This document shows positions 1-64,000 of a stretch of 64,000 bases of DNA, in pieces. This stretch comes from Caldicellulosiruptor hydrothermalis 108 (GTDB taxonomy: Bacteria; Bacillota; Thermoanaerobacteria; Caldicellulosiruptorales; Caldicellulosiruptoraceae). Within the stretch, counting starts at the first letter, position 1. The number at the start of each line of letters is the position of its first letter. The stretch spans positions 2,590,501-2,654,500 of the forward strand of contig NC_014652.1 in NCBI RefSeq assembly GCF_000166355.1, given 5' to 3'. The notes under the pieces are model-generated. The model had not been told where the DNA came from and searched no databases. It saw nothing but the letters and a program-made list of their open reading frames with translations. Both the position numbers and the translations under genes were made by a program.

Positions 1-141
1 CCATAAAACTATATCAAGCAGCACAGAACCTGCCAAAAGAATAGGTTTATATTCTTTTGGTAACAAGGCGTGAACAAATCCTAATCCAATACCAATTGCA
101 ATATACATCAAATATTTTGAGCCAGAGCCTTTTTTATCCAT
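1..141 (-). CDS. Membrane protein, N-terminal part only (runs off the left edge)
   Basis: The minus strand opens with ATG at 141 and reads 47 codons to the window edge without a stop. The start follows AAGGAAAAAGGG, a plausible ribosome binding site. The visible peptide begins MDKKGSGSKYLMYIAIGIG and continues as hydrophobic segments, so an integral membrane protein is likely. I do not recognise the family from this fragment. It lies just downstream of a TnpB relic on the same strand. Confidence 0.6.
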   Translation of the reverse strand, partial: MDKKGSGSKYLMYIAIGIGLGFVHALLPKEYKPILLAGSVLLDIVLW

Positions 142-157
142 CCCTTTTTCCTTAATG

Positions 158-316
158 TCATTCGTATAATCCTCTGTATTTCCTGTTGCTTTTCCTTACT
201 ATTCCACATCTGCTGCATGTCTGTGAGGTATAGCTCTCATCCACTTCTACATACTCTATACCACAGTTACTGCACTTTGTTCCAAGTTTCATCTTGAACT
301 TCTCAAATGTTCTTAA
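158..316 (-). pseudogene. TnpB (IS200/IS605 OrfB) C-terminal relic
   Basis: Read on the minus strand, this stretch encodes the start of the TnpB C-terminal zinc-ribbon region: a first CxxC (TKCSNCG), the VDESYTSQTCSRCG motif that carries the second CxxC, and RKYRGLYE. In TnpB proteins the next residue is the cysteine that starts the following CxxC. Here that codon is TGA, so translation would stop there. No start codon or RuvC core precedes it because a stop lies directly upstream of 316. This is a fragment, not a working nuclease. The match rests on motif recognition. Confidence 0.7.
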
Positions 317-370
317 CTATTATCATTCTCTTCACTCAAATAGTTCAGTTATAAAAGAATATTAAGAAGA

Positions 371-400
371 GGTTATCTAAAATGTGTTTGTTAGATAACC
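371..400 (-). terminator. Stem-loop terminator after the 435-1364 gene
   Basis: GGTTATCTAA at 371-380 pairs with TTAGATAACC at 391-400 (10 bp, 10-nt loop). On the minus strand it is followed by a pyrimidine-rich run. It sits about 35 bases past the stop of the membrane protein gene. Confidence 0.65.
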
Positions 401-434
401 CCTTAGCTGAATAAAACAATAATATTTTTCATGT

Positions 435-1364
435 TTAACCTATTACATACTCATCAGTGTTGTAAGTTTGACCATCTTGATGGTTCACACCCTTATTATA
501 GCTATTTAGAATATTATATGGTAGATATTGCAACACTATAAAGTAAGGTACTGCTATAAGGTAAAAAACAAATCCTGCCAAACTTAAAATAACAAAGAGT
601 GCACTCTCTTGAGAAGTCTCTGTTTTAAATAATGCATCAACAATATAAAGTGGTATTTGGAAAACTGCTGATACAAAAATACTATACACAAAAGCTGCTA
701 TTACAAATCCCATTTTTCCCTTTGTAAGCTTTAAGCTCTCTCTAATACTTTCTAAAACTCCTATATCCTTATCCACCAACGCTGCATTGGCAAACATTAA
801 CCTTAATAACAGGTAAACACCTAATACCACTCCAACAATTCCAATTATAATCAAAACAAGGCGTGCTAAATTATTGACAGCGTCGGTACTGAAAGCTATA
901 CACACAATACCTAAAAAAAGTACTGGCCCAACTATAAGTGTTAATAACAATCCCAAACCAACTATTTTCAAACCCATCATGAGATTTTTTTCTTTTATTC
1001 CTGCAAAGTAAATACCAAAAGGATTTTTATATATATCCCTTTCTCTTGTAATTTTAATAAAGGTCTTTACAAGTGGATATTGGATAAAAGCTAATACTAA
1101 CAATGCCCACATTATAAAAAGTAGAACCATCAAAATTATATAGAAAATAAATCTGCTACTTAAAAAAGGAAAAATATCCTTATCATTTAATAAAGCTGCA
1201 GTAGACATATCCACACCCATCAACATAGCCAATAAAATGCCAAGTATTAGTAAAATAACGACTGCCAGAATAACAAGAATAAATGATATAACCAATAGAC
1301 CAAATATGTATCCATAGTATCTTTTTGTGAAGAAAAATGAGTCTTTCAAGAAATCTTTAAACAT
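435..1364 (-). CDS. Polytopic membrane protein of unknown function
   Basis: 309 residues with about six strongly hydrophobic segments (roughly 18-50, 72-96, 132-160, 167-192, 217-240 and 258-285) joined by short charged loops. There is no signal peptide or catalytic motif I can name. The overall pattern resembles the loosely defined membrane-domain proteins (DUF975 or glycerophosphodiester-phosphodiesterase membrane-domain type) common in Firmicutes, but I would not assign a function. ATG at 1364 follows GGAAAAGGAGG with good spacing. An insertion sequence ends only 40 bases upstream, so the native promoter has been displaced. A hybrid IS-derived promoter may replace it. A stem-loop terminator follows the gene. 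Confidence 0.8.
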   Translation of the reverse strand: MFKDFLKDSFFFTKRYYGYIFGLLVISFILVILAVVILLILGILLAMLMGVDMSTAALLNDKDIFPFLSSRFIFYIILMVLLFIMWALLVLAFIQYPLVKTFIKITRERDIYKNPFGIYFAGIKEKNLMMGLKIVGLGLLLTLIVGPVLFLGIVCIAFSTDAVNNLARLVLIIIGIVGVVLGVYLLLRLMFANAALVDKDIGVLESIRESLKLTKGKMGFVIAAFVYSIFVSAVFQIPLYIVDALFKTETSQESALFVILSLAGFVFYLIAVPYFIVLQYLPYNILNSYNKGVNHQDGQTYNTDEYVIG

Positions 1365-1383
1365 CTCAAACTTCCTCCTTTTC

Positions 1384-1404
1384 CCTGTGAAATAAATTTA
1401 TATA
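1384..1404. repeat. Target-site duplication, left copy (21 bp)
   Basis: The 21 bases from CCTGTGAAAT to TTTATATA recur exactly at 3241-3261, directly outside the other end of the IS. They are interpreted as a target-site duplication made by this insertion. Confidence 0.8.
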
Positions 1405-1427
1405 TAGCCTTTTGCAAAAACGCTCAA
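1399..1427 (-). promoter_or_regulatory. Hybrid outward promoter across the IS/chromosome junction
   Basis: On the minus strand TTGAGC (1427-1422, inside the IS end) is separated by exactly 17 bases from TATATA (1404-1399, inside the target duplication). The pair points at the membrane protein gene starting at 1364. Half of the promoter comes from the IS and half from the target. This is a prediction from hexamer match and spacing only. Confidence 0.5.
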
Positions 1428-3240
1428 GATGAGCGTTATCAAGCTTTACATAGAATCAAAAAAGACTGGTCACCCTCCTCATAATTGTAGTAAAATATGA
1501 TTATATAAAACAAATTTTCTACTATGAGGAGGGTTCCAAAATGTTCAACACCAAACCTAAACAACTTTCTTTCACTAGACCTATTCTCCCACCTAAAGGC
1601 TTCGGCTCTCTACAAGCCTGAAAGCCTCTTGGGCTTGTTCAATAAATTCATTGACTTGTCACATTATATACCTTCTTCTTTCTACAATGCCTACTACAAA
1701 TATTTCGGTAAGCATAGATACTTTTCTTTAGAATCTATGCTTTGTTGCTTCCTCGTCCAAAAATTGCTCAAACTCAATACTTTAACTCAGCTTCGTGCTG
1801 TCTTACTCAACTCATTCGAACTTCGCTCATTTTGTAATCTTCATGGCAATGTCCCTTCTATCTCTACTCTCTCTCGCTTTAGAAAAATATTTGCAAGTGA
1901 AATCCATAAACTTTTTCAAAATATCTCTATCCATGCACATAATATTTCCATCCAACAATGCCCTCAAGATTCTTCAATCTTAATCTTCGACACAACAGGT
2001 ATTGTCCCAAAGGTTCGTGAAAACAATCCTAAATTCATTCATCTACTGCTGAAAAATACCTCAAAAGCTAACCCTGAACTTCCCTCTGAAAAAGTCTACT
2101 CTCTCGTTTATTCTTCTTTGCCTAAAACTGCTAACGCTAATTCTAACATCCGTCTTATGTTTGTAAATGGCCATTTCTGCTGGGCTTTAAAATTTGCAGT
2201 CATTACCAACGCTCTCGGTATCCCTTTAGCTTTAGTACCTCTGTTTAACTATGATTCCCCCTCCTCTGACCCACAAGAAGCAAAAGCTATCCTCCGACTA
2301 CTAAAGGTTTAATTCCTTCGCTCGAAACTTTATTCTCCTATATCCCCAAAAATTTCTCCACTTTCATCGCCGACAGTGCTTTGGATTCCCACAACATATA
2401 CTCCACTTTAAAAATACCTTTAACTTCTCCAAAATCGTTATTCCACTAAATACAAGAGCTTACTAAAAATACTACACCTACATCAGACCCCAATATCGTT
2501 ATTTCTGAAGATGGTATCCCTATCTGACAAAAAGTTCAACAAACCTTTTAAACCCGAAGGCAAATGTCAGGGTAAAAATCGCTCTTTGCGCCTTAAATGG
2601 ACTTGCCCTATGTCACAATACAAAGATGGCAAACGCATCTGCTCTTGCCCTCAGCCTTGTACTACCTCTAAATCGGGTAGAATGTTCTATACATACCCAG
2701 ATAACTTTCGCTCTTTCCCAGGTATCAACAGAAATTCACAAGAGTTTTTTGACCTCTACAAAAAACGTGTCGCTGTAGAGCAGACTATTTACCACCTGAA
2801 ATCCTACATGGGCTCTGATACTATCTCTACTTATGACCATATTTCTATTTTCTCTGATTTCTTGCTATCTGCCATTACTTTCTCGCTCTTGTTTATTCTC
2901 GCTCACAATATCAAACTCTATTGCTCTAAATTGACTATCAAAAAACTTAACAAGCTCAAAAAACTTATCGCTTAATACTACTATTTTTTAAATCTATTTC
3001 TTACAAAAAATTTCTGGTTTTGTTTTTACTTAACCTTCTAAAACAAGGAGTTAAGAAGGCTTAGGATATTATTGTCTTTTTTGAAGTTGTTAATTTTTGT
3101 CATATGTTTGTTGCTGATTATTTTTGTTGGTATTGATAATATTTGGTTTTCACTTCTCTTTTCTTTTTGTATCTTGATTGTATTTCATGTTAGTATTGGT
3201 GCCTTTTACCTTCAATCACCACCTATTTTGCAAACGCCTA
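1405..3240 (+). mobile_element. IS element copy 1 (DDE transposase, 1836 bp, inactivated)
   Basis: The boundaries are set by imperfect terminal inverted repeats, TAGCCTTTTGCAAAA at the left and the complement TAGGCGTTTGCAAAA at the right, flanked by an exact 21-bp duplication. A second copy lies inverted at 10458-12289. The two differ by six single-base indels in the transposase region and at least one substitution in the 3' tail. The left end holds a hairpin (CGCTCA-AGA-TGAGCG). The transposase of this copy is frameshifted. Confidence 0.9.
1541..2975 (+). pseudogene. Frameshifted IS1182/IS4-like DDE transposase
   Basis: This reads as the same 476-residue transposase as the intact copy at 10723-12153 but is interrupted by single-base changes: an extra C near 1575, an extra C near 2291, an extra A near 2300, a lost A near 2409, an extra A near 2462 and an extra A near 2527. 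The remaining fragments (about 1590-2290 and 2530-2975) encode the same residues as the intact copy. No full-length product can be made without several frameshifts. The DUF772-type N-terminal region and the DDE core are recognisable in pieces. An alternative explanation for the indel-only decay is sequencing or assembly error. Confidence 0.9.
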
Positions 3241-3261
3241 CCTGTGAAATAAATTTATATA
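3241..3261. repeat. Target-site duplication, right copy (21 bp)
   Basis: Exact copy of 1384-1404, abutting the right IS end at 3240. Confidence 0.8.
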
Positions 3262-3298
3262 TTTTAAAATACCACATTTTGATTATATTGAAAACAAA

Positions 3299-3334
3299 AA
3301 GGCTAAAGCATTTTTTGGTATTGCTTTAGCCTTG
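3299..3334 (-). terminator. Terminator of the CE7 esterase gene
   Basis: AAGGCTAAAGCA and TGCTTTAGCCTT form a 12-bp stem. On the minus strand the second arm runs into TTTTTGTTTT, a typical intrinsic terminator, 30 bases after the esterase stop. Confidence 0.8.
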
Positions 3335-3363
3335 CTAATACAAAATCCTATTTTTCAGTTTTT

Positions 3364-4329
3364 TTATTTTAACATCTCCATAAGATACATAAATATCTTG
3401 TCATTTAAGTAGAAAATCTGTTCATGTCCAAAGTCAGGGTAGATGAGCATTTGTTTTTTGGACTGTATTTTATTGTAGGCAGCAAACTGTGTAGATGGTG
3501 GGCAGATTGTGTCCATAAGACCTGTCACCATCAAAACCTCTGCTCTTATCCACTTTGCAAGGTGCTGAACATCTATGTAGCCAAGCTTTGTAAATATCTC
3601 ATCTTCTCTTTCATGAAGAGGGTCTCTAAATCTGAAATATGTTCTTATTTCTTCATAAGCATCTTTTGCTAAATCCATCTCCCAAACTCTCTTGTAGTCA
3701 CAAAGAAAAGGATAAACAGACACAACCCTTGAAATATAAGGAGATAGAGCTGCACAGGCAAGAGCAAGCCCGCCACCTTGAGAATACCCTAATGCTGCAA
3801 TTCTTTTTTCATCTACTTCTGGCATGTTAGCTATTATCTTTGCAAGCTCAGCTGTATCTAAGAAAATCTGCCTGTATAAAAGCTGGTCTTTATCATCATC
3901 AAGTCCCCTTATTATATGTCCTTGAACCGTGTTGCCCTTCACACCACCAACATCTTCTGAATAACCATTTTGTCCTCTTACATCCATTGCAGCAACTATG
4001 AAACCTGCAGCAACAAGTCCAAATTTGTCACTCCAGTCGCCAGAATACCATTTGTATCCATGAAACATCAAAATTGCAGGGCACGGCTTTTCTATTTTCT
4101 TAGGTTTTATAAGCTGAACCCTTATCCTTGCTCCTTTTACTCCGGTAAAATACATATTAAAACACTCAGCATATGGAGCTTCTACTGACTCTTCTTTGAC
4201 AATCTCTACATTGGGTTCAACCTCATCCATCTCTTTTAACGCTCTTTGCCAGTACTCATCAAAGTCTGGCGGACACGGATTTGTCCCCATATACGTTTTT
4301 AACTTTTCAAGCGGCATTTCAAAAACCAT
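3364..4329 (-). CDS. CE7-family acetyl esterase (acetylxylan esterase / cephalosporin-C deacetylase type)
   Basis: 321 residues, the usual size for carbohydrate esterase family 7. The family signatures are all present: RGQ at about 118-120, the nucleophile elbow GYSQGG with Ser183, an acidic residue in GLMDTICPP near 271, and a C-terminal GHE (His near 302). Known members are cytoplasmic alpha/beta hydrolases that remove acetyl groups from xylo-oligosaccharides or cephalosporin C. There is no signal peptide here, which fits an intracellular role on imported acetylated sugars. The gene stands alone with its own terminator between an IS and the PTS operon. The exact substrate cannot be read from sequence. 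Confidence 0.92.
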   Translation of the reverse strand: MVFEMPLEKLKTYMGTNPCPPDFDEYWQRALKEMDEVEPNVEIVKEESVEAPYAECFNMYFTGVKGARIRVQLIKPKKIEKPCPAILMFHGYKWYSGDWSDKFGLVAAGFIVAAMDVRGQNGYSEDVGGVKGNTVQGHIIRGLDDDKDQLLYRQIFLDTAELAKIIANMPEVDEKRIAALGYSQGGGLALACAALSPYISRVVSVYPFLCDYKRVWEMDLAKDAYEEIRTYFRFRDPLHEREDEIFTKLGYIDVQHLAKWIRAEVLMVTGLMDTICPPSTQFAAYNKIQSKKQMLIYPDFGHEQIFYLNDKIFMYLMEMLK

Positions 4330-4482
4330 ATAAGTTCACTCCTTTTTGATATTTGTATATACGAAGAAAATACGTAATATATTATCTTACAAAGTAAAAA
4401 AAATGTGATAGGGATTATATCTCATTTTTTCAATATTTGTCTCATTTATTTTCTTATGTTAAATTGTATTCCCAAAACAAAA

Positions 4483-4528
4483 AGCAGGACTGTTTTTTCA
4501 CTTTAGCTTTTTCAAATCCAGCCCTGCT
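4483..4528 (-). terminator. Terminator of the fru-pts operon
   Basis: On the minus strand AGCAGGGCTG pairs with CAGTCCTGCT across a 26-nt loop and is followed by TTTTTGTTTT. It lies directly after the ptsI stop. Confidence 0.8.
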
Positions 4529-4539
4529 ATTTTTTTATT

Positions 4540-6231
4540 TTACTGCCAATTCAAAAGCTCTCTTACACGAAGGTTTTCTTCCTCAAACCTTGTTTGTAAA
4601 ATTTTCTTCTTTACATTTAATATCTTAGAAGGATTTACGCTTAGCTCATCAACACCAAGCCCTATCAAAACGGAAACAAATTCCTGGTTTGATGCAATCT
4701 CTCCGCACACCCCAACCTCTATGCCTCTTTTGTGAGCATTTTCAACTGTCATCTTAATAAGTCTCAAAATCGCCGGGTGCAAAGGATTGTACAGGTACGA
4801 CACTTTATCATTTGTCCTGTCAATTGCAAGGGTGTACTGGATAAGGTCATTTGTCCCTATGCTAAAAAAGTCAACTTCTTTAGCCAAAATATCTGAGATA
4901 ACTGCTGCAGCAGGAGTTTCTATCATTATACCAATTTCGATGTTTTGTGAGTAGCTAATATTTTCTTTTTTGAGCTCTTCTTTGGCTTCCTGGATAATCC
5001 ATTTTGCCTGATACACTTCATCAATACAGGTTATCATAGGAAACATTATTTTGAGTTTTCCATAAATAGATGCTCTTAAAAGCGCCCTCAGCTGAGTTTT
5101 AAAAAGCTCTTTATTTCCTAAGCAGAGCCTGATAGCTCTGTACCCCAAAAAAGGATTTTCTTCTTTATCTATATTCAAATATGAAATATTCTTGTCTCCC
5201 CCGACATCCAAAGTTCTTATAATAACCGGCTTGCCTTCCATCTTTTCAAGTACAGTTTTATAAACTTCAAACTGTTCATCTTCTGATGGTGGCTGGCTTC
5301 TATCCATGAACAAAAACTCTGTTCTGAAAAGCCCAATTCCTTCTGCTCCATTTTTCAGGGCAGCGTCAATCTCTTCTATATGCGCAATATTTGCAAACAG
5401 TTTTATCCTTTTCCCATCTTGTGTCTTGGACTCAACATACAAAAAGCTTTTTAACTCTTCTTTTCTCTTATTTTCTTCCACAAGCTTCTTTTCATACTCC
5501 TTTATTAAATCCTCTTCAGGATTCACATAGACAAACCCCTCATAGCCATCTACAATCAAAAAATCTCCATCTTTTATTTTATTGATTATATCTTCTACAC
5601 CAACAACTGCAGGAATTTCGTATGTTCTTGCAATTATTGCTGTATGAGAAGTTTTGCCACCTTTCTCTGTGACAAATCCCCGCACATTTTGTTTATTTAT
5701 TTGGGCTATTTGTGAAGGGGTAAGGTCATGAGCAACCAAAATACTGTCCTCAGGAAGATTTTTTAGATCTATTTGTTCTTCTCCATTCAAAATTCTAATT
5801 AGTCTCAAAGCTACATCTTTTATATCATTTGCCCTCTCTCTCATATATTCATCTTCTAAACTCAAAAGAATATTTTCAAAAAACCTTGCCGACTCATCAA
5901 TGGCAAACTCAGCATTAATCCCTTCTTCTATCTTTTCCTTTACCATATTTAAAAATTCTGGGTCATCAAGGATTAAAAGATGGGCATCAAAAATCATTGC
6001 GTTTTTTTCGCCCATACTTTCCTGACTTTCAGCTTTTATCTTCCTTATCTGTTCTTTTGCTTTTTCTATGCTATCCAAAAAGCGTCTCAGCTCAGCACCA
6101 GTATCCTCTATTTTTGTCTTTTTGACTGTATATTCACTTTCTTTGATTACAACTGCTCTTCCTAATCCAATCCCTTCTGAGACAGGAATGCCTTTTATCA
6201 CCACACTATTTACCCCCATCAACTTACTCAT
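4540..6231 (-). CDS. ptsI: PTS enzyme I (phosphoenolpyruvate-protein phosphotransferase)
   Basis: 563 residues, normal for enzyme I. It transfers phosphate from phosphoenolpyruvate to HPr in the cytoplasm. The phospho-accepting histidine lies in GGKTSHTAIIAR (His196). The C-terminal PEP-binding barrel shows GIGLFRTEFLF, GYRAIRLCL, MIETPAAA and the VGVCGE motif near the end. ATG at 6231 overlaps the ptsH stop by 8 bases, so the two are translationally coupled. It is the last gene of the fructose operon and ends in a strong terminator. Placing the general PTS genes behind fructose-specific genes suggests that fructose may be a main, perhaps the only, PTS sugar of this organism (inference). Confidence 0.97.
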   Translation of the reverse strand: MSKLMGVNSVVIKGIPVSEGIGLGRAVVIKESEYTVKKTKIEDTGAELRRFLDSIEKAKEQIRKIKAESQESMGEKNAMIFDAHLLILDDPEFLNMVKEKIEEGINAEFAIDESARFFENILLSLEDEYMRERANDIKDVALRLIRILNGEEQIDLKNLPEDSILVAHDLTPSQIAQINKQNVRGFVTEKGGKTSHTAIIARTYEIPAVVGVEDIINKIKDGDFLIVDGYEGFVYVNPEEDLIKEYEKKLVEENKRKEELKSFLYVESKTQDGKRIKLFANIAHIEEIDAALKNGAEGIGLFRTEFLFMDRSQPPSEDEQFEVYKTVLEKMEGKPVIIRTLDVGGDKNISYLNIDKEENPFLGYRAIRLCLGNKELFKTQLRALLRASIYGKLKIMFPMITCIDEVYQAKWIIQEAKEELKKENISYSQNIEIGIMIETPAAAVISDILAKEVDFFSIGTNDLIQYTLAIDRTNDKVSYLYNPLHPAILRLIKMTVENAHKRGIEVGVCGEIASNQEFVSVLIGLGVDELSVNPSKILNVKKKILQTRFEEENLRVRELLNWQ

Positions 6232-6484
6232 TTAGATTCTCTAACAAATCCACTAAACGTTTTAAAGCCTTATCTTCATCTTCGCCTACAACTTTGAGAA
6301 TAATCTCATCACCTTTTTTAGCACCAATTGCCAAAATGTTTAAAATACTTTTTGCATTTACTTCCTTCCCGTCTTTTATAATAAAAATATCACTTTTAAA
6401 CTTCCCCGCTTCAGTCACAAATATGCTGGCAGGCCTTGCGTGAAGACCTGTTGGATTTTTTAAAACAACTTTAGCTTCAACCAT
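6224..6484 (-). CDS. ptsH: PTS phosphocarrier protein HPr
   Basis: 86 residues, typical for HPr. The active histidine is His15 in TGLHARPAS. The regulatory serine is present at Ser46 in NAKSILNI, so HPr kinase/CcpA-type control is possible as in other Firmicutes. A strong GGAGGAGG ribosome binding site precedes ATG at 6484. A stem-loop separates it from the EIIBC gene upstream, so ptsHI may be expressed partly by readthrough. No separate promoter is obvious in the 79-base gap. Confidence 0.97.
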   Translation of the reverse strand: MVEAKVVLKNPTGLHARPASIFVTEAGKFKSDIFIIKDGKEVNAKSILNILAIGAKKGDEIILKVVGEDEDKALKRLVDLLENLNE

Positions 6485-6530
6485 TTAAAATCCTCCTCCG
6501 CCATATGATAAGTTTATTTGAAAGAAGAAA

Positions 6531-6550
6531 AGGCAGGCACTCACCTGCCT
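6531..6550 (-). terminator. Stem-loop between fruA and ptsH
   Basis: AGGCAGG and CCTGCCT form a 7-bp stem with a 6-nt loop, followed on the minus strand by TTTCTTCTTTC. This is probably a partial terminator that lowers ptsHI readthrough relative to the fructose genes. Confidence 0.6.
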
Positions 6551-6563
6551 CGAAAGCTTCTTA

Positions 6564-7928
6564 TCAAACCTTCTTTGGCTTTAAAACCGAAACTATAAGT
6601 GCTGTTACAACTGTTCCTATTGCAATAGCCACCGCATACAAGAGTAAATTTCCTACAGCGTTTGGTATCGGCAGTACAAATATCCCGCCATGTGGAACTG
6701 CCAAAGTACATTTGAACAAAATGCTCAGGGTCGAAGTTACTGCTGATCCAATCATAATAGATGGAATAACCCTCAGTGGATCTGCAGCAGCAAATGGAAT
6801 AGCACCTTCAGTTATAAATGAAATCCCAAGGAAGAATGCCGCCTTTCCTGCTTCTCTTTCTTCTGTTGTAAATTTATCCTTTGCTATCAAGGTTGCAAGT
6901 GCCAAACCAAGTGGTGGTGTCATACCTGCTGCCATGACAGCTGCCATTATTGTTGAAGGCTGACCTGCCGCCAAAGTTGATACAGCAAATGTATATGCAG
7001 CTTTGTTGACAGGTCCACCCATATCAAACGCCATCATCAAACCCAAAATTATTCCAAGTAACACAGCGCTGCCACTGCTCATGCTCTTGAGCCATTCAGT
7101 CATTGCCTTATTTAAAGCTGCAACAGGTTCGCCTACAACATATATCATACCCAAACCAATAATCAATGTTGACAAAACAGGAAGTATCAATACCGGCATC
7201 AAACCTTCCATTGTCTTTGGTAGCTTTATGGTTTTCTTAAGCCATGCAACTAAATACCCGGCTGCAAACCCTGCAACAATGCCGCCCAAAAAACCTGCTC
7301 CAAGCTTATTTGCCAAAAGCCCACCTATCATTCCTGGTACAAGCCCAGGCCTGTCTGCAATCGAAAATGCAATAAAGCCAGCCAGTATTGGAACCATGAG
7401 ATAAAATGCACTGCCACCGCCTATGTCCATGAGCGCTGCTGCAAGTGTTCCTTTTTTCTCAAAAGCTTTAATTCCAAACGCAAAGGATATTGCAATTAAA
7501 ATACCACCTGCGACAACAAAAGGAATCATATAAGAAACACCTGTCATCAAATGCTTGTAAACACCAGTTGCCTTTTCTTTTGCTTCTTTCTTGGCTTCAA
7601 AGACCTTGTCAACATAGTCCTTCTTCTCCATGTTCATAGCCTTTGTAATAAGCCCTTTGGGATCTTTGATAGCATCCTTCACACTTGCTCGTACAATTGG
7701 AAGCCCTTGGAACCTGTCCTCATCAATCTTTGTGTCGCATGCAAGTATAACTGCATGTGCCTCTTTTAAATCTTCGGGTGTTATCTCATTTTCTGCACCG
7801 ACAGATCCTCTTGTTTCGACCTTGATTTCAACCCCAAGCTCTTTTGCCGCCATCTGAAGTGCCTCTGCCGCCATGTATGTGTGGGCAATTCCAGTGGGGC
7901 AAGATGTGACAGCCACAATTTTTTTCAT
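6564..7928 (-). CDS. fruA: Fructose-specific PTS enzyme IIBC
   Basis: 454 residues from the chosen ATG at 7928. That start is preceded by GAGGAGG, which an earlier in-frame ATG at 7946 would place inside the coding region. The N-terminal IIB domain starts KKIVAVTSCPTGIAHTYMA, and Cys10 is the phosphorylated residue of fructose IIB domains. From about residue 125 onward the protein is a multi-span IIC domain that forms the membrane channel, with GGILIAISFAFG, FIAFSIADRPGLVPG and ITEGAIPFAAADP typical of the fructose/mannitol superfamily. It imports fructose as fructose-1-phosphate, which fruK then uses. The EIIA domain is a separate protein encoded immediately upstream. Confidence 0.95.
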   Translation of the reverse strand: MKKIVAVTSCPTGIAHTYMAAEALQMAAKELGVEIKVETRGSVGAENEITPEDLKEAHAVILACDTKIDEDRFQGLPIVRASVKDAIKDPKGLITKAMNMEKKDYVDKVFEAKKEAKEKATGVYKHLMTGVSYMIPFVVAGGILIAISFAFGIKAFEKKGTLAAALMDIGGGSAFYLMVPILAGFIAFSIADRPGLVPGMIGGLLANKLGAGFLGGIVAGFAAGYLVAWLKKTIKLPKTMEGLMPVLILPVLSTLIIGLGMIYVVGEPVAALNKAMTEWLKSMSSGSAVLLGIILGLMMAFDMGGPVNKAAYTFAVSTLAAGQPSTIMAAVMAAGMTPPLGLALATLIAKDKFTTEEREAGKAAFFLGISFITEGAIPFAAADPLRVIPSIMIGSAVTSTLSILFKCTLAVPHGGIFVLPIPNAVGNLLLYAVAIAIGTVVTALIVSVLKPKKV

Positions 7929-7949
7929 CTTCCCATTCCTCCTCATTTT

Positions 7950-8399
7950 TTATTTTTCTTCAAAAGCAGTTATGACATCTTCAAAAGACTTAGCATTATA
8001 TAATTTTTTTCTCACATCTTCATGCATAAGTTTTCGTGATATAAAACTCAATACATGAAGATGTGTATCATCCGCATTTTCAGGAACTGCAATTAGAAAG
8101 AATATATATGCAGGCTCTCCATCCATAGAATCAAAATCTACCCCCTTTTTAGAAACACCAAAGGTAATACAAGGCTCTAAAACTGAACTATCTTTTCCAT
8201 GAGGAATTGCAATGCCCATACCTATACCTGTTGAAAATTCTTCTTCACGTTTTGTAACTGCCTTTTTAAACTTTTCTTTATCAGATAGTTTTCCATCTTT
8301 ATAGAGAAGATCTATAAGCTCGTCAATAACTGCTTCTTTTGTTTCTGCCTGCAGATCAAAACTCATTCTTGATGGTGAAAACAAAGCTTTTATATCCAT
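7950..8399 (-). CDS. fruB: Fructose PTS enzyme IIA
   Basis: 149 residues, a single PTS_EIIA_2 domain. The phosphorylation-site histidine is His67 in GIAIPHGKDS. It passes phosphate from HPr to the IIB domain of fruA. GGGGG lies at the right distance before ATG at 8399, and the start overlaps the end of fruK by 10 bases. The 21-base gap to fruA holds only the next ribosome binding site. The symbol is used loosely: enterobacterial FruB is a fusion with an HPr-like domain, which is absent here. Confidence 0.93.
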   Translation of the reverse strand: MDIKALFSPSRMSFDLQAETKEAVIDELIDLLYKDGKLSDKEKFKKAVTKREEEFSTGIGMGIAIPHGKDSSVLEPCITFGVSKKGVDFDSMDGEPAYIFFLIAVPENADDTHLHVLSFISRKLMHEDVRKKLYNAKSFEDVITAFEEK

Positions 8400-9337
8400 T
8401 TTAATTCCCCCAGCCTTTCTAATTTTATTTTTTCTAAAAACCCCTCAATTTCATTTTTCTCAGGCGGTTTTACGCCTTCCTTTGAAACTTTTGCCGCTGC
8501 ACAGGCTAAAGCAAGTTTGAAAATAGATACATCATCCATATTTTGCGAAAGCCCGTAAGAAATAGCTGCAACCATTGAATCGCCAGCACCTGTTGTGCTT
8601 TTTACTTTAACCTCAGCTGCCTTTGCAAACAGCTCCATGTTTTCTGTCACAAAAACTGCACCCTTTGACCCCATCGAAATCAAAACCTTTTTTATCCCAT
8701 TTTCTATAAGTTTTTTTGCTGAACTTACAATAGAATTTAAATCATTTTCCTCGACATCAAAAAGACATTTAAATTCATGGATATTAGGCTTTATAACATC
8801 TGGCTTTTCTAAAACACCGCTCTCAAGCGCTTTCCCGTCGGCATCATATATAACCTTTGCGCCTTTTCGTTTTAGCATTCTTATAAGCTCTACATACACA
8901 TCTTCATCTGTACCAGGTGGAAGGCTTCCTGAGAGCACAAAGATGTCATCAGTTTTTGCAATTCTATCTATCTTATCAAACAAAAGGTTTATGTCTTTCT
9001 TCTTCACTTCAAAACCATTTTGATTGAGGTCAGTATAAACTTTTTGTGCCGTCTCAACAATTTTGATATTTGTTCGTGTAAGACCATCTACAAAAATAAA
9101 GTCATAATCAATCTGCATGTTTTTTAAGTATTTCAAAAACCAGTCTTTATTGTCATTTCCTAAAAAACCAAGTGCAATTGATTTTCCGCCCAAGGATTTT
9201 ATAACCTTTGAAACATTTATGCCTTTTCCACCTGCATCTATTAAACAATGGTTGCTTCTGTTTACTTGCCCTTTTTTTAGCTCATCGATATACACTGTCA
9301 TATCTATTGCTGGATTTAGTGTGACTGTATAGATCAA
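8390..9337 (-). CDS. fruK: 1-phosphofructokinase (PfkB/ribokinase family)
   Basis: 315 residues. It converts fructose-1-phosphate to fructose-1,6-bisphosphate. PfkB signatures are clear: TLNPAID at the N terminus, GGKGINVSK near residue 40, and the ATP-site loop STTGAGDSMVA near 245-255 with the catalytic aspartate. Translation probably begins at TTG 9337, as GGTGGGATCAAA lies just upstream and the family regularly starts MIYTVTLNP. It sits between the regulator and EIIA genes in the usual Firmicute fruR-fruK-fruA order. Confidence 0.95.
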   Translation of the reverse strand: MIYTVTLNPAIDMTVYIDELKKGQVNRSNHCLIDAGGKGINVSKVIKSLGGKSIALGFLGNDNKDWFLKYLKNMQIDYDFIFVDGLTRTNIKIVETAQKVYTDLNQNGFEVKKKDINLLFDKIDRIAKTDDIFVLSGSLPPGTDEDVYVELIRMLKRKGAKVIYDADGKALESGVLEKPDVIKPNIHEFKCLFDVEENDLNSIVSSAKKLIENGIKKVLISMGSKGAVFVTENMELFAKAAEVKVKSTTGAGDSMVAAISYGLSQNMDDVSIFKLALACAAAKVSKEGVKPPEKNEIEGFLEKIKLERLGELKWI

Positions 9338-9364
9338 TTTGATCCCACCTTGAAATTTAAAGTT

Positions 9365-10117
9365 TTATGTTATGACCTTTACACCAAGTTTTTCATACTC
9401 AGCTCTTTGTCTGTCATCCATCTTATCAGTTATAATATAATCAAGCCTTTCCACAGGACATATGAGTGAAAAAGTAACCTGGCCAAATTTTGAACTGTCT
9501 GCAACCAAAAAAACCTCTTTTGCATTTTCTATCATTGCTCTTTTTATAGCAGCCTCAACATGGCTTGGCGTTGTCACTCCAAACTCTATCGACACTCCGT
9601 TTGCTGCCACAAAAGCTTTGTCAACCCTAAATTGCCTGAGAACGCTTTGTGTTATATCTCCAACAAGAGCTTTTGTCTTTGTCCTTATAACTCCTCCTGT
9701 CACAATCACTTCAAAATTATCATTGTTAGAAAGTTCGTATGCTATGTTTACTGAGTTAGTTATTACAGTTATATTTTTTGCATTTATGTTTCGTGCAATG
9801 TACTGGGTTGTTGTTCCAGAGTCAAGGATGAGGGTATCACCATCGTGAATAAAGCTTGCTGCAAGCTTGCCTATATACTCCTTTTCTTTTGCAAACTTGT
9901 CTTCTTTTTCTGCAAAAGAAGGCTCAAAAGAGGTAATAAAATTGTTGACCGCCCCACCATGAGTTCTTTTTATTATCCCCAGAGCTTCAAGCTCCGCCAA
10001 ATCTCTTCTTATGGTAGACTCTGACACACCAAACAGCTTTGCAAGTTCTGAAACCTTGACACTTTGCCCACTTTTAATCATCTGAGCTATTTTACTTTTT
10101 CTTTCCTCTGCAAACAT
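9365..10117 (-). CDS. fruR: DeoR-family transcriptional repressor of the fructose operon
   Basis: 250 residues from ATG at 10117, chosen because AAAGGTGA lies 5 bases before it. An earlier in-frame codon at 10165 would add 16 residues that do not fit the family. The N terminus is a winged helix-turn-helix (ERKSKIAQMI, VSELAKLFGVSESTIRRDL, LGIIKRTHGGA). The rest is the DeoR sugar-phosphate sensor domain with DSGTTTQYIA and TITNSVNIA motifs. By analogy with other DeoR fructose regulators it should release DNA on binding fructose-1-phosphate. It is the first gene of the operon, so it would also control itself. Confidence 0.92.
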   Translation of the reverse strand: MFAEERKSKIAQMIKSGQSVKVSELAKLFGVSESTIRRDLAELEALGIIKRTHGGAVNNFITSFEPSFAEKEDKFAKEKEYIGKLAASFIHDGDTLILDSGTTTQYIARNINAKNITVITNSVNIAYELSNNDNFEVIVTGGVIRTKTKALVGDITQSVLRQFRVDKAFVAANGVSIEFGVTTPSHVEAAIKRAMIENAKEVFLVADSSKFGQVTFSLICPVERLDYIITDKMDDRQRAEYEKLGVKVIT

Positions 10118-10127
10118 TTTATTCACC

Positions 10128-10180
10128 TTTCGTTTGTGCTCATTTTGGTGAATGAATTTAATCATTTATGCTCATTTATG
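10128..10180 (-). promoter_or_regulatory. Candidate FruR operator: direct repeats
   Basis: On the minus strand two related units, AAATGAGCATAAATGA and AAATGAGCACAAACGA, lie between the -10 box and the fruR ribosome binding site. Repeated motifs downstream of the promoter fit DeoR-type repression. The assignment is an inference from position and repetition. Confidence 0.5.
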
Positions 10181-10189
10181 ATTAATTTC

Positions 10190-10218
10190 ATTATAGAACA
10201 TGAAAGCTGCCCTGTCAA
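10190..10218 (-). promoter_or_regulatory. Promoter of the fructose operon
   Basis: Perfect consensus hexamers on the minus strand: TTGACA (10218-10213), 17-base spacer, TATAAT (10195-10190). It lies about 75 bases upstream of the fruR start. Confidence 0.85.
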
Positions 10219-10302
10219 GCACCTTTTACAAAAAATATATGCCTTCTTGTCTAAATTTGTTTGATTTGCACATGTATAATAAGATGACATTGTGAAAAGT
10301 GA

Positions 10303-10455
10303 AAAAATAAAGTTTTGCAGGATGAAGAAGGCGTCCAGATTATGAAAGTGCTTGGCAAAAACATGGCTTGGCTTTTGAAGCTTGTTGAAAATGGAAAAGG
10401 CAGTGTTTTGGAACCTGCAAAAGAGGCAAAGGTATTTACTAATTTTATAAGGTAA
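10303..10455 (+). pseudogene. 3' stump of a flavodoxin / NADPH-dependent FMN reductase family gene
   Basis: The plus strand encodes a 50-codon tail ending VLGKNMAWLLKLVENGKG and VFTNFIR, followed by TAA. This is the characteristic C terminus of small flavodoxin-fold reductases of Clostridia. No start codon or flavin-binding N terminus precedes it, as an in-frame TGA lies just upstream at 10300. The stop codon lies inside the 14-bp target duplication of the neighbouring IS, so the IS inserted at the very end of the gene. The 5' part must have been lost in a separate event. Confidence 0.65.
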
Positions 10456-10457
10456 TA
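10444..10457. repeat. Target-site duplication of IS copy 2 (14 bp)
   Basis: TTTATAAGGTAATA occurs here and at 12290-12303, directly outside the two ends of IS copy 2. Confidence 0.8.
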
Positions 10458-12289
10458 TAGGCGTTTGCAAAATAGGTGGTGATTGAAGGTAAAAGGCACC
10501 AATACTAACATGAAATACAATCAAGATACAAAAAGAAAAGAGAAGTGAAAACCAAATATTATCAATACCAGCAAAAATAATCAGCAACAAACATATGACA
10601 AAAATTAACAACTTCAAAAAAGACAATAATATCCTAAGCCTTCTTAACTCCTTGTTTTAGAAGGTTAAGTAAAAACAAAACCAGAAATTTTTTGTAAGAA
10701 ATAGATTTAAAAAATAGTAGTATTAAGCGATAAGTTTTTTGAGCTTGTTAAGTTTTTTGATAGTCAATTTAGAGCAATAGAGTTTGATATTGTGAGCGAG
10801 AATAAACAAGAGCGAGAAAGTAATGGCAGATAGCAAGAAATCAGAGAAAATAGAAATATGGTCATAAGTAGAGATAGTATCAGAGCCCATGTAGGATTTC
10901 AGGTGGTAAATAGTCTGCTCTACAGCGACACGTTTTTTGTAGAGGTCAAAAAACTCTTGTGAATTTCTGTTGATACCTGGGAAAGAGCGAAAGTTATCTG
11001 GGTATGTATAGAACATTCTACCCGATTTAGAGGTAGTACAAGGCTGAGGGCAAGAGCAGATGCGTTTGCCATCTTTGTATTGTGACATAGGGCAAGTCCA
11101 TTTAAGGCGCAAAGAGCGATTTTTACCCTGACATTTGCCTTCGGGTTTAAAAGGTTTGTTGAACTTTTTGCAGATAGGGATACCATCTTCAGAAATAACG
11201 ATATTGGGGTCTGATGTAGGTGTAGTATTTTTAGAAGCTCTTGTATTTAGTGGAATAACGATTTTGGAGAAGTTAAAGGTATTTTTTAAAGTGGAGTATA
11301 TGTTGTGGGAATCCAAAGCACTGTCGGCGATGAAAGTGGAGAAATTTTTGGGGATATAAGAGAATAAAGTTTCGAGCGAAGGAATTAAACCTTTAGAGTC
11401 GGAGATAGCTTTTGCTTCTTGTGGGTCAGAGGAAGGGGAATCATAGTTAAACAGAGGTACTAAAGCTAAAGGGATACCGAGAGCGTTGGTAATGACTGCA
11501 AATTTTAAAGCCCAGCAGAAATGGCCATTTACAAACATAAGACGGATGTTAGAATTAGCGTTAGCAGTTTTAGGCAAAGAAGAATAAACGAGAGAGTAGA
11601 CTTTTTCAGAGGGAAGTTCAGGGTTAGCTTTTGAGGTATTTTTCAGCAGTAGATGAATGAATTTAGGATTGTTTTCACGAACCTTTGGGACAATACCTGT
11701 TGTGTCGAAGATTAAGATTGAAGAATCTTGAGGGCATTGTTGGATGGAAATATTATGTGCATGGATAGAGATATTTTGAAAAAGTTTATGGATTTCACTT
11801 GCAAATATTTTTCTAAAGCGAGAGAGAGTAGAGATAGAAGGGACATTGCCATGAAGATTACAAAATGAGCGAAGTTCGAATGAGTTGAGTAAGACAGCAC
11901 GAAGCTGAGTTAAAGTATTGAGTTTGAGCAATTTTTGGACGAGGAAGCAACAAAGCATAGATTCTAAAGAAAAGTATCTATGCTTACCGAAATATTTGTA
12001 GTAGGCATTGTAGAAAGAAGAAGGTATATAATGTGACAAGTCAATGAATTTATTGAACAAGCCCAAGAGGCTTTCAGGCTTGTAGAGAGCCGAAGCCTTT
12101 AGGTGGGAGAATAGGTCTATGAAAGAAAGTTGTTTAGGTTTGGTGTTGAACATTTTGGAACCCTCCTCATAGTAGAAAATTTGTTTTATATAATCATATT
12201 TTACTACAATTATGAGGAGGGTGACCAGTCTTTTTTGATTCTATGTAAAGCTTGATAACGCTCATCTTGAGCGTTTTTGCAAAAGGCTA
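10458..12289 (-). mobile_element. IS element copy 2 (intact, 1832 bp)
   Basis: Same element as 1405-3240, in inverted orientation, with terminal repeats TAGGCGTTTGCAAAA and TAGCCTTTTGCAAAA. It is flanked by a 14-bp duplication, while the other copy has a 21-bp one. It carries one full-length transposase gene. The roughly 220-base tail after the transposase includes a short AT-rich reading frame shared by both copies. Together the two copies frame the esterase and fructose operon as a 7.2 kb segment that could invert by recombination. Confidence 0.92.
10723..12153 (-). CDS. DDE transposase, IS1182/IS4-like, intact
   Basis: 476 residues. The N-terminal part (about 60-120) matches the DUF772 / InsH N-terminal type with YFSLESMLCCFLVQKLL. 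The catalytic triad can be placed: Asp in LIFDTTG, Asp in FIADSALDS, and Glu in RVAVEQTIYHLK, the latter typical of IS1182-like enzymes. A cysteine-rich insert (WTCPMSQYKDGKRICSCPQPC) lies before the last catalytic block and may bind metal. The C terminus is hydrophobic and then lysine-rich. ATG at 12153 follows GAGGAGGG. The long and unequal target duplications are unusual for IS4/IS5/IS1182 elements, so the family name is provisional. Confidence 0.9.
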   Translation of the reverse strand: MFNTKPKQLSFIDLFSHLKASALYKPESLLGLFNKFIDLSHYIPSSFYNAYYKYFGKHRYFSLESMLCCFLVQKLLKLNTLTQLRAVLLNSFELRSFCNLHGNVPSISTLSRFRKIFASEIHKLFQNISIHAHNISIQQCPQDSSILIFDTTGIVPKVRENNPKFIHLLLKNTSKANPELPSEKVYSLVYSSLPKTANANSNIRLMFVNGHFCWALKFAVITNALGIPLALVPLFNYDSPSSDPQEAKAISDSKGLIPSLETLFSYIPKNFSTFIADSALDSHNIYSTLKNTFNFSKIVIPLNTRASKNTTPTSDPNIVISEDGIPICKKFNKPFKPEGKCQGKNRSLRLKWTCPMSQYKDGKRICSCPQPCTTSKSGRMFYTYPDNFRSFPGINRNSQEFFDLYKKRVAVEQTIYHLKSYMGSDTISTYDHISIFSDFLLSAITFSLLFILAHNIKLYCSKLTIKKLNKLKKLIA

Positions 12290-12303
12290 TTTATAAGGTA
12301 ATA
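12290..12303. repeat. Target-site duplication of IS copy 2, right copy
   Basis: Exact copy of 10444-10457, abutting the IS end at 12289. Confidence 0.8.
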
Positions 12304-12308
12304 AAAAA

Positions 12309-12329
12309 AGAGGGGTTTTAAGCCCCTCT
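12309..12329 (-). terminator. Terminator of the polysaccharide deacetylase gene
   Basis: AGAGGGG and CCCCTCT form the stem; on the minus strand it is followed by TTTTTTTATT. IS copy 2 inserted a few bases beyond it and left it intact. Confidence 0.85.
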
Positions 12330-12348
12330 AATGTTGTTGTATCTATTA

Positions 12349-13155
12349 TCAAAGCTTTGTTATCTTCCCACCTTCAACCTTAACAATCTTATCATCTACA
12401 GAAATCCAGACGTCAATTGAAGATGGGTTGTATACAAACTCGCCGTTTGCTGAAAACTTGAGATTTTGCAAGGCTTTTATGTAATCAACAATCTCGATGT
12501 TTGTTGCATACCAGATATCTGGTTGATTGCCAACCATTCTACAAAATTCTTCAATTAAATCCCAGTTGTTGTCGTTGTCAAACTCATAGCTGTGTCCCCA
12601 GACATAAAAAAGATACAGATATTGCTTCTTATAAAAGCTTAAAAACTGCTCTGCAAGTTTTAAAAGATTATGGTTATGGTGGCAGGTTGCCTTCCATTCA
12701 TAAAAATCAAACGGAAGTGCAAAATCAAAACTATCCCCAACTATTCTTGCATAATCAATTCCACAGTATGGCAGGAGCTTTTTTATCTCAGATGTATAAG
12801 ATCCATTTGGATAGGCAAGTCCTCTTACTGGATATCCAACAATGTCTTCTAAAATTTTTCTGTCCTCAATTATCTGCTGAACAATTTGGTCATGAGGACA
12901 CCTTGCAATTGTTGGATGATTGTAAGTATGCGATGCAACCTCATGACCTTCATAAAGCTTTTTTACATCTTCTTTTGAAATTCTATCATCTTGCCCCAAA
13001 AGTCCAGCGTTTAAATTAAATGTCCCTTTAATTCCAAACTTGTTAAAAATTTCAACAAGTTTTATATCCTGCTTTTTGCCATCGTCATAGCTCATTGTCA
13101 GTGCTTTGAACCTGCCACCAGGAAAGCAATAATAAATCTTTTTCATCTCTCGCAA
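12349..13155 (-). CDS. Polysaccharide deacetylase (NodB-type, CE4-like)
   Basis: 268 residues. The NodB fold is shown by TMSYDDGKKQD (catalytic Asp and metal-binding Asp), the metal-binding HxxxH-type block ASHTYNHPTIA, and GLAYPNGSY. There is no signal peptide or membrane anchor, so it may act in the cytoplasm or belong to the intracellular deacetylase-like group. A TTG at 13155 is 8 bases from AAGGAG; an ATG at 13146 is the alternative. The gene is a single unit with a strong terminator and lies between a GH13 enzyme and an IS. The substrate is not known. Confidence 0.88.
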   Translation of the reverse strand: MREMKKIYYCFPGGRFKALTMSYDDGKKQDIKLVEIFNKFGIKGTFNLNAGLLGQDDRISKEDVKKLYEGHEVASHTYNHPTIARCPHDQIVQQIIEDRKILEDIVGYPVRGLAYPNGSYTSEIKKLLPYCGIDYARIVGDSFDFALPFDFYEWKATCHHNHNLLKLAEQFLSFYKKQYLYLFYVWGHSYEFDNDNNWDLIEEFCRMVGNQPDIWYATNIEIVDYIKALQNLKFSANGEFVYNPSSIDVWISVDDKIVKVEGGKITKL

Positions 13156-13230
13156 AATTCATCTCCTTGCACTGAAATATTCATACATTTTATTTTACCC
13201 CTTTGCTCATGCAAGGAAAGTGCCAATTTT

Positions 13231-15309
13231 TTATTTTACCTTTAAAATTTTTATATCAAGAGTTTCCATATCAACTGTAACGTGTGGAAAATCGTAAACA
13301 TGATTTTTATCTCCTTTTAGAGAGTAGATACACTCAATTTGCCTTCCTTTCCCCACATCAAATAAACCTGCTTTCATCAAATCCAACCTTATTTTTCTTT
13401 TTCGTAAAATATCAGCATTTGCAACTACAATCAGGTACTGCTTCTCATGTTCAGTAAAAAGTTTGTATCCAAATGCCAAGACAAATTTGCTGTTGTGAGG
13501 AATCTTGAAAAAGTTTTCTTTACTCATAAAGTCCAAATATTCTTTTCTTATCTTAGCTACTCCTTCAATTAAAGCTATCATTTCATCTGCACCTTCGTTT
13601 GTCCAGTGAAGAGCGTATTTGTCAAAAAACGCAAGTTTCCCATAAAGAGGGTCTGATTTAGAAAGCATAAACTTGCCTTCTGGTTGCGGGTCAAGACCTA
13701 AGTTCATTGGCTGAACTTCATAAACTTCCTGCCCGCACGTGACAAAAGGCACGCTGTTTGGTAAAAAGAAATTTAAAACTGTCGCAAACCGTGAAAATTC
13801 TCTTTTTCCAAGCCTTGAAGCTGCGCGCGGACTGTCTGGAATCTCACATGCTGCAAAAACAGGAACTTCAAGCTGCAAAAGTATATCCAAAACCTTTTTC
13901 AGCGTTCCTTGATAGTATCGTGGTTCTCTTGCCCAAAGATCACCTATTATCATGTCATACCCTGACTGTTTTGCTTTTCTGTGCGCATTCATCGAAAGTT
14001 CTTCTGCAATAAAGCAAAATTCGGGGTCTACTTTTCTGGCATTTGAGATTATCATATCTTCCAGCTCTTTTGGAAGAGCGTGACCCATGTCAATCCTTGC
14101 ACCATCTATACCAAAGTTCTTCTGGTAATGTACAATGATGCTTGCAATTTTTTCCCAAAGCTCTTTGTTTGGCATTTTGCCTTTGAAGATATTTCCTCTT
14201 ATAACATCAAAAAGAATATACGGCGGCTGGCTTTCATCTACATACTTTGCAGACTGCACAGGATTGTCAAGATACAGCCTCAAATACGTCACATCTGTCC
14301 AAGGCGGCTGCGGGTCATTAAGACAGTCTGAAAAAGCTGGTGCAGTAGTTATCCCAATCTCTTTTTCAATTAGCTCGAAAAAGTCAAGGTTTTTGTCTTT
14401 TTCGCACCTTTCTTTTATACTCTGCCACTTTTGCGGTGCAAACCTGTCAGGTGATGGTACAAACTTTTTAATGTGCTTTTGCACAGCCGGGTCTTTGTAT
14501 ATAAGCTCAATGTTTTCTTCATTTGCTTTTGTGAATTCTTTTATCAAAGTCAACTTTGGTGGACCATAGTCTTTTAAATCATCTATTTTAATCCAGTAAA
14601 ACCAGTCAGGATGTTCCAGTATGAAATCAGAATCTCTCGCAGATGTGCGTGGAATAATATCAATTATAAATCTTATGTCAAGAATATGGCACGCTTCAAT
14701 CAAAGCTTTAAATTGTTCATCTATTGAAAGTTCACCTGCCATAGGGTCAAAAAGCACTGGGTCAAGTTCAAAAAAGTTCTTGACTGCATAAGGCGAGCCC
14801 ATCTCACCTTTTTTATACCTTGTGCTGTTTTTGGTAATTGGAAGAGTGTAGATAGCATCAAAACCCATTCTTTTTATGTATGGCAAAAGTGCAATTGTTT
14901 TAACAAATGTACCTGTGTCTTTTAGACCAAAGCTATTTTCAAGTTCAAGTTCTTTTGAGCAATCATGGTCCCAGGCTGAAAATGTACGAATTTGCATACC
15001 ATATACACTGCTCTTTTCAATCCAGCTGCTATAACTTTTTTCTGAAGGTCTATTATCTTTAGAAAGTATCTCTGAAAGTGGTTGAAGATAATCAGTATTA
15101 TTTTTCATACAAGGCAAAATTGCTTTTTCTATCGCCTGTGCAACAAACTTATAAGGGTTTACTGAGATTGTGCCATCATTGTTTTCTTTTTTCTCAAACC
15201 CATCATAGCCGAAACTATCCCACAGCTTTGGTACTCTGAAATCGTTTTTTCCATCCCACTCTTTTGCTTTATTATTCAGAATCTCAACAAGCTTTTTTAA
15301 AGCTGACAT
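13231..15309 (-). CDS. GH13 alpha-amylase-family protein
   Basis: 692 residues without a signal peptide. The TIM-barrel motifs of glycoside hydrolase family 13 can be seen: GFDAIYTLPI (strand 3), FIIDIIPRT (region I, with atypical residues), GARIDMGHAL (region II, nucleophile Asp), and CFIAEEL (region III, acid/base Glu). The C terminus resembles the beta-domain of amylases. Region I lacks the usual histidine of the D-x-x-x-N-H motif, so the specificity is unusual. Cytoplasmic maltodextrin processing or an alpha-glucan transferase role are both possible. ATG at 15309 follows AAGGGGAGAA. A perfect LacI-type palindrome lies 60 bases upstream. Confidence 0.82.
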   Translation of the reverse strand: MSALKKLVEILNNKAKEWDGKNDFRVPKLWDSFGYDGFEKKENNDGTISVNPYKFVAQAIEKAILPCMKNNTDYLQPLSEILSKDNRPSEKSYSSWIEKSSVYGMQIRTFSAWDHDCSKELELENSFGLKDTGTFVKTIALLPYIKRMGFDAIYTLPITKNSTRYKKGEMGSPYAVKNFFELDPVLFDPMAGELSIDEQFKALIEACHILDIRFIIDIIPRTSARDSDFILEHPDWFYWIKIDDLKDYGPPKLTLIKEFTKANEENIELIYKDPAVQKHIKKFVPSPDRFAPQKWQSIKERCEKDKNLDFFELIEKEIGITTAPAFSDCLNDPQPPWTDVTYLRLYLDNPVQSAKYVDESQPPYILFDVIRGNIFKGKMPNKELWEKIASIIVHYQKNFGIDGARIDMGHALPKELEDMIISNARKVDPEFCFIAEELSMNAHRKAKQSGYDMIIGDLWAREPRYYQGTLKKVLDILLQLEVPVFAACEIPDSPRAASRLGKREFSRFATVLNFFLPNSVPFVTCGQEVYEVQPMNLGLDPQPEGKFMLSKSDPLYGKLAFFDKYALHWTNEGADEMIALIEGVAKIRKEYLDFMSKENFFKIPHNSKFVLAFGYKLFTEHEKQYLIVVANADILRKRKIRLDLMKAGLFDVGKGRQIECIYSLKGDKNHVYDFPHVTVDMETLDIKILKVK

Positions 15310-15371
15310 CTTTCTTATTTCTCCCCTTTTTCAATTTGTTCTAATTAATTTATACCCATAGCTTATTTTGA

Positions 15372-15383
15372 GCAAACGTTTGC
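15372..15383. promoter_or_regulatory. LacI-family type palindromic operator
   Basis: GCAAACGTTTGC is a perfect 12-bp palindrome with the central CG typical of LacI/GalR family operators. It lies upstream of the GH13 gene start at 15309. No LacI-type regulator gene is in this window. Confidence 0.55.
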
Positions 15384-15449
15384 AATCTATATGAAATTAT
15401 TTTAGCATACAAAACTCAAATTTTGTAGTGTCTTTTTCTGAAAAGCAAA

Positions 15450-15491
15450 GCGGCTCTGGCATATTTTGTAAAATTCCTTCCCCAGAGCCGC
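15450..15491 (-). terminator. GC-rich stem-loop terminator after the SPFH gene
   Basis: GCGGCTCTGG (15450-15459) and CCAGAGCCGC (15482-15491) form a perfect 10-bp stem. It lies about 36 bases past the stop of the SPFH gene. The following T tract is interrupted, so its strength is uncertain. Confidence 0.7.
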
Positions 15492-15526
15492 ACTTTTTAT
15501 AAACCATGTATGCAAAATCTTAAAGC

Positions 15527-17548
15527 TTAAGATACATTACTTTGCTGCTGTAGCCCCTGAGAAACCTGTTCAGTTTTCTCTTCTTTTTCATCTTCTTTTG
15601 CAAGAAGGATTGAATTTAGTATTTCCTGCTTTATCTTTTTGACATTCTCATCCTCTGTCTCTTTTGCCTTGAACTCAACACCAAGTTCTTTTGTCAAAAG
15701 CAAAGTCAGTAGCATTTCAAACGCATTGAAAGAAATGGAAGATGACTTCTCGCCCATTGCAACAACTGTCTCGGGAACAATATCTATGCCAGTTTTCTCT
15801 AAAGCCTGAGTAAACTTGCCCATGACATCCTGCAGAACTTGATATTGCGGTCCACCGTATGCCTTTACCTGTTCTTCTATTGCAATTGCCCGGCCAATAC
15901 CAATTCGCGCTTCTTTTTCTGCTTCTGCCTCAGCCAAGGCTTTAATCTTTTGAGCTTCTTGAAGTGACCTCTGATATTCTGCCTTTCCTTGGTTTGTCTG
16001 AATCTGAATATTTATCTCAGACTCTGTCAAAAGTTTTTGCTGTGCAGCCCGAGCTTCTGCCTCTCTGAGCTCTCTTTCTTTTTCTGCTGCTTTTTGCTGG
16101 CGTGAGTATGTCTCTATCTGCTCAAGGGCAATTTGCCTGTCGCGAAGCTGCTCTAAAATTGCGTCTATCTTGTTGTCGTTTGGAGATGACATTGGCGTTC
16201 CAATTAAAACCTCTTCAAGTTCCAAGTTGTAATGAGCAAATCTCTCTTTCATCTCTTCAGATGCCATTTTCTGAATCTCATCTCTTTGCTGAATAAGCTC
16301 AATGAGGGTCTTTTTCTGCCCTATATTTTTAAAGTATGCAGATACCATCGGGTCAAGAGTCTGTTCAACAAGCATCTTCAAATCTCCAAATCTTTGGACA
16401 ACCAAAGGAGCTTTCCTGTAGTCTATGTGAAGAACAACCGCCAATGGTAGCGACGGTTCAAACGCATCTTTTGTGATTAAACTTACTTCTTTGAGGTTTT
16501 CGTCATAGCGGTGCGTGCCTGTCTGGTTGCTTATCCATTTTAGAATTATGTTTGTAGTTGGAACCTTCACAATTTTGCCAGCGTAGGTGTTAAATGCGTA
16601 TTTTCCAGGCATCAGAGGATCTTTCCAAACGCCTCTGTATCCTTTTTCAACAAGCTCACCATGTTTGTAGTCCTCACCCGATGTATCCTGCCCTTTTGGT
16701 CCAACATATGATACAACAACTCCGACATATCCAACTTCAATGACCGTTTTGTCAATCAGCTCAACTGTGGCAAAGAGACGGTTTATAAAGTATGTCCCTT
16801 CAACAAGCACCTGAAGCTGTCTTCCACGAAATCCACCTGCTTTTAAAAACTTTTCGGGGTCCTGGAAGTTGTTGTGATAAGTCTCAGGGTCAGATGGGTC
16901 ATCGCCAACAGTTGGTGCGACAATATCACCACTTGGAAGTGATGGTCCGTCGTGTACAGTTACAATCCCAACCTTGTCCTCTGTTATTACAATCGGTCTG
17001 AAAGCATTTCGTGATTTTAAAGTCTGGACCATCTTCTCTATCATCTCTTTTTCCTCTTTGTTGCCCATTGGGAGATAATAAATTTTGTCCTCTGTGATGA
17101 CTATAAACTGCGCAAGGTTAAATGCATATGTTCCTTCACGAAGAATAGCTCGCTGCGGACCCCTCTGCCCTCCATTTTCCAAAAAGGCGCGCACATCTTG
17201 AAAGTTGTTGCACTCAGGAATTACCCTGCCAAGTGTCTGGGTTGGTTCTAATGGTTTCCCATCTCTTGCAAACACATAGCCAATCTGACCCTGCGGAATT
17301 GTGACAAGAGGCACAATATGAACTTTGTACATAAGCGGTGTTCTAAAATGAATACCACCTCTTAAAACTTCTGGCTGAAAGCCTGCTTCACCGTGCAGCG
17401 CTATAATCTGTTCATCCAGTGAACCTTTGAAAGACCACCACTTTTCAACAATTCCCACTTTGTCATTTGGAATGACGCGAAGACCTATGAGCTTAAGTAA
17501 AATATAAATGGAAATTAACACACCAGCAACTTCAAGCAATACGCCCAC
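15527..17548 (-). CDS. SPFH/band-7 (flotillin-like) membrane protein with repeated N-terminal modules
   Basis: 673 residues. A hydrophobic anchor at about 3-24 is followed by several related beta-type modules. DKVGIVEKW (29), GQIGYVFARDG (87), DKVGIVTVHDG (191) and GYVGVVVSYVG (273) mark module starts. NNFQDVRAFLENGGQRG (114) and NNFQDPEKFLKAGGFRG (226) are a clear duplication. An SPFH core follows (about 340-470), then an alanine/glutamate-rich coiled coil with QQKAAEKERELREAEARAAQ near 480-560, and a charged tail. Flotillin-like proteins form membrane-bound oligomers. The repeated modules ahead of an SPFH domain recall the arrangement of major vault protein, which is an inference. It is probably monocistronic. 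Confidence 0.82.
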   Translation of the reverse strand: MGVLLEVAGVLISIYILLKLIGLRVIPNDKVGIVEKWWSFKGSLDEQIIALHGEAGFQPEVLRGGIHFRTPLMYKVHIVPLVTIPQGQIGYVFARDGKPLEPTQTLGRVIPECNNFQDVRAFLENGGQRGPQRAILREGTYAFNLAQFIVITEDKIYYLPMGNKEEKEMIEKMVQTLKSRNAFRPIVITEDKVGIVTVHDGPSLPSGDIVAPTVGDDPSDPETYHNNFQDPEKFLKAGGFRGRQLQVLVEGTYFINRLFATVELIDKTVIEVGYVGVVVSYVGPKGQDTSGEDYKHGELVEKGYRGVWKDPLMPGKYAFNTYAGKIVKVPTTNIILKWISNQTGTHRYDENLKEVSLITKDAFEPSLPLAVVLHIDYRKAPLVVQRFGDLKMLVEQTLDPMVSAYFKNIGQKKTLIELIQQRDEIQKMASEEMKERFAHYNLELEEVLIGTPMSSPNDNKIDAILEQLRDRQIALEQIETYSRQQKAAEKERELREAEARAAQQKLLTESEINIQIQTNQGKAEYQRSLQEAQKIKALAEAEAEKEARIGIGRAIAIEEQVKAYGGPQYQVLQDVMGKFTQALEKTGIDIVPETVVAMGEKSSSISFNAFEMLLTLLLTKELGVEFKAKETEDENVKKIKQEILNSILLAKEDEKEEKTEQVSQGLQQQSNVS

Positions 17549-17672
17549 TTGAAATCTCCACTCCTTTCACTTTTTTGACAATTTTCTCTTAATTTCGACA
17601 AAATTCGACCTGATTGTGCTAAATGTTGCTGTAAATTCTTTTGTTTCTTACTATGATATCATAATACTATTA

Positions 17673-17690
17673 TTGATACAACAGTATCAA
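17673..17690. promoter_or_regulatory. Inverted repeat upstream of the SPFH gene
   Basis: TTGATAC-AACA-GTATCAA is a perfect 7-bp inverted repeat 125 bases upstream of the SPFH start. A second palindrome, TATGATATCATA, lies 10-20 bases away. It may be a regulator site; no cognate regulator is evident. Confidence 0.4.
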
Positions 17691-17728
17691 CTTGACATTT
17701 TATTTTACAATATTATAAACGCATCAAA

Positions 17729-20700
17729 CTATTCAATTGTTGCGAAAAATTCTTGAATGTATTTATAACTCTCTTTTAGTCTCTCGACATACTCAACGTT
17801 CTCCCAAGTCTGCCAAATGTACTTTTTAACTTCAAAGTTGCTGTTTCCAGGCAGAATATCGCCAAGTTTTCCTTCTTCAAAAAGCGCACAGTAAAATACA
17901 AACCCGTCTGTTTTTGTTGTTCTGAGTATATCCCTTGAAAGCTGCTTGAAAGTCCTTTTGTCATCTAACACGGTGCGGCTTGACGGGTCTGAGACGTTCA
18001 AAAGCATCCAGGGAATTCTTATATAGATTCTATTTTTCTCCACATACCATGCATACTTTGAATCACCAAACTTGCCTTTTGGAAGAATGCTAAATTTGTG
18101 ATATATAGCTGGTATTTTTCTTCCATCTTGAGTAACTCTTTCTTTGTTAATTTGCATAATTATATTTTCAAACTTTGCACTGAAAGATATCTCCGATGAA
18201 TATCTGCCTTTTGAAATATTATAACTCGGGATTGCCAAAATTTTTGATTCATCCAAAGTAATCTTTAGCAAGAATTCCACTCCAGAAGGCAATAACAAAT
18301 TTAATTTCTCTGAAAGTTTAAACTCCCCTCTTTTTCTATCATATGTGTCAATTCCAATCAAAAGTTCGTCAGTTTTTGAAAACTCTTTGTCAAGTTCTAT
18401 CTTTAGATAAAGATATTCAGCGTTTGAAGAAATTTCTAATGATTTAATTTTACCAGCTTCTGAAATAACAAACCTGTCCTTTGGCAAAGAAGCTTCGTTT
18501 GCTAAAATCCCATAGTTTTGCTCAGGGTCAAGCCTGTTGTGCCAAAGCACATGCCTTTCATAAGGAATCATAAAAGGTTCTGTTATCCATGTCTTTTTTG
18601 CCCACTCATCCATCCACTCAAAGATAAGTCCACCAATGTAGCCTTCCCTTTTAATCGCCTTCATCATTCGAACAATGCCCTTGCCCTGACTTTCTTCATC
18701 AAGCCCGCCATGGTTATATCCATCTGGGTTCTGGTGTGCAATGCCCATTCCTGTTGCAAGACCAAACTCGGCAACAAGAGCTGGAAATTTGGTATGATTC
18801 TCCATCAATTCTCTTAGATATCCACCGTACATGAATCTTCCTTCTTCATCAGTATACTTTTTATACTTATCTTCATTGTTCATGAAGTCAGGATAGTTAG
18901 GATAAATATGATATGCACCAAAAAAGCCTGCCAAGTTATTCTTGCCAAGGTCAAAGTGATTTATATTTATTTCCGCTTTGTCGTTGTATTCCAACTCCTT
19001 TTTCCCATATTCATTGAACTCAGAAGGATGAGAAATCGGGTCTAAAGTGGGCCAGCTAACAATCGCAACAGGATGCTGCATATTGTATTTTCTTGTCTCA
19101 TATTCTAAGGCATAATCACAAGCGCTTGCAAGCCAGACTTCTGTTGGACTTCCGCGCACCTTTATATATTCTCCATCATATGTTTCAGTTTTGTTTTTGG
19201 TGTTTGTAGAAATAACTTCGTCTGGCTCAAGTTCACGGCCGATAAGAATAGCAATTGTATACATTGAAACATCGGCCGTGTAGCTGCCATAAGCCCTTCC
19301 AGTTCTTTTTGGTATCTGCGCCTTGCCATGAATTGCATCTATGACGTTTTCAATCTCTTTTTTGAAAGCCTTGTCATACTCTGCATTTAGATAGTTTTGG
19401 TCAGGCACATCTTCATCCGGCCAGATTTCTTGAATGAGATACAGTTTTTTATCTGGATTTTTTAGATTGAATACTTTTAGTGCTTTGTAAAACTCTGGCG
19501 GTGCCAAGGTATAAAGTCTTACTGTGTTTGCGTTCATTTGACTTATCATTTCAAACCATCTAAGATATGTCAGAGGATCATCTGGCATCTGTGTAAAGTA
19601 TTTGCCTGGCTGTGCCAAACCCATGTTGACACCTTTTATGAAAAACTCTCTCCAACCGTTTTGGGTAAAAATCAAAAACTTATTCTCTTGTATCCTTGTC
19701 TTGAGCGAAATTCCATTTTCAAGTTTAATAGGTTCAAAATTTGCAATGGTCTTTGTACCATTTGGTTTGATGTCGGAAATAATTCTTTTCATCATAGGCA
19801 CATATACTTTCCAGTAAAATGCGTCCTGAAATCCTGATTTTTCGAAAGTAAACATTTTGTAAAGCCTATCAGCAATACTGTACTGATAAGGCACTCTTTT
19901 AGGCTTGAGATCAGCAAAATCACCCGCAAAATAATATGAAGTGTACTGAGAAGTTTGATGTTTCAAAATGGCAGGAAATACAAGGGGAAGGTTGAAACTT
20001 TCGAGCTTTCTTTTCCCAGTTGGTGTTAAGTTAAATTTGAAGTTTGCCAACACTTTTGCACTTTTGGGCTTTACTATCTCAAACCAATAATAAAATCCTA
20101 CGTCGTTTTGAGCATTAAAATAAGCATCATAATTATTTACAAATTCAAGCTTTAAAGCTTTACTGCTAAAATCCTTGCCTTTTTCCAAAACAACTATTTG
20201 CCCACTTTCTGACAAAATCACAAACCCTGCTTTTTTAAAGCTCCATTTGGACTTATACATATTCTCATAAAGCTCAACTATAAAGTCTGGAACCTCTAGA
20301 TCTTTTTGAAGCGAGGCATAGTACCTGCCATACCATTTCGTCCATTCTATTCCAAATAAGTTTTGCAGTTCAACTGAAATATCCTCAGGTGTTGGCGATT
20401 GTAGAATGTTGAACTCTCCTATTAAAACATTGTTTTTGAGGCTTGATTTTATATAGAGAATATCATCTTTTGATACACCACCATAGATAAGGGCAGACCT
20501 TTTGTCCATCTTGCTTTCTTTTTTTAGGTCATTGTCATAAACACCATAGGCATCTGTGAGGTAAATAATTTCTGGGTTTGCTTGGTTTTCAAGAGTTTTT
20601 AGGTCAATATCTTTTGTGTGGTAATTTGAAGAGCTATTTTTCTTTGGTACAAATCCAAAATAATCTTTTTCAAGATTGTACGAATTTAAATTTGGGTTTT

Positions 20701-20902
20701 TGATTTTGAGGAAATTAAAAAGCCAAAAAAGTCCACCGTGCTCCCTGTAATCAGTGTTAGGAACTGTCTTATCAATAATCCATATATTTAAACTTTTTGT
20801 GTCTTTATGAAGCCAGGTTAATAAAGGCATTAGTAGTATAATTAAAAACAAGATTATCAATGTAGATATTACGTTTTTTGGCTTTATGCTCATTCTTTTC
20901 AT
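17729..20902 (-). CDS. Membrane-anchored glycosidase-like protein, about 1060 residues
   Basis: 1057 residues from ATG 20902 (AGAGG lies 11 bases before it; an in-frame start 18 bases earlier is possible). An N-terminal hydrophobic helix (about 12-35) gives a signal anchor. Residues up to about 330 show no family I can name. The middle resembles a glycoside hydrolase TIM barrel of the GH2/GH5 type: FFIKGVNMGLAQP, NANTVRLYTLAPPEFYKAL, YLIQEIW, then FPALVAEFGLATG, whose Glu sits where the nucleophile is expected, and GGLIFEWMDEWAKKTW. The last 250 residues look like a beta-rich domain. Activity and substrate are not known. Likely on the cell surface. Confidence 0.7.
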   Translation of the reverse strand: MKRMSIKPKNVISTLIILFLIILLMPLLTWLHKDTKSLNIWIIDKTVPNTDYREHGGLFWLFNFLKIKNPNLNSYNLEKDYFGFVPKKNSSSNYHTKDIDLKTLENQANPEIIYLTDAYGVYDNDLKKESKMDKRSALIYGGVSKDDILYIKSSLKNNVLIGEFNILQSPTPEDISVELQNLFGIEWTKWYGRYYASLQKDLEVPDFIVELYENMYKSKWSFKKAGFVILSESGQIVVLEKGKDFSSKALKLEFVNNYDAYFNAQNDVGFYYWFEIVKPKSAKVLANFKFNLTPTGKRKLESFNLPLVFPAILKHQTSQYTSYYFAGDFADLKPKRVPYQYSIADRLYKMFTFEKSGFQDAFYWKVYVPMMKRIISDIKPNGTKTIANFEPIKLENGISLKTRIQENKFLIFTQNGWREFFIKGVNMGLAQPGKYFTQMPDDPLTYLRWFEMISQMNANTVRLYTLAPPEFYKALKVFNLKNPDKKLYLIQEIWPDEDVPDQNYLNAEYDKAFKKEIENVIDAIHGKAQIPKRTGRAYGSYTADVSMYTIAILIGRELEPDEVISTNTKNKTETYDGEYIKVRGSPTEVWLASACDYALEYETRKYNMQHPVAIVSWPTLDPISHPSEFNEYGKKELEYNDKAEININHFDLGKNNLAGFFGAYHIYPNYPDFMNNEDKYKKYTDEEGRFMYGGYLRELMENHTKFPALVAEFGLATGMGIAHQNPDGYNHGGLDEESQGKGIVRMMKAIKREGYIGGLIFEWMDEWAKKTWITEPFMIPYERHVLWHNRLDPEQNYGILANEASLPKDRFVISEAGKIKSLEISSNAEYLYLKIELDKEFSKTDELLIGIDTYDRKRGEFKLSEKLNLLLPSGVEFLLKITLDESKILAIPSYNISKGRYSSEISFSAKFENIIMQINKERVTQDGRKIPAIYHKFSILPKGKFGDSKYAWYVEKNRIYIRIPWMLLNVSDPSSRTVLDDKRTFKQLSRDILRTTKTDGFVFYCALFEEGKLGDILPGNSNFEVKKYIWQTWENVEYVERLKESYKYIQEFFATIE

Positions 20903-21019
20903 AAAAATTTGTCCTCTCAATGATTTTTGATATATTTTATTTACCCACCTATTCAGAAATGGTCACAGAAAAATTAGGTATATCCCATTTTATCTCAATT
21001 AGTTTTTTATATTACGAAG

Positions 21020-21164
21020 GTTTACATTCCTCATAGTTCAGATAAAACTGGCATGATTGCAGAGAAGCTTTTATAAAATCACGCTTGTTTACATCACTCA
21101 TAGTTCAGATAAAACAACCAAATCATAAAGTGTTCTGTCTTTCTTCAACAGCGTTTAAATCCCT
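21020..21164 (-). CRISPR. Detached, degenerate fragment of the CRISPR array
   Basis: Two 29-nt repeats lie at 21020-21048 and 21087-21115. They match the main repeat except for changes in the middle (TTCCTCATAG and CACTCATAG instead of CCCTAATAG). A 38-nt spacer separates them. A third unit begins after a further 37 bases: GTTTAAATCCCT at 21153-21164 matches the first 12 bases of the repeat with one change and then breaks off. The unit length equals that of the main array, so this is its old distal end, cut off by later insertions. Confidence 0.85.
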
Positions 21165-21640
21165 CTCTCAATGTATCTTTGATTTTCTCAAAATATCTCT
21201 CGATTTCTTTAAATTTCGCTATCGAAACAAATAATATCATTCTTGATATTGCTATTATTGCTTTATTCTACCATGCGAAGATTAAACTCAACCTACTTTT
21301 TGTATTAATTTAGATATTTTACCCATATTACGGCGGGTATTTGCCCACAATAACCATGGCGTTTACCCTCTCATGTCTCTCAGGGTCTTTTCTCACTTGC
21401 CCTCAATTCCTTCGTCCCATCTACTATGGTGTGGACTTAAGTTTCAGCTCGTATGCAGGGTCTTCGCCCGTATGGAGGATGTACTCCGACCACCCGCTCT
21501 CATTTTTCAATCTACCTATAAAAAATCATTTAATTCCTTTTTCCTTCACTTCTTACCCTCAACACATTCTCTATGATTTGAACTCCTACCAAAAGGGGCG
21601 CTTTGCTTCTTGACATGACTTTATTCCATTGGGAGTTAAA
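21165..21640. other. Unassigned block between the CRISPR fragment and the IS256 relic
   Basis: The first 130 bases are AT-rich and start exactly where the truncated third CRISPR repeat breaks off. Bases 21320-21620 are clearly more GC-rich than their surroundings and contain short inverted pairs such as GGGC/GCCC around 21340, yet no convincing reading frame on either strand. It may be the remains of a mobile element or a structured RNA. I cannot name it. Confidence 0.35.
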
Positions 21641-21700
21641 ATAAAATTGTGTCCACTGTATAATTAGTATTGAAATAATCATTAAAGGGGGCTACTTGGA

Positions 21701-22943
21701 ATGAATAAAAACGAAATTTATGAAACTGTTAAAAACATGGCTCAAGAAGCAAGTATTAAATATGTATTGCTCCAAAGATGATCCTAACCGCCAAGCTTCT
21801 TTAGCAACTAAAAGTAAAACTTGCTCGATTGCTTTATGTTATCGGAAAGATAAGTAGCCTTGCTAAAAATGACAATGACAAAGGCAATGGTTTTTATTGA
21901 AGTAAAACTTGCAACACCTGCCTTATGTCTTGAAATCTCTGTCCCTCGCACACGCCCTTAGAATTTCCGACCTTCTATCCTCTTCTTTCCGCTACAAAAG
22001 AGTTGATAGTCCGTATACCGACCTTCTTATGTTGCAAGTATGTCAATGGTTATTCTTGAGCGTTCCCTTGTTCAAACTTTGAAAAACTTAAATCTTCCTT
22101 ATTCCGAAAACGAAATCCTAAAAATCAAAGAAGACCTCAAAAATGAACTTCAATTATTCAAACAAAGAGAATTGCTAACATCTGCTTTTGCTCTTATCAT
22201 CGATGGTTATTCAGAAGTGAAGTTAAGGACAATTCTAAAGGCAAACGTGCTACTTGGAATGCCAGCTTTAGTATCGACTTAGAAGGTAAAAAAGATATCT
22301 TTGTATTCTGCCATCTCTTCGGCAAAGAAAACAAGGCTGATTGGATGAAAGTTTTTGACCACTTAATTACAAGAGGTCTTAAAGAAGTTTTAATTGTCAT
22401 AAGCGATGACTTTCCAGGTATTATAGTTGCTGTCAAACTTGCCTTTTCTCTTGCTGACTATAAAGCCTTCTTTTGTCCACCTCCAACGTAATGTCTGAAA
22501 ACATATGACAAAAGAGGATACTTCAGCTTTTAACAAGAGTTTGGACAAAATCAAAATCTCTTCTTCTGATTTTGATGAAGCTGTATTGAAATTTAAAGAA
22601 CTTTGTGATGAATATTTTTCAAAATATCCTCGATTTTATTGCTGCAATATCAGAAAAAGCAGAGTTTTATCTTGCCCATATGAAATACCCCGAGGAATTA
22701 AGAAAGCATATTCTTTTCCACAGACGCCGCCTTACGTGTAAACAGCATGATTGAAAAGTAAAGAAGTAAATTCAGGTGAATACTTTCAGACTGCCAAAGT
22801 CATAGAAATTAATATTTACGCAACAAGAAGAGAACTTACGCTGTTCAAAATGGAAAAATGGAGTTCCCAGTATTAGAAAATGCATCAATAGCATAACCCA
22901 ACTTTATAACTTGCGTTATAAATTGGAAACACAAAATTCTTGA
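21701..22943 (+). pseudogene. IS256/Mutator-family transposase, heavily decayed
   Basis: Starting at ATG 21701 after an AAAGGGGG site, the plus strand encodes pieces of an IS256-type transposase in several frames. Recognisable blocks are FALIIDGY (first catalytic Asp), DLEGKKDI, the segment KENKADWMKVFDHLITRGL with VLIVISDDFPG (second Asp), YPEELRKH, and the C-terminal block ending LYNLRYKLETQNS before TGA at 22943. Stops and frameshifts separate these. The relic sits between the detached CRISPR fragment and the main array. Confidence 0.82.
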
Positions 22944-22995
22944 CAAGTCTCTCATTTTCACTCATTTTCGTTTATTACAGGAATGCTTTATAAAT

Positions 22996-25900
22996 GTTTA
23001 CATCCCTAATAGTTCAGATAAAACGTATCAGGATACATTCGAACAAGAATTGTTGATATTGAGTTTACATCCCTAATAGTTCAGATAAAACCGCCTGCAC
23101 TTCTTGTTATTCCTATCATCGCTATCTGGTTTACATCCCTAATAGTTCAGTTAAAACTGGGCCTGCTTCACGTTGTTGATAGCATTGTTAACCACGTTTA
23201 CATCCCTAATAGTTCAGATAAAACAGAATTAAAAAGTATGTCTTTTAAAAACTCTTCTCTCGTTTACATCCCTAATAGTTCAGATAAAACAAGTCCTGCA
23301 CTTCTCATATTCTCATGGGGTAGCGGTGTTTACATCCCTAATAGTTCAGATAAAACCTGTGATGAGTCAGCAGGGTCTCTTATAACTTTAGTGTTTACAT
23401 CCCTAATAGTTCAGATAAAACACAAAACTAAATTACCATTGACTTCTCCCCGCCCTAAGTTTACATCCCTAATAGTTCAGATAAAACAGTAAGGCAAGAC
23501 TCGTAGAAGATTTGAGAATGTGGTTTACATCCCTAATAGTTCAGATAAAACGCAATATATCGTCGCCTTCATAGACTTCCTGTATACGTTTACATCCCTA
23601 ATAGTTCAGATAAAACTTTCAACAAGATTAAATATTTTGCAAACTTAATTGAGTTTACATCCCTAATAGTTCAGATAAAACATTGTTAATGTCAGTAGCC
23701 ACTAATTCCACAACACCAGTTTACATCCCTAATAGTTCAGATAAAACCTTTCTTAAGGAGTGATAATTTTGTTAATTGCTTTTGAGTTTACATCCCTAAT
23801 AGTTCAGATAAAACTGGGCCAGAAGATATTAAATCTACAGAAAGCTAAAGGTTTACATCCCTAATAGTTCAGATAAAACAAAATTCTCGCCAGAAAACAT
23901 GCCAAAACTCAAATACGTTTACATCCCTAATAGTTCAGATAAAACTCTAATCTCAATTTTTTCCATTTCTTGTTTTTCTTGTTTACATCCCTAATAGTTC
24001 AGATAAAACACCAAAAATCCTTTCTTTAAAGTTGCAACAATATTATCGTTTACATCCCTAATAGTTCAGATAAAACTTCAACCTTCCAACCGATTGTTGA
24101 GTATTGATTCAAGTTTACATCCCTAATAGTTCAGATAAAACCGGTGAAGTATTGTCGCTTTGGTGCTGGAAGAAGGTTTACATCCCTAATAGTTCAGATA
24201 AAACAAAACAGAGTCTTGAAGATTTAGAGAAGCGATACGAGTTTACATCCCTAATAGTTCAGATAAAACTCTTCTCCCAAGACAACGTACGGCATAACTG
24301 CACCGTGTTTACATCCCTAATAGTTCAGATAAAACAAAAGTCAAGTTGCTAACACTTAATAAATACACATCTGTTTACATCCCTAATAGTTCAGATAAAA
24401 CTCAACGTCATCAATCAAAAAGTTGAATGCTTTTGCTGTTTACATCCCTAATAGTTCAGATAAAACTCTTGTCAATACCACCCTAATTGTTAACAAATTA
24501 TGAGTTTACATCCCTAATAGTTCAGATAAAACGCAGCTGGGAATGATATGTGTTGTAGACGAGATAAATGTTTACATCCCTAATAGTTCAGATAAAACTA
24601 GCTGTTGGACCTGCGTGCCAGGCCCTTTCGTTCCAGTTTACATCCCTAATAGTTCAGATAAAACAAATTATTGATGGTTGGAAAAATAAGTTTTTTGATA
24701 GGTTTACATCCCTAATAGTTCAGATAAAACACTACAACGACTTTTACTGTGACAGTTGATACAGCTGTTTACATCCCTAATAGTTCAGATAAAACTGTTT
24801 GGAATGCGATTAAGAACGTCTTTCTGACAATCGTTTACATCCCTAATAGTTCAGATAAAACGAGATAGTGAGGGAAAAGACAAGCGGATTTGCAGCAGTT
24901 TACATCCCTAATAGTTCAGATAAAACAGCACTCCAGCGCTGAGCTGGGGTGCTGATTTCGTATGTTTACATCCCTAATAGTTCAGATAAAACAGCACTCC
25001 AGCGCTGAGCTGGGGTGCTGATTTCGTATGTTTACATCCCTAATAGTTCAGATAAAACTCTCTCATCAAGCTCTGCTATCCATTCCCAATCCCTGTTTAC
25101 ATCCCTAATAGTTCAGATAAAACGATGGAGCAGGAAATACTTAAGTTTGTTACGACGCAGTTTACATCCCTAATAGTTCAGATAAAACGATGAGTGAGAA
25201 AAACTTCTTTGAAGAACTTTTAGCTGGTTTACATCCCTAATAGTTCAGATAAAACCTCCAATACTTTTAAGTTTGCTTAGCGTTATGCTTGCGTTTACAT
25301 CCCTAATAGTTCAGATAAAACACAAAAGCAAGTATGCTAACTGCACGATATCTTTTGTTTACATCCCTAATAGTTCAGATAAAACAGCGCTGTTGCTAAT
25401 GCGACCAATGCAGATACACTTGAGTTTACATCCCTAATAGTTCAGATAAAACTCTATGATTTTTTTAGCTATTTCCTCTTTCTTTTGTGTTTACATCCCT
25501 AATAGTTCAGATAAAACTTCACCTGTTTCCAAGTAACAAAAGAATGTAATATAGTTTACATCCCTAATAGTTCAGATAAAACCCCGTCTATCATCATCGA
25601 GCATCAGCTCCTAATCGCGTTTACATCCCTAATAGTTCAGATAAAACAATGCCTCACCTACTTCGTTGAGGTCCTTTAAACACGTTTACATCCCTAATAG
25701 TTCAGATAAAACTTTTGAGTTTGAACATTACGGGCTTTAAAGACAGGTCGTTTACATCCCTAATAGTTCAGATAAAACCTGGAAGGAAATGGGCTTATCA
25801 CCAGCAGATATGCACGTTTACATCCCTAATAGTTCAGATAAAACACAGGCTGAATATGGAGGACAAGCATAATGGAGAATTGTTTACATCCCTAATAGTT

Positions 25901-28202
25901 CAGATAAAACTGGCAACTTTTAGTGAAAGGCTAAAGAAATTGAGAGTTTACATCCCTAATAGTTCAGATAAAACAATCAGGCAGGACGCAGAAGAACTTA
26001 AGAAACTGCTGTTTACATCCCTAATAGTTCAGATAAAACATTTCTTCTGGCTTAAAGGTTACTATTACCCCACCAAGTTTACATCCCTAATAGTTCAGAT
26101 AAAACACAAGTGGTTTTAAACTTGAACGAGCAGGTGGCTTTGGTTTACATCCCTAATAGTTCAGATAAAACACTGTTTATTTTTGTTTGCAAGCTGTTTT
26201 TTTGCTTTTCAGTTTACATCCCTAATAGTTCAGATAAAACTCTGTTGCATAATCTCCAGTCAGCAACAAGTCAATAATGTTTACATCCCTAATAGTTCAG
26301 ATAAAACCGAAGCAATAGCTTAGCAATACAAAGCACAGCATAGGTTTACATCCCTAATAGTTCAGATAAAACTATTACCACCTTTACCGTCCCCGGTCCG
26401 TTCCAGAGGTTTACATCCCTAATAGTTCAGATAAAACACTCATCTTTTGTCAGTCTTGGCACATCTTGAACTTCGTTTACATCCCTAATAGTTCAGATAA
26501 AACTTCGAGAAGAGCTCCAAGAACTAGAAGAAGCTGAGAGTTTACATCCCTAATAGTTCAGATAAAACAAACAAGAGCTGATGATTTAGCAACGATGATT
26601 GTAGGTTTACATCCCTAATAGTTCAGATAAAACCCAGTTATAGGCATTCCTTTGCTAATCATTAAATACGTTTACATCCCTAATAGTTCAGATAAAACCA
26701 AGCACCAGAACAACAACAGTTTATGCTTGAAGAGTTTACATCCCTAATAGTTCAGATAAAACTGTTCAAAAGAATCAATAGCAAATTCGCTTCTTAAGAG
26801 TTTACATCCCTAATAGTTCAGATAAAACGTATGTGCTGTAGTTATCACAATATCACTTTTTGTGGTTTACATCCCTAATAGTTCAGATAAAACACTCATA
26901 TCCTAAGAACTCTTCATAAGCAATTCCATTGTTTACATCCCTAATAGTTCAGATAAAACGAATGCATTCTCTGCAACATTCTGAGACATGTCCCGTTTAC
27001 ATCCCTAATAGTTCAGATAAAACATTAAAGAAAGTGTTTAACACGACAATATAATAATTGTTTACATCCCTAATAGTTCAGATAAAACCTTGATGTAAAC
27101 AAAGTATTAGTAGTCTTTAAAGAGTTTACATCCCTAATAGTTCAGATAAAACCATATAAAAGCCCATAGACAATCAATTTTATGCTTAAGTTTACATCCC
27201 TAATAGTTCAGATAAAACAGAATAAGTCCAATTCAAATCCAAACTCTATGAAGCGTTTACATCCCTAATAGTTCAGATAAAACAGAATAAGTCCAATTCA
27301 AATCCAAACTCTATGAAGCGTTTACATCCCTAATAGTTCAGATAAAACAGTATTTTCTTGTTGCAATGTAAGTATCATCATAAGCGTTTACATCCCTAAT
27401 AGTTCAGATAAAACCATCGTGTATTCTCTCTAACTGATGCAGTTTTAATGCGTTTACATCCCTAATAGTTCAGATAAAACTTAATCATTGATGATTTAGG
27501 AGCTGAAAATGAGACGTTTACATCCCTAATAGTTCAGATAAAACTTCTACCGCTCTTCTTCCTTTGCGATAAACAACCCAGTTTACATCCCTAATAGTTC
27601 AGATAAAACAAGCAGAAAGAGCACAAGGTTAAGCGAATAGTGGACAGTTTACATCCCTAATAGTTCAGATAAAACTTAAAAAGCTTTTAGGCTTGCAAGC
27701 CAACAACAAAATGTTTACATCCCTAATAGTTCAGATAAAACTTCTGAAGCTGAATCAAAAATTGGGCAAGCACAATAAGTTTACATCCCTAATAGTTCAG
27801 ATAAAACAGTATCAGATTGGCAAGAAAATACCCAGACTTTGGACGTTTACATCCCTAATAGTTCAGATAAAACCAACAGCAGATAGGCAGACTTTTATCG
27901 TGCTTTGCAGTTTACATCCCTAATAGTTCAGATAAAACCATTGCCTGACTGTAAGCATTAATCACAGCTGCTATGTTTACATCCCTAATAGTTCAGATAA
28001 AACCTTTCTAAAACTTTACCAAACTTCTTGCTAACATACTCGTTTACATCCCTAATAGTTCAGATAAAACTAGCATTTAAGCAAAGCTATGTTTCGTATG
28101 CACAGATGTTTACATCCCTAATAGTTCAGATAAAACAAGAAATCAATCAACGTTACCATAAACGTTGAGAAAAGTTTACATCCCTAATAGTTCAGATAAA
28201 AC
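22996..28202 (-). CRISPR. Type I-B CRISPR array, 80 repeats and 79 spacers
   Basis: The 29-nt repeat begins GTTTACATCCCTAATAG and ends TTCAGATAAAAC on the plus strand. I counted 80 repeats from 22996 to 28174 by position; spacers are about 35-38 nt. In minus orientation the repeat ends GGGATGTAAAC, so the crRNA 5' handle would be ATGTAAAC, like other I-B handles. The transcribed strand is inferred to be minus: a promoter in the right flank reads into the array, the cas operon runs the same way, and the only altered repeat I saw (23129, A to T) is near the left, distal end. Spacers 24927-24963 and 24993-25029 are identical, as are 27219-27254 and 27284-27319. Confidence 0.98.
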
Positions 28203-28406
28203 CCACTAAAATAAAAATTACCTCATTTATTGATATAATTAGATTATAAAGCATTTACAAATTTATTGCAATAAATAAAAGTTTGCAGCAAAGGTATGGT
28301 TGAGAATTGGTTGAAAATGGTATATGTTTTGCAAATGCAGAAACGAGAAGTAATTTAAATAATACATTAAAAATACCCTTTGCTGCAAAATAGTTATATT
28401 TGTTAT
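28203..28406 (-). promoter_or_regulatory. CRISPR leader
   Basis: AT-rich noncoding stretch between the first (newest) repeat and cas2. It contains a promoter reading into the array and a 15-bp inverted pair (28282-28296 and 28374-28389, TACC(C)TTTGCTGCAAA and its complement, one extra base). Leaders of I-B arrays normally lie here and guide spacer integration. Confidence 0.75.
28243..28271 (-). promoter_or_regulatory. Promoter of the CRISPR array
   Basis: On the minus strand TTGCAA (28271-28266), 17 bases, TATAAT (28248-28243). Transcription would begin near 28236, about 34 bases before the first repeat. Confidence 0.7.
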
Positions 28407-28676
28407 TTATAGAATTATTGAGTCATAATTCTTTTCTTGCCCTAATACTTTTTTGTTGCAAACCAGTTTATATTCCATTTCATAGAAGTATACTGAATCT
28501 TCTTCCTTTTCTATCACAGATAAAAGCTCTCTTTTGCATTTTTCAAGCTTTCCAAAAGTAATTTCGCCTTCAAAAACTGAATTTTGAACCCATGTAAAAT
28601 ATTTTTTTAAAATTTTTCTTACTTTATTTACTCTTTTTTCGTTTACATCATATGTGACAATAATGTATATTTTAAA
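28407..28676 (-). CDS. cas2: Cas2 reading frame without an ordinary start codon
   Basis: The minus strand encodes 89 residues with the features of Cas2: IYIIVTYDVNEKRVNKVRKIL at the N terminus (first beta strand with the conserved Asp), YFTWVQNSVFEGEIT, and the tail DSVYFYEMEY. Cas2 is the structural partner of Cas1 in spacer acquisition. The frame is open from TTT at 28676 to TAA at 28407, but TGA at 28679-28677 precedes it and there is no ATG, GTG or TTG before the conserved core. A good AGAAGGG site lies just upstream, so a base change or indel at the start codon is likely, or a sequencing error. Confidence 0.85.
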   Translation of the reverse strand, partial: FKIYIIVTYDVNEKRVNKVRKILKKYFTWVQNSVFEGEITFGKLEKCKRELLSVIEKEEDSVYFYEMEYKLVCNKKVLGQEKNYDSIIL

Positions 28677-28840
28677 TCACATCCCTTCTGAGTCTATAAA
28701 CTTTAAAAGAAAATACTCTTTTTAATTGCAGCTATAACATAAAGCATGTAAAAAGATAAAGTTCAACACATAACCTGGCATCTTTATAAACTTAATAGAA
28801 TTTCTTACAAGATAAATTTTCAACTCTGCTTTTTAATTTA

Positions 28841-29821
28841 TCACCACCATGCTCTCAAAGGCGAATAAATCTGATCTCCTATAAAATGTTTTATAAGCTT
28901 ATAACACTCAAGTCTTATAAATCCTTTATATGACACATTTCTGTTTAGTTGCCTGTGCCGAACTGTAGTTTCAAGTTTGTTTTGAAACTCTTTTAAAAAT
29001 ATCTTCTTCCCTTCTTGATTTAAATAACAATAATTTAAATCTTCATCAAAATGCTCAAGCTCTAACTGACGGTTATTAAGAAGCTTGAATATTACAGTAT
29101 CAACAATTAGTGGTTTAAAAATCTCAGAAATATCAAGGCTGAGGGAAAATCTCTTTTCACTTGGTTCATGTAAAAAACTTATGCTAGGGTCAAGCTGAGT
29201 TTGATAAATTTGAGACAAAGTGTGACTGTAAATCAAGCTGTTTCCAAACGAAATAAGAGCATTGATAGGATTTGTGGGTGGTCTTTTTTCTCTCTTTTCC
29301 ATCGCAAAATCATCTGGCAGGAACTGATTAAATGACTGATAATATATATTGCGAATTCGACCCTCAAGCCCCATCAACTCTGCAATGTTTGATATATTGA
29401 ACCTTCCTTTTTCCCACTCATCCTCGATTGCAATCAAAAAAGCTTCAGCTTCCTTTCTTTCTCTCAAGTTTCGCATCATATGGTATACTGCCGATTCAAC
29501 AAAACAATATGCCAAAAATAACCTCTTTTCTCTATCCAGATAATGAAGTGCTTGTCTTACAACAACATCTCCAGACACATTTTTCTTGCGAGGTAAGAAG
29601 CTTCCTGTATAAAAGCCATAATAGTTGTAAAAATGAAGAATAATCCCATATTGAGAAATATAGTTTAGAGCCTTTGTGTTCAAATCGACTTCTCCAAATA
29701 TGTGAATCTGTTCAACGTTTTCTATATCAATTGCCCTCTTTTCATCACCTATTTCAAAATAAAGGGTATTTTCATGCCTTTTGAGTCTTCCGTTTGAAGT
29801 AAGATATAAGCTCTTTTGCAT
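28841..29821 (-). CDS. cas1: CRISPR integrase Cas1 (type I-B)
   Basis: 326 residues from ATG at 29821, selected because GGGGG lies 10 bases upstream; the longer frame to 29857 overlaps cas4. Cas1 is the metal-dependent integrase that inserts new spacers. The active-site residues can be located: Glu in LMGLEGRIRN, His in SFLHEPSEKRFSL, and Asp/Glu in DISEIFKPLIVD. It directly follows cas4 and precedes the cas2 frame, the standard adaptation block of I-B systems. A gap of about 160 bases without any feature I can name separates it from cas2. Confidence 0.96.
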   Translation of the reverse strand: MQKSLYLTSNGRLKRHENTLYFEIGDEKRAIDIENVEQIHIFGEVDLNTKALNYISQYGIILHFYNYYGFYTGSFLPRKKNVSGDVVVRQALHYLDREKRLFLAYCFVESAVYHMMRNLRERKEAEAFLIAIEDEWEKGRFNISNIAELMGLEGRIRNIYYQSFNQFLPDDFAMEKREKRPPTNPINALISFGNSLIYSHTLSQIYQTQLDPSISFLHEPSEKRFSLSLDISEIFKPLIVDTVIFKLLNNRQLELEHFDEDLNYCYLNQEGKKIFLKEFQNKLETTVRHRQLNRNVSYKGFIRLECYKLIKHFIGDQIYSPLRAWW

Positions 29822-29828
29822 TACAATT

Positions 29829-30356
29829 TTACCCCCAGCAAAACTCAAAATATGCACACGACTTGCAAATCTTTTGTTTTTGTGCAGGTGGCGGAATAGA
29901 TTTTGTTGTAATTTCTTCTATCTCTTTTAAGGCCTGCTTTACCTTTTCTTCATACTCAGGGGTCAGCTTAAGCACCTCTTTTCTTTTTTCTTTCGGATAA
30001 TTGATTATACCTTGCTTTTGAATTCCCTTTTGTTTGAGATAGTAAAGGTAGTACATAACCTGCATTATATCAGCTTCTTTCATTTTACTGCTATATTTTA
30101 CTTCTCTGATACTGCCGTCTGATAAAATATCTATCATGATGAGATTGTCAATCAAGACTTCTTTTGTGTTCTCTTTTGGATACGAATACTCATGTAAGAC
30201 CTTGCCCAGAAGAACTTTGTCTGATGTACTTTCAAAAGTTATGTTTTTGCTGAATAGCCAGAGTTTTCTTTTGCAGATGTAAAGGTAGTTGATTTTTATG
30301 CCTTGAAATTTGATTTCAGAAAATTCTTGTATATCTTCCATTTTGTTCTCACTCAC
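29829..30356 (-). CDS. cas4: CRISPR nuclease Cas4
   Basis: 175 residues. Cas4 is an iron-sulfur RecB-type nuclease that trims prespacers and selects the PAM side. The cluster cysteines are visible: one near the N terminus (YLYICKRKLW) and three at the C terminus (KICKSCAYFEFC). The nuclease motif residues are seen in EYSYPKE, IMIDILSDGSIREVKYSSK (Asp, Glu, Lys) and MQVMYYLYYL. The start at 30356 lies 4 bases after the cas3 stop, so translation is likely coupled. Confidence 0.95.
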   Translation of the reverse strand: MSENKMEDIQEFSEIKFQGIKINYLYICKRKLWLFSKNITFESTSDKVLLGKVLHEYSYPKENTKEVLIDNLIMIDILSDGSIREVKYSSKMKEADIMQVMYYLYYLKQKGIQKQGIINYPKEKRKEVLKLTPEYEEKVKQALKEIEEITTKSIPPPAQKQKICKSCAYFEFCWG

Positions 30357-30360
30357 TTTT

Positions 30361-32706
30361 TTACCATATATCAGATTGTTCCAATCCCTTTGGTGGTATC
30401 AAACCTAATTGGTCATCATATTCGCAATCAAGGATATAAAGCCCTAAATCTTTGTCATAACAGCTTGCTCCGCCTTTGGCAAAAAAGTATGCCGGGGCTG
30501 TAACGGTATATTTTCTGATGGAGGAAATTAATTCCAATTTTTCTATAGACTTTATAGACCTTGAATTTATTTTTTTAAGAGCTTCATTTATTTTTTCGAT
30601 ATTTTTATCAAATATTTCTCTCGGTATGCCAGAAATTGTAACAACATCTCTAAAAATCTTTTGTGCTTCAATTTTTCTATCTGCTCTGAAGCCAAGTTCT
30701 AAAAGTTCATATGCCTTTTTGAATTTACTTATAAAATTGGTACCTGAGAGTGCACCAATATCATATACATATTCATTTAGCTCTTTCTTGTCATATTCTG
30801 TAATTTTATTTCCATCAAATTTTTTCAAAAACACTTCTGTCCTGTCGACAATCTCTTTCTGATAAATTTTTCCGACCCCACTTGGACCTTTGCTCAAAAT
30901 GATAACATTCGGACGTAATTCATTATATGGTCTTTTTCTGTACACCCTCCCCATTCGCTGAAGTAGCGAATCTGCCGAGGCAAGCTCTGTAAACAAGATA
31001 TCATAATCTATGTCAAGTGAAGCCTCTACAAGCTGAGTTGATATTACAATACCGTTTTTTCTCTGATTTGAGATAACAATTTCCTCTTTTTGTCTCTTTT
31101 GCCCCTCTAAAAACCTTGAATGCAAAAGTTCAACAGGAATCTCTTCAAACCTTTTTAGATTTTCCTTTATAACCTGATAAACTTCCTGTGATCTCTTTAC
31201 AGTATTGCATATGACAAGCACATTCTTTTGTTTTGCATATTCAACTATTTCCTCTATGCAGTCTAAAATTGAAAGCTCTTTGATTGAAATAATGTGGGAA
31301 TACCTCTTTTTCAGTTCTTCATCTGAATATGCTTGTACATACTTAGCACAATCTCCAAGATGTTTTAGAATGAGTGGATTAATTGTCGCGCTCATTAAAC
31401 AAAACTTGCCATTCAAGTTTATAATTTCTTCTAAAGTCTTTATTATAATCGCCAAAGATTCTGGTGAGTAGCTCTGCGGTTCATCTATTATAATCTTTGA
31501 GTATAAAAACAATGAATAAACCTTTTCAAATCCCGGCCATTTCAAAGCCGATGTAAAAATCTGGTCTCCTGTTGTAACAATTATTGGAAGACTTAAATTC
31601 TTAGCAAGATCAACGCTATCAAACAGAGCTTCTAACTCTTGATTTTCGCGCTCCAAATTCAAATATTTTTCAAGTAAATATATCATACTATCTGAGTGCA
31701 AAATCCCAACCTTATCCTCGCCAAAGATTTTTGCTAATCTCTCATACATTGCATTGATAGAAACACGAATTGGAAGAGTGTAAATGAGCTTACTTTTGAA
31801 TGCCCAGTTTAGCCCAAACTCTGTCTTCCCACTGCCAGTTGGAGCAAATAAAATTACGTTTTTTTCAGAAAATTCCATCGCCTTTCTCTGAAAATCTTTA
31901 AATCCGGTAAAACTGCACTTGCTCTTCAAATAAACTTCAACCTTTTCAGGGAAATTATTAATCTTTGCCTCTTCTGCACTGATTCCTGCAGAACTTGAAT
32001 GGTCAAGCCTGTGCAAAAGCCCTTTTAAAAAAATTCTAAAAATCACCTTTTTGTCCGAAAGGTCATATGAGTCTTTGAACATCAATTCTCTTAATTGATT
32101 AATTACCCTATAAGTGTAATTCGAACTTTCCACTACTTTATCCCTGTCAGGAACTGAAGGAAGTAACTCTAACAAAGGTTTCAGACTCTGATTTTCTATA
32201 TACTTTGAAACATCATCATTCATGTATTTCTCAAAATATTGAGAACTAAAATCAAAACTTCTATCATGCGAAAATGCAATTGCAAAAAGTAAATTTTGAA
32301 AATCATCACAGGTAATATTGCCTTTTTCAATTTCATCTTCCAAATCGACAAAAGCTATAGATATAAAGTTATGAGGCACCTCCTTAGACAAACCCTTAAC
32401 TTGAGGTACCTCATGCACTTTTGTCTTATCCCTTATTTTTTGCTGAAATTTCGAATTTGCCTTGCCCAAATCATGATATATTATTGCTAATCTTAGAAGA
32501 TACTTGAGCTTCTGATAGTCTATTTGCAGCCTTTTACAACCTTCTTCAATCTCTTCCTTATATTCTTCAAACAGCTTTTCCATGTTATTTAACAAATCCA
32601 TCGTGTGTTGATATATGGTTTGATATTCACTTCCTTTGTCATTTTTAAACCTCTTTGCATAAAGTTCTATACCCTTATAACTATCAATTTTCATACTCCT
32701 CATCAC
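30361..32706 (-). CDS. cas3: CRISPR helicase-nuclease Cas3 (HD plus DExH helicase)
   Basis: 781 residues. The N-terminal HD nuclease domain has IIYHDLGKANSKFQ (His78-Asp79) and AFSHDRSF. The helicase part has Walker A in FAPTGSGKTEFG, a DEPQ box in IIIDEPQSYSPE in place of DEAH, LMSATINP (motif III) and LLQRMGRVYRK (motif VI). Cas3 is recruited by Cascade to cut and unwind target DNA. The start overlaps the end of cas5; ATG at 32694, four codons in, is an equally good start. Confidence 0.96.
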   Translation of the reverse strand: MMRSMKIDSYKGIELYAKRFKNDKGSEYQTIYQHTMDLLNNMEKLFEEYKEEIEEGCKRLQIDYQKLKYLLRLAIIYHDLGKANSKFQQKIRDKTKVHEVPQVKGLSKEVPHNFISIAFVDLEDEIEKGNITCDDFQNLLFAIAFSHDRSFDFSSQYFEKYMNDDVSKYIENQSLKPLLELLPSVPDRDKVVESSNYTYRVINQLRELMFKDSYDLSDKKVIFRIFLKGLLHRLDHSSSAGISAEEAKINNFPEKVEVYLKSKCSFTGFKDFQRKAMEFSEKNVILFAPTGSGKTEFGLNWAFKSKLIYTLPIRVSINAMYERLAKIFGEDKVGILHSDSMIYLLEKYLNLERENQELEALFDSVDLAKNLSLPIIVTTGDQIFTSALKWPGFEKVYSLFLYSKIIIDEPQSYSPESLAIIIKTLEEIINLNGKFCLMSATINPLILKHLGDCAKYVQAYSDEELKKRYSHIISIKELSILDCIEEIVEYAKQKNVLVICNTVKRSQEVYQVIKENLKRFEEIPVELLHSRFLEGQKRQKEEIVISNQRKNGIVISTQLVEASLDIDYDILFTELASADSLLQRMGRVYRKRPYNELRPNVIILSKGPSGVGKIYQKEIVDRTEVFLKKFDGNKITEYDKKELNEYVYDIGALSGTNFISKFKKAYELLELGFRADRKIEAQKIFRDVVTISGIPREIFDKNIEKINEALKKINSRSIKSIEKLELISSIRKYTVTAPAYFFAKGGASCYDKDLGLYILDCEYDDQLGLIPPKGLEQSDIW

Positions 32707-33430
32707 CTATTAAATCAATGATTATATTTTCATCATCTATCATAACCTCTTGGTCAACCATTGCCATTGGATTTAACTGTTCTAATGTTTCAATAAAAAC
32801 TACATCTTTTTTGTCAGTAAATATCCTCAAACCATCTTTGGTCTTTTCATATCTATTGTTGAGTCTGAACCTTATTCCATCAATCATAAGTTTCTCAGCA
32901 GTTGAGCTTTTCAAATACATTCCTATCTCTGGTGGTCTTTTCTTTATATATTTTTTGTACCATACTTTACTTGGCTCAAAAAATTTTACTTCGTCTATTC
33001 TCATCAAATCCTCTTTTCGGCCCAAACCCCAGTAGGAATTTAAGATATTTTCGTATATCCTTTCTAAAACATTTTCTTCAGCATTAACATGAATACATAT
33101 CTGCACATCAACAAGGTTTGTCACATATATAATGCCATTTACCACCCTTGCAGAAACCTCATTTACAACAGGAGCAGTATCATCTTCTCCTCTCAGTCTA
33201 TCAAACTTTATTATCCTTTGAATATCATAAACAACAGAGTTGAATTTACCACAGATGGATACTGCCATTTTGTAATATTTTCCATCTCTTGCACCCAATA
33301 TATTGTGAAGCCATCCTTTCACGGTAGATGGTGGTGGTAGAGGATAAGAGTCTACTATCCCATATGAAAATGGTTTTCTGAAGTTTGCAAAAGGCTGATA
33401 AATCTTAATTTTTAGAAGGCTATTGAGCAT
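32684..33430 (-). CDS. cas5: Cascade subunit Cas5 (type I-B)
   Basis: 248 residues. The RAMP fold shows in the N-terminal LLKIKIYQPFANFRKPFSYG followed by LPPPSTVKGWLHNILG, which is typical of Cas5 in I-B Tneap-type systems. Cas5 caps the 5' handle of the crRNA in Cascade. The gene starts 2 bases after the cas7 stop. Confidence 0.93.
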   Translation of the reverse strand: MLNSLLKIKIYQPFANFRKPFSYGIVDSYPLPPPSTVKGWLHNILGARDGKYYKMAVSICGKFNSVVYDIQRIIKFDRLRGEDDTAPVVNEVSARVVNGIIYVTNLVDVQICIHVNAEENVLERIYENILNSYWGLGRKEDLMRIDEVKFFEPSKVWYKKYIKKRPPEIGMYLKSSTAEKLMIDGIRFRLNNRYEKTKDGLRIFTDKKDVVFIETLEQLNPMAMVDQEVMIDDENIIIDLIGDEEYEN

Positions 33431-33432
33431 CT

Positions 33433-34362
33433 TTAAACTGTCCCCTCTTCATAATATTTTCTTGCTCTTTCTTTCAAATTTTCAAAGAAGTAATCAATTG
33501 TACCGCTTGAAGCTGGTAGAAGCTTTTTGAGCTCTTCTTCATTTGCAAAAAAGCCTTCTAATATTCCTAATAGAGTGTAATCAAAGACCTTCTTGCCATT
33601 TGGTAGTGTCAGCTCACATGTGCTATGAAGCAGCCTTGGGTCAATTGCATAGGCTGAATCTTCTTTTATAATTCTAATTCTATTTAAGAAAAACGGATTT
33701 TTTATTGGATAAAGACCACCTATAGCAAAAAGCGGACTTAAATTTTCTCTTCTTCCCTTGATTTCTCTGCTCAAAAACTTTATTGCATCAAATAAGCTAT
33801 AAAGCCTCTTAAGTTTTTCATCAGCTGATATCTCATCAACTACCTCTCCTTTTTCATCAAAATCCTTGCCCAGTCTGTCTAAGTCAATTGCCACTGTATA
33901 GGTATATAAGGATTTGTGCTGCTCAAGCTGATATGGATTTGGATTAGTATTTGCTCTTTTTGCTAAATTTAAGTTTGTAGCAAACTCTATGTCGTTTTTG
34001 TACTCTTCCAAAGACACGGCTGGAGTAATTTTCACAACTGCTGTTCGTGTTTGCGCATTTTGACCTTGCCCTGAAGTTTTCATGTAACCAAACAAGTCTA
34101 TCTCTGGATACTCAGCAATTGTTGCTTCTTTTTTAAATTGAACTACCTGTTCGTCACCTGTTACTGGAGTTTCCTTAATACCTGCATTTTCTAACATAAA
34201 TTTGTACTTTTCAAATCTCAAAGCCTGTCGTGACATGTAGGTGTATATCTTATTTTCTCTTGTAAGTTTTTTAAGCTCAGAGATGTTCCCCAAGCTCTCT
34301 CCATAGTTTAAGCTCATTGCCTCAAACACAACTGTAATTGTAATTCCTGCATTTTTATTCAT
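33433..34362 (-). CDS. cas7: Cascade backbone subunit Cas7 (Cst2/DevR type)
   Basis: 309 residues from ATG at 34362, which follows GAGGAGG; an earlier in-frame start at 34380 is less likely. The N terminus (ITITVVFEAMSLNYGE, then YTYMSRQALRF) is the Cst2/DevR signature. Cas7 polymerises along the spacer part of the crRNA. The start overlaps the cas8b stop (34355-34362). Confidence 0.93.
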   Translation of the reverse strand: MNKNAGITITVVFEAMSLNYGESLGNISELKKLTRENKIYTYMSRQALRFEKYKFMLENAGIKETPVTGDEQVVQFKKEATIAEYPEIDLFGYMKTSGQGQNAQTRTAVVKITPAVSLEEYKNDIEFATNLNLAKRANTNPNPYQLEQHKSLYTYTVAIDLDRLGKDFDEKGEVVDEISADEKLKRLYSLFDAIKFLSREIKGRRENLSPLFAIGGLYPIKNPFFLNRIRIIKEDSAYAIDPRLLHSTCELTLPNGKKVFDYTLLGILEGFFANEEELKKLLPASSGTIDYFFENLKERARKYYEEGTV

Positions 34363-36265
34363 TATCAACAACCTCCTCACTATTTTCTACTTTTTCATCT
34401 TTTTCGCTTCCAAGCAGTCCATTTACAAAGCTGTACCCCAGTGCACAAAAATTGTCTCTGTCATTTATACACGACACAAACAAAGCAGGAACTTCCATGT
34501 TATAGCTCATATAGGTTCTAATAATCAGGTTCATAAATGTATTTACGTCGCCAATTCTGAGTGCAGAAATTAGTCTGTAAGCAAGGCTGGTTATTTTGTT
34601 TTCAGCTTTTGAGGCCAAGAACTTTTTCTTTAGCTCCTGACCAAAGAAATACATTTTCCACAACCATTTTTCATCCATTAACTCTCCACCTCTTTTTATA
34701 CTTTTTAAATATTTATATGTAAGGATGTTATACATTTGGAGTCTATGAGGAGAAAGATTTGTATTTATTTTGGAATTTGGTTTTTTGGAACTCAAATATT
34801 GCCCTTCTAAGAATGATAAAAATTGAAAACTCAATGTATTATTCAAAAATCTTTGCATAAATTCGCTGAAAGGATAAATATTATTATCTTTGAAATTTAT
34901 AAAGCTTCCTGTAATCTTTTCAAAGATATCAAAATTTGAATTTATAAATTCTGCTTTCTGTTTTGTAATACTAAAACCATAAAGCTTTGGTGTTACAGAA
35001 GAAGTTAAATCTATTTCGATGAACATAACATTGGCTAATCTAAACTTACTTTCTTCTTTTAATTTCAATAACAAATAATCATTGATAAAATTCAAAATTC
35101 CTTTTTCCTTTAATATATTTTCTTCCCTTGACATCATTTCCATAAATAGCTTATTTGTTTTATAGAGCTCCAACACAGAGGTATTCCTATCTACAAAATA
35201 AAACTTTTTGGTTTGCTTTTTGTTTTGCCCTATTCTAAATTCGGTCAATCCTGCAAATATGCAAAAGTATATCAATTCACAAATCTCACAAATGGGCAGC
35301 TGCGGCTTGAAATTCCAGAAAAAATTTTTGTTGTCTTTATTAGCACCCAGAAAGCTTACAAGCCCAGTGTCTAATAAAGCATCCTTTTTAGCAGGTCTTA
35401 AGCCACAAAAGATGCAGGTATGATGTTTGTCCTGTTTATTTGTTCTTTCGATTATAGGGCCTTCAAAATCATTATAAAATACAAATTTACTTTTTTCAGG
35501 AAGATACTTGAGTATGTTTATTATATTTTTAATAAATTCCTCAAACCTTTCTGTATCGGGGATGCCTTCAGAATTTACTTGCATCTCAGATATTTGTATG
35601 TTTTCACTATTGTAATACTTTGATATTTTTTCCGTTAATTCCTCCGCTTCTTGTAGAAATTTACTTATTTTTCTCTCAATATCTTTATGTAATTTTTTAT
35701 TCTTAAGCTCATCCAATAGCTTCTCGCCTTTCTTTATGAACTTTTCAATTGAGTTTTCATTTTGCAAAAAACTTTTTTGCCCATAAATGGAGCTTATGGT
35801 TGCTAAGTACGTTTTGACGTCATATTCAATAAACTCTTGTTTGTTCTCATTTAACAATCCAATTATTTGAGTAACATATTGCTCGGCATCATCCTTGCTA
35901 AAATTTCTTGGCAAAGCTATATTCTGTGTGTCTGCTAATTGTTTTAATTTTGAAAAACCATCCACTCTTTTTTTAAAATTGCTTACCTCTTGTTTTAAGT
36001 TTTTATCAAATTCATTATCTTTCAGTTTTTGCAATAATTTATTCCCCAAATCAATCAACTCATCTGTTCGTGGATACCTCTGGTAAGCTTTTTTGAAAAA
36101 CTTGTCTGAAAACCCTTGCAAACTGTTTATATCAAACTCAATGTAGTTTGGCCCGACTGTTATGATATTTTGAGAAGCTATATCTTCTCCATCCAGCATA
36201 ATCTCAATAAAACCAATAATTCCTGCATTATAAGCCCAGTCGCCCAAATATACCCTCTCTACCAT
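34355..36265 (-). CDS. cas8b: Cascade large subunit Cas8b (Cst1 type)
   Basis: 636 residues from ATG at 36265, which is 11 bases after AAAGGGG and gives the usual start VYLGDWAYNAGIIGFI. A longer frame to 36319 would overlap cas6. A zinc finger is visible as CIFCG and, about 45 residues on, CEIC, the feature of the Cst1 group. The 60-270 region is lysine-rich and helical. Cas8b recognises the PAM. The pairing with a Cst2-type Cas7 places the system in the Tneap variant of I-B. Confidence 0.9.
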   Translation of the reverse strand: MVERVYLGDWAYNAGIIGFIEIMLDGEDIASQNIITVGPNYIEFDINSLQGFSDKFFKKAYQRYPRTDELIDLGNKLLQKLKDNEFDKNLKQEVSNFKKRVDGFSKLKQLADTQNIALPRNFSKDDAEQYVTQIIGLLNENKQEFIEYDVKTYLATISSIYGQKSFLQNENSIEKFIKKGEKLLDELKNKKLHKDIERKISKFLQEAEELTEKISKYYNSENIQISEMQVNSEGIPDTERFEEFIKNIINILKYLPEKSKFVFYNDFEGPIIERTNKQDKHHTCIFCGLRPAKKDALLDTGLVSFLGANKDNKNFFWNFKPQLPICEICELIYFCIFAGLTEFRIGQNKKQTKKFYFVDRNTSVLELYKTNKLFMEMMSREENILKEKGILNFINDYLLLKLKEESKFRLANVMFIEIDLTSSVTPKLYGFSITKQKAEFINSNFDIFEKITGSFINFKDNNIYPFSEFMQRFLNNTLSFQFLSFLEGQYLSSKKPNSKINTNLSPHRLQMYNILTYKYLKSIKRGGELMDEKWLWKMYFFGQELKKKFLASKAENKITSLAYRLISALRIGDVNTFMNLIIRTYMSYNMEVPALFVSCINDRDNFCALGYSFVNGLLGSEKDEKVENSEEVVDNE

Positions 36266-36293
36266 CTCTAAATATTCCCCTTTGCTATCTTGT

Positions 36294-37079
36294 TTATCTT
36301 GCCACCTCAACAAATCCAAAACCTTGGCCCCGTCTAAATCCTATGCCGTTTTGATACAGCTCCTTTAAATCCTCCGGGTCTCCTGATAGTTCAAACAAAC
36401 CAGAAAATCCTGTCAAAAACATTATATCTTTGCCTGTTGTTTCAACAAACTCAGAAATTCTGTGTTTTACAACCGTCTTTTGAATATTTATTGGTCTGAA
36501 AGTCAACCTTTTTTGCAGTCCTTTGTTTTGTCCTCTCAAAAGACGAATATTTCTTATCTCAAAGTCAACAACATCGTTTAACACTTCTTCAAAATCCTTA
36601 CTAAAAGGTAAAACTGGCACCTTTTTGTTACCTTCTTTTTTCTCAATTAAAACTGGTGCAAATGTTTTGAACGTCATCGTTGAGCTAAATTGTTCTGGTT
36701 CTCTTACCAAATACATTCTCTTCAGTTTAATCTTGCAGCTCTCTGTTAAGTCGTATGGATAGAGGCGATTGTTGAGTAAGCTATTGTACATGTTTACAAA
36801 AAACTCATAGTCAGATGTGGAAATATTTAGCATAATATCTCCTCTGAAAGAAACGGTATCATCTTGGAAGTTCATATTGGGAAGATTTACTGCAAAGACA
36901 AAAGGCTTTTGCCACTTATTCTTTTTTTCACCCCACCAGTAAATTCTATTAAAGTAGTCTTTGTCATACAGCGAAAGTGCTCTTTTTAAAAAGCTCATGA
37001 AAATAGTTCTGTAATAGACAGGAAGATTATGTACCTCACTTTGATTTTCACTCACTTCAAAAATGAACTTTGCTCTCAC
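36294..37079 (-). CDS. cas6: CRISPR endoribonuclease Cas6
   Basis: 261 residues from GTG at 37079, which lies 9 bases after AAAGGTGGG; the longer frame from 37112 would swallow that site. Cas6 cuts pre-crRNA within the repeat. The C terminus carries the glycine-rich loop GIGFRRGQGFGFVEVAR of the RAMP fold, and a histidine candidate for catalysis lies in the N-terminal half. It is the first gene of the cas operon and reads toward the array 8 kb away. Confidence 0.93.
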   Translation of the reverse strand: MRAKFIFEVSENQSEVHNLPVYYRTIFMSFLKRALSLYDKDYFNRIYWWGEKKNKWQKPFVFAVNLPNMNFQDDTVSFRGDIMLNISTSDYEFFVNMYNSLLNNRLYPYDLTESCKIKLKRMYLVREPEQFSSTMTFKTFAPVLIEKKEGNKKVPVLPFSKDFEEVLNDVVDFEIRNIRLLRGQNKGLQKRLTFRPINIQKTVVKHRISEFVETTGKDIMFLTGFSGLFELSGDPEDLKELYQNGIGFRRGQGFGFVEVAR

Positions 37080-37128
37080 GTGTAATATCCCACCTTTTTT
37101 TAATATTCGCATCAGTTTGTCATTAAAT

Positions 37129-37157
37129 ATTATATTTCGACATTAATTGCTAAAATC
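37129..37157 (-). promoter_or_regulatory. Weak candidate promoter of the cas operon
   Basis: TATAAT lies at 37134-37129 on the minus strand about 50 bases upstream of the cas6 start. No good -35 box is found at 16-18 bases, so this is tentative. Confidence 0.35.
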
Positions 37158-37345
37158 CTTCTTTATTTTTGAAAAATTTTTAAATTTTTAGATGCTTGAA
37201 AGATAGTTTATGGCTTAAATTTGTTCTCATATTTTCTTATTCTATCTCAAAATTGCTCTGAGTTTTTAAAGTAAAAAATTTTTTGAAACCTTTTATCATT
37301 TTCTGCTACTATATTTATAGCTAAATCTCTTTTGGAGTGAAAAAT

Positions 37346-38674
37346 ATGGAGAAAGTCAACCAGTTTATTACAAAGTATATATACCTTTTTGCAATAACAA
37401 GCCTTGTCTTTCCAATATTTATTATGTTTTCTTCCATGGTAGCTCCAATAGATTTGTCAAATGTATTTTTGGCATTTGTGGTTATGGACATTTTGTTCTT
37501 GCTAATACCACATCTTATTCGCGCAAAAAGCCAGGGAATGTGGGAAAAGATTTTAAATATCCTGTTTATAATAGTAGTCCCCCAAGGTTTTGCATTAATT
37601 GTGTTAAAGCCCTATGGTTTTTTTGAAATGTTTCTCGGTCAAGTTTTTTGCATGGGACTTTATATACACTCATATTTAATATTCGAAAAAGATCAGGTCT
37701 CCCTATCACTGGGATCAATCTTAGCAGGTCTTTGGGCTATAATAATAGTGGGAGCAGTCTCAAGTTTTATGAACATACCAAGAAATATTACAAACCAATA
37801 CACTACTTATTCAATAATATTTTTGGTGACAAGCATTTATCTTATAAACAGGGTTAACTTGGAAAATCTGCTGAGCAGAAGATATAGAAGAAAAAATAGC
37901 ATATCAAACAGTATAAGTTATATTAACCTCTTCTTGAGCATTGGATTCATAGTGATACTTCTTCTTCTTTTCAAGTTCAAAGGGCTCGCACCATACGTTG
38001 TTGCATTTATTGTGGAAACAATAAATTTTGTGCTTAAGGTTATAAAGAAGATCCTTGACTTTTTAAACTCTTTGTTTGCCACAACAAAACCACAGACAGA
38101 TACAAAAAATGGATTAGAAGAATTTCTAAAAAACATGAGACCAGCAAAAAAGAGCTTGTTTGCTCAAATCCTTGACTTTATTGGTTATGTTCTTGCATTG
38201 TCAATTTTGGGATTTTTGATATACAAGACGTTTGGGATTTTTGTAAATATATTGAAACAGATGATGGCAAACTTTTTGATCTTTTTAAATAGTATTGCTG
38301 GCAATCTTCAGATCGAAGAAAGAGGGCAAAACTACACAGATGTGAAGACATTCATCTTTGCAAAAAAATCCCCTCATCAAAAATTAAAAAATGCCAGAGC
38401 AAAAAGAGTAAGCTTTGAGAAAATAAACGATTTAAACCTGCGACTTCGAATCATCTTTAAACTCACAATGGAATATTTCCATCACAGGAAAAATTATGTG
38501 CTCAAAAGCTCTTACACCCCACTTGAGATGGGAAAGACTATCTCAAAAGGTGAACTTTTAAATGCTGATGTTGTAAACAAGCTTGTTGAAGAATATAACA
38601 AAGTTAGATATAACAGGGAATACAAGGTATTGTCTACCGAAAACTTTGAACGTTTTTTGAAAAACCTCAAATAG
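37346..38674 (+). CDS. DUF4129-type multi-span membrane protein
   Basis: 442 residues from ATG at 37346, 8 bases after GGAG. About six hydrophobic segments fill residues 10-225, followed by a further pair near 270-310 and a cytosolic tail. The tail (LRIIFKLTMEYFHHRKNYVLKSSYTPLEMG to the end) resembles the DUF4129 domain found at the C terminus of transglutaminase-like and related membrane proteins. The function is unknown. It is divergent from the cas operon and upstream of two secreted deacetylase-like proteins on the same strand. Confidence 0.75.
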   Translation: MEKVNQFITKYIYLFAITSLVFPIFIMFSSMVAPIDLSNVFLAFVVMDILFLLIPHLIRAKSQGMWEKILNILFIIVVPQGFALIVLKPYGFFEMFLGQVFCMGLYIHSYLIFEKDQVSLSLGSILAGLWAIIIVGAVSSFMNIPRNITNQYTTYSIIFLVTSIYLINRVNLENLLSRRYRRKNSISNSISYINLFLSIGFIVILLLLFKFKGLAPYVVAFIVETINFVLKVIKKILDFLNSLFATTKPQTDTKNGLEEFLKNMRPAKKSLFAQILDFIGYVLALSILGFLIYKTFGIFVNILKQMMANFLIFLNSIAGNLQIEERGQNYTDVKTFIFAKKSPHQKLKNARAKRVSFEKINDLNLRLRIIFKLTMEYFHHRKNYVLKSSYTPLEMGKTISKGELLNADVVNKLVEEYNKVRYNREYKVLSTENFERFLKNLK

Positions 38675-38748
38675 CTTTATTACTTCAAACTTGCATACAA
38701 AAAGCAAAATCCGAATAAGTTATTTATTGAGAGGTTAAAGCTTTAATT

Positions 38749-39612
38749 TTGAGAAAGCAGATGAGATTTAAAAGATATATTCTTGTGATAATAGAAAGAA
38801 CAAAGCTAAGCAAGTTCTTTATACCCTTTCTTGCTCTTTTTTGCGGTGCTGCTCTGCTTTTAGTGTATCTTTTTTACAATCCAAAACCTAAAATAAAAGA
38901 AGCTGCCAGCCAAACACTATCTTATGTTGCTATCATTTTTGAAGATGCTGGAATGGATGAGGAAGAAGTACAAAAGCTTTTGAGTATAAACGTACCATTT
39001 GACATTGCTATTATTCCTTTTTTGCCCTTTTCAAATAAGATATCTCTTACCTCCCATGAAAAGGGAAAGGAAGTTATTCTTCATCTTTCAATGGAACCTG
39101 AAGAGGAAAGTACAATTTGGCTTTGCCCGCGAAGTATAATGAATGCAACCCCAGATGATGAGATTGAAAAAATTTTCAAAGATGCTCTGGCAAATGTGGC
39201 AAATAGCAAAGGACTGAGTATTCATCTTGGTACACTTGTCTGCAAAAATGAAAGAATAGTAAAAAAGCTTTCTACCATTGCAAAGGAAAATAATTTGTTT
39301 ATAGTAGACTCTACCTTTTCCTCAGAGTCACTCTTTGCAAAAATAGGAAAGCAGATGGGACTTCAAGTAGTCATCCCAGACATTGTACTTGATTCAAGAA
39401 ATGAGCTAAAACCAATACAAGACAAGTTCAATCTTCTTTTTAACATAGCAAAGAAGAAAGGATTTGCAGTGGCAATAGGTCACCTTGGGACAGATGGTGG
39501 CATCACAACAATTGAAGCATTCAAGCAGGCCATTCAAAAGGCTGAAAAAGAAAATATAAAGTTTGTATTTGTCTCAGAGATTTTAAAGCTTCAAAAGGAA
39601 AATATTAAGTAA
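38749..39612 (+). CDS. Divergent polysaccharide deacetylase (YibQ/DUF610 family)
   Basis: 287 residues. A single N-terminal transmembrane helix (about 21-43) anchors it outside the membrane. The YibQ-type domain shows VAIIFEDAGMDEEEV (in place of the usual IIDDLG), VPFDIAIIPFLPFS, SIHLGTLVCKN, FIVDSTFSS and AIGHLGTDGGITTIEAF. The start is TTG at 38749 (AGAGG 14 bases before it) or ATG at 38761. It lies just ahead of another deacetylase-like secreted protein. Confidence 0.82.
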   Translation: MRKQMRFKRYILVIIERTKLSKFFIPFLALFCGAALLLVYLFYNPKPKIKEAASQTLSYVAIIFEDAGMDEEEVQKLLSINVPFDIAIIPFLPFSNKISLTSHEKGKEVILHLSMEPEEESTIWLCPRSIMNATPDDEIEKIFKDALANVANSKGLSIHLGTLVCKNERIVKKLSTIAKENNLFIVDSTFSSESLFAKIGKQMGLQVVIPDIVLDSRNELKPIQDKFNLLFNIAKKKGFAVAIGHLGTDGGITTIEAFKQAIQKAEKENIKFVFVSEILKLQKENIK

Positions 39613-39704
39613 TTTTAATTGAATCTTTCTTTTTATCGCAATATAATTAATATTCAGGACCACAAAAGAATAAGAAGCGGAAAGGAGATAAAAGAATAAA
39701 AGAC

Positions 39705-41927
39705 ATGAAGAAAAACCTTGTTGCAGTTTTGATAACATTTGTCTTTTTCATAAATCTATTTTCTTTTATCAAGGTACAAGCATTGCAGAGCGCACCAGAA
39801 AAGCATCTATTCTCCGTAAAGCCAAAAGGAAACTATATTGAGATTTTGAAAGGCAGTCAAGTTGTTGCCAAGATATTGCCACCCGAACTGTTAAATGAAT
39901 CTCCAGCAAAAAAGGAAGAGACCCAAACAATTCTGCTGCCGTTTATTGAAAATGGAGCAGTTAACTGGAGGTTTGAAAAAAATGAACCTTCAGACCTTTT
40001 ATTTTTGTCAGACGGTAAAAATAATACTTTAAAGCTCAACTTTCACACATTTGACGTCTTTTATAAAATAACATCACCATATATCGATCTCAAAGACGAA
40101 TATCAATCTGCCCAGCTTACCTTCAACTACAACTGTGAATTTAAAAGATCTCCCCAGCTCAAAGACGATGAAACCATCAACGTAGAAATCTCTATTTTTT
40201 CTGAAAACAAAACAAAAATACTTGTGCTTCCTGAAAAGATAAAAGTAACTTCTGGCAGAGGAACATTTAAAACCTCTTTTTCTATCCCGGTGGATAGCAG
40301 GTATATAAGCTTTGAGATTTCTCAGACAAGCCGCAATCTTATAAGCTGTGAGTTTGAAAATTTCAAGATAACCCTTGTAAAACCCTCAAAGTACACCTTC
40401 TTGCTGAAAAACGTTCAGGTTTACAACAACTATATTCAGCAGGAGTTTGAAAATAGTTTCCAAAAGTTTACCAGAAAAATATTTGTATCTTCCTCGCAGG
40501 ATGTTATAAATGTTGAAGAGAGTTTAAAGTCTAAAGAAGATCATCAAGTTTTCAAAGAAGATTCCATAGTTGAATTTGAGTCAAGACCTATTTTTATCTT
40601 AAAAAGAGATTACAAGCTCGAAAAATTCACAAAACCTATGTATGTTACAGACTCTCTTTCAGATTTTTATTTAAAGCTTGAGAACTGTGCCATAGGTTAT
40701 GCAAACAATTATGATTCAATCGAAGCATATAACCTTAAAAATAAGGCAAATGTGTTTATGTTTCTTTCAAATTCTGATGATATAAAGTATTTTGTGATTG
40801 GGAAAAACAAAGAACATATATACACCACTACACAGCTTTTTAGAAAAGGATTTGAAAAGACATATGTGTATTCCATCTTTCCTGCAGGATACACATATTC
40901 GATAAAATCAAGGTCACCCAACGCCACAAAAGCTATTTTAATCTTTTCTCATCACTCTGACTCAAACATGATATCAATCATAAAAGCCATGATGTTTGGC
41001 ACAACAGATACCAAAGACCCTTCTTATATGAAAAAGGGATTTGTAGGATATAAAATACCAATAACATGGGGATTCTTCTACAAATCAGTAAAGGGAATAC
41101 CTGGATTTGATAATCCAGAGTACAGAAAACTCATAGAATTTTTGGCTCAAAAGAAAATAGAGGTGGCTTTGCACACAGCATCACCAGTTGCTAAAGAAAA
41201 TACTGTTGAGCTTATAAAAAAAGCACTGGAAGATACAAGCTATTTAAAGCTTGATGACTGGATTGACCACAGTCTATCTGACGGCACACGAAGTGCAGCT
41301 TTAAAAAGCGAAGGTGCTATTCATGGTAGCAAAAACTATTCGTTTGACCTTTTCTTGAAACACGGGTACAAATACTGCTGGTCATACCTTGACGTAAAGC
41401 TTGACACGCTCAATATGCTTCAGCCTGACAAGGTTACATGGCATCCGCAGATTTTTTTCAAGAACTATAACTTTGGAGAAGGTGATTCGCTGTACCAGTG
41501 GAACTCAGCAAGATTCAGAAATCTTCCAAAGATGCTTTCTTCATCCCAGCTTGACAAACTTATAAATGAAAATGGAGTGTGTATCATCCACGACTATTTT
41601 GCACATCCTATGCAGAAAAACAAACTTTTTATTGTAAAGAACAAAAAGGTGTATATCTCCCCGCAGTTTGACAAAAGTCTAAGACTTGTCTCAAACCTCA
41701 TGAGCAAAAAACTTTTGTGGGTACCAACAGTAAAAGAGTTTATCGACTATGAAATAGCTCTCAAAAACGTGCAAATAACGCCGCTTGACTCAACAACCCT
41801 TGTTGTGGACAACAAAAACTACTCTGAAATAAAAGGTTTTACATTAATTACTCTTTTACCAAATGGTCAGGAAAAAAGAACCACAGTTAATCTGCTTCCA
41901 GGTGTAAATCTCATTACAATACCATAA
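39705..41927 (+). CDS. Secreted polysaccharide-deacetylase-like protein
   Basis: 740 residues with a clear signal peptide (KKNLVAVLITFVFFINLFSF, cleavage near VQA). Residues 30-400 look beta-rich. The C-terminal third (about 425-680) has the order of motifs of a NodB-like barrel: AILIFSHHSDSN, IPITWGFFY, VALHTASPV, DDWIDHSLSDGTR, HPQIFFK and VCIIHDYFAHP. The replacement of normal metal ligands means activity is uncertain. ATG 39705 is used; AAAGGAGAT lies upstream. It ends in a strong hairpin shared with spoVG. Confidence 0.7.
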   Translation: MKKNLVAVLITFVFFINLFSFIKVQALQSAPEKHLFSVKPKGNYIEILKGSQVVAKILPPELLNESPAKKEETQTILLPFIENGAVNWRFEKNEPSDLLFLSDGKNNTLKLNFHTFDVFYKITSPYIDLKDEYQSAQLTFNYNCEFKRSPQLKDDETINVEISIFSENKTKILVLPEKIKVTSGRGTFKTSFSIPVDSRYISFEISQTSRNLISCEFENFKITLVKPSKYTFLLKNVQVYNNYIQQEFENSFQKFTRKIFVSSSQDVINVEESLKSKEDHQVFKEDSIVEFESRPIFILKRDYKLEKFTKPMYVTDSLSDFYLKLENCAIGYANNYDSIEAYNLKNKANVFMFLSNSDDIKYFVIGKNKEHIYTTTQLFRKGFEKTYVYSIFPAGYTYSIKSRSPNATKAILIFSHHSDSNMISIIKAMMFGTTDTKDPSYMKKGFVGYKIPITWGFFYKSVKGIPGFDNPEYRKLIEFLAQKKIEVALHTASPVAKENTVELIKKALEDTSYLKLDDWIDHSLSDGTRSAALKSEGAIHGSKNYSFDLFLKHGYKYCWSYLDVKLDTLNMLQPDKVTWHPQIFFKNYNFGEGDSLYQWNSARFRNLPKMLSSSQLDKLINENGVCIIHDYFAHPMQKNKLFIVKNKKVYISPQFDKSLRLVSNLMSKKLLWVPTVKEFIDYEIALKNVQITPLDSTTLVVDNKNYSEIKGFTLITLLPNGQEKRTTVNLLPGVNLITIP

Positions 41928-41932
41928 AAACA

Positions 41933-41976
41933 AAAGGGGCTTTAGGAACTGAAACTTTACCTAAAGTCCCTTTTCC
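41933..41976. terminator. Bidirectional terminator between the secreted protein gene and spoVG
   Basis: AAAAGGGGCTTTAGG pairs with CCTAAAGTCCCTTTT (one wobble). The arms carry A and T tracts on both sides, so it can end transcripts from either direction. Confidence 0.8.
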
Positions 41977-41999
41977 TCCTTTTAATTTCAGCTACTATT

Positions 42000-42266
42000 T
42001 TATTCTCCTGCTGAGATAACAGCTTCATACTTCTCAATCACAGCTTTTTGAACCATGTCGCGCGTCTCCTGGTTTATTGGATGAGCAATATCTTTAAACT
42101 CGCCCTCAGGCGTTTTGCGGCTTGGCATAGCAATGAAAAGCCCGTTTTGCCCCTCGATAATCTTAATGTCATGAACAACAAAACAGTTGTCAAATGTCAC
42201 CGATACAATAGCCTTCATTCTTCCTTCGTTTGTAATCTTTCTAATCCTAACATCTGTCACCTGCAT
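42000..42266 (-). CDS. spoVG: Septation/regulatory protein SpoVG
   Basis: 88 residues from ATG at 42266 (GGAGG 9 bases upstream; the longer frame to 42281 includes that site). It begins [10 protein letters not shown] and contains [15 protein letters not shown] and [19 protein letters not shown], the SpoVG signature. In Firmicutes SpoVG is a site-specific nucleic-acid-binding regulator linked to sporulation, septation and surface properties. It lies downstream of purR, as in Bacillus and many Clostridia. Confidence 0.97.
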
Positions 42267-42386
42267 AAGTCCATCCTCCATGTTAAAATTTAGTGTTGTT
42301 ATTTTATATAATTCTCCACTTTTTAATCTTTCCCTTTATCATTTTTAACAAAATTTTCTTTCTATTTGGTGCATTTTGTTTAATTT

Positions 42387-43214
42387 TTATGAAATAACCT
42401 GAGGGTTGATAGAAAAGGTGATTTTTTTATTTTCGGCATTAAGTTCCTCAAGAACTAAGAGGCTTTTGTAATCCACATCCACAGACTTTTTGTCTTTTGT
42501 TGCAATGAGCACTCCAACACCAACCAAGCTCGATTCAAACTCAGAAAGAAGATCTTTCATGCCTCGCACTGTTCCACCGCCGCGCATAAAATCGTCTATA
42601 AACAGAACTTTTGCACCTCTTTTTATAGCTTTTTTTGCCATTGTCATTGTTTCAATCTTACCTGTTGTACCAGAGATATACGAAATATTAACAGTTGACC
42701 CTTCTGTAAACTTGCTTGAGTTTCTTGCAACAACCAAAGGTTTATTGAAATACTGGGCAACATACGATGCCAAAGCTATACCTTTTGCCTCAACAGTGGC
42801 AATGTAATCTATCTCTTTTTCTAAAAATAACCTTACAAGTATTTTGGCTGCCTTTTTTATAATTTCAGGATTAAAGACAATGTCGTTTATATATACAAAC
42901 CCGCCTGACACAATTCTTTCGGGATTTTGCAGCTCATTTTTAAGAAATTCTAAAAACTCCAGCTCCTCCTCTTTTTTCATAACAGGGATGTAATAAACTC
43001 CACCCGCAGCCCCGCTAACTGTTTCAAGCCTTCCCTGTCCTGTCTGCTCAAATATTTGCGATATCAAGTCTATATCCTCACTCAAGGTGGATTTTGCACA
43101 GCTCAGCTTTTCACAAAAAAAAGTGAGACTAAAAAGCTTCATAGGATTTTGCACAAGTGTGCTTGTTATAAAAATGAGCCGTTCTGATTTACCAATCTTT
43201 TGCAAAAAAGACAC
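42387..43214 (-). CDS. purR: Purine operon repressor PurR
   Basis: 275 residues. An N-terminal winged helix (SERLIFITSTLVQNPMKLFSL, then KSTLSEDIDLI) precedes a phosphoribosyltransferase-fold domain with the PRPP-binding loop VLFIDDFMRGGGTVRGM. In Bacillus PurR represses purine genes and is released by PRPP. The placement with spoVG 100 bases downstream is conserved in Firmicutes. Confidence 0.95.
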   Translation of the reverse strand: MSFLQKIGKSERLIFITSTLVQNPMKLFSLTFFCEKLSCAKSTLSEDIDLISQIFEQTGQGRLETVSGAAGGVYYIPVMKKEEELEFLEFLKNELQNPERIVSGGFVYINDIVFNPEIIKKAAKILVRLFLEKEIDYIATVEAKGIALASYVAQYFNKPLVVARNSSKFTEGSTVNISYISGTTGKIETMTMAKKAIKRGAKVLFIDDFMRGGGTVRGMKDLLSEFESSLVGVGVLIATKDKKSVDVDYKSLLVLEELNAENKKITFSINPQVIS

Positions 43215-43311
43215 CTCCAGAAATACAAAAGAACATGGAATACTTTTAATATTAAATATTTATTGAAAATAATTATATCACAACTTCCGAATGATACAAA
43301 AATTTTTTGAG

Positions 43312-43321
43312 CGAACGTTCG
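43312..43321. promoter_or_regulatory. CGAACGTTCG palindrome upstream of purR
   Basis: A 10-bp palindrome preceded by TTTGAG, like the motif at 15372 (TTTGAGC then RAACGTTY). It lies between the GGDEF/EAL gene stop and purR. It could be an operator; the two sites may share a regulator or be coincidental. Confidence 0.35.
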
Positions 43322-43328
43322 AATAGTG

Positions 43329-44984
43329 TTACAAAACCATTAACTGATTTTCATGTCTTCTATAAAACTCTAAAAACTCACTTCTAAAAAGTGGTTTTGA
43401 GAATAGAAAACCTTGAGCAAGGTCACAGCCAAGATCTTTTGCAATCTTGTAATGAAATGGTGTTTCCACACCTTCAGCAATTACTTTTATCTTCAAGGCA
43501 TGAGCTATATCAACAACTCCTTTAACTATCGTCCCTATACTTTTGTCAAAAACCGCACTTTCTATGCATTTATTATCAACCTTCACCGCATCAACAGGGA
43601 AATATCTTATAGTATCAATAGCTATATTATCGCTGCACCAGTCATCGACAATTATTCTAAAACCTTTTTGTTTAACCTCTTCAGCAACTTTTAAACACTC
43701 AGAAAGATTTGCATCAATATCCTGTTGGCTTATCTCAAATACCATCATATCATTATACTTGTCACAGTAGGTAAAAACCTTGTTTGAAAAAATGCGTTCA
43801 ACCACATAAGAGTCTAAAAACGACACATTTAATGAGATAAAAAAGTCCTCTGTACATGTCTTCTCAAAATCTTCCATATCCTGTGCAACTGTATCTAATA
43901 CCCACTCTTCAATCTCAGGAATCATACCTTCTTTCTGGGCAATCGATATAAATTCCTTCGCAGAGATTATCCCCTTTTGGGGGTTTATCCATCTTAAAAA
44001 CACTTCTGCTCCTGCAACTTTGTGTTTCTTCAAATCAACCAATGGCTGGTACACAAGCAAAAAGTTCTTTTTGAGCACAGCCTTTTTGAGTTCTTTTGAC
44101 ACCGAAATGCAGAAGGAAAATTTTGAGTTCTCTTCTTCGCTTGTAAAATGTACCTTTTTATCATCCCTTATTCTCGCCTGTTCAAGCGCTTTTGTAGCAG
44201 ATTTTAAAACCTCATGGATACTGTTGCCATCATTAGGATAAAAAGCAACTCCTACAATACTCTTCAGTTCAAGCTCCTCACCAACAAGATACCATCTGCC
44301 ATCTATGATTTCCTCTATGACCTTTATGTACTGCAAAAGCAAATCCCTACAACCGTAATCATAAAAGAGTATCGCAAACTTGTTTTCCTCTATTTTGGCA
44401 ACAAAGCTCTTTTCAGGAAGCCCATTTTTTAGCTTGTACCCAATATCTTTTAATATTACATTAGAAAGTGAATAAAAATTCACCATTTCAAATTCTGATA
44501 AGTTTTCTATATCCACTACGACAACTGCTATTTCATTAAAATGTGAAGGCACATCTTTTCTCAATTTATCAAAGAATATCTCAAGCTGGAGTTTGTTTGG
44601 AAGCCCTGTAATCATGTCAAAATATGCAATCTCAACTATCTTTGTCTTTTTTCCGTTTGGAAACTTTTTGTACTCCTTTTTTGTTATCTCAAAAAGTTTT
44701 CTTTTGAGAACATCACTCTCAGCAGCTGTCTTGTGCAAAAACATTTTAAGCTTATATTTTTCTTGCAAGAGTTTGTAGAGCACGTAAAATAAATATAAGC
44801 TGTCTGCTATAACTACTGCAGTTGTAAAAATAGCAACAATAAGTTTGTATTTTTCAAAAAGCGGTTCTCTAAAAAATACTAAGTAGATTACCCCTGCTAA
44901 ATAAGCTATGTTCAAGATAAAAAACGCAAGGGCAGCTTTAAAACCTTTGTTGAAACATTTCGAAAGATAAAACTTTGAAAACAT
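43329..44984 (-). CDS. GGDEF-EAL protein with a degenerate GGDEF site
   Basis: 551 residues. Two N-terminal membrane helices (about 15-36 and 45-68) are followed by a GGDEF-fold domain (about 112-290) and an EAL domain (about 295-551). The GGDEF motif is EENKF, so cyclase activity is unlikely. In the EAL domain the signature reads EVFLRW, but metal and catalytic positions look kept: Asn in SLNVSF, Glu in VFEISQQ, Asp-Asp in VDDWCSDN, Lys in VKVDNK, Glu in AEGVETP and Gln in LAQGFLFSKPL. A c-di-GMP phosphodiesterase is therefore plausible. An IS110 element sits directly upstream. Confidence 0.88.
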   Translation of the reverse strand: MFSKFYLSKCFNKGFKAALAFFILNIAYLAGVIYLVFFREPLFEKYKLIVAIFTTAVVIADSLYLFYVLYKLLQEKYKLKMFLHKTAAESDVLKRKLFEITKKEYKKFPNGKKTKIVEIAYFDMITGLPNKLQLEIFFDKLRKDVPSHFNEIAVVVVDIENLSEFEMVNFYSLSNVILKDIGYKLKNGLPEKSFVAKIEENKFAILFYDYGCRDLLLQYIKVIEEIIDGRWYLVGEELELKSIVGVAFYPNDGNSIHEVLKSATKALEQARIRDDKKVHFTSEEENSKFSFCISVSKELKKAVLKKNFLLVYQPLVDLKKHKVAGAEVFLRWINPQKGIISAKEFISIAQKEGMIPEIEEWVLDTVAQDMEDFEKTCTEDFFISLNVSFLDSYVVERIFSNKVFTYCDKYNDMMVFEISQQDIDANLSECLKVAEEVKQKGFRIIVDDWCSDNIAIDTIRYFPVDAVKVDNKCIESAVFDKSIGTIVKGVVDIAHALKIKVIAEGVETPFHYKIAKDLGCDLAQGFLFSKPLFRSEFLEFYRRHENQLMVL

Positions 44985-45216
44985 AAATTAAATGCCTCCA
45001 GTCCCCCTTGTATAATTATTTTCGTAAGACACATCAAAAAAATTCCAATAAAATAACAACCAAAGTTTCGGTTAACATAAGATTTTAAGACGCATCGACT
45101 AAAATAACATTTCTAATCCATCCTCTTTGAGAGGAAAGCAGCGCAAAATCACTTCTCGCTGCTTGTGGCTTCTAATCTTTAGCCACTTTTTAAACACTAT
45201 CTTTAACGCTGGCCTC

Positions 45217-45244
45217 TTGCCAGCCTTGCTAACTTTGATATAAT
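45217..45244 (+). promoter_or_regulatory. Promoter of the IS110 5' RNA
   Basis: TTGCCA (45217-45222), 16 bases, TATAAT (45239-45244). A transcript from here would start near 45251, just before the predicted folded region. Confidence 0.6.
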
Positions 45245-45250
45245 TCTTTC

Positions 45251-45450
45251 TATCTGGGCATGGAATTTAATGTCCTTACCCCCCTGGGTGCGGATTTTTA
45301 AATCCCGCTTACCCGCAAACGAGACTATTATTCCATTCCAGGTAAGTCTAAACTATTTGGCTGGTTGAGGCCAGCTTAAAACCTAATTAAAGCTGGTTCC
45401 TCGTATCACTTGCAAGGTTGTATACTTACCTTCGCTCGGAATGGAAAACT
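45251..45450 (+). ncRNA. Candidate IS110 bridge RNA
   Basis: About 200 nt with three ordered folds: a small hairpin (45256-45275, GGGCAT/ATGTCC type), a longer hairpin (GGGTGCGGATTT at 45286-45297 with AAATCCCGC and ACCC to 45314), and a large domain closed by TTCCATTCC (45331-45339) with GGAATGGAA (45438-45446) and GGTAAGT (45341-45347) with ACTTACC (45424-45430). The large domain holds an internal hairpin GCTGG/CCAGC and unpaired loops. A 5' stem-loop followed by two looped domains is the published layout of IS110-group bridge RNAs, which specify donor and target. The match is structural only. Confidence 0.6.
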
Positions 45451-45497
45451 CATGCCCTAATTCAATTTTAAAACTACTTACGAGGAGGTCTTACGCC

Positions 45498-46790
45498 ATG
45501 AACTTAAAACCTATTGCCGGGATTGATGTCTCTAAATATTTCAGCGAAATGGTGGTTATCTCTCCTACAAATGAAATAATCGCTCGCTTGACTATCCATC
45601 ACAACAATCCCTCTGACTTTGATAGGGCTATCGAAATCCTTAAAAAAGTTGAAGAGGATTTCGCGGCTCGCCCTACCATCGTCATGGAAGCCACAGGGCA
45701 TTACCACAAAATCCTCTCCCGCTTCTTTACTTCTAATGGCTGGGATGTTGCAATTATCAACCCCATCCAATCTAATTCTATCAAAAATGCGGGAGTTAGA
45801 AAAGTAAAAAATGATAAAATTGATGCCCTGTGGATTGCCTTAACTTTCAGACTTACTAACTCTACTACAGCACAACCTTCATCTGAAATCCTTGACTGCT
45901 TGAAAAACCTATGCCGTCAGTATTACAACCTCAGCGATGAGTTAACCTCTTACAAATATAGACTTACTTCTGTCGTCGACCAAATTATGCTCAATTTCAA
46001 AGAGGTCTTCCCTGACATTTGCTCTAAAACATCTTTGGCTATACTTGAAAACTACCCCACTCCAAACGATATCTTGGGCGCTGACACCGAAAAACTTATT
46101 TCCATCATTCAGCAAACTTCTAAAAAAAGCTACCAATGGGCTAAAGAAAAATACGAACTACTCATTGCAAAAGCTAAAGAATTTAAGTCTTTTTCTATCT
46201 CCAACTTGGCAAATGTTACTATGCTTAAAGTCTATATTAACATGGTCTTAACTTTACAGCAAAACATCGACAAAATTTTTGAATCCATAAATCAACTTGT
46301 TCAGCAGTCTTCACAGACTCAGCCTTCTATATCCGAAAATATTAACCTTCTTCAATCTATCCCCGGCATAGGTTTTCTATCCGCTGCAACTATCCTTGCT
46401 GAAATAGGTGATTTCGAAAAATTTTCAAAACCCAATAAACTTGTTGCCTTCTTTGGCATTGATCCTTCCGTAAATCAATCCGGGCAATTTGTCGGCACAA
46501 AAAACAAAATGTCTAAACGTGGCTCTAAAATCTTGCGAAGAATCTTATTTACAATTGCTCTTGCTAATATCAGAACCAAAAGAGATTCTAAGCCTTGTAA
46601 TCCTGTGCTATTCGAATACTATCAGAAAAAATGCCAACAAAAGCCTAAAAAAGTTGCATTAGGCGCTGTTATGAGAAAAATTATTTGTATCATCTTTGCT
46701 GTTATGCGTGATAAAAAACCTTTTGAACTTAGAACTCCTGAGGAACATATTCGAAGATGCTTTAATAACACTGCTGTTTATTGCGTATAA
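45498..46790 (+). CDS. IS110-family transposase (DEDD RuvC-like recombinase)
   Basis: 430 residues from ATG at 45498, which follows ACGAGGAGG. The N-terminal DEDD domain has IAGIDVSK (first Asp), VMEATGHYH (Glu) and KNDKIDALWIAL (Asp residues). The C-terminal transposase_20 domain has LQSIPGIGFLSAATILAEIG and VAFFGIDPSVNQSGQF with the conserved serine. It catalyses RNA-guided or site-specific excision and insertion in this family. The gene appears intact. A longer frame beginning at 45441 would run through the folded RNA region and is not used. Confidence 0.94.
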   Translation: MNLKPIAGIDVSKYFSEMVVISPTNEIIARLTIHHNNPSDFDRAIEILKKVEEDFAARPTIVMEATGHYHKILSRFFTSNGWDVAIINPIQSNSIKNAGVRKVKNDKIDALWIALTFRLTNSTTAQPSSEILDCLKNLCRQYYNLSDELTSYKYRLTSVVDQIMLNFKEVFPDICSKTSLAILENYPTPNDILGADTEKLISIIQQTSKKSYQWAKEKYELLIAKAKEFKSFSISNLANVTMLKVYINMVLTLQQNIDKIFESINQLVQQSSQTQPSISENINLLQSIPGIGFLSAATILAEIGDFEKFSKPNKLVAFFGIDPSVNQSGQFVGTKNKMSKRGSKILRRILFTIALANIRTKRDSKPCNPVLFEYYQKKCQQKPKKVALGAVMRKIICIIFAVMRDKKPFELRTPEEHIRRCFNNTAVYCV

Positions 46791-47123
46791 ATAGTTGTTT
46801 TATTAATGAAACATTAGTTAACCATAATATGTGCTCAGCCTCCATATGTTATGTCAACTTCTAATGGATGGCTTACCTTCTTATACCCTTTTAAAAGAAT
46901 TTTCTACCATAAAATGTTATCAAAAATTTTTTAAAAAACTCTTGACTTTAATTAGCTGGTCTCGAATGTTTAATATATTTTTACCCCTGCCTTTAAAAGA
47001 TATAACTCCAATATTTATTCATTTCCTATTTCTTAACCGCTTTCATTATACCTTAATACTTTCTAAAATGGCAAGATTGTACTTAAAAAACTATACAACT
47101 TTTTATTTTACTTCCTTTGCATT
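46791..47123. other. AT-rich gap holding the presumed IS110 right end
   Basis: Directly after the transposase stop. AAATAGTT at 46789-46796 is complementary to AACTATTT in a loop of the RNA candidate. A TTGACT box at 46943 points right. Apart from this I see no gene or repeat. An open frame of about 110 codons has no ribosome binding site and no recognisable similarity. Confidence 0.4.
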
Positions 47124-48962
47124 TCACACTACCACAAACTGGCTCATATATAGATTATAATAAAACCCTTTCTTTGCTAAAAGCTCATCGTGTGTACCCT
47201 GTTCGATAATTTCACCGTTGTATATGACAAGGATGAGGTCTGCATTTCTGATAGTGGAAAGTCTGTGGGCTATTACAAAACTTGTTCTTCCCTGCATGAG
47301 CTTTAGCATTGCGCTTTGGACAAGCTTTTCTGTTCTTGTATCGATGTTGCTTGTTGCCTCATCCAAGATAAGAATTGCTGGGTCAGACAAAATTGCTCTA
47401 GCTATAGCTAAAAGTTGGCGCTGACCTTGGCTTAAGTCCATTCCGTTGTCTGTAAGCACTGTATTATAACCATGCGGAAGATGCTTGATAAAATCATGTG
47501 CGTTTGCCATCTTTGAAGCTAATATCACTTCATCGTCAGTCGCAGAAAGTTTTCCATACCGAATATTTTCTTTCACAGGTTCTGAAAACAAAAATGTGTC
47601 TTGAAGAACAATCCCAAGCTTTTTTCTGAGATTATGTCTGTTAATCTTTCTTATGTCAATACCATCAATTAAAATTTGACCACTGTCTACATCATAAAAT
47701 CTGCTAAGCAAATTTACAATCGTAGTTTTACCGCTTCCAGTTGGACCAACCAGTGCTACCATCTGCCCGGGTTTTACTTTAAAGCTCACGTTTTTAATAA
47801 CAGGCTGACCTTTTGTATATGAAAACCACACGTTTTTGAATTCAACTTCGCCTTTGATGTCTTGCAGGTCAATTTCATCTTCAAAAGAGGTCTCTTCTTC
47901 CTCATCCATTATCTCAAATACTCTCTCTGCTGCGGCAAATGCAGATTGAATTTGATTGAACTGGTTTGCAAGCTCGTTGAGTGGCCTTGTAAACTGTCTT
48001 GCATACTGAATAAAACTTGCAATTGTGCCAACCGTGATAAAGCCTTTAAGTGCCAAAAAACCACCTGATGCTGCAACAATGATAAACGCAAGGTTGTTCA
48101 AAAGGTTCATAAGAGGTGGAATGATTCCTGAAAATATCTGTGCTCTTATCCCAACCTGTGTAAGCTCTCTGTTTACCCTCTCAAACTTTTGTATCTCTTT
48201 TGCCTCTCTTGTAAAAACCTTGATGACCTTCTGACCTGTTATATCCTCCTCGATTATACTATTCAAACTTCCCAAAAGCTTTTGGTTTTGTGAAAACAAC
48301 TTTCTTGTTCTTGTTGCAATAAGATTTGTAAGCCAAAACATAAGTGGCACAACTGTCAATGTTAAAACTGTCAATATAGGGCTTAAAATGAACATTACAA
48401 TTATCGACCCTGTGATGGTTATCATACTTGAAAATATTGAAGTCAAGCTTGCGTTCAAGGTATTTGTCACAACATCAATGTCGTTTGTCAGACGCGACAT
48501 CAAATCTCCATGCGCTCTTGTGTCAAAAATCTTTATTGGCATTCTCTGAATTTTTGAAAAAAGGTCATTTCGCATCTTGAAAACTGCTCTTTGCGAAATT
48601 ACCATCATTCCATAGCCCTGAAGATAAGCAAAAAAAGAATTGAGAATGTAAATTCCTATCATTGCCAAAGCTATTTTATAAAGTCCACTAAGTTTTCTGG
48701 GAATTATATAGTTGTCTATAGCTTTTTGAATCAAAAGGGGAGAGATAATCTGCAAAATTGCACCTATTGTGACAGTTAAAAATATTCCTAATAGCAAAAG
48801 CTTAAACTCTTTAAAATATTCCCATAACCTTTTTAAAGTAGCTCTCAAGTCTTTAGGTTTTGCACCTTTGGATGAAAATCTGTGCCCTGGACCTCTTCCC
48901 GGCACAGGACCCGGTCCAAATACAGGTGGCTGAAATGAAGATTGCTGTCTTTGCTCAGGCAA
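47124..48962 (-). CDS. Heterodimeric ABC exporter subunit (non-canonical signature motif)
   Basis: 612 residues: a proline/glycine-rich N-terminal extension (about 1-40), a six-helix exporter domain (about 50-340) and a nucleotide-binding domain with Walker A GPTGSGKTTI, signature LSQGQ and Walker B ILILDEATS. Its partner encoded upstream has LSGGQ but Asp instead of the catalytic Glu after Walker B. That combination is the hallmark of heterodimeric exporters with one degenerate ATP site (TM287/288, BmrCD type). It overlaps its partner by 8 bases. Likely an efflux pump for drugs or peptides. Confidence 0.9.
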   Translation of the reverse strand: MPEQRQQSSFQPPVFGPGPVPGRGPGHRFSSKGAKPKDLRATLKRLWEYFKEFKLLLLGIFLTVTIGAILQIISPLLIQKAIDNYIIPRKLSGLYKIALAMIGIYILNSFFAYLQGYGMMVISQRAVFKMRNDLFSKIQRMPIKIFDTRAHGDLMSRLTNDIDVVTNTLNASLTSIFSSMITITGSIIVMFILSPILTVLTLTVVPLMFWLTNLIATRTRKLFSQNQKLLGSLNSIIEEDITGQKVIKVFTREAKEIQKFERVNRELTQVGIRAQIFSGIIPPLMNLLNNLAFIIVAASGGFLALKGFITVGTIASFIQYARQFTRPLNELANQFNQIQSAFAAAERVFEIMDEEEETSFEDEIDLQDIKGEVEFKNVWFSYTKGQPVIKNVSFKVKPGQMVALVGPTGSGKTTIVNLLSRFYDVDSGQILIDGIDIRKINRHNLRKKLGIVLQDTFLFSEPVKENIRYGKLSATDDEVILASKMANAHDFIKHLPHGYNTVLTDNGMDLSQGQRQLLAIARAILSDPAILILDEATSNIDTRTEKLVQSAMLKLMQGRTSFVIAHRLSTIRNADLILVIYNGEIIEQGTHDELLAKKGFYYNLYMSQFVVV

Positions 48963-50691
48963 TTTTGCCTTCCTCCTCTCCAGTTTGAGTTAAGTAAATC
49001 TCTCTGTAGATGGGACAGCTTTTCACAAGCTGGTCATGTGTGCCAATTGCGACAATCTTGCCTGCGTCCATGACAATTATCTTGTCTGCATGTTTTATGG
49101 ATGATATTCTCTGGGCTATTATAAAGGTTGTTGTCCCTCTCATGTACTCTTTAAGAGCTGCTTGAATCTTCTTTTCAGTTGCCATATCAACAGCAGATGT
49201 GCAATCATCTAATATTAGTATTTTAGGCTTTTTCAAGATTGCTCTGGCAATTGAAATTCTCTGTTTTTGCCCACCAGAAAGGTTTACCCCACGCTCAGAA
49301 ACGTCAGTGTCATACCCTTTTTCAAAACTCATGATAAAATCGTGAGCTTGCGCTGCCTTTGCAGCTTGTATTATCTCTTCCATGGTGGCATTTTCGTTGC
49401 CCCATGCAATGTTTTCTTTTATTGAGCCTGTAAAGAGAATTGTGTCTTGTAAAACTATGCTTATGCTCTTTCGCAAAACCTCAACATCATAGTCTTTTAC
49501 ATTTATATCGTCAATCAGCACTTCGCCTTCTTGAACATCATAAAGTCTTGGGATTAAACTTACCAAGGTGGATTTACCAGAACCTGTTGTGCCAATAATC
49601 CCAACTATCTCGCCAGGATTTGCAACAAATGATATATTCTCAAGCGCCGGACTTTCTTCATCTTGGTTGTAGTAAAAGGTTACATTTCTAAACTCTACCT
49701 TGCCAAATTCAATTGGCTTTTTAATGGCGTTTTCTTTGCTTTTGATATCAATGCCGCAATCCAAAACCTCGTTGATTCTTTCTGCAGATGCGCTTGCTCT
49801 TGTGATAAATAAGAAGATATTGCCTATCATCATGAGAGAAAACAATATTTGCATAGTGTAGTTTATAAACGCCATGAGCTGCCCAACTTGCAGGTTGCCA
49901 TATTTTACTTCAAACCCGCCAAACCATACAACGCCTACCATTGCCATATTCATAACGAGTCCAAAAAGTGGCATTGTTATTACAACAATCCCAAAAGCTT
50001 TCAAAGAGGTTTGTAAAAGGTTCTGGTTTGCATCATAAAACCTTTTTTGTTCATGTTCATGTCTAACAAAAGCTTTTACAACTCTGCTTCCCAAAAGGTT
50101 CTCGCGCATCACAGCGTTTACCCTGTCTATTCTTTTCTGGAGCTGGGAAAATAAAGGAAAGCTAAATTTTATCATGAAGTAAAAAATTAATATTACAAAT
50201 GGTATAGAGACAAATAACACCAAAGATAGTTTTGGGTCGATTGTGAGAGTCATTATAATCCCACCTATGAAAAGAAGAGGTGCTCGCACAACAATCCTTA
50301 GCATCATCATGACAACATTTTGAATCTGAACAACGTCATTTGTGAGTCTTGTAATCAAAGTTTCTGGTCTAAACCTGTCTACATTTTTAAAAGAGAATGC
50401 CATGATTTTTTTAAAAAGTTCGCATCTCAAATCATACGCAAAGTTCTGGCTTGCAATGCTTGAAAACACAACACATCCCCCGCCACCAACCATTCCAATC
50501 AAGGCTGCTAAAATCATTATTAAACCTGTTCTTAAAATGTATCCTATATCGCCTCTTTTGAGTCCAATATCAATTATCCTCTCCATAAACCTTGGCTGCA
50601 TTAGGTCCATCACAACTTCTAAAAGCATAAAAAGCGGTGCCAAAATCACAGCCCACTTGTAAGGTTTTAAATACCTAAAAAGCTTTATCAT
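48955..50691 (-). CDS. Heterodimeric ABC exporter subunit (degenerate Walker B)
   Basis: 578 residues from ATG at 50691, preceded by GGAGGG; the longer frame to 50775 would overlap the regulator gene. It has a six-helix exporter domain followed by an ATPase domain with GTTGSGKSTL, LSGGQKQR and Walker B ILILDDCTS, where Asp replaces the catalytic Glu. It would pair with the next gene. The MarR-type gene ends 2 bases upstream, so the three form one operon, probably induced by the exported compound. Confidence 0.92.
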   Translation of the reverse strand: MIKLFRYLKPYKWAVILAPLFMLLEVVMDLMQPRFMERIIDIGLKRGDIGYILRTGLIMILAALIGMVGGGGCVVFSSIASQNFAYDLRCELFKKIMAFSFKNVDRFRPETLITRLTNDVVQIQNVVMMMLRIVVRAPLLFIGGIIMTLTIDPKLSLVLFVSIPFVILIFYFMIKFSFPLFSQLQKRIDRVNAVMRENLLGSRVVKAFVRHEHEQKRFYDANQNLLQTSLKAFGIVVITMPLFGLVMNMAMVGVVWFGGFEVKYGNLQVGQLMAFINYTMQILFSLMMIGNIFLFITRASASAERINEVLDCGIDIKSKENAIKKPIEFGKVEFRNVTFYYNQDEESPALENISFVANPGEIVGIIGTTGSGKSTLVSLIPRLYDVQEGEVLIDDINVKDYDVEVLRKSISIVLQDTILFTGSIKENIAWGNENATMEEIIQAAKAAQAHDFIMSFEKGYDTDVSERGVNLSGGQKQRISIARAILKKPKILILDDCTSAVDMATEKKIQAALKEYMRGTTTFIIAQRISSIKHADKIIVMDAGKIVAIGTHDQLVKSCPIYREIYLTQTGEEEGKIA

Positions 50692-50693
50692 CT

Positions 50694-51176
50694 TTACTGC
50701 TGCCCTCCTTTTTTCCCCAAACAACATCCTATCATTTTCAGCACAAGCTTTTTTAACCTCTTGAGCAAGTACCACAGCTCTTCAATTTCGTCTTCAGAAA
50801 GCATAGAAAGGTTTTTCTCCAAATTCTGGTTTACCCACTGAGTGTGAAGACTTAAAAGAACTTTGCCTTTTTTAGTTGTCTGCACTATTGAAATTCTTCT
50901 GTCAGACTCATCTTTAAGCCTTTCCACATATCCTTCTGCGATAAGCTTATCTATAATAGGTGTAAGGTTTGGCGCTGAAATGTTAAGCCTTTTTGCAAGT
51001 TCAGACATGTTCATTGGTCCAAAAACGTCTGTGATATGCAAAATGTGAATAAAGCGTGGTGGCAGTCCATATTTTTCTGAAAACTCATCTTTTTTTAAAA
51101 TGTTTTTTGTTATCATTGGAAAAAGAGACAGCATGTTTTCTGCAATCTGGTTTATCATCTCTTTTGAAATATTCAT
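50694..51176 (-). CDS. MarR-family transcriptional regulator
   Basis: 160 residues. The winged helix-turn-helix is visible as MNMSELAKRLNISAPNLTPIIDKLIAEGYVERL, followed by the wing DESDRRISIVQTTKKG and C-terminal dimer helices. MarR proteins repress neighbouring efflux genes until a ligand binds. It is the first gene of the ABC exporter operon. ATG at 51176 follows AAGGGTGGAG. Confidence 0.9.
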   Translation of the reverse strand: MNISKEMINQIAENMLSLFPMITKNILKKDEFSEKYGLPPRFIHILHITDVFGPMNMSELAKRLNISAPNLTPIIDKLIAEGYVERLKDESDRRISIVQTTKKGKVLLSLHTQWVNQNLEKNLSMLSEDEIEELWYLLKRLKKLVLKMIGCCLGKKGGQQ

Positions 51177-51418
51177 ATTTTCTCCACCCTTCTAAAATAA
51201 TTTGATAATCCTGAAAAAAAGTAATATAATATTTTAAAAATTTGCCTTTTCAACTTGCCGTGAGTTCTAAGTTTGTTATTGAAACATAAATAATAAGAAT
51301 TCTAAAAGGCCACAATCTAAAATCTAAAAGCATTCAAAATAATTATTTTTATATAACAATTATACTACTATAACCAGTTTTAAGTCAAAAATATTACATA
51401 TAAAGGAGAGTTTAAAAT

Positions 51419-52156
51419 ATGACGGGGCTTGGAACTATAGTAAATGCACTTGCTGTGATTGTAGGCTCTATCTTTGGACTTATTTTAAAATTTGGAATAC
51501 CAGAAAGGTTTAAAACCACAATTATGCAGGCAATTTCTCTTTCTGTCATCTTTATTGGAATTTCTGGAGTATTGCAAGGAATTTTTAAAGTGCTATCAAC
51601 TGGTAAAATAGACAGGCAGTTTATAATGCTCATGATTTTTTCTCTTGTGATTGGTGGGCTTGTGGGAGAGATTTTGAGAATTGAAGACTTTTTAGAAAAG
51701 CTCGGCGATAAAATTAAAAAGTCTGTTTCGAAAGTCATAAAATCAGAAAATTCTGCATTTACAGAAGGTTTTGTCACAGCAAGTCTTGTATTCTGTGTTG
51801 GAGCTATGGCTATTGTAGGAAGCCTTGAAGACGGGCTAAACCATAACTTTAGCATTCTTTTTGCAAAATCTATTTTGGACGGTGTAACTTCCATAATATT
51901 TTCAGCAACACTGGGAATTGGCGTTATGTTCTCAAGCGTTGCAGTGCTTTTCTATCAAGGAAGCATAACACTTTTGGCAGGCCTGATAAAACCATTTTTG
52001 ACAGACACAGTAGTTTTGCAAATGTCAATGGTAGGTTCTGTTTTGATATTTGCAATAGGTCTTAATATGCTTGGAGTGTCAAAAATTAAAGTGGGCAATC
52101 TTCTCCCTGCAATATTTGTGCCTGCTGTCTGGTATGTGGTTAATTTGCTAATTTGA
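51419..52156 (+). CDS. DUF554 family membrane protein
   Basis: 245 residues, about seven hydrophobic segments, with the family start GLGTIVNALAVIVGSIFGL and the motifs FVTASLVFCVGAMAIVGSLEDGL and SKSILDGVTSIIFSATLGIGV-like text near 150-170. DUF554 proteins are found throughout Firmicutes and their function is not known. ATG or a nearby in-frame start follows AAAGGAGAG. It appears monocistronic. Confidence 0.9.
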   Translation: MTGLGTIVNALAVIVGSIFGLILKFGIPERFKTTIMQAISLSVIFIGISGVLQGIFKVLSTGKIDRQFIMLMIFSLVIGGLVGEILRIEDFLEKLGDKIKKSVSKVIKSENSAFTEGFVTASLVFCVGAMAIVGSLEDGLNHNFSILFAKSILDGVTSIIFSATLGIGVMFSSVAVLFYQGSITLLAGLIKPFLTDTVVLQMSMVGSVLIFAIGLNMLGVSKIKVGNLLPAIFVPAVWYVVNLLI

Positions 52157-52374
52157 ATTTTTTAAACTTTTTGAAACTGGCATGTCTTTACTAATTATTT
52201 TTTAGAAATTTCTCAGGAAGCTGAAGACTTTAGAGAAACTCTTTTAGAAATTTTTAAGATAAGGCTGGAAAGACTGAAAGATTCATAAGTACTAAATCTT
52301 TATTTTTAAACTTGAAGAATTTACTTAGAAAATTAAAAAAAGTTATCATCTTGACCGATTAAAAAAACATATTC
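52157..52374. other. Intergenic stretch with a coding remnant
   Basis: Bases 52180-52287 read on the plus strand as a short helical tail (FLEISQEAEDFRETLLEIFK and on to KDS) ending in TAA, without a start codon. It may be the 3' end of a lost gene. Nothing else is seen here. Confidence 0.35.
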
Positions 52375-52403
52375 TTAATATAACACGAGAAAAGGGGTAT
52401 AAT
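52375..52403 (+). promoter_or_regulatory. Promoter of the pseudoknot RNA
   Basis: TTAATA (52375-52380), 17 bases, TATAAT (52398-52403). A further TTGACC lies at 52351-52356. Transcription would start near 52410. Confidence 0.5.
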
Positions 52404-52409
52404 TGATAA

Positions 52410-52520
52410 TAGGAAAGTCTTTTTTCTCAAGTAAGTTTTGTCGGTAACCGGCATCCGACTAATAAAATGCCGGCTCGTAAGTTCTCAAAAAAGAGCCCTC
52501 ATTGTAGAGGGCTCTTATTC
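52410..52520 (+). ncRNA. Pseudoknot RNA with terminator (riboswitch or small RNA candidate)
   Basis: GTCGG (52440-52444) pairs with CCGAC (52455-52459). The loop between them holds CCGGCAT (52448-52454), which pairs with ATGCCGG (52467-52473) after an A-rich linker, forming an H-type pseudoknot. CTTTTTT (52419-52425) can close the whole with AAAAAAG (52487-52493). The same 3' strand leads into a terminator, GAGCCCTC/GAGGGCTC (52493-52514). An aptamer competing with a terminator would look like this. It does not match a riboswitch class I know. Confidence 0.55.
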
Positions 52521-52545
52521 TATATATTCTAAAAAAGGGGAAATA

Positions 52546-52722
52546 ATGCCTGAAACCTCAACTCCACTTTTTATCCAAACTCCTCAACAAAGAAAGGGGC
52601 GGAGGCAAAGGATAGAGTTCCTTTGCGCTTTTGCCGCCCCTTCCAAAATCTATTCTAAAAGGAGGAGTCTCTTTTTTGCATCATCTGATCTTTTCTCATT
52701 TTCCTTTCTATATAATATTTAA
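52546..52722 (+). CDS. Small ORF, 58 codons, after the pseudoknot RNA
   Basis: ATG at 52546 lies 7 bases after AAAAAAGGGG, a strong ribosome binding site, 26 bases past the terminator stem. It encodes a basic peptide starting MPETSTPLFIQTPQQRKGRR with no similarity I recognise. A large hairpin lies inside it: AAGGGGCGG (52594-52602) with CCGCCCCTT (52634-52642) and, nested, GCAAAGGA with TCCTTTGC. The hairpin suggests the RNA may matter more than the peptide. Coding status is uncertain. Confidence 0.35.
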   Translation: MPETSTPLFIQTPQQRKGRRQRIEFLCAFAAPSKIYSKRRSLFFASSDLFSFSFLYNI

Positions 52723-52882
52723 CCCAAAATTTTTTAAAAAAGTATAAAGAAATGTTTAAAAATTTGTAAACAATCTTTTAACAAAAACATGACAAATGTC
52801 ACTACAAAAATTTTCTTCAATAGTATATTCTAATATTGAAAGAAAAATCCTATTTAAATATTTAAGAAGGTGATGAAAAGTT

Positions 52883-53848
52883 ATGATTGCACTTGAAGTC
52901 AAAAACCTTGTAAAAAGATACGCAAATGTCTTGGCTCTTGACAATCTGTCACTGACAGTCAAAGAAGGCGAAGTCTTTGGACTTTTAGGACCAAATGGCG
53001 CAGGAAAAACCACTTTTATAAACTGCATACTGGGACTCACAAACATTGACAGAGGCGAAATTTATATATTCGGAAAACCTTTAAACAAAGCTTTAAAAAA
53101 ATTAAAATCCCAGATTGGAATTGTTCCGCAGGAAATTGCTCTCTACAACAACTTAACTGTGTATGAGAATTTGAGCTTTTTTGGTTCGCTCTATAACCTC
53201 TCAGGGAAGCTTTTGAAAGAGAGAATAGAGTTTGCTTTAGAGTTTGTTCAGATGCAGGATAGCATCAAAAAACAGGTCAAAAACCTATCTGGCGGGATGA
53301 AAAGAAGAGTAAACATTGCAGCAGCTCTTATCAACAACCCCAAACTTCTTATAATGGATGAGCCAACTGTTGGAATTGACATATACTCAAGAAAGCTAAT
53401 TTTGGACTCTGTTCAGAAACTCTCTGAAAGCGGCATTACAATAATTTACACAACCCACTACATCGAAGAAGTTGACAGAATCTGTTCATCTGTTGCGTTC
53501 ATAAATAAAGGAACAATCATCGAATATGGCTCAAAAGAATTTTTATTAAAAAAACTGTCAGATACAAATATTATCAGGATAAAATTGAGCAAGATTTTAG
53601 ATGAGGTTCTGATAAAAATCAAAAACTTAGATGGAGTTGAAAGTGTAGCTTTTGCCGGAAATGAGCTTACAGTTTCTGTTGAAAAGTCAAAAAATCTTAT
53701 AAAAGAGATTGTCGAAACTTTGTCTCAGGATGGATGTGAAATACTTTCCATATCTTATGAAAAGCCCACAATGGAAAAGCTCTACTTTGCAGTGATGGGC
53801 TATACCATAGATGAAAAAGGAGAGATTGTCCATGAGAGCAGCAGTTAA
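52883..53848 (+). CDS. ABC transporter ATP-binding protein (ABC-2 drug/natamycin type)
   Basis: 321 residues. One ATPase domain with Walker A GPNGAGKTTF, signature LSGGMKRR, Walker B LLIMDEPTVGID and an H-loop in IYTTHYIEE. A C-terminal extension of about 90 residues is usual for DrrA/CcmA-type exporter ATPases. ATG at 52883 follows AAGAAGGTGATG. It begins a five-gene unit with two membrane subunits and a two-component system; the next start overlaps its stop. Confidence 0.92.
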   Translation: MIALEVKNLVKRYANVLALDNLSLTVKEGEVFGLLGPNGAGKTTFINCILGLTNIDRGEIYIFGKPLNKALKKLKSQIGIVPQEIALYNNLTVYENLSFFGSLYNLSGKLLKERIEFALEFVQMQDSIKKQVKNLSGGMKRRVNIAAALINNPKLLIMDEPTVGIDIYSRKLILDSVQKLSESGITIIYTTHYIEEVDRICSSVAFINKGTIIEYGSKEFLLKKLSDTNIIRIKLSKILDEVLIKIKNLDGVESVAFAGNELTVSVEKSKNLIKEIVETLSQDGCEILSISYEKPTMEKLYFAVMGYTIDEKGEIVHESSS

Positions 53849-54977
53849 AGCCTTTTTATATACTTTAAAAGAAAATGCTATGAGTATTCCTCTTCTTTCT
53901 ATAATGCTAATTTTCCCAATCATCTTGATTTTCATCCTTGGAAATGCACTATCTGGATATTTTAAGCAAGCCAACATTCCAAAAATGAATATAATCATTG
54001 TTGAAGAAAATTTAAAACCAAGCATTTATGATACCGTTTTGAAATATGATAAAACTTTTTTAAAATTATTCAATGCAGAAATTTTTTCTTCCAAGTCAGC
54101 TGCACTGAAAAAGTTTTCATCCTCTAATAAATACATTGCTGTTGTGACATTCAAAGAGTATCAAAGGAATAACCATTCAAATTATAGCCCTTTTGGAAAT
54201 TTTGACATTGAAATTACCTCAAAAGAAGGTTCACAGGAAGCTGGATTTTTGAAAGTGTATTTTAACATATTTTCAAACTACTATAAACTCGCAAGAAGTA
54301 TTTACTCACCTTCTGACATACCAAAATCGATAGACTTTGAATCTGCATTTTCGAGTCACTTCCCAAGAGCTCTTGATTATTATGCTGTTGCAATGGTTGT
54401 TATGATGGCACTGTATGGAAGCTTTGGCGGCATTGCTGTTATTGAAGAAGAAAGAAAGCAGAACACTTTAATCAGACTTTTTGCATCACCAAGAAATCCG
54501 CAAATCATATTTGTTTCAAAAGCATTTGCCCAGATGGTATTTTTGTATATTCAGCTTTGCCTAATAGTTCTTTTTTCAAAATATATTTACCGTGCTAACT
54601 GGGGTGAAAACCTTTGGCCTATATTTTTGCTTCTTTTTATCTACAGCATATTTGCCATACTATTGGGAATTTTTATTGCTCTTTTCTCTAAAAGCTATAT
54701 ACTTTCAAATGTTATAGTTAGCTCATTTGCTGTAATATCTACCTTTCTGGCAGGAGGATATGTAAGAATTGATATCAGTACAAAATTTTTAAGTTCTGTA
54801 AGAGACATTCTGCCAAACTATGCTGTACAGTCTGCATTTTTTACCATAATCTACAACCCAAGTGAAATAGCATATGTCAAAAATATTTTTGTATATCTTA
54901 CTCTTCTTTGTTTAATTATTGCTCTTATTTGCATACTTTTAATGAGGAAGGTGAAACTATGGCAGTTTTCAAGATAA
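53832..54977 (+). CDS. ABC-2 type permease
   Basis: 381 residues from ATG at 53832, which is 8 bases from AAGGAGA; a longer frame from 53811 exists. It has one N-terminal helix (about 17-38), a large extracytoplasmic part (about 40-180) and five hydrophobic segments after residue 185, including the ABC-2 signature EEERKQNTLIRLFASPRNP. It should form the membrane part with the next gene and be powered by the ATPase encoded just before it. Confidence 0.88.
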   Translation: MRAAVKAFLYTLKENAMSIPLLSIMLIFPIILIFILGNALSGYFKQANIPKMNIIIVEENLKPSIYDTVLKYDKTFLKLFNAEIFSSKSAALKKFSSSNKYIAVVTFKEYQRNNHSNYSPFGNFDIEITSKEGSQEAGFLKVYFNIFSNYYKLARSIYSPSDIPKSIDFESAFSSHFPRALDYYAVAMVVMMALYGSFGGIAVIEEERKQNTLIRLFASPRNPQIIFVSKAFAQMVFLYIQLCLIVLFSKYIYRANWGENLWPIFLLLFIYSIFAILLGIFIALFSKSYILSNVIVSSFAVISTFLAGGYVRIDISTKFLSSVRDILPNYAVQSAFFTIIYNPSEIAYVKNIFVYLTLLCLIIALICILLMRKVKLWQFSR

Positions 54978-56071
54978 ATATAAAACGCCTTTTGAAAGAC
55001 AAATTCAATCTATTTTTGATGATTATACTTCCTTCAATTGCAGTTGCTCTTTCAACCTTTTTTACATTAAGCGTTGAATCTCCTTATAAAATTGGAATTA
55101 TTACAGACAAAGAAAAAAGCAAGGTTGTAAAACTAATTGAAAAAGAGCTCAAAAAATGTTTTGATGTTAAAACCTTTGACCCTACCAAATCAATTGTAAG
55201 CCAGATGGTTCAAAGCGGTATTGACTGTGTTGTTGTTTTAAATAACAAGTCAGTTGATGATATTATTAATGAAAAACAGAAAAATATAAAAATATATACA
55301 TTTGGAAAGTCTGAAACTCATGTTATTTTAAAGGAATATCTAAACAGTGTACTCAAAATATTTATTTCTCAAAAGCGAATACACAACTCTTATTTTTTAG
55401 AACCTTCAATGTATATTTTGGAGCATTCTCCATTTGTATTAAATAAAATTTTGCATCAGCAGTCAAAATCTCTTTCAATTGCTTTTGCCTCAGGATTTTT
55501 TATAATGTCTCTGTTCTGGCTTGCATTAAATGCTTCTAACATAATATTAAAAGACTACCAGGAAAGAGTTATTCTGCGAATTTTGTGTTCGCCAATTTCA
55601 AAGCAAAGCTATATTCTGCAGTCTATCTTGAGCATATTTTCCATTACATTTTTACAGCTAATCTTTTTTGTGCTGCTATGTTCGTATGCATTTAGACTTA
55701 CTTTTGGAACTAACATACTTATTGTTATTTCAGTTCTCTCCATTTGTAGCTTTATGTTTGTTGCTTTTGCTGTAATGTTTATAAGCATAGTTAATGACAT
55801 GAGAAAACTTGCAAGTTTGAATTCAATGGTCGTAACAATAATGTGCATGCTTGGTGGCTGCTACTGGCCGCTCAGCATTATGCCAAAGTTTCTTCAAAAG
55901 ATTGCATTGTTTTTCCCAACAACATACGCAGTAAATCTAACAAAGAATGTGCTAACTGGCAAATCCATAGAAAGTATGATGGTTGACATTGCGTTAGTGG
56001 CAGCATTTTGTCTGTTTTTTACACTTGCGGGCATAAAGCAGCTTTCTAAAAATGTAATGTCAAAGCTGTGA
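54959..56071 (+). CDS. ABC-2 type permease, second subunit
   Basis: 370 residues from ATG at 54959, 7 bases after GAGGAAGG, overlapping the end of the previous gene. The topology is the same as its neighbour: one N-terminal helix, a large outer domain, five C-terminal helices with YQERVILRILCSPISKQSY. The two permeases are homologous and probably form a heterodimer. Followed by a terminator. Confidence 0.88.
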   Translation: MAVFKINIKRLLKDKFNLFLMIILPSIAVALSTFFTLSVESPYKIGIITDKEKSKVVKLIEKELKKCFDVKTFDPTKSIVSQMVQSGIDCVVVLNNKSVDDIINEKQKNIKIYTFGKSETHVILKEYLNSVLKIFISQKRIHNSYFLEPSMYILEHSPFVLNKILHQQSKSLSIAFASGFFIMSLFWLALNASNIILKDYQERVILRILCSPISKQSYILQSILSIFSITFLQLIFFVLLCSYAFRLTFGTNILIVISVLSICSFMFVAFAVMFISIVNDMRKLASLNSMVVTIMCMLGGCYWPLSIMPKFLQKIALFFPTTYAVNLTKNVLTGKSIESMMVDIALVAAFCLFFTLAGIKQLSKNVMSKL

Positions 56072-56078
56072 ATTTGTA

Positions 56079-56104
56079 AAAAGGCACCTTATTCAGGTGC
56101 TTTT
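56079..56104 (+). terminator. Terminator after the ABC-2 permease genes
   Basis: AAAAGGCACC and GGTGCTTTT form a stem with one bulged base, followed by a T-rich tract. Confidence 0.75.
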
Positions 56105-56256
56105 ACTTTTTTTGAATATTATGTACTCCCCACACCTGAGTTCAAACTCTTCCGGAAAGACAAAAGTTGACAAATCAATCTCAGTAATAATTTTGGGTTT
56201 TTTTGAACAATATGATAAAATAAATTTTAGCAATAACAACTTTGCGGGAAAAGAAA

Positions 56257-57375
56257 ATGCTTTCATTCATTATAAGCGCCTATACTCTTTGGAGTTTATA
56301 TGAGGATGGCAAGCTTTCCAAAATAGCAATTTTGTTTTTACTTCTATTTTTGTCATTAGAATTCTTAAAAACTGAATATCTAAAATCCATATACCATACA
56401 GCAGCGGCAGTCTTTGCAGAGCTGATTATAATATTCTTTGCTATTTTTCTCTGCGGATGGGAATTCTCTTTTTTAATACCAACTGCAGTGTGTACATTTT
56501 TGCACCATAGAAACAAGTTATCAATTTACTCAATTGCCTCTATACTCTTTATTAGCCTTTTTCTTATCCCTTCAAAGATGGTAAGGGAATATGTTTTTGT
56601 CTGCGTTTTTGTTTTCTCTTTAAAATTAGTCACACAGATGCTGAAGACAACAAAGCACGAATACTTAGAAAAAATTGACCACTTAAGACTTTTAAACCTG
56701 CAACTAAGCAAGCTAAAAACACAGCTTTTAGAGTCCCAACAGACAATAGAACGTCTTGCTGCACAAAACAAGCAGATGAAAATAGCAACTTCTTTGCACG
56801 ACACAGTTGGGCACAACTTGGCAGCGCTGAATATCCAGCTCAATGCCATAAAGAGCTTGCTGGAGAAAAAAGGAGTACTTGAAGATGCTCAAATAAGCCA
56901 AATCATATCTTCATGCTTGCAGCAGACTCAAACATCTTACGAAAGTTTGAGAAAGTTTGTCTATTCAATGAAAAACTCTTTTGAAACCAAAGAAAAGTAC
57001 TTATCTCAATTGATAGAAAATTTTAACTTCTGCAACATAACATTAAACCGCAGCGGAGACATTGAAAACATTCCATCACACGTATTTGAAAATCTAATGG
57101 CAATCCTCAAAGAAGCTCTTTTAAACGTGGCAAAACACTCAAATGCTACACAAGTAGCTGTATCTTTGGAATCAAAACCAGCATATGTACGTCTTGCTGT
57201 GCATGACAATGGCAAGAAAAAAGGAGAAATAAAAGAGGGCGTGGGGCTCATGAGCATAAAACTTCGAGCAAAGTCTATGGGCGCAACAGTCAACATTGAC
57301 AACCATGCTGGATTTTCAATAGTGGTATTTGTCCCATTAAAAAGCAGGAGGGAAGATTACTTTGAAAAAACCTAA
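56257..57375 (+). CDS. Sensor histidine kinase (NarL/HisKA_3 type)
   Basis: 372 residues from ATG at 56257; TTG at 56242 is an alternative start. Four to five N-terminal hydrophobic segments (to about 125) form the sensor. A coiled coil follows, then the HisKA_3 H-box SLHDTVGHNLAALN and the ATPase domain with N-box ALLNVAKHSNA and G-box GVGLMSIKLRAKSMG. It phosphorylates the response regulator encoded next. The location after ABC-2 genes suggests control of, or sensing through, that exporter. Confidence 0.92.
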   Translation: MLSFIISAYTLWSLYEDGKLSKIAILFLLLFLSLEFLKTEYLKSIYHTAAAVFAELIIIFFAIFLCGWEFSFLIPTAVCTFLHHRNKLSIYSIASILFISLFLIPSKMVREYVFVCVFVFSLKLVTQMLKTTKHEYLEKIDHLRLLNLQLSKLKTQLLESQQTIERLAAQNKQMKIATSLHDTVGHNLAALNIQLNAIKSLLEKKGVLEDAQISQIISSCLQQTQTSYESLRKFVYSMKNSFETKEKYLSQLIENFNFCNITLNRSGDIENIPSHVFENLMAILKEALLNVAKHSNATQVAVSLESKPAYVRLAVHDNGKKKGEIKEGVGLMSIKLRAKSMGATVNIDNHAGFSIVVFVPLKSRREDYFEKT

Positions 57376-57997
57376 GGTCTTAATTGTTGATGATAACCCT
57401 GCCGTTTTGGACGGTCTTAAAATCATCATTGAGCTTGAAAATTTTGAGGTTGTAAGCCTTTGCACTAATGCAAAAGAGGCAATAGAGTTTCTCAAGATGT
57501 GGCATGCTGACGTTGTTCTTATGGATATTAGAATGCCTGTTATGGATGGTATTGAAGGAATTTTTAATATAAAAACCAAATTTCCAAATGTCAAAGTGAT
57601 AATATTAACAACATTTTGTGAAGAAGATTACATAGAAAAGAGCCTGAGCTTTGGCGCAGATGGGTACATCCTCAAAAGCTCTGATGCAAAGCATATTGTG
57701 AATTCTATTTTGTCTGTGCTTGACGGTAAGGTTGTTATGGACAAAGAAATTGCTTTATACATTTCAGATGTATTGAAAAGGACCAGTAAGCAGTTACTTG
57801 AAAAAACACAAAACCTTACTGAAAGAGAGCTTGAAATTGCAAAGCTCATATCACAAGGATACTCAAATAAGGAAATCGCAAGGATGCTTTTCATCTCTGA
57901 AGGTACAGTAAGAAACTACATAACATCCATTCTTCAAAAGTTAAATCTTAAAAATAGAACCCAAATTGCAGTATACTATCTTACCAAATTTTCTTAA
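57362..57997 (+). CDS. NarL/LuxR-family response regulator
   Basis: 211 residues from TTG at 57362, which follows GGAGGGAAG; the start overlaps the kinase stop. The receiver domain has VLIVDDN, phosphoacceptor Asp in VVLMDIRMP, Thr in ILTTF and Lys in YILKSS. The C-terminal LuxR helix-turn-helix reads LTERELEIAKLISQGYSNKEIA and GTVRNYITSILQKL. It is the partner of the kinase just upstream. Confidence 0.94.
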   Translation: MKKPKVLIVDDNPAVLDGLKIIIELENFEVVSLCTNAKEAIEFLKMWHADVVLMDIRMPVMDGIEGIFNIKTKFPNVKVIILTTFCEEDYIEKSLSFGADGYILKSSDAKHIVNSILSVLDGKVVMDKEIALYISDVLKRTSKQLLEKTQNLTERELEIAKLISQGYSNKEIARMLFISEGTVRNYITSILQKLNLKNRTQIAVYYLTKFS

Positions 57998-58127
57998 TCT
58001 CAAAAGTGTTAGACAGGAACATTTGTTAATCAATTGTTACTCAAAAGCATGCTTGAATAAATGGTCATAAAAAAATATAATCTGTCTGTACCCAGTTTAT
58101 GTAGACTTTTTGTCGGAGTGATTTTTA

Positions 58128-58799
58128 ATGTATAAGATAATGATTATCGAAGACGATATATCTATTGCTGAAACTATAAAAAACCACTTGTCCAAATGGG
58201 ATTTTGATGTATCTTATGTTACAGATTTTAAAAGTATCATTGAGTGCTTTATTCAATTTGAGCCACATCTCGTGTTAATTGATATAATATTGCCTTTTTA
58301 CAACGGGTTTTACTGGTGTAACGAAATACGCAAAATATCAAAAGTTCCTATTATGTTTATATCTTCTGCAAGCGATAATATGAATATCATAATGGCTATC
58401 AATATGGGTGGAGATGATTTTATTGAAAAACCTTTTGATTTGAACGTCCTTACAGCAAAAGTCCATGCCCTGATAAGGAGAACTTACTCATTTGTCTCAA
58501 ATATAAACCTTATTGAGCATAAGGGAGTTATTTTAAATCTCAATAATACCACTCTACTTTACCAAAATAAAAAAATTGAGTTAACAAAAAATGAATACAA
58601 AATTTTGCAATTGCTTATGGAAAATGCCGGAAGAGTGGTATCTCGTGAAGAAATTATGCAACACCTTTGGCAAAGTGACAGCTTTATTGACGATAATACT
58701 CTTACAGTAAATATAACAAGGCTTCGCAAAAAGTTAGCCGAGTTAGGTCTCGAAAATTTCATTAAAACCAAAAAAGGCATTGGATATATTATAGAATGA
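58128..58799 (+). CDS. OmpR-family response regulator (BceR-like)
   Basis: 223 residues. Receiver domain with IIEDD, phosphoacceptor Asp in LVLIDIILP, and Lys in IEKPFD; winged helix with LTKNEYKILQLLMENAGRVVSREEIM and TVNITRLRKKL. In order with an intramembrane-sensing kinase and a BceAB-type transporter, it is most likely a BceR-type regulator of peptide-antibiotic detoxification. The stop overlaps the frame of the kinase gene. Confidence 0.93.
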   Translation: MYKIMIIEDDISIAETIKNHLSKWDFDVSYVTDFKSIIECFIQFEPHLVLIDIILPFYNGFYWCNEIRKISKVPIMFISSASDNMNIIMAINMGGDDFIEKPFDLNVLTAKVHALIRRTYSFVSNINLIEHKGVILNLNNTTLLYQNKKIELTKNEYKILQLLMENAGRVVSREEIMQHLWQSDSFIDDNTLTVNITRLRKKLAELGLENFIKTKKGIGYIIE

Positions 58800-58810
58800 G
58801 GGGAAAAAAT

Positions 58811-59821
58811 ATGAAGGATCACATAAACATTATAGGAGCATATTTAAAACGGAATATGTTGCTTATCATTTATCTGTTGGTTTCAAGCTGTATATTTTTT
58901 TCTATTTCATTCCTTTATTCTCTTCCTTTAGAACCCACAGTTTATAGCTTAGTACTAACATATATTTTTGCATTTATCATTGGAATTACTGACTTTTTCT
59001 CATTTTATAAACAACATATAACACTTGAAAAACTAAAACGAAACATTACGATTGCGGATTTTTCTTTTCCAATTGCAAAGGATTTGATTGAAAAAGATTA
59101 TCAAGAACTAATTAAAATCATTAATGAAAGCAAAATTGAAATTTTAACTAATAATGAGAAAGTCTATAGAGATATGATTGATTATTACACAGCATGGGCA
59201 CATCAAATTAAAACACCCATAGCTGCTATAAAGCTGGTTTTACAAGCAGAACAATCAAAAATTAGCAGTGAACTTTTAGAACAACTATTCAAGGTAGAGC
59301 AGTATGTTGAAATGGTTCTTCAATATCTTCGTATGGAAAATATGAGCAATGACTTACTACTAAAGAAATATTCACTTGACCATATTGTAAAACAAGCGCT
59401 GCGAAAATACTCTCTAATTTTTATACGTAAAAAGATAAAACTCAATTACAAAGAATTAAACTGCCATGTGTTAACTGACGAAAAATGGCTAACATTTGTT
59501 ATTGAACAAATACTTTCAAATGCGCTTAAATATACAAACCCCGGTGGTCAAATCTCTATTTATATGGAAAACAATTTGCCAAATACATTGGTTATTGAAG
59601 ATACAGGCATAGGTATTGCAAAAGAGGATTTGCCCCGTGTTTTTGAAAAAGGCTTTACAGGATATAACGGTCGCTTGGACAAAAAATCTACAGGTATTGG
59701 ACTTTACCTTTGCAAGCGGATTTTAGATAAACTATCACACAAAATTATAATCGAATCAGAAATTGGAAAGGGTACAAAAGTAAAAATCAACTTTGATACT
59801 GTTGATATAGCACCAGATTAG
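58811..59821 (+). CDS. Intramembrane-sensing histidine kinase (BceS-like)
   Basis: 336 residues from ATG at 58811, 7 bases after GAGGGG; an ATG at 58796 in the same frame overlaps the regulator stop. Two N-terminal helices with almost no extracellular loop (about 13-60) are typical of intramembrane-sensing kinases. The H-box is AWAHQIKTPIAAIKL, the N-box QILSNALKYTN, and the G-boxes VIEDTGIGI and GIGLYLCKRI. Such kinases sense flux through the partner BceAB transporter. Confidence 0.92.
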   Translation: MKDHINIIGAYLKRNMLLIIYLLVSSCIFFSISFLYSLPLEPTVYSLVLTYIFAFIIGITDFFSFYKQHITLEKLKRNITIADFSFPIAKDLIEKDYQELIKIINESKIEILTNNEKVYRDMIDYYTAWAHQIKTPIAAIKLVLQAEQSKISSELLEQLFKVEQYVEMVLQYLRMENMSNDLLLKKYSLDHIVKQALRKYSLIFIRKKIKLNYKELNCHVLTDEKWLTFVIEQILSNALKYTNPGGQISIYMENNLPNTLVIEDTGIGIAKEDLPRVFEKGFTGYNGRLDKKSTGIGLYLCKRILDKLSHKIIIESEIGKGTKVKINFDTVDIAPD

Positions 59822-59838
59822 TTTATATAGTTAAAACC

Positions 59839-59852
59839 TTACTAAAATGTAA
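59839..59852 (+). promoter_or_regulatory. Candidate BceR-type operator
   Basis: TTACTAAAATGTAA matches the published BceR-type core TNACA-N4-TGTAA with one mismatch. It lies 120 bases upstream of the transporter genes. Confidence 0.5.
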
Positions 59853-59860
59853 GATTGAGA

Positions 59861-59906
59861 AGAGAAAATGTAAGCCAAAAATAAGGCAAGCATTTTCTCT
59901 TTTTTG
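59861..59906 (+). terminator. Terminator after the kinase gene
   Basis: AGAGAAAATG and CATTTTCTCT form a perfect 10-bp stem followed by TTTTTG. It separates the regulatory genes from the transporter genes. Confidence 0.8.
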
Positions 59907-59907
59907 T

Positions 59908-59913
59908 TATAAT
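59908..59913 (+). promoter_or_regulatory. -10 box of the BceAB-like genes
   Basis: TATAAT immediately after the terminator. No consensus -35 is present, as expected for a promoter that needs an activator. Confidence 0.45.
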
Positions 59914-59959
59914 GGACAAGAATAAAAAAGTCAATTTTGCACTCGGAGGGAAGTAAAAT

Positions 59960-60733
59960 ATGACACATGTTCTTTTAGAAGTGAATAGTTTAAAGAAAAT
60001 CTACACAACAAGATTTGGTGGAAATCCTGTTCAGGCACTTGCAAGTGTATCTTTTTCAGTAGAGCAAGGAGAATATATAGCTATTATGGGCGAATCTGGT
60101 TCAGGTAAAACAACACTGTTAAACATCATTGCAGGCTTTGATAAACCTACAAGCGGTAAAGTCCTGCTAAATGGTAAAGAAATTACCTCAATGAATGAAA
60201 AAGAAATCTCAGCCTTCAGACGAAATAACATAGGCTTTGTGTTTCAAGATTACAATCTTCTTGACACATTTTCTATACAAGACAACATCCTGTTACCTCT
60301 TGTATTAGCAGGAAGACCATATACAGAAATGTATGAGAGGTTAAAACCTGTTGCTGAAAAACTTAGAATTTCTGATATTCTCTCAAAATATCCTTATGAG
60401 GTGTCAGGCGGACAAAAACAAAGAGCTGCAATTGCCCGTGCACTTATTACAAAACCCCAGCTTATTCTTGCCGATGAACCAACTGGTGCTCTTGACTCAC
60501 ATTCATCCGAAGAATTATTAAGACTATTTGCCGAGATAAATAATGAAGGTCAAACAATTCTTGTAGTCACACACAGCATAAAAGTTGCAAGCTATGCAAA
60601 AAGAGTTTTGTTTATAAAAGACGGAGAGATTTTTCATCAAATTTATAAAGGTTCAATGTCAAATGATGAAATGTATCAGAAAATCTCCGATACGCTTACC
60701 ATAATTGCAACAGGAGGTATCCGGAATGCTTAA
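59960..60733 (+). CDS. ABC transporter ATPase (BceA-like)
   Basis: 257 residues, MacB/LolD-type ATPase with Walker A GESGSGKTTLL, Q-loop FVFQDYNLLD, signature VSGGQKQRAAIARAL, Walker B LILADEPTGALD and an H-loop in VVTHSIK. BceA-type ATPases power removal or release of peptide antibiotics from their lipid targets. ATG at 59960 follows GGAGGGAAG. It overlaps the permease gene start by 8 bases. Confidence 0.94.
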   Translation: MTHVLLEVNSLKKIYTTRFGGNPVQALASVSFSVEQGEYIAIMGESGSGKTTLLNIIAGFDKPTSGKVLLNGKEITSMNEKEISAFRRNNIGFVFQDYNLLDTFSIQDNILLPLVLAGRPYTEMYERLKPVAEKLRISDILSKYPYEVSGGQKQRAAIARALITKPQLILADEPTGALDSHSSEELLRLFAEINNEGQTILVVTHSIKVASYAKRVLFIKDGEIFHQIYKGSMSNDEMYQKISDTLTIIATGGIRNA

Positions 60734-62696
60734 ATCTTTTTATATAAAATTTGCAGCCAACAACATAAAAAGAAATACCCAAGCATATATCCCATATATT
60801 TTGACCTGTATTGGAGCAGTTATGATGTTTTACAACATGTGTTTTTTGTCTAATACAGAAGATATCGGACATTTGAGCGATAGCCAAGCGCTGAGGAGTA
60901 TTTTGCGATTTGGAGCAGGAGTAATTGGTATTTTTTCTGTTATATTTATTTTTTATGTAAACAGCTTTTTGATAAAGAGGCGTAAAAAAGAATTGGGACT
61001 TTTCAATATTCTTGGAATGGAAAAAAGGCATATAGCAAGGATTATGTTTTTTGAAACGGTAATCATAGGACTGATATGTATTGCATCTGGTATTTTATCA
61101 GGAATAATTTTAAGCAAACTTATGACACTTCTACTTTTTAAAATTGTAAGTTTTAAAGTTGTGTTTGGTTTTGAAATATCACCGTCATCCATTTTGGTCA
61201 CAACTCTTTTATTCAGCGGAATTTTTATATTAAACCTTATATATAACATCTTCTCGGTACATCTATCAAAACCCATTGAATTATTAAAAGCAAGCAATGT
61301 AGGTGAAAAAGAACCAAAAACAAAATGGCTTTTGACTATCATTGGTATAGTTTGCCTTGGTATTGGATATTACATTGCACTTACAACTGAAAAGCCTTTA
61401 GCAGCGATGAACATCTTTTTTGTTGCAGTTATCTTAGTAATGATAGCGACATATTGTTTGTTTACCGCTGGAAGTATAGCATTTTTAAAGACTCTTCGGA
61501 AAAACAAAAACTATTACTATAGACCTCATCATTTTATATGGATTTCTAACATGATATACAGGATGAAACAAAATGCAGTTGGACTTGCAAACATATGTAT
61601 ACTTTCAACCGCAGTAATTGTTGTACTTTCAACCACAATTTCCCTATATACTGGAGTTGAAGATATTTTAAAAACTCGCTACCCACAAGAAATAATCATT
61701 ACATCAGACAATATTAACTTGGAAAATGTAAAAAAAATTGATAATACGATAATGAAGCAATTGCGAAAATTTAATATAGTTCCTAAAAACGTGGTTAAAT
61801 ACAAGTATTTAGAGCTTGCTTTAATTCAAGATAAAACTCATTTCAGAACAAAAAAACAAAATTTTTTTGATAAGAACTCAGCCATTGCCTTTGTAGTGCC
61901 TCTTGAGGACTACAATAATATTGAAAAGAAAGTTATCAAATTATCTGATAATGAAGTTCTTCTGTATACTAATAACGTTAATATCTCTGAGAACATTATC
62001 AATTTCAATGGTTTCAAACTCTCAATTAAAAAACGATTAACTTCAAACTCTCTAACTAATAGCCTTACACCAGCCATTAGTTGCTTTTGGATAATAGTCA
62101 AAGACATAGAAACAATGAAGAAAATCTTCTGTTCACTAAATAGCAATAAAAACGACATGGTACAATTTTCATATTATTATGGTCTTGATTTTGATGGTAA
62201 TAAGGATAATCTCATGGACATTTACACAGCACTAAAAAATAGCTTAAATAAAATAGTAAATAATGCAACAATTGAAGTTCGTGAAATGGCAAGAGAAGGT
62301 TTTTACTCTATCCATGGCGGGTTATTATTCATCGGCTTGTTTCTTGGACTTTTGTTTATTATGGCAACAGTGCTTATAATTTATTATAAACAAATTGAAG
62401 AAGGCTTTGATGATAGGCATCGCTATGAAATTTTACAGAAAGTGGGTATGACACGTCAGGAGATTAAAAAGTCAATACAAAGCCAAGTACTTTCAATTTT
62501 CTTTTTGCCTTTATTCTTAGCAATAGTTCATATAGCCTTTGCTTTTAAAATAATAGTCAAAATGTTACAGGTATTCAACCTTACAAATATACCTTTGTTT
62601 GCTCTTTGCACATCTGCTGTTATACTTGTGTTTGCTATATTTTATACTGGCGTGTATGCCCTTACAGCAAAAACCTATTATAAAATTGTAAGTTAG
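60726..62696 (+). CDS. FtsX-like ABC permease (BceB-like)
   Basis: 656 residues from ATG at 60726, 7 bases after AGGAGG; a TTG at 60705 lies in the same frame. The ten-helix pattern is seen: helices near 20-45, 55-85, 105-145, 150-185, 205-225, 235-260 and 295-315, then an outer domain of about 200 residues, then three final helices. The large outer domain between helices 7 and 8 is the sensing feature of BceB proteins. Conserved text such as RRKKELGLFNILGMEKRHI fits the FtsX domain. Confidence 0.93.
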   Translation: MLKSFYIKFAANNIKRNTQAYIPYILTCIGAVMMFYNMCFLSNTEDIGHLSDSQALRSILRFGAGVIGIFSVIFIFYVNSFLIKRRKKELGLFNILGMEKRHIARIMFFETVIIGLICIASGILSGIILSKLMTLLLFKIVSFKVVFGFEISPSSILVTTLLFSGIFILNLIYNIFSVHLSKPIELLKASNVGEKEPKTKWLLTIIGIVCLGIGYYIALTTEKPLAAMNIFFVAVILVMIATYCLFTAGSIAFLKTLRKNKNYYYRPHHFIWISNMIYRMKQNAVGLANICILSTAVIVVLSTTISLYTGVEDILKTRYPQEIIITSDNINLENVKKIDNTIMKQLRKFNIVPKNVVKYKYLELALIQDKTHFRTKKQNFFDKNSAIAFVVPLEDYNNIEKKVIKLSDNEVLLYTNNVNISENIINFNGFKLSIKKRLTSNSLTNSLTPAISCFWIIVKDIETMKKIFCSLNSNKNDMVQFSYYYGLDFDGNKDNLMDIYTALKNSLNKIVNNATIEVREMAREGFYSIHGGLLFIGLFLGLLFIMATVLIIYYKQIEEGFDDRHRYEILQKVGMTRQEIKKSIQSQVLSIFFLPLFLAIVHIAFAFKIIVKMLQVFNLTNIPLFALCTSAVILVFAIFYTGVYALTAKTYYKIVS

Positions 62697-62715
62697 TTTA
62701 TTCAATTTTTTGTTG

Positions 62716-62764
62716 CCTTCTGCAGCAAAGGATAGATATTTTAAAAGCTGCGGAGGGTTTTTTT
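62716..62764 (+). terminator. Terminator of the BceAB-like operon
   Basis: CCTTCTGCAGC pairs with GCTGCGGAGG, followed by GTTTTTTTATTTTT. Confidence 0.8.
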
Positions 62765-62865
62765 ATTTTTGTGTAAGTATTGCCTAACTTAAAACTTAAA
62801 TATTGTATATTGTTTATGTCCTGAAATGTTCAAATTGCTGAGGATAAAAAATTTTTAAAGCAAGT

Positions 62866-63066
62866 ATGACACAAACCCTTGTATTTGTAGTTGTGGGAAT
62901 TGGCATTAGTGCTTTTCTTCACGGCTACATCCCAACAGGTGCACTTGCAAAAATTGCTGGGAAGAACAATCCCTTTACTGTGGTATTTGTAACTTTACTT
63001 GGAATACTCCTTTACTCATTAAAGAGGTCAATGACTACAAAAAAATCCATTTTTTCTAAATTCTAA
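62866..63066 (+). pseudogene. Fragment of a COG0701-type permease
   Basis: 66 codons beginning TQTLVFVVVGIGISAFLHGY and continuing GKNNPFTVVFVTLLGILLYS. The text matches the core of predicted permeases of the DUF318/COG0701 type, in which a second repeat and more helices should follow. Here the similarity ends abruptly in a lysine-rich tail. No ribosome binding site is evident. A remnant is the best reading. Confidence 0.55.
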
Positions 63067-63070
63067 AGCG

Positions 63071-63118
63071 CTCATGTCTTAGTGTTTGTGAAACACCCTC
63101 GCAAAGGTTGAACATGAG
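63071..63118. other. Stem-loop structure downstream of the permease fragment
   Basis: CTCATGT (63071-63077) pairs with ACATGAG (63112-63118), enclosing GTGTTT/AAACAC. It is followed by a GC-richer stretch to about 63230 with no reading frame. It may be part of a mobile-element end or an RNA; no name can be given. Confidence 0.35.
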
Positions 63119-63287
63119 TAAAAGACTACCTTAAGAGCTATCTCAGTAGTCACTGGCTTGTCGGTTGAAAGAAGCAGGCTGCATGCGTGCTGAATCCTCA
63201 CCTCAATCAAAAAGCCGGGTTTCTAAAAAACAAAAAAGCCACAGATAGTTTGCAGAAAAAATTATTTGTGGTTTACCTGTTATGAAA

Positions 63288-63470
63288 TTATTGAATAATT
63301 TCCTTCTTTTTTTTCTTTTTCAGTTCCTCTAATTCTCTCTCTACTTTTTTTGCCGTTTCTTCAAAATACCTAATCAATTCTTCTGGAGTCATGCCTTTTG
63401 TTTCTTCGTAGATCTCCTCCTGTATCCTGTGCAGTTCTTTCATCGCGCTTGTTTCAAACATATTTGTCAC
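63288..63470 (-). CDS. Small helical protein next to a PIN toxin (putative antitoxin)
   Basis: 60 residues. Most of it is predicted helix: MKELHRIQEEIYEETKGMTPEELIRYF followed by a coiled-coil-like ERELEELKKKKKKE. The type recurs beside PIN-domain proteins in Clostridia and cyanobacteria and is often called an antitoxin. It overlaps the PIN frame by 4 bases and lies downstream of it, the reverse of the most common order. As the PIN partner is broken, it may no longer be needed. Confidence 0.65.
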   Translation of the reverse strand: MTNMFETSAMKELHRIQEEIYEETKGMTPEELIRYFEETAKKVERELEELKKKKKKEIIQ

Positions 63471-63944
63471 TCCTCTTCCTCTAACATCATAAGTGGTGAC
63501 ACCAGTTGAATTTCTCTATAACCCATAAGTTTGTTTATTGCGTTTACGCCTTGAATTGTCCTATATCTAACTATATGCTTAAAATTCCATGATACCAAAA
63601 TATCACATTCGTTAATGCTTGCTACTGCAATATGGACTGCGTCGTCGAAAAACCTTGACGGAATTATACATTCATTCACATACTTCTGCGCAAGTTCCAA
63701 AACTTGTTGGTTAATCTCAATTCTCGTGAATTCTATCTGGGACATATACTCTAAATAGCCTGCTTCTTTTTGGTTCCTTGCACTTATTTAATTCAGTTAT
63801 TACTGCACTTGAAATTTATATATTGTATTTTCCTTGTTTAAGCTCCTCCCAAAATTTTCTTGTTATCTGCATATACTCAGGATTATCATGGTGGTCTAAG
63901 TGACTTATAACTGAGGTGTCAAGGTATACTCGTAGCCTCCTCAA
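63467..63944 (-). pseudogene. PIN-domain ribonuclease (toxin), broken
   Basis: The frame starts at TTG 63944 after AAGGAG. The N-terminal half reads LRRLRVYLDTSVISHL with the first PIN aspartate, then meets TAA at 63818-63816 in the middle of KYNI-x-ISSAVITEL. The frame continues to KCKEPKR and then shifts within an A-rich run near 63765. The C-terminal half is intact in another frame: YMSQIEFTRIEI, the acidic FDDAVHIA, DILVSWNFKHIV and the tail SPLMMLEEEE. All PIN core residues are encoded, but one stop and one frameshift prevent a full product. Confidence 0.8.
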
Positions 63945-64000
63945 TGTTACAAATTTTCTCCTTTCTTACACTAACACCTCTTCCCCGCCTCTGATTTAAT

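What the first reader, a model, noticed from the sequence alone, without database searches (positions are those of the whole stretch)
52375..52722. H-type pseudoknot RNA fused to a terminator, followed by a small ORF
Two perfect interlocking helices (52440-52444/52455-52459 and 52448-52454/52467-52473) sit before a terminator whose 5' arm overlaps a possible closing stem of the pseudoknot (52487-52493). A 58-codon ORF with a strong ribosome binding site begins 30 bases later and contains a second large hairpin. This is the architecture of a terminator-controlled riboswitch or of a regulatory small RNA, and it matches no class known to me.
Basis: partly seen in the sequence, partly recalled or inferred. 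Interest (0 to 1): 0.65.

Follow-up and report, generated by a model that had tools for sequence, protein, structure and literature searches.

The report
Orphan RNA antitoxin, toxin gene deleted
The knotted RNA is the antidote half of a known kind of bacterial toxin-antitoxin pair (CptIN, type III) whose toxin gene has been cut out of this genome, so it is a leftover or stand-alone antidote rather than a new gene switch.

Summary
It is not a riboswitch. A sister species (G007) has the same 46-nt unit, 100% identical, as a tandem repeat (2.15 copies), followed by the same terminator and an intact 163-aa toxin gene. That toxin is CptN: NCBIfam CptIN 163.6 bits against a cut-off of 90, and PDB 4RMO E=5.5e-45. 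Ten CptI units, most read directly upstream of CptN genes in other bacteria, fold into the same interlocked helices. All ten pairs show two-sided changes and 97% of cells are paired.

In the window the array is down to one full unit with both processing boundaries. The toxin gene is deleted in frame, leaving an RBS and a 21-residue remnant. Its "second hairpin" belongs to a different, genus-wide conserved element. Six species share the deletion junction. A seventh kept the RNA after another deletion, and an eighth kept only a decayed toxin piece.

Most likely this is a relic. An antidote kept against incoming CptN toxins is possible but unproven: the pseudoknot is no more conserved than the dead toxin leader.

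The parts
52375..52403 (+). Promoter of the antitoxin RNA: TTAATA-17-TATAAT (TTGATA-17-TATAAT in G007, G009 and G001)
   Evidence: consensus match only
52433..52478 (+). The single CptI-type antitoxin unit, 46 nt; identical to both tandem units of G007
52440..52459 (+). Helix S1 of the pseudoknot: 52440-52444 with 52455-52459
52448..52473 (+). Helix S2 of the pseudoknot: 52448-52454 with 52467-52473; A-rich loop L2 UAAUAAA at 52460-52466
52431..52435 (+). 5' unit boundary GTAAG, inferred processing site for CptN
   Evidence: sequence; repeat boundary in G007; processing inferred from CptI of E. rectale (PMC4627078)
52477..52481 (+). 3' unit boundary GTAAG, start of the fractional second repeat
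   Evidence: sequence; same as the repeat boundary in G007
52491..52516 (+). Rho-independent terminator between antitoxin and (former) toxin gene
   Evidence: same place in G007
52535..52540 (+). Ribosome binding site of the deleted toxin gene (AAGGGG)
   Evidence: identical in G007 ahead of the intact toxin
52550..52615 (+). In-frame deletion scar of cptN: LKPQLHFLSKLLNKERGGGKG*; the first codons of the toxin joined to its last ones (junction about 52573-52576), start codon GTG changed to CTG
52546..52722 (+).

Best explanation
The feature is an orphan antitoxin of a CptIN-family type III toxin-antitoxin module. SHOWN: the same locus in sister species G007 carries two tandem copies of the identical pseudoknot unit, the same terminator and ribosome binding site, and an intact cptN toxin gene. 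In the window's genome all but the ends of the toxin gene are deleted in frame and one antitoxin unit remains, with both unit boundaries. INFERRED: the promoter at 52375-52403 still makes a short RNA of about 105 nt that stops at the terminator. In an intact module the terminator lets only a fraction of transcripts reach the toxin, and the toxin RNase cuts the RNA into single pseudoknots that wrap and silence it. Here there is no toxin left to silence, so the RNA is most likely a decaying relic. If expressed and folded it should still bind and inhibit a CptN of the G007 type.
For: G007 locus: tandem 46-nt repeat, terminator and 163-aa ORF. The ORF is CptN: NCBIfam NF047359 2.7e-48, 163.6 bits against a cut-off of 90; PDB 4RMO CptN 5.5e-45. 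Tandem 44-49 nt repeats (68 nt in L057) lie next to the CptN-family gene in the loci where an array was found (L053-L059, L061, L063-L065, L068-L070), and nearly all fold as H-type pseudoknots. Unit L053a equals the E. rectale CptI repeat given in PMC4627078 but for the last base. Pair counts over ten units: 97% of cells paired, 10 of 10 pairs with changes on both sides, 0 of 500 shuffles and no slid register reach this. Toxin deletion in frame in six species with one shared junction. No CptN match in the window's genome. Single CptI repeats are fully antitoxic in E. rectale CptIN (PMC4627078).
Against: No transcription data. The window has only 1.1 repeat units, and its -35 box has lost one consensus base. 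In two sister orphans a base pair at a helix end is broken (G001 in S2, G009 in S1), and a T/C change at the last S2 position is common. The covariation alignment was cut by hand at the S1 start, although MAFFT added no internal gaps.
Confidence: 0.93

Rival explanations
1. The toxin-less antitoxin is kept as an antidote (anti-addiction or counter-defence): its RNA neutralises CptN toxins that arrive on plasmids or are still carried by sister species, so cells can lose or resist such modules.
For: At least two independent deletions removed the toxin but kept the pseudoknot: the shared junction of six species, and G010. The unit is identical to that of a living toxin locus in G007, keeps both boundaries, promoter and terminator, and differs by 0-4% between species whose flanks differ by 8-28%. 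CptN genes occur on plasmids. One repeat suffices in E. rectale CptI (PMC4627078). A phage is known to escape ToxIN by carrying a pseudo-ToxI RNA (PMC3475682).
Against: The dead toxin leader and junction are just as conserved (mean pairwise 0.025 against 0.026), which points to recent loss or sharing between species, not selection on the RNA. Pair-breaking changes occur in two species. CptI-CptN recognition is highly specific (PMC4627078), and G011 kept a toxin fragment and lost the RNA.
Confidence: 0.2
2. Terminator-controlled riboswitch or leader RNA regulating the gene downstream.
For: A pseudoknot is followed by a terminator and an RBS.
Against: The next real gene (ABC transporter, 52883) lies 360 bases beyond the terminator. 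Four species have the same 3' flank without the pseudoknot. Homologous units occur as tandem repeats ahead of RNase toxins. The proposed switching stem is not conserved. No Rfam hit at gathering score.
Confidence: 0.02
3. A trans-acting small RNA of another class, newly adopted from the antitoxin.
For: Promoter, compact fold and terminator make a complete sRNA gene.
Against: Nothing in the sequence suggests a target-pairing region outside the pseudoknot, and the leader between promoter and unit is among the most variable segments (51% variable columns).
Confidence: 0.04

Closest known systems
CptIN type III toxin-antitoxin system of Eubacterium rectale (PDB 4RMO; PMC4627078)
   Same: H-type pseudoknot unit of 45-46 nt starting AAGTTT, short L1, A-rich L2, repeat array, terminator, then CptN toxin (all present in sister species G007)
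   Different: In the window only one full unit remains and the toxin gene is deleted. S2 is longer (7 pairs) and L1 is up to 3 nt. In the G007 toxin the Ser-Ser-Arg triad reads SSK and Tyr104 is Phe.
ToxIN / AbiQ and TenpIN type III families
   Same: Same genetic plan and pseudoknot antitoxin principle
   Different: The G007 toxin scores below the Pfam ToxN cut-off (18.7 against 25) and far below the TenpIN cut-off (19.5 against 90); their antitoxin units differ in sequence and fold.
Phage pseudo-ToxI RNA (escape of phage PhiTE from ToxIN; PMC3475682)
   Same: Type III antitoxin RNA without its own toxin gene
   Different: That one is phage-borne and shown to work in trans; this one is chromosomal and untested.

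Membership tests
CptIN type III toxin-antitoxin system | CptN-family toxin gene directly downstream | tested here: not met
   Absent in the window's genome, only a 21-residue scar; intact at the same place in G007
CptIN type III toxin-antitoxin system | Tandem array of about 45-nt antitoxin repeats | tested here: not met
   1.1 units in the window; 2.15 units of the identical sequence in G007
CptIN type III toxin-antitoxin system | Antitoxin unit folds as an H-type pseudoknot homologous to CptI | tested here: met
   Same two helices with compensatory changes in all ten pairs across ten CptI units (units)
CptIN type III toxin-antitoxin system | Rho-independent terminator between antitoxin and toxin | tested here: met
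   52491-52516, same place in G007
CptIN type III toxin-antitoxin system | Toxin cuts the antitoxin RNA into units and is inhibited by them | not testable with these tools
   Needs an assay; known for E. rectale CptIN (PMC4627078)
ToxIN (Pfam ToxN_toxin) | Toxin over the Pfam gathering score | tested here: not met
   18.7 bits against a cut-off of 25; no match in any of 12 genus genomes, though the control genomes rang nowhere either
TenpIN | Toxin over the NCBIfam cut-off | tested here: not met
   19.5 bits against a cut-off of 90; no match in 12 genus genomes (controls silent too)
Riboswitch (any Rfam class) | Match to a described aptamer family | tested here: not met
   No hit at gathering score; only chance-level hits with the permissive search

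The most novel reading that the evidence does not exclude
A chromosomal, toxin-free CptI antitoxin RNA is maintained by selection in several species as a pre-emptive antidote against CptN toxins of plasmids or neighbours: the type III counterpart of anti-addiction modules.
Probability: 0.17. Interest if true: 0.55.

Novelty: new member of a known kind. Interest (0 to 1): 0.3.

Why it matters
It shows step by step how a type III module decays in one genus of anaerobes. An intact module, toxin deleted with antitoxin kept (two different deletions), antitoxin lost with the toxin decayed, and empty sites all exist at one chromosomal address. Because the orphan unit is identical to that of a living toxin locus, the question whether lone RNA antitoxins protect against incoming toxins can be tested directly. 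It also shows that an antitoxin RNA can look like an unknown riboswitch when its toxin is gone, since Rfam has no model that recognises it.

Tried and rejected
Rfam at gathering and at permissive E-value: only weak terminator-driven hits such as STnc430, E 0.085, rejected. A repeated element in the own genome: none. Phage origin: no CptN relative in viral contigs or phage records. PADLOC: no hit. The outer closing stem as an antiterminator: rejected, 5' arm variable and 3' arm missing in G010. The 58-codon ORF as a gene: rejected. Purifying selection on the pseudoknot: not supported, since the toxin scar is equally conserved. A DNA search of 398 phylum genomes found the unit only in this genus; the other three hits covered only the terminator region. 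Other type III toxins the orphan might serve (ToxN, TenpN): none found in the genus, but the control genomes also rang nowhere. The first MFE fold cannot represent pseudoknots and was not used for the fold.

Full report
WHAT IS THERE. The window lies in a 2.77-Mb single-contig genome with 11 congeners held. Between a DUF554 membrane protein (51419-52156) and an ABC transporter gene (52883-53848) sits the pseudoknot. Both helices are perfect at the coordinates given. Bare 5+7 bp interlocked helices are common in this AT-rich sequence, but at this stability the site is unique in the window and was reached in 0 of 100 window shuffles and 0 of 5000 local shuffles. A 10-pair terminator follows at 52491-52516.

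WHAT IT IS. DNA comparison with relatives showed that in G007 the element is a tandem array. The 46-nt unit AAGTTTTGTCGGTAACCGGCATCCGACTAATAAAATGCCGGCTCGT occurs 2.15 times, identical to the window, then the same terminator, the same AAGGGG ribosome binding site and a 163-aa ORF. That ORF belongs to NCBIfam CptIN (163.6 bits against a cut-off of 90, E 2.7e-48) and matches the crystallised CptN toxin 4RMO (5.5e-45). It fails the ToxN and TenpIN cut-offs. So the finding is the antitoxin part of a CptIN type III module.

THE RNA UNIT. CptN relatives elsewhere have tandem repeats beside the toxin gene, mostly of 44-49 nt; no array was found for L060, L066 or L067, and L052 has too little flank. 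One of them (L053) equals the E. rectale CptI repeat read from the primer in PMC4627078 except for its last base. Nearly all repeats fold as H-type pseudoknots. Ten units with the same spacing align without internal gaps. The two helices are paired in 97% of cells (shuffled 72.7%, slid registers 28-37%), and every one of the ten pairs has changes on both sides. The loop L2 is A-rich (UAAUAA, AUAUAA), as in CptI, where L2 forms the A-minor twist needed for antitoxicity (PMC4627078).

THE DELETION. Aligned with G007, the window keeps the toxin's RBS and first codons, then jumps to its last codons: LKPQLHF-LS-KLLNKERGGGKG, in frame. Six species (G000, G004, G005, G008, G001, G009) share this junction, so it arose once and was inherited or exchanged. 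In the window the toxin's GTG start has become CTG. G010 has a different deletion that removed terminator and toxin but kept the unit. G011 lost the RNA and keeps a decayed piece of the toxin. G002, G003 and G006 have neither. No CptN match remains in the window's genome.

IS THE ORPHAN KEPT BY SELECTION? Among the six orphans the unit has 3 variable columns of 46 (mean pairwise difference 0.026). The functionless toxin leader and junction have 5 of 66 (0.025). The flanks are far more variable. Equal conservation of the dead toxin leader points to recency or exchange between species rather than constraint on the RNA, and two sisters carry pair-breaking changes. Hence 'relic' is preferred. Against that, two independent deletions spared the antitoxin, both unit boundaries persist, and single CptI repeats are fully active in E. 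rectale (PMC4627078). An antidote role is therefore not excluded. A phage-borne precedent for toxin-free type III antitoxin RNA exists (pseudo-ToxI, PMC3475682). No paper in the held library was found that reports a chromosomal orphan CptI; the founding survey of type III systems (Blower 2012) was not held.

SURROUNDINGS. The same intergenic stretch carries a relic of a second toxin-antitoxin system. Window 52205-52288 encodes the C-terminus of an MntA-like nucleotidyltransferase (20 of 23 residues identical to the G010 copy), whose fuller but decayed MntA/HepT pair stands in G010 and G009. Downstream, a hairpin followed by a 33-base motif (31 specified bases, none or one mismatched) is present once in each of the 12 genus genomes and in none of 25 other genomes of the class. 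It is independent of the toxin-antitoxin module and unexplained.

VERDICT. A good catch of a real structured RNA, correctly described, but it is a toxin-less member of a known kind (CptI antitoxin of CptIN), not a new riboswitch class.

Noticed in passing
window 52594-52670: Hairpin (AAGGGGC..GCCCCTT, with changed and compensating upper pairs) followed by the near-invariant CCCCTTCCAAAATCTATNNTAAAAGGAGGAGTC: exactly one copy in each of 12 genus genomes, next to DUF554 in those read, none in 25 other genomes of the class, with or without the toxin-antitoxin module. An unexplained candidate regulatory RNA or leader.
   Followed up: partly
window 52205-52288: In-frame relic of the C-terminus of an MntA-like nucleotidyltransferase (MntA/HepT toxin-antitoxin pair, itself decayed in G010 L040:736-1419 and G009 L049:318-1026): this intergenic spot has taken up and lost at least two toxin-antitoxin systems.
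   Followed up: partly
L039:1470-2140 (G007): Apparently intact CptIN module in a sister species: two identical 46-nt units and a 163-aa CptN, with SSK in place of the Ser-Ser-Arg triad and Phe in place of Tyr104.
   Followed up: yes
L068:1180-2844: A Fusobacterium polymorphum plasmid with a CptN-like gene (annotated hypothetical, behind three 47-nt repeats) beside a gene annotated as ToxN/AbiQ family toxin: two type III toxins side by side.
   Followed up: no
L069:663-743 and 1026-1126: A Megamonas funiformis plasmid with two different CptI-like repeat arrays ahead of one CptN-like gene.
   Followed up: no
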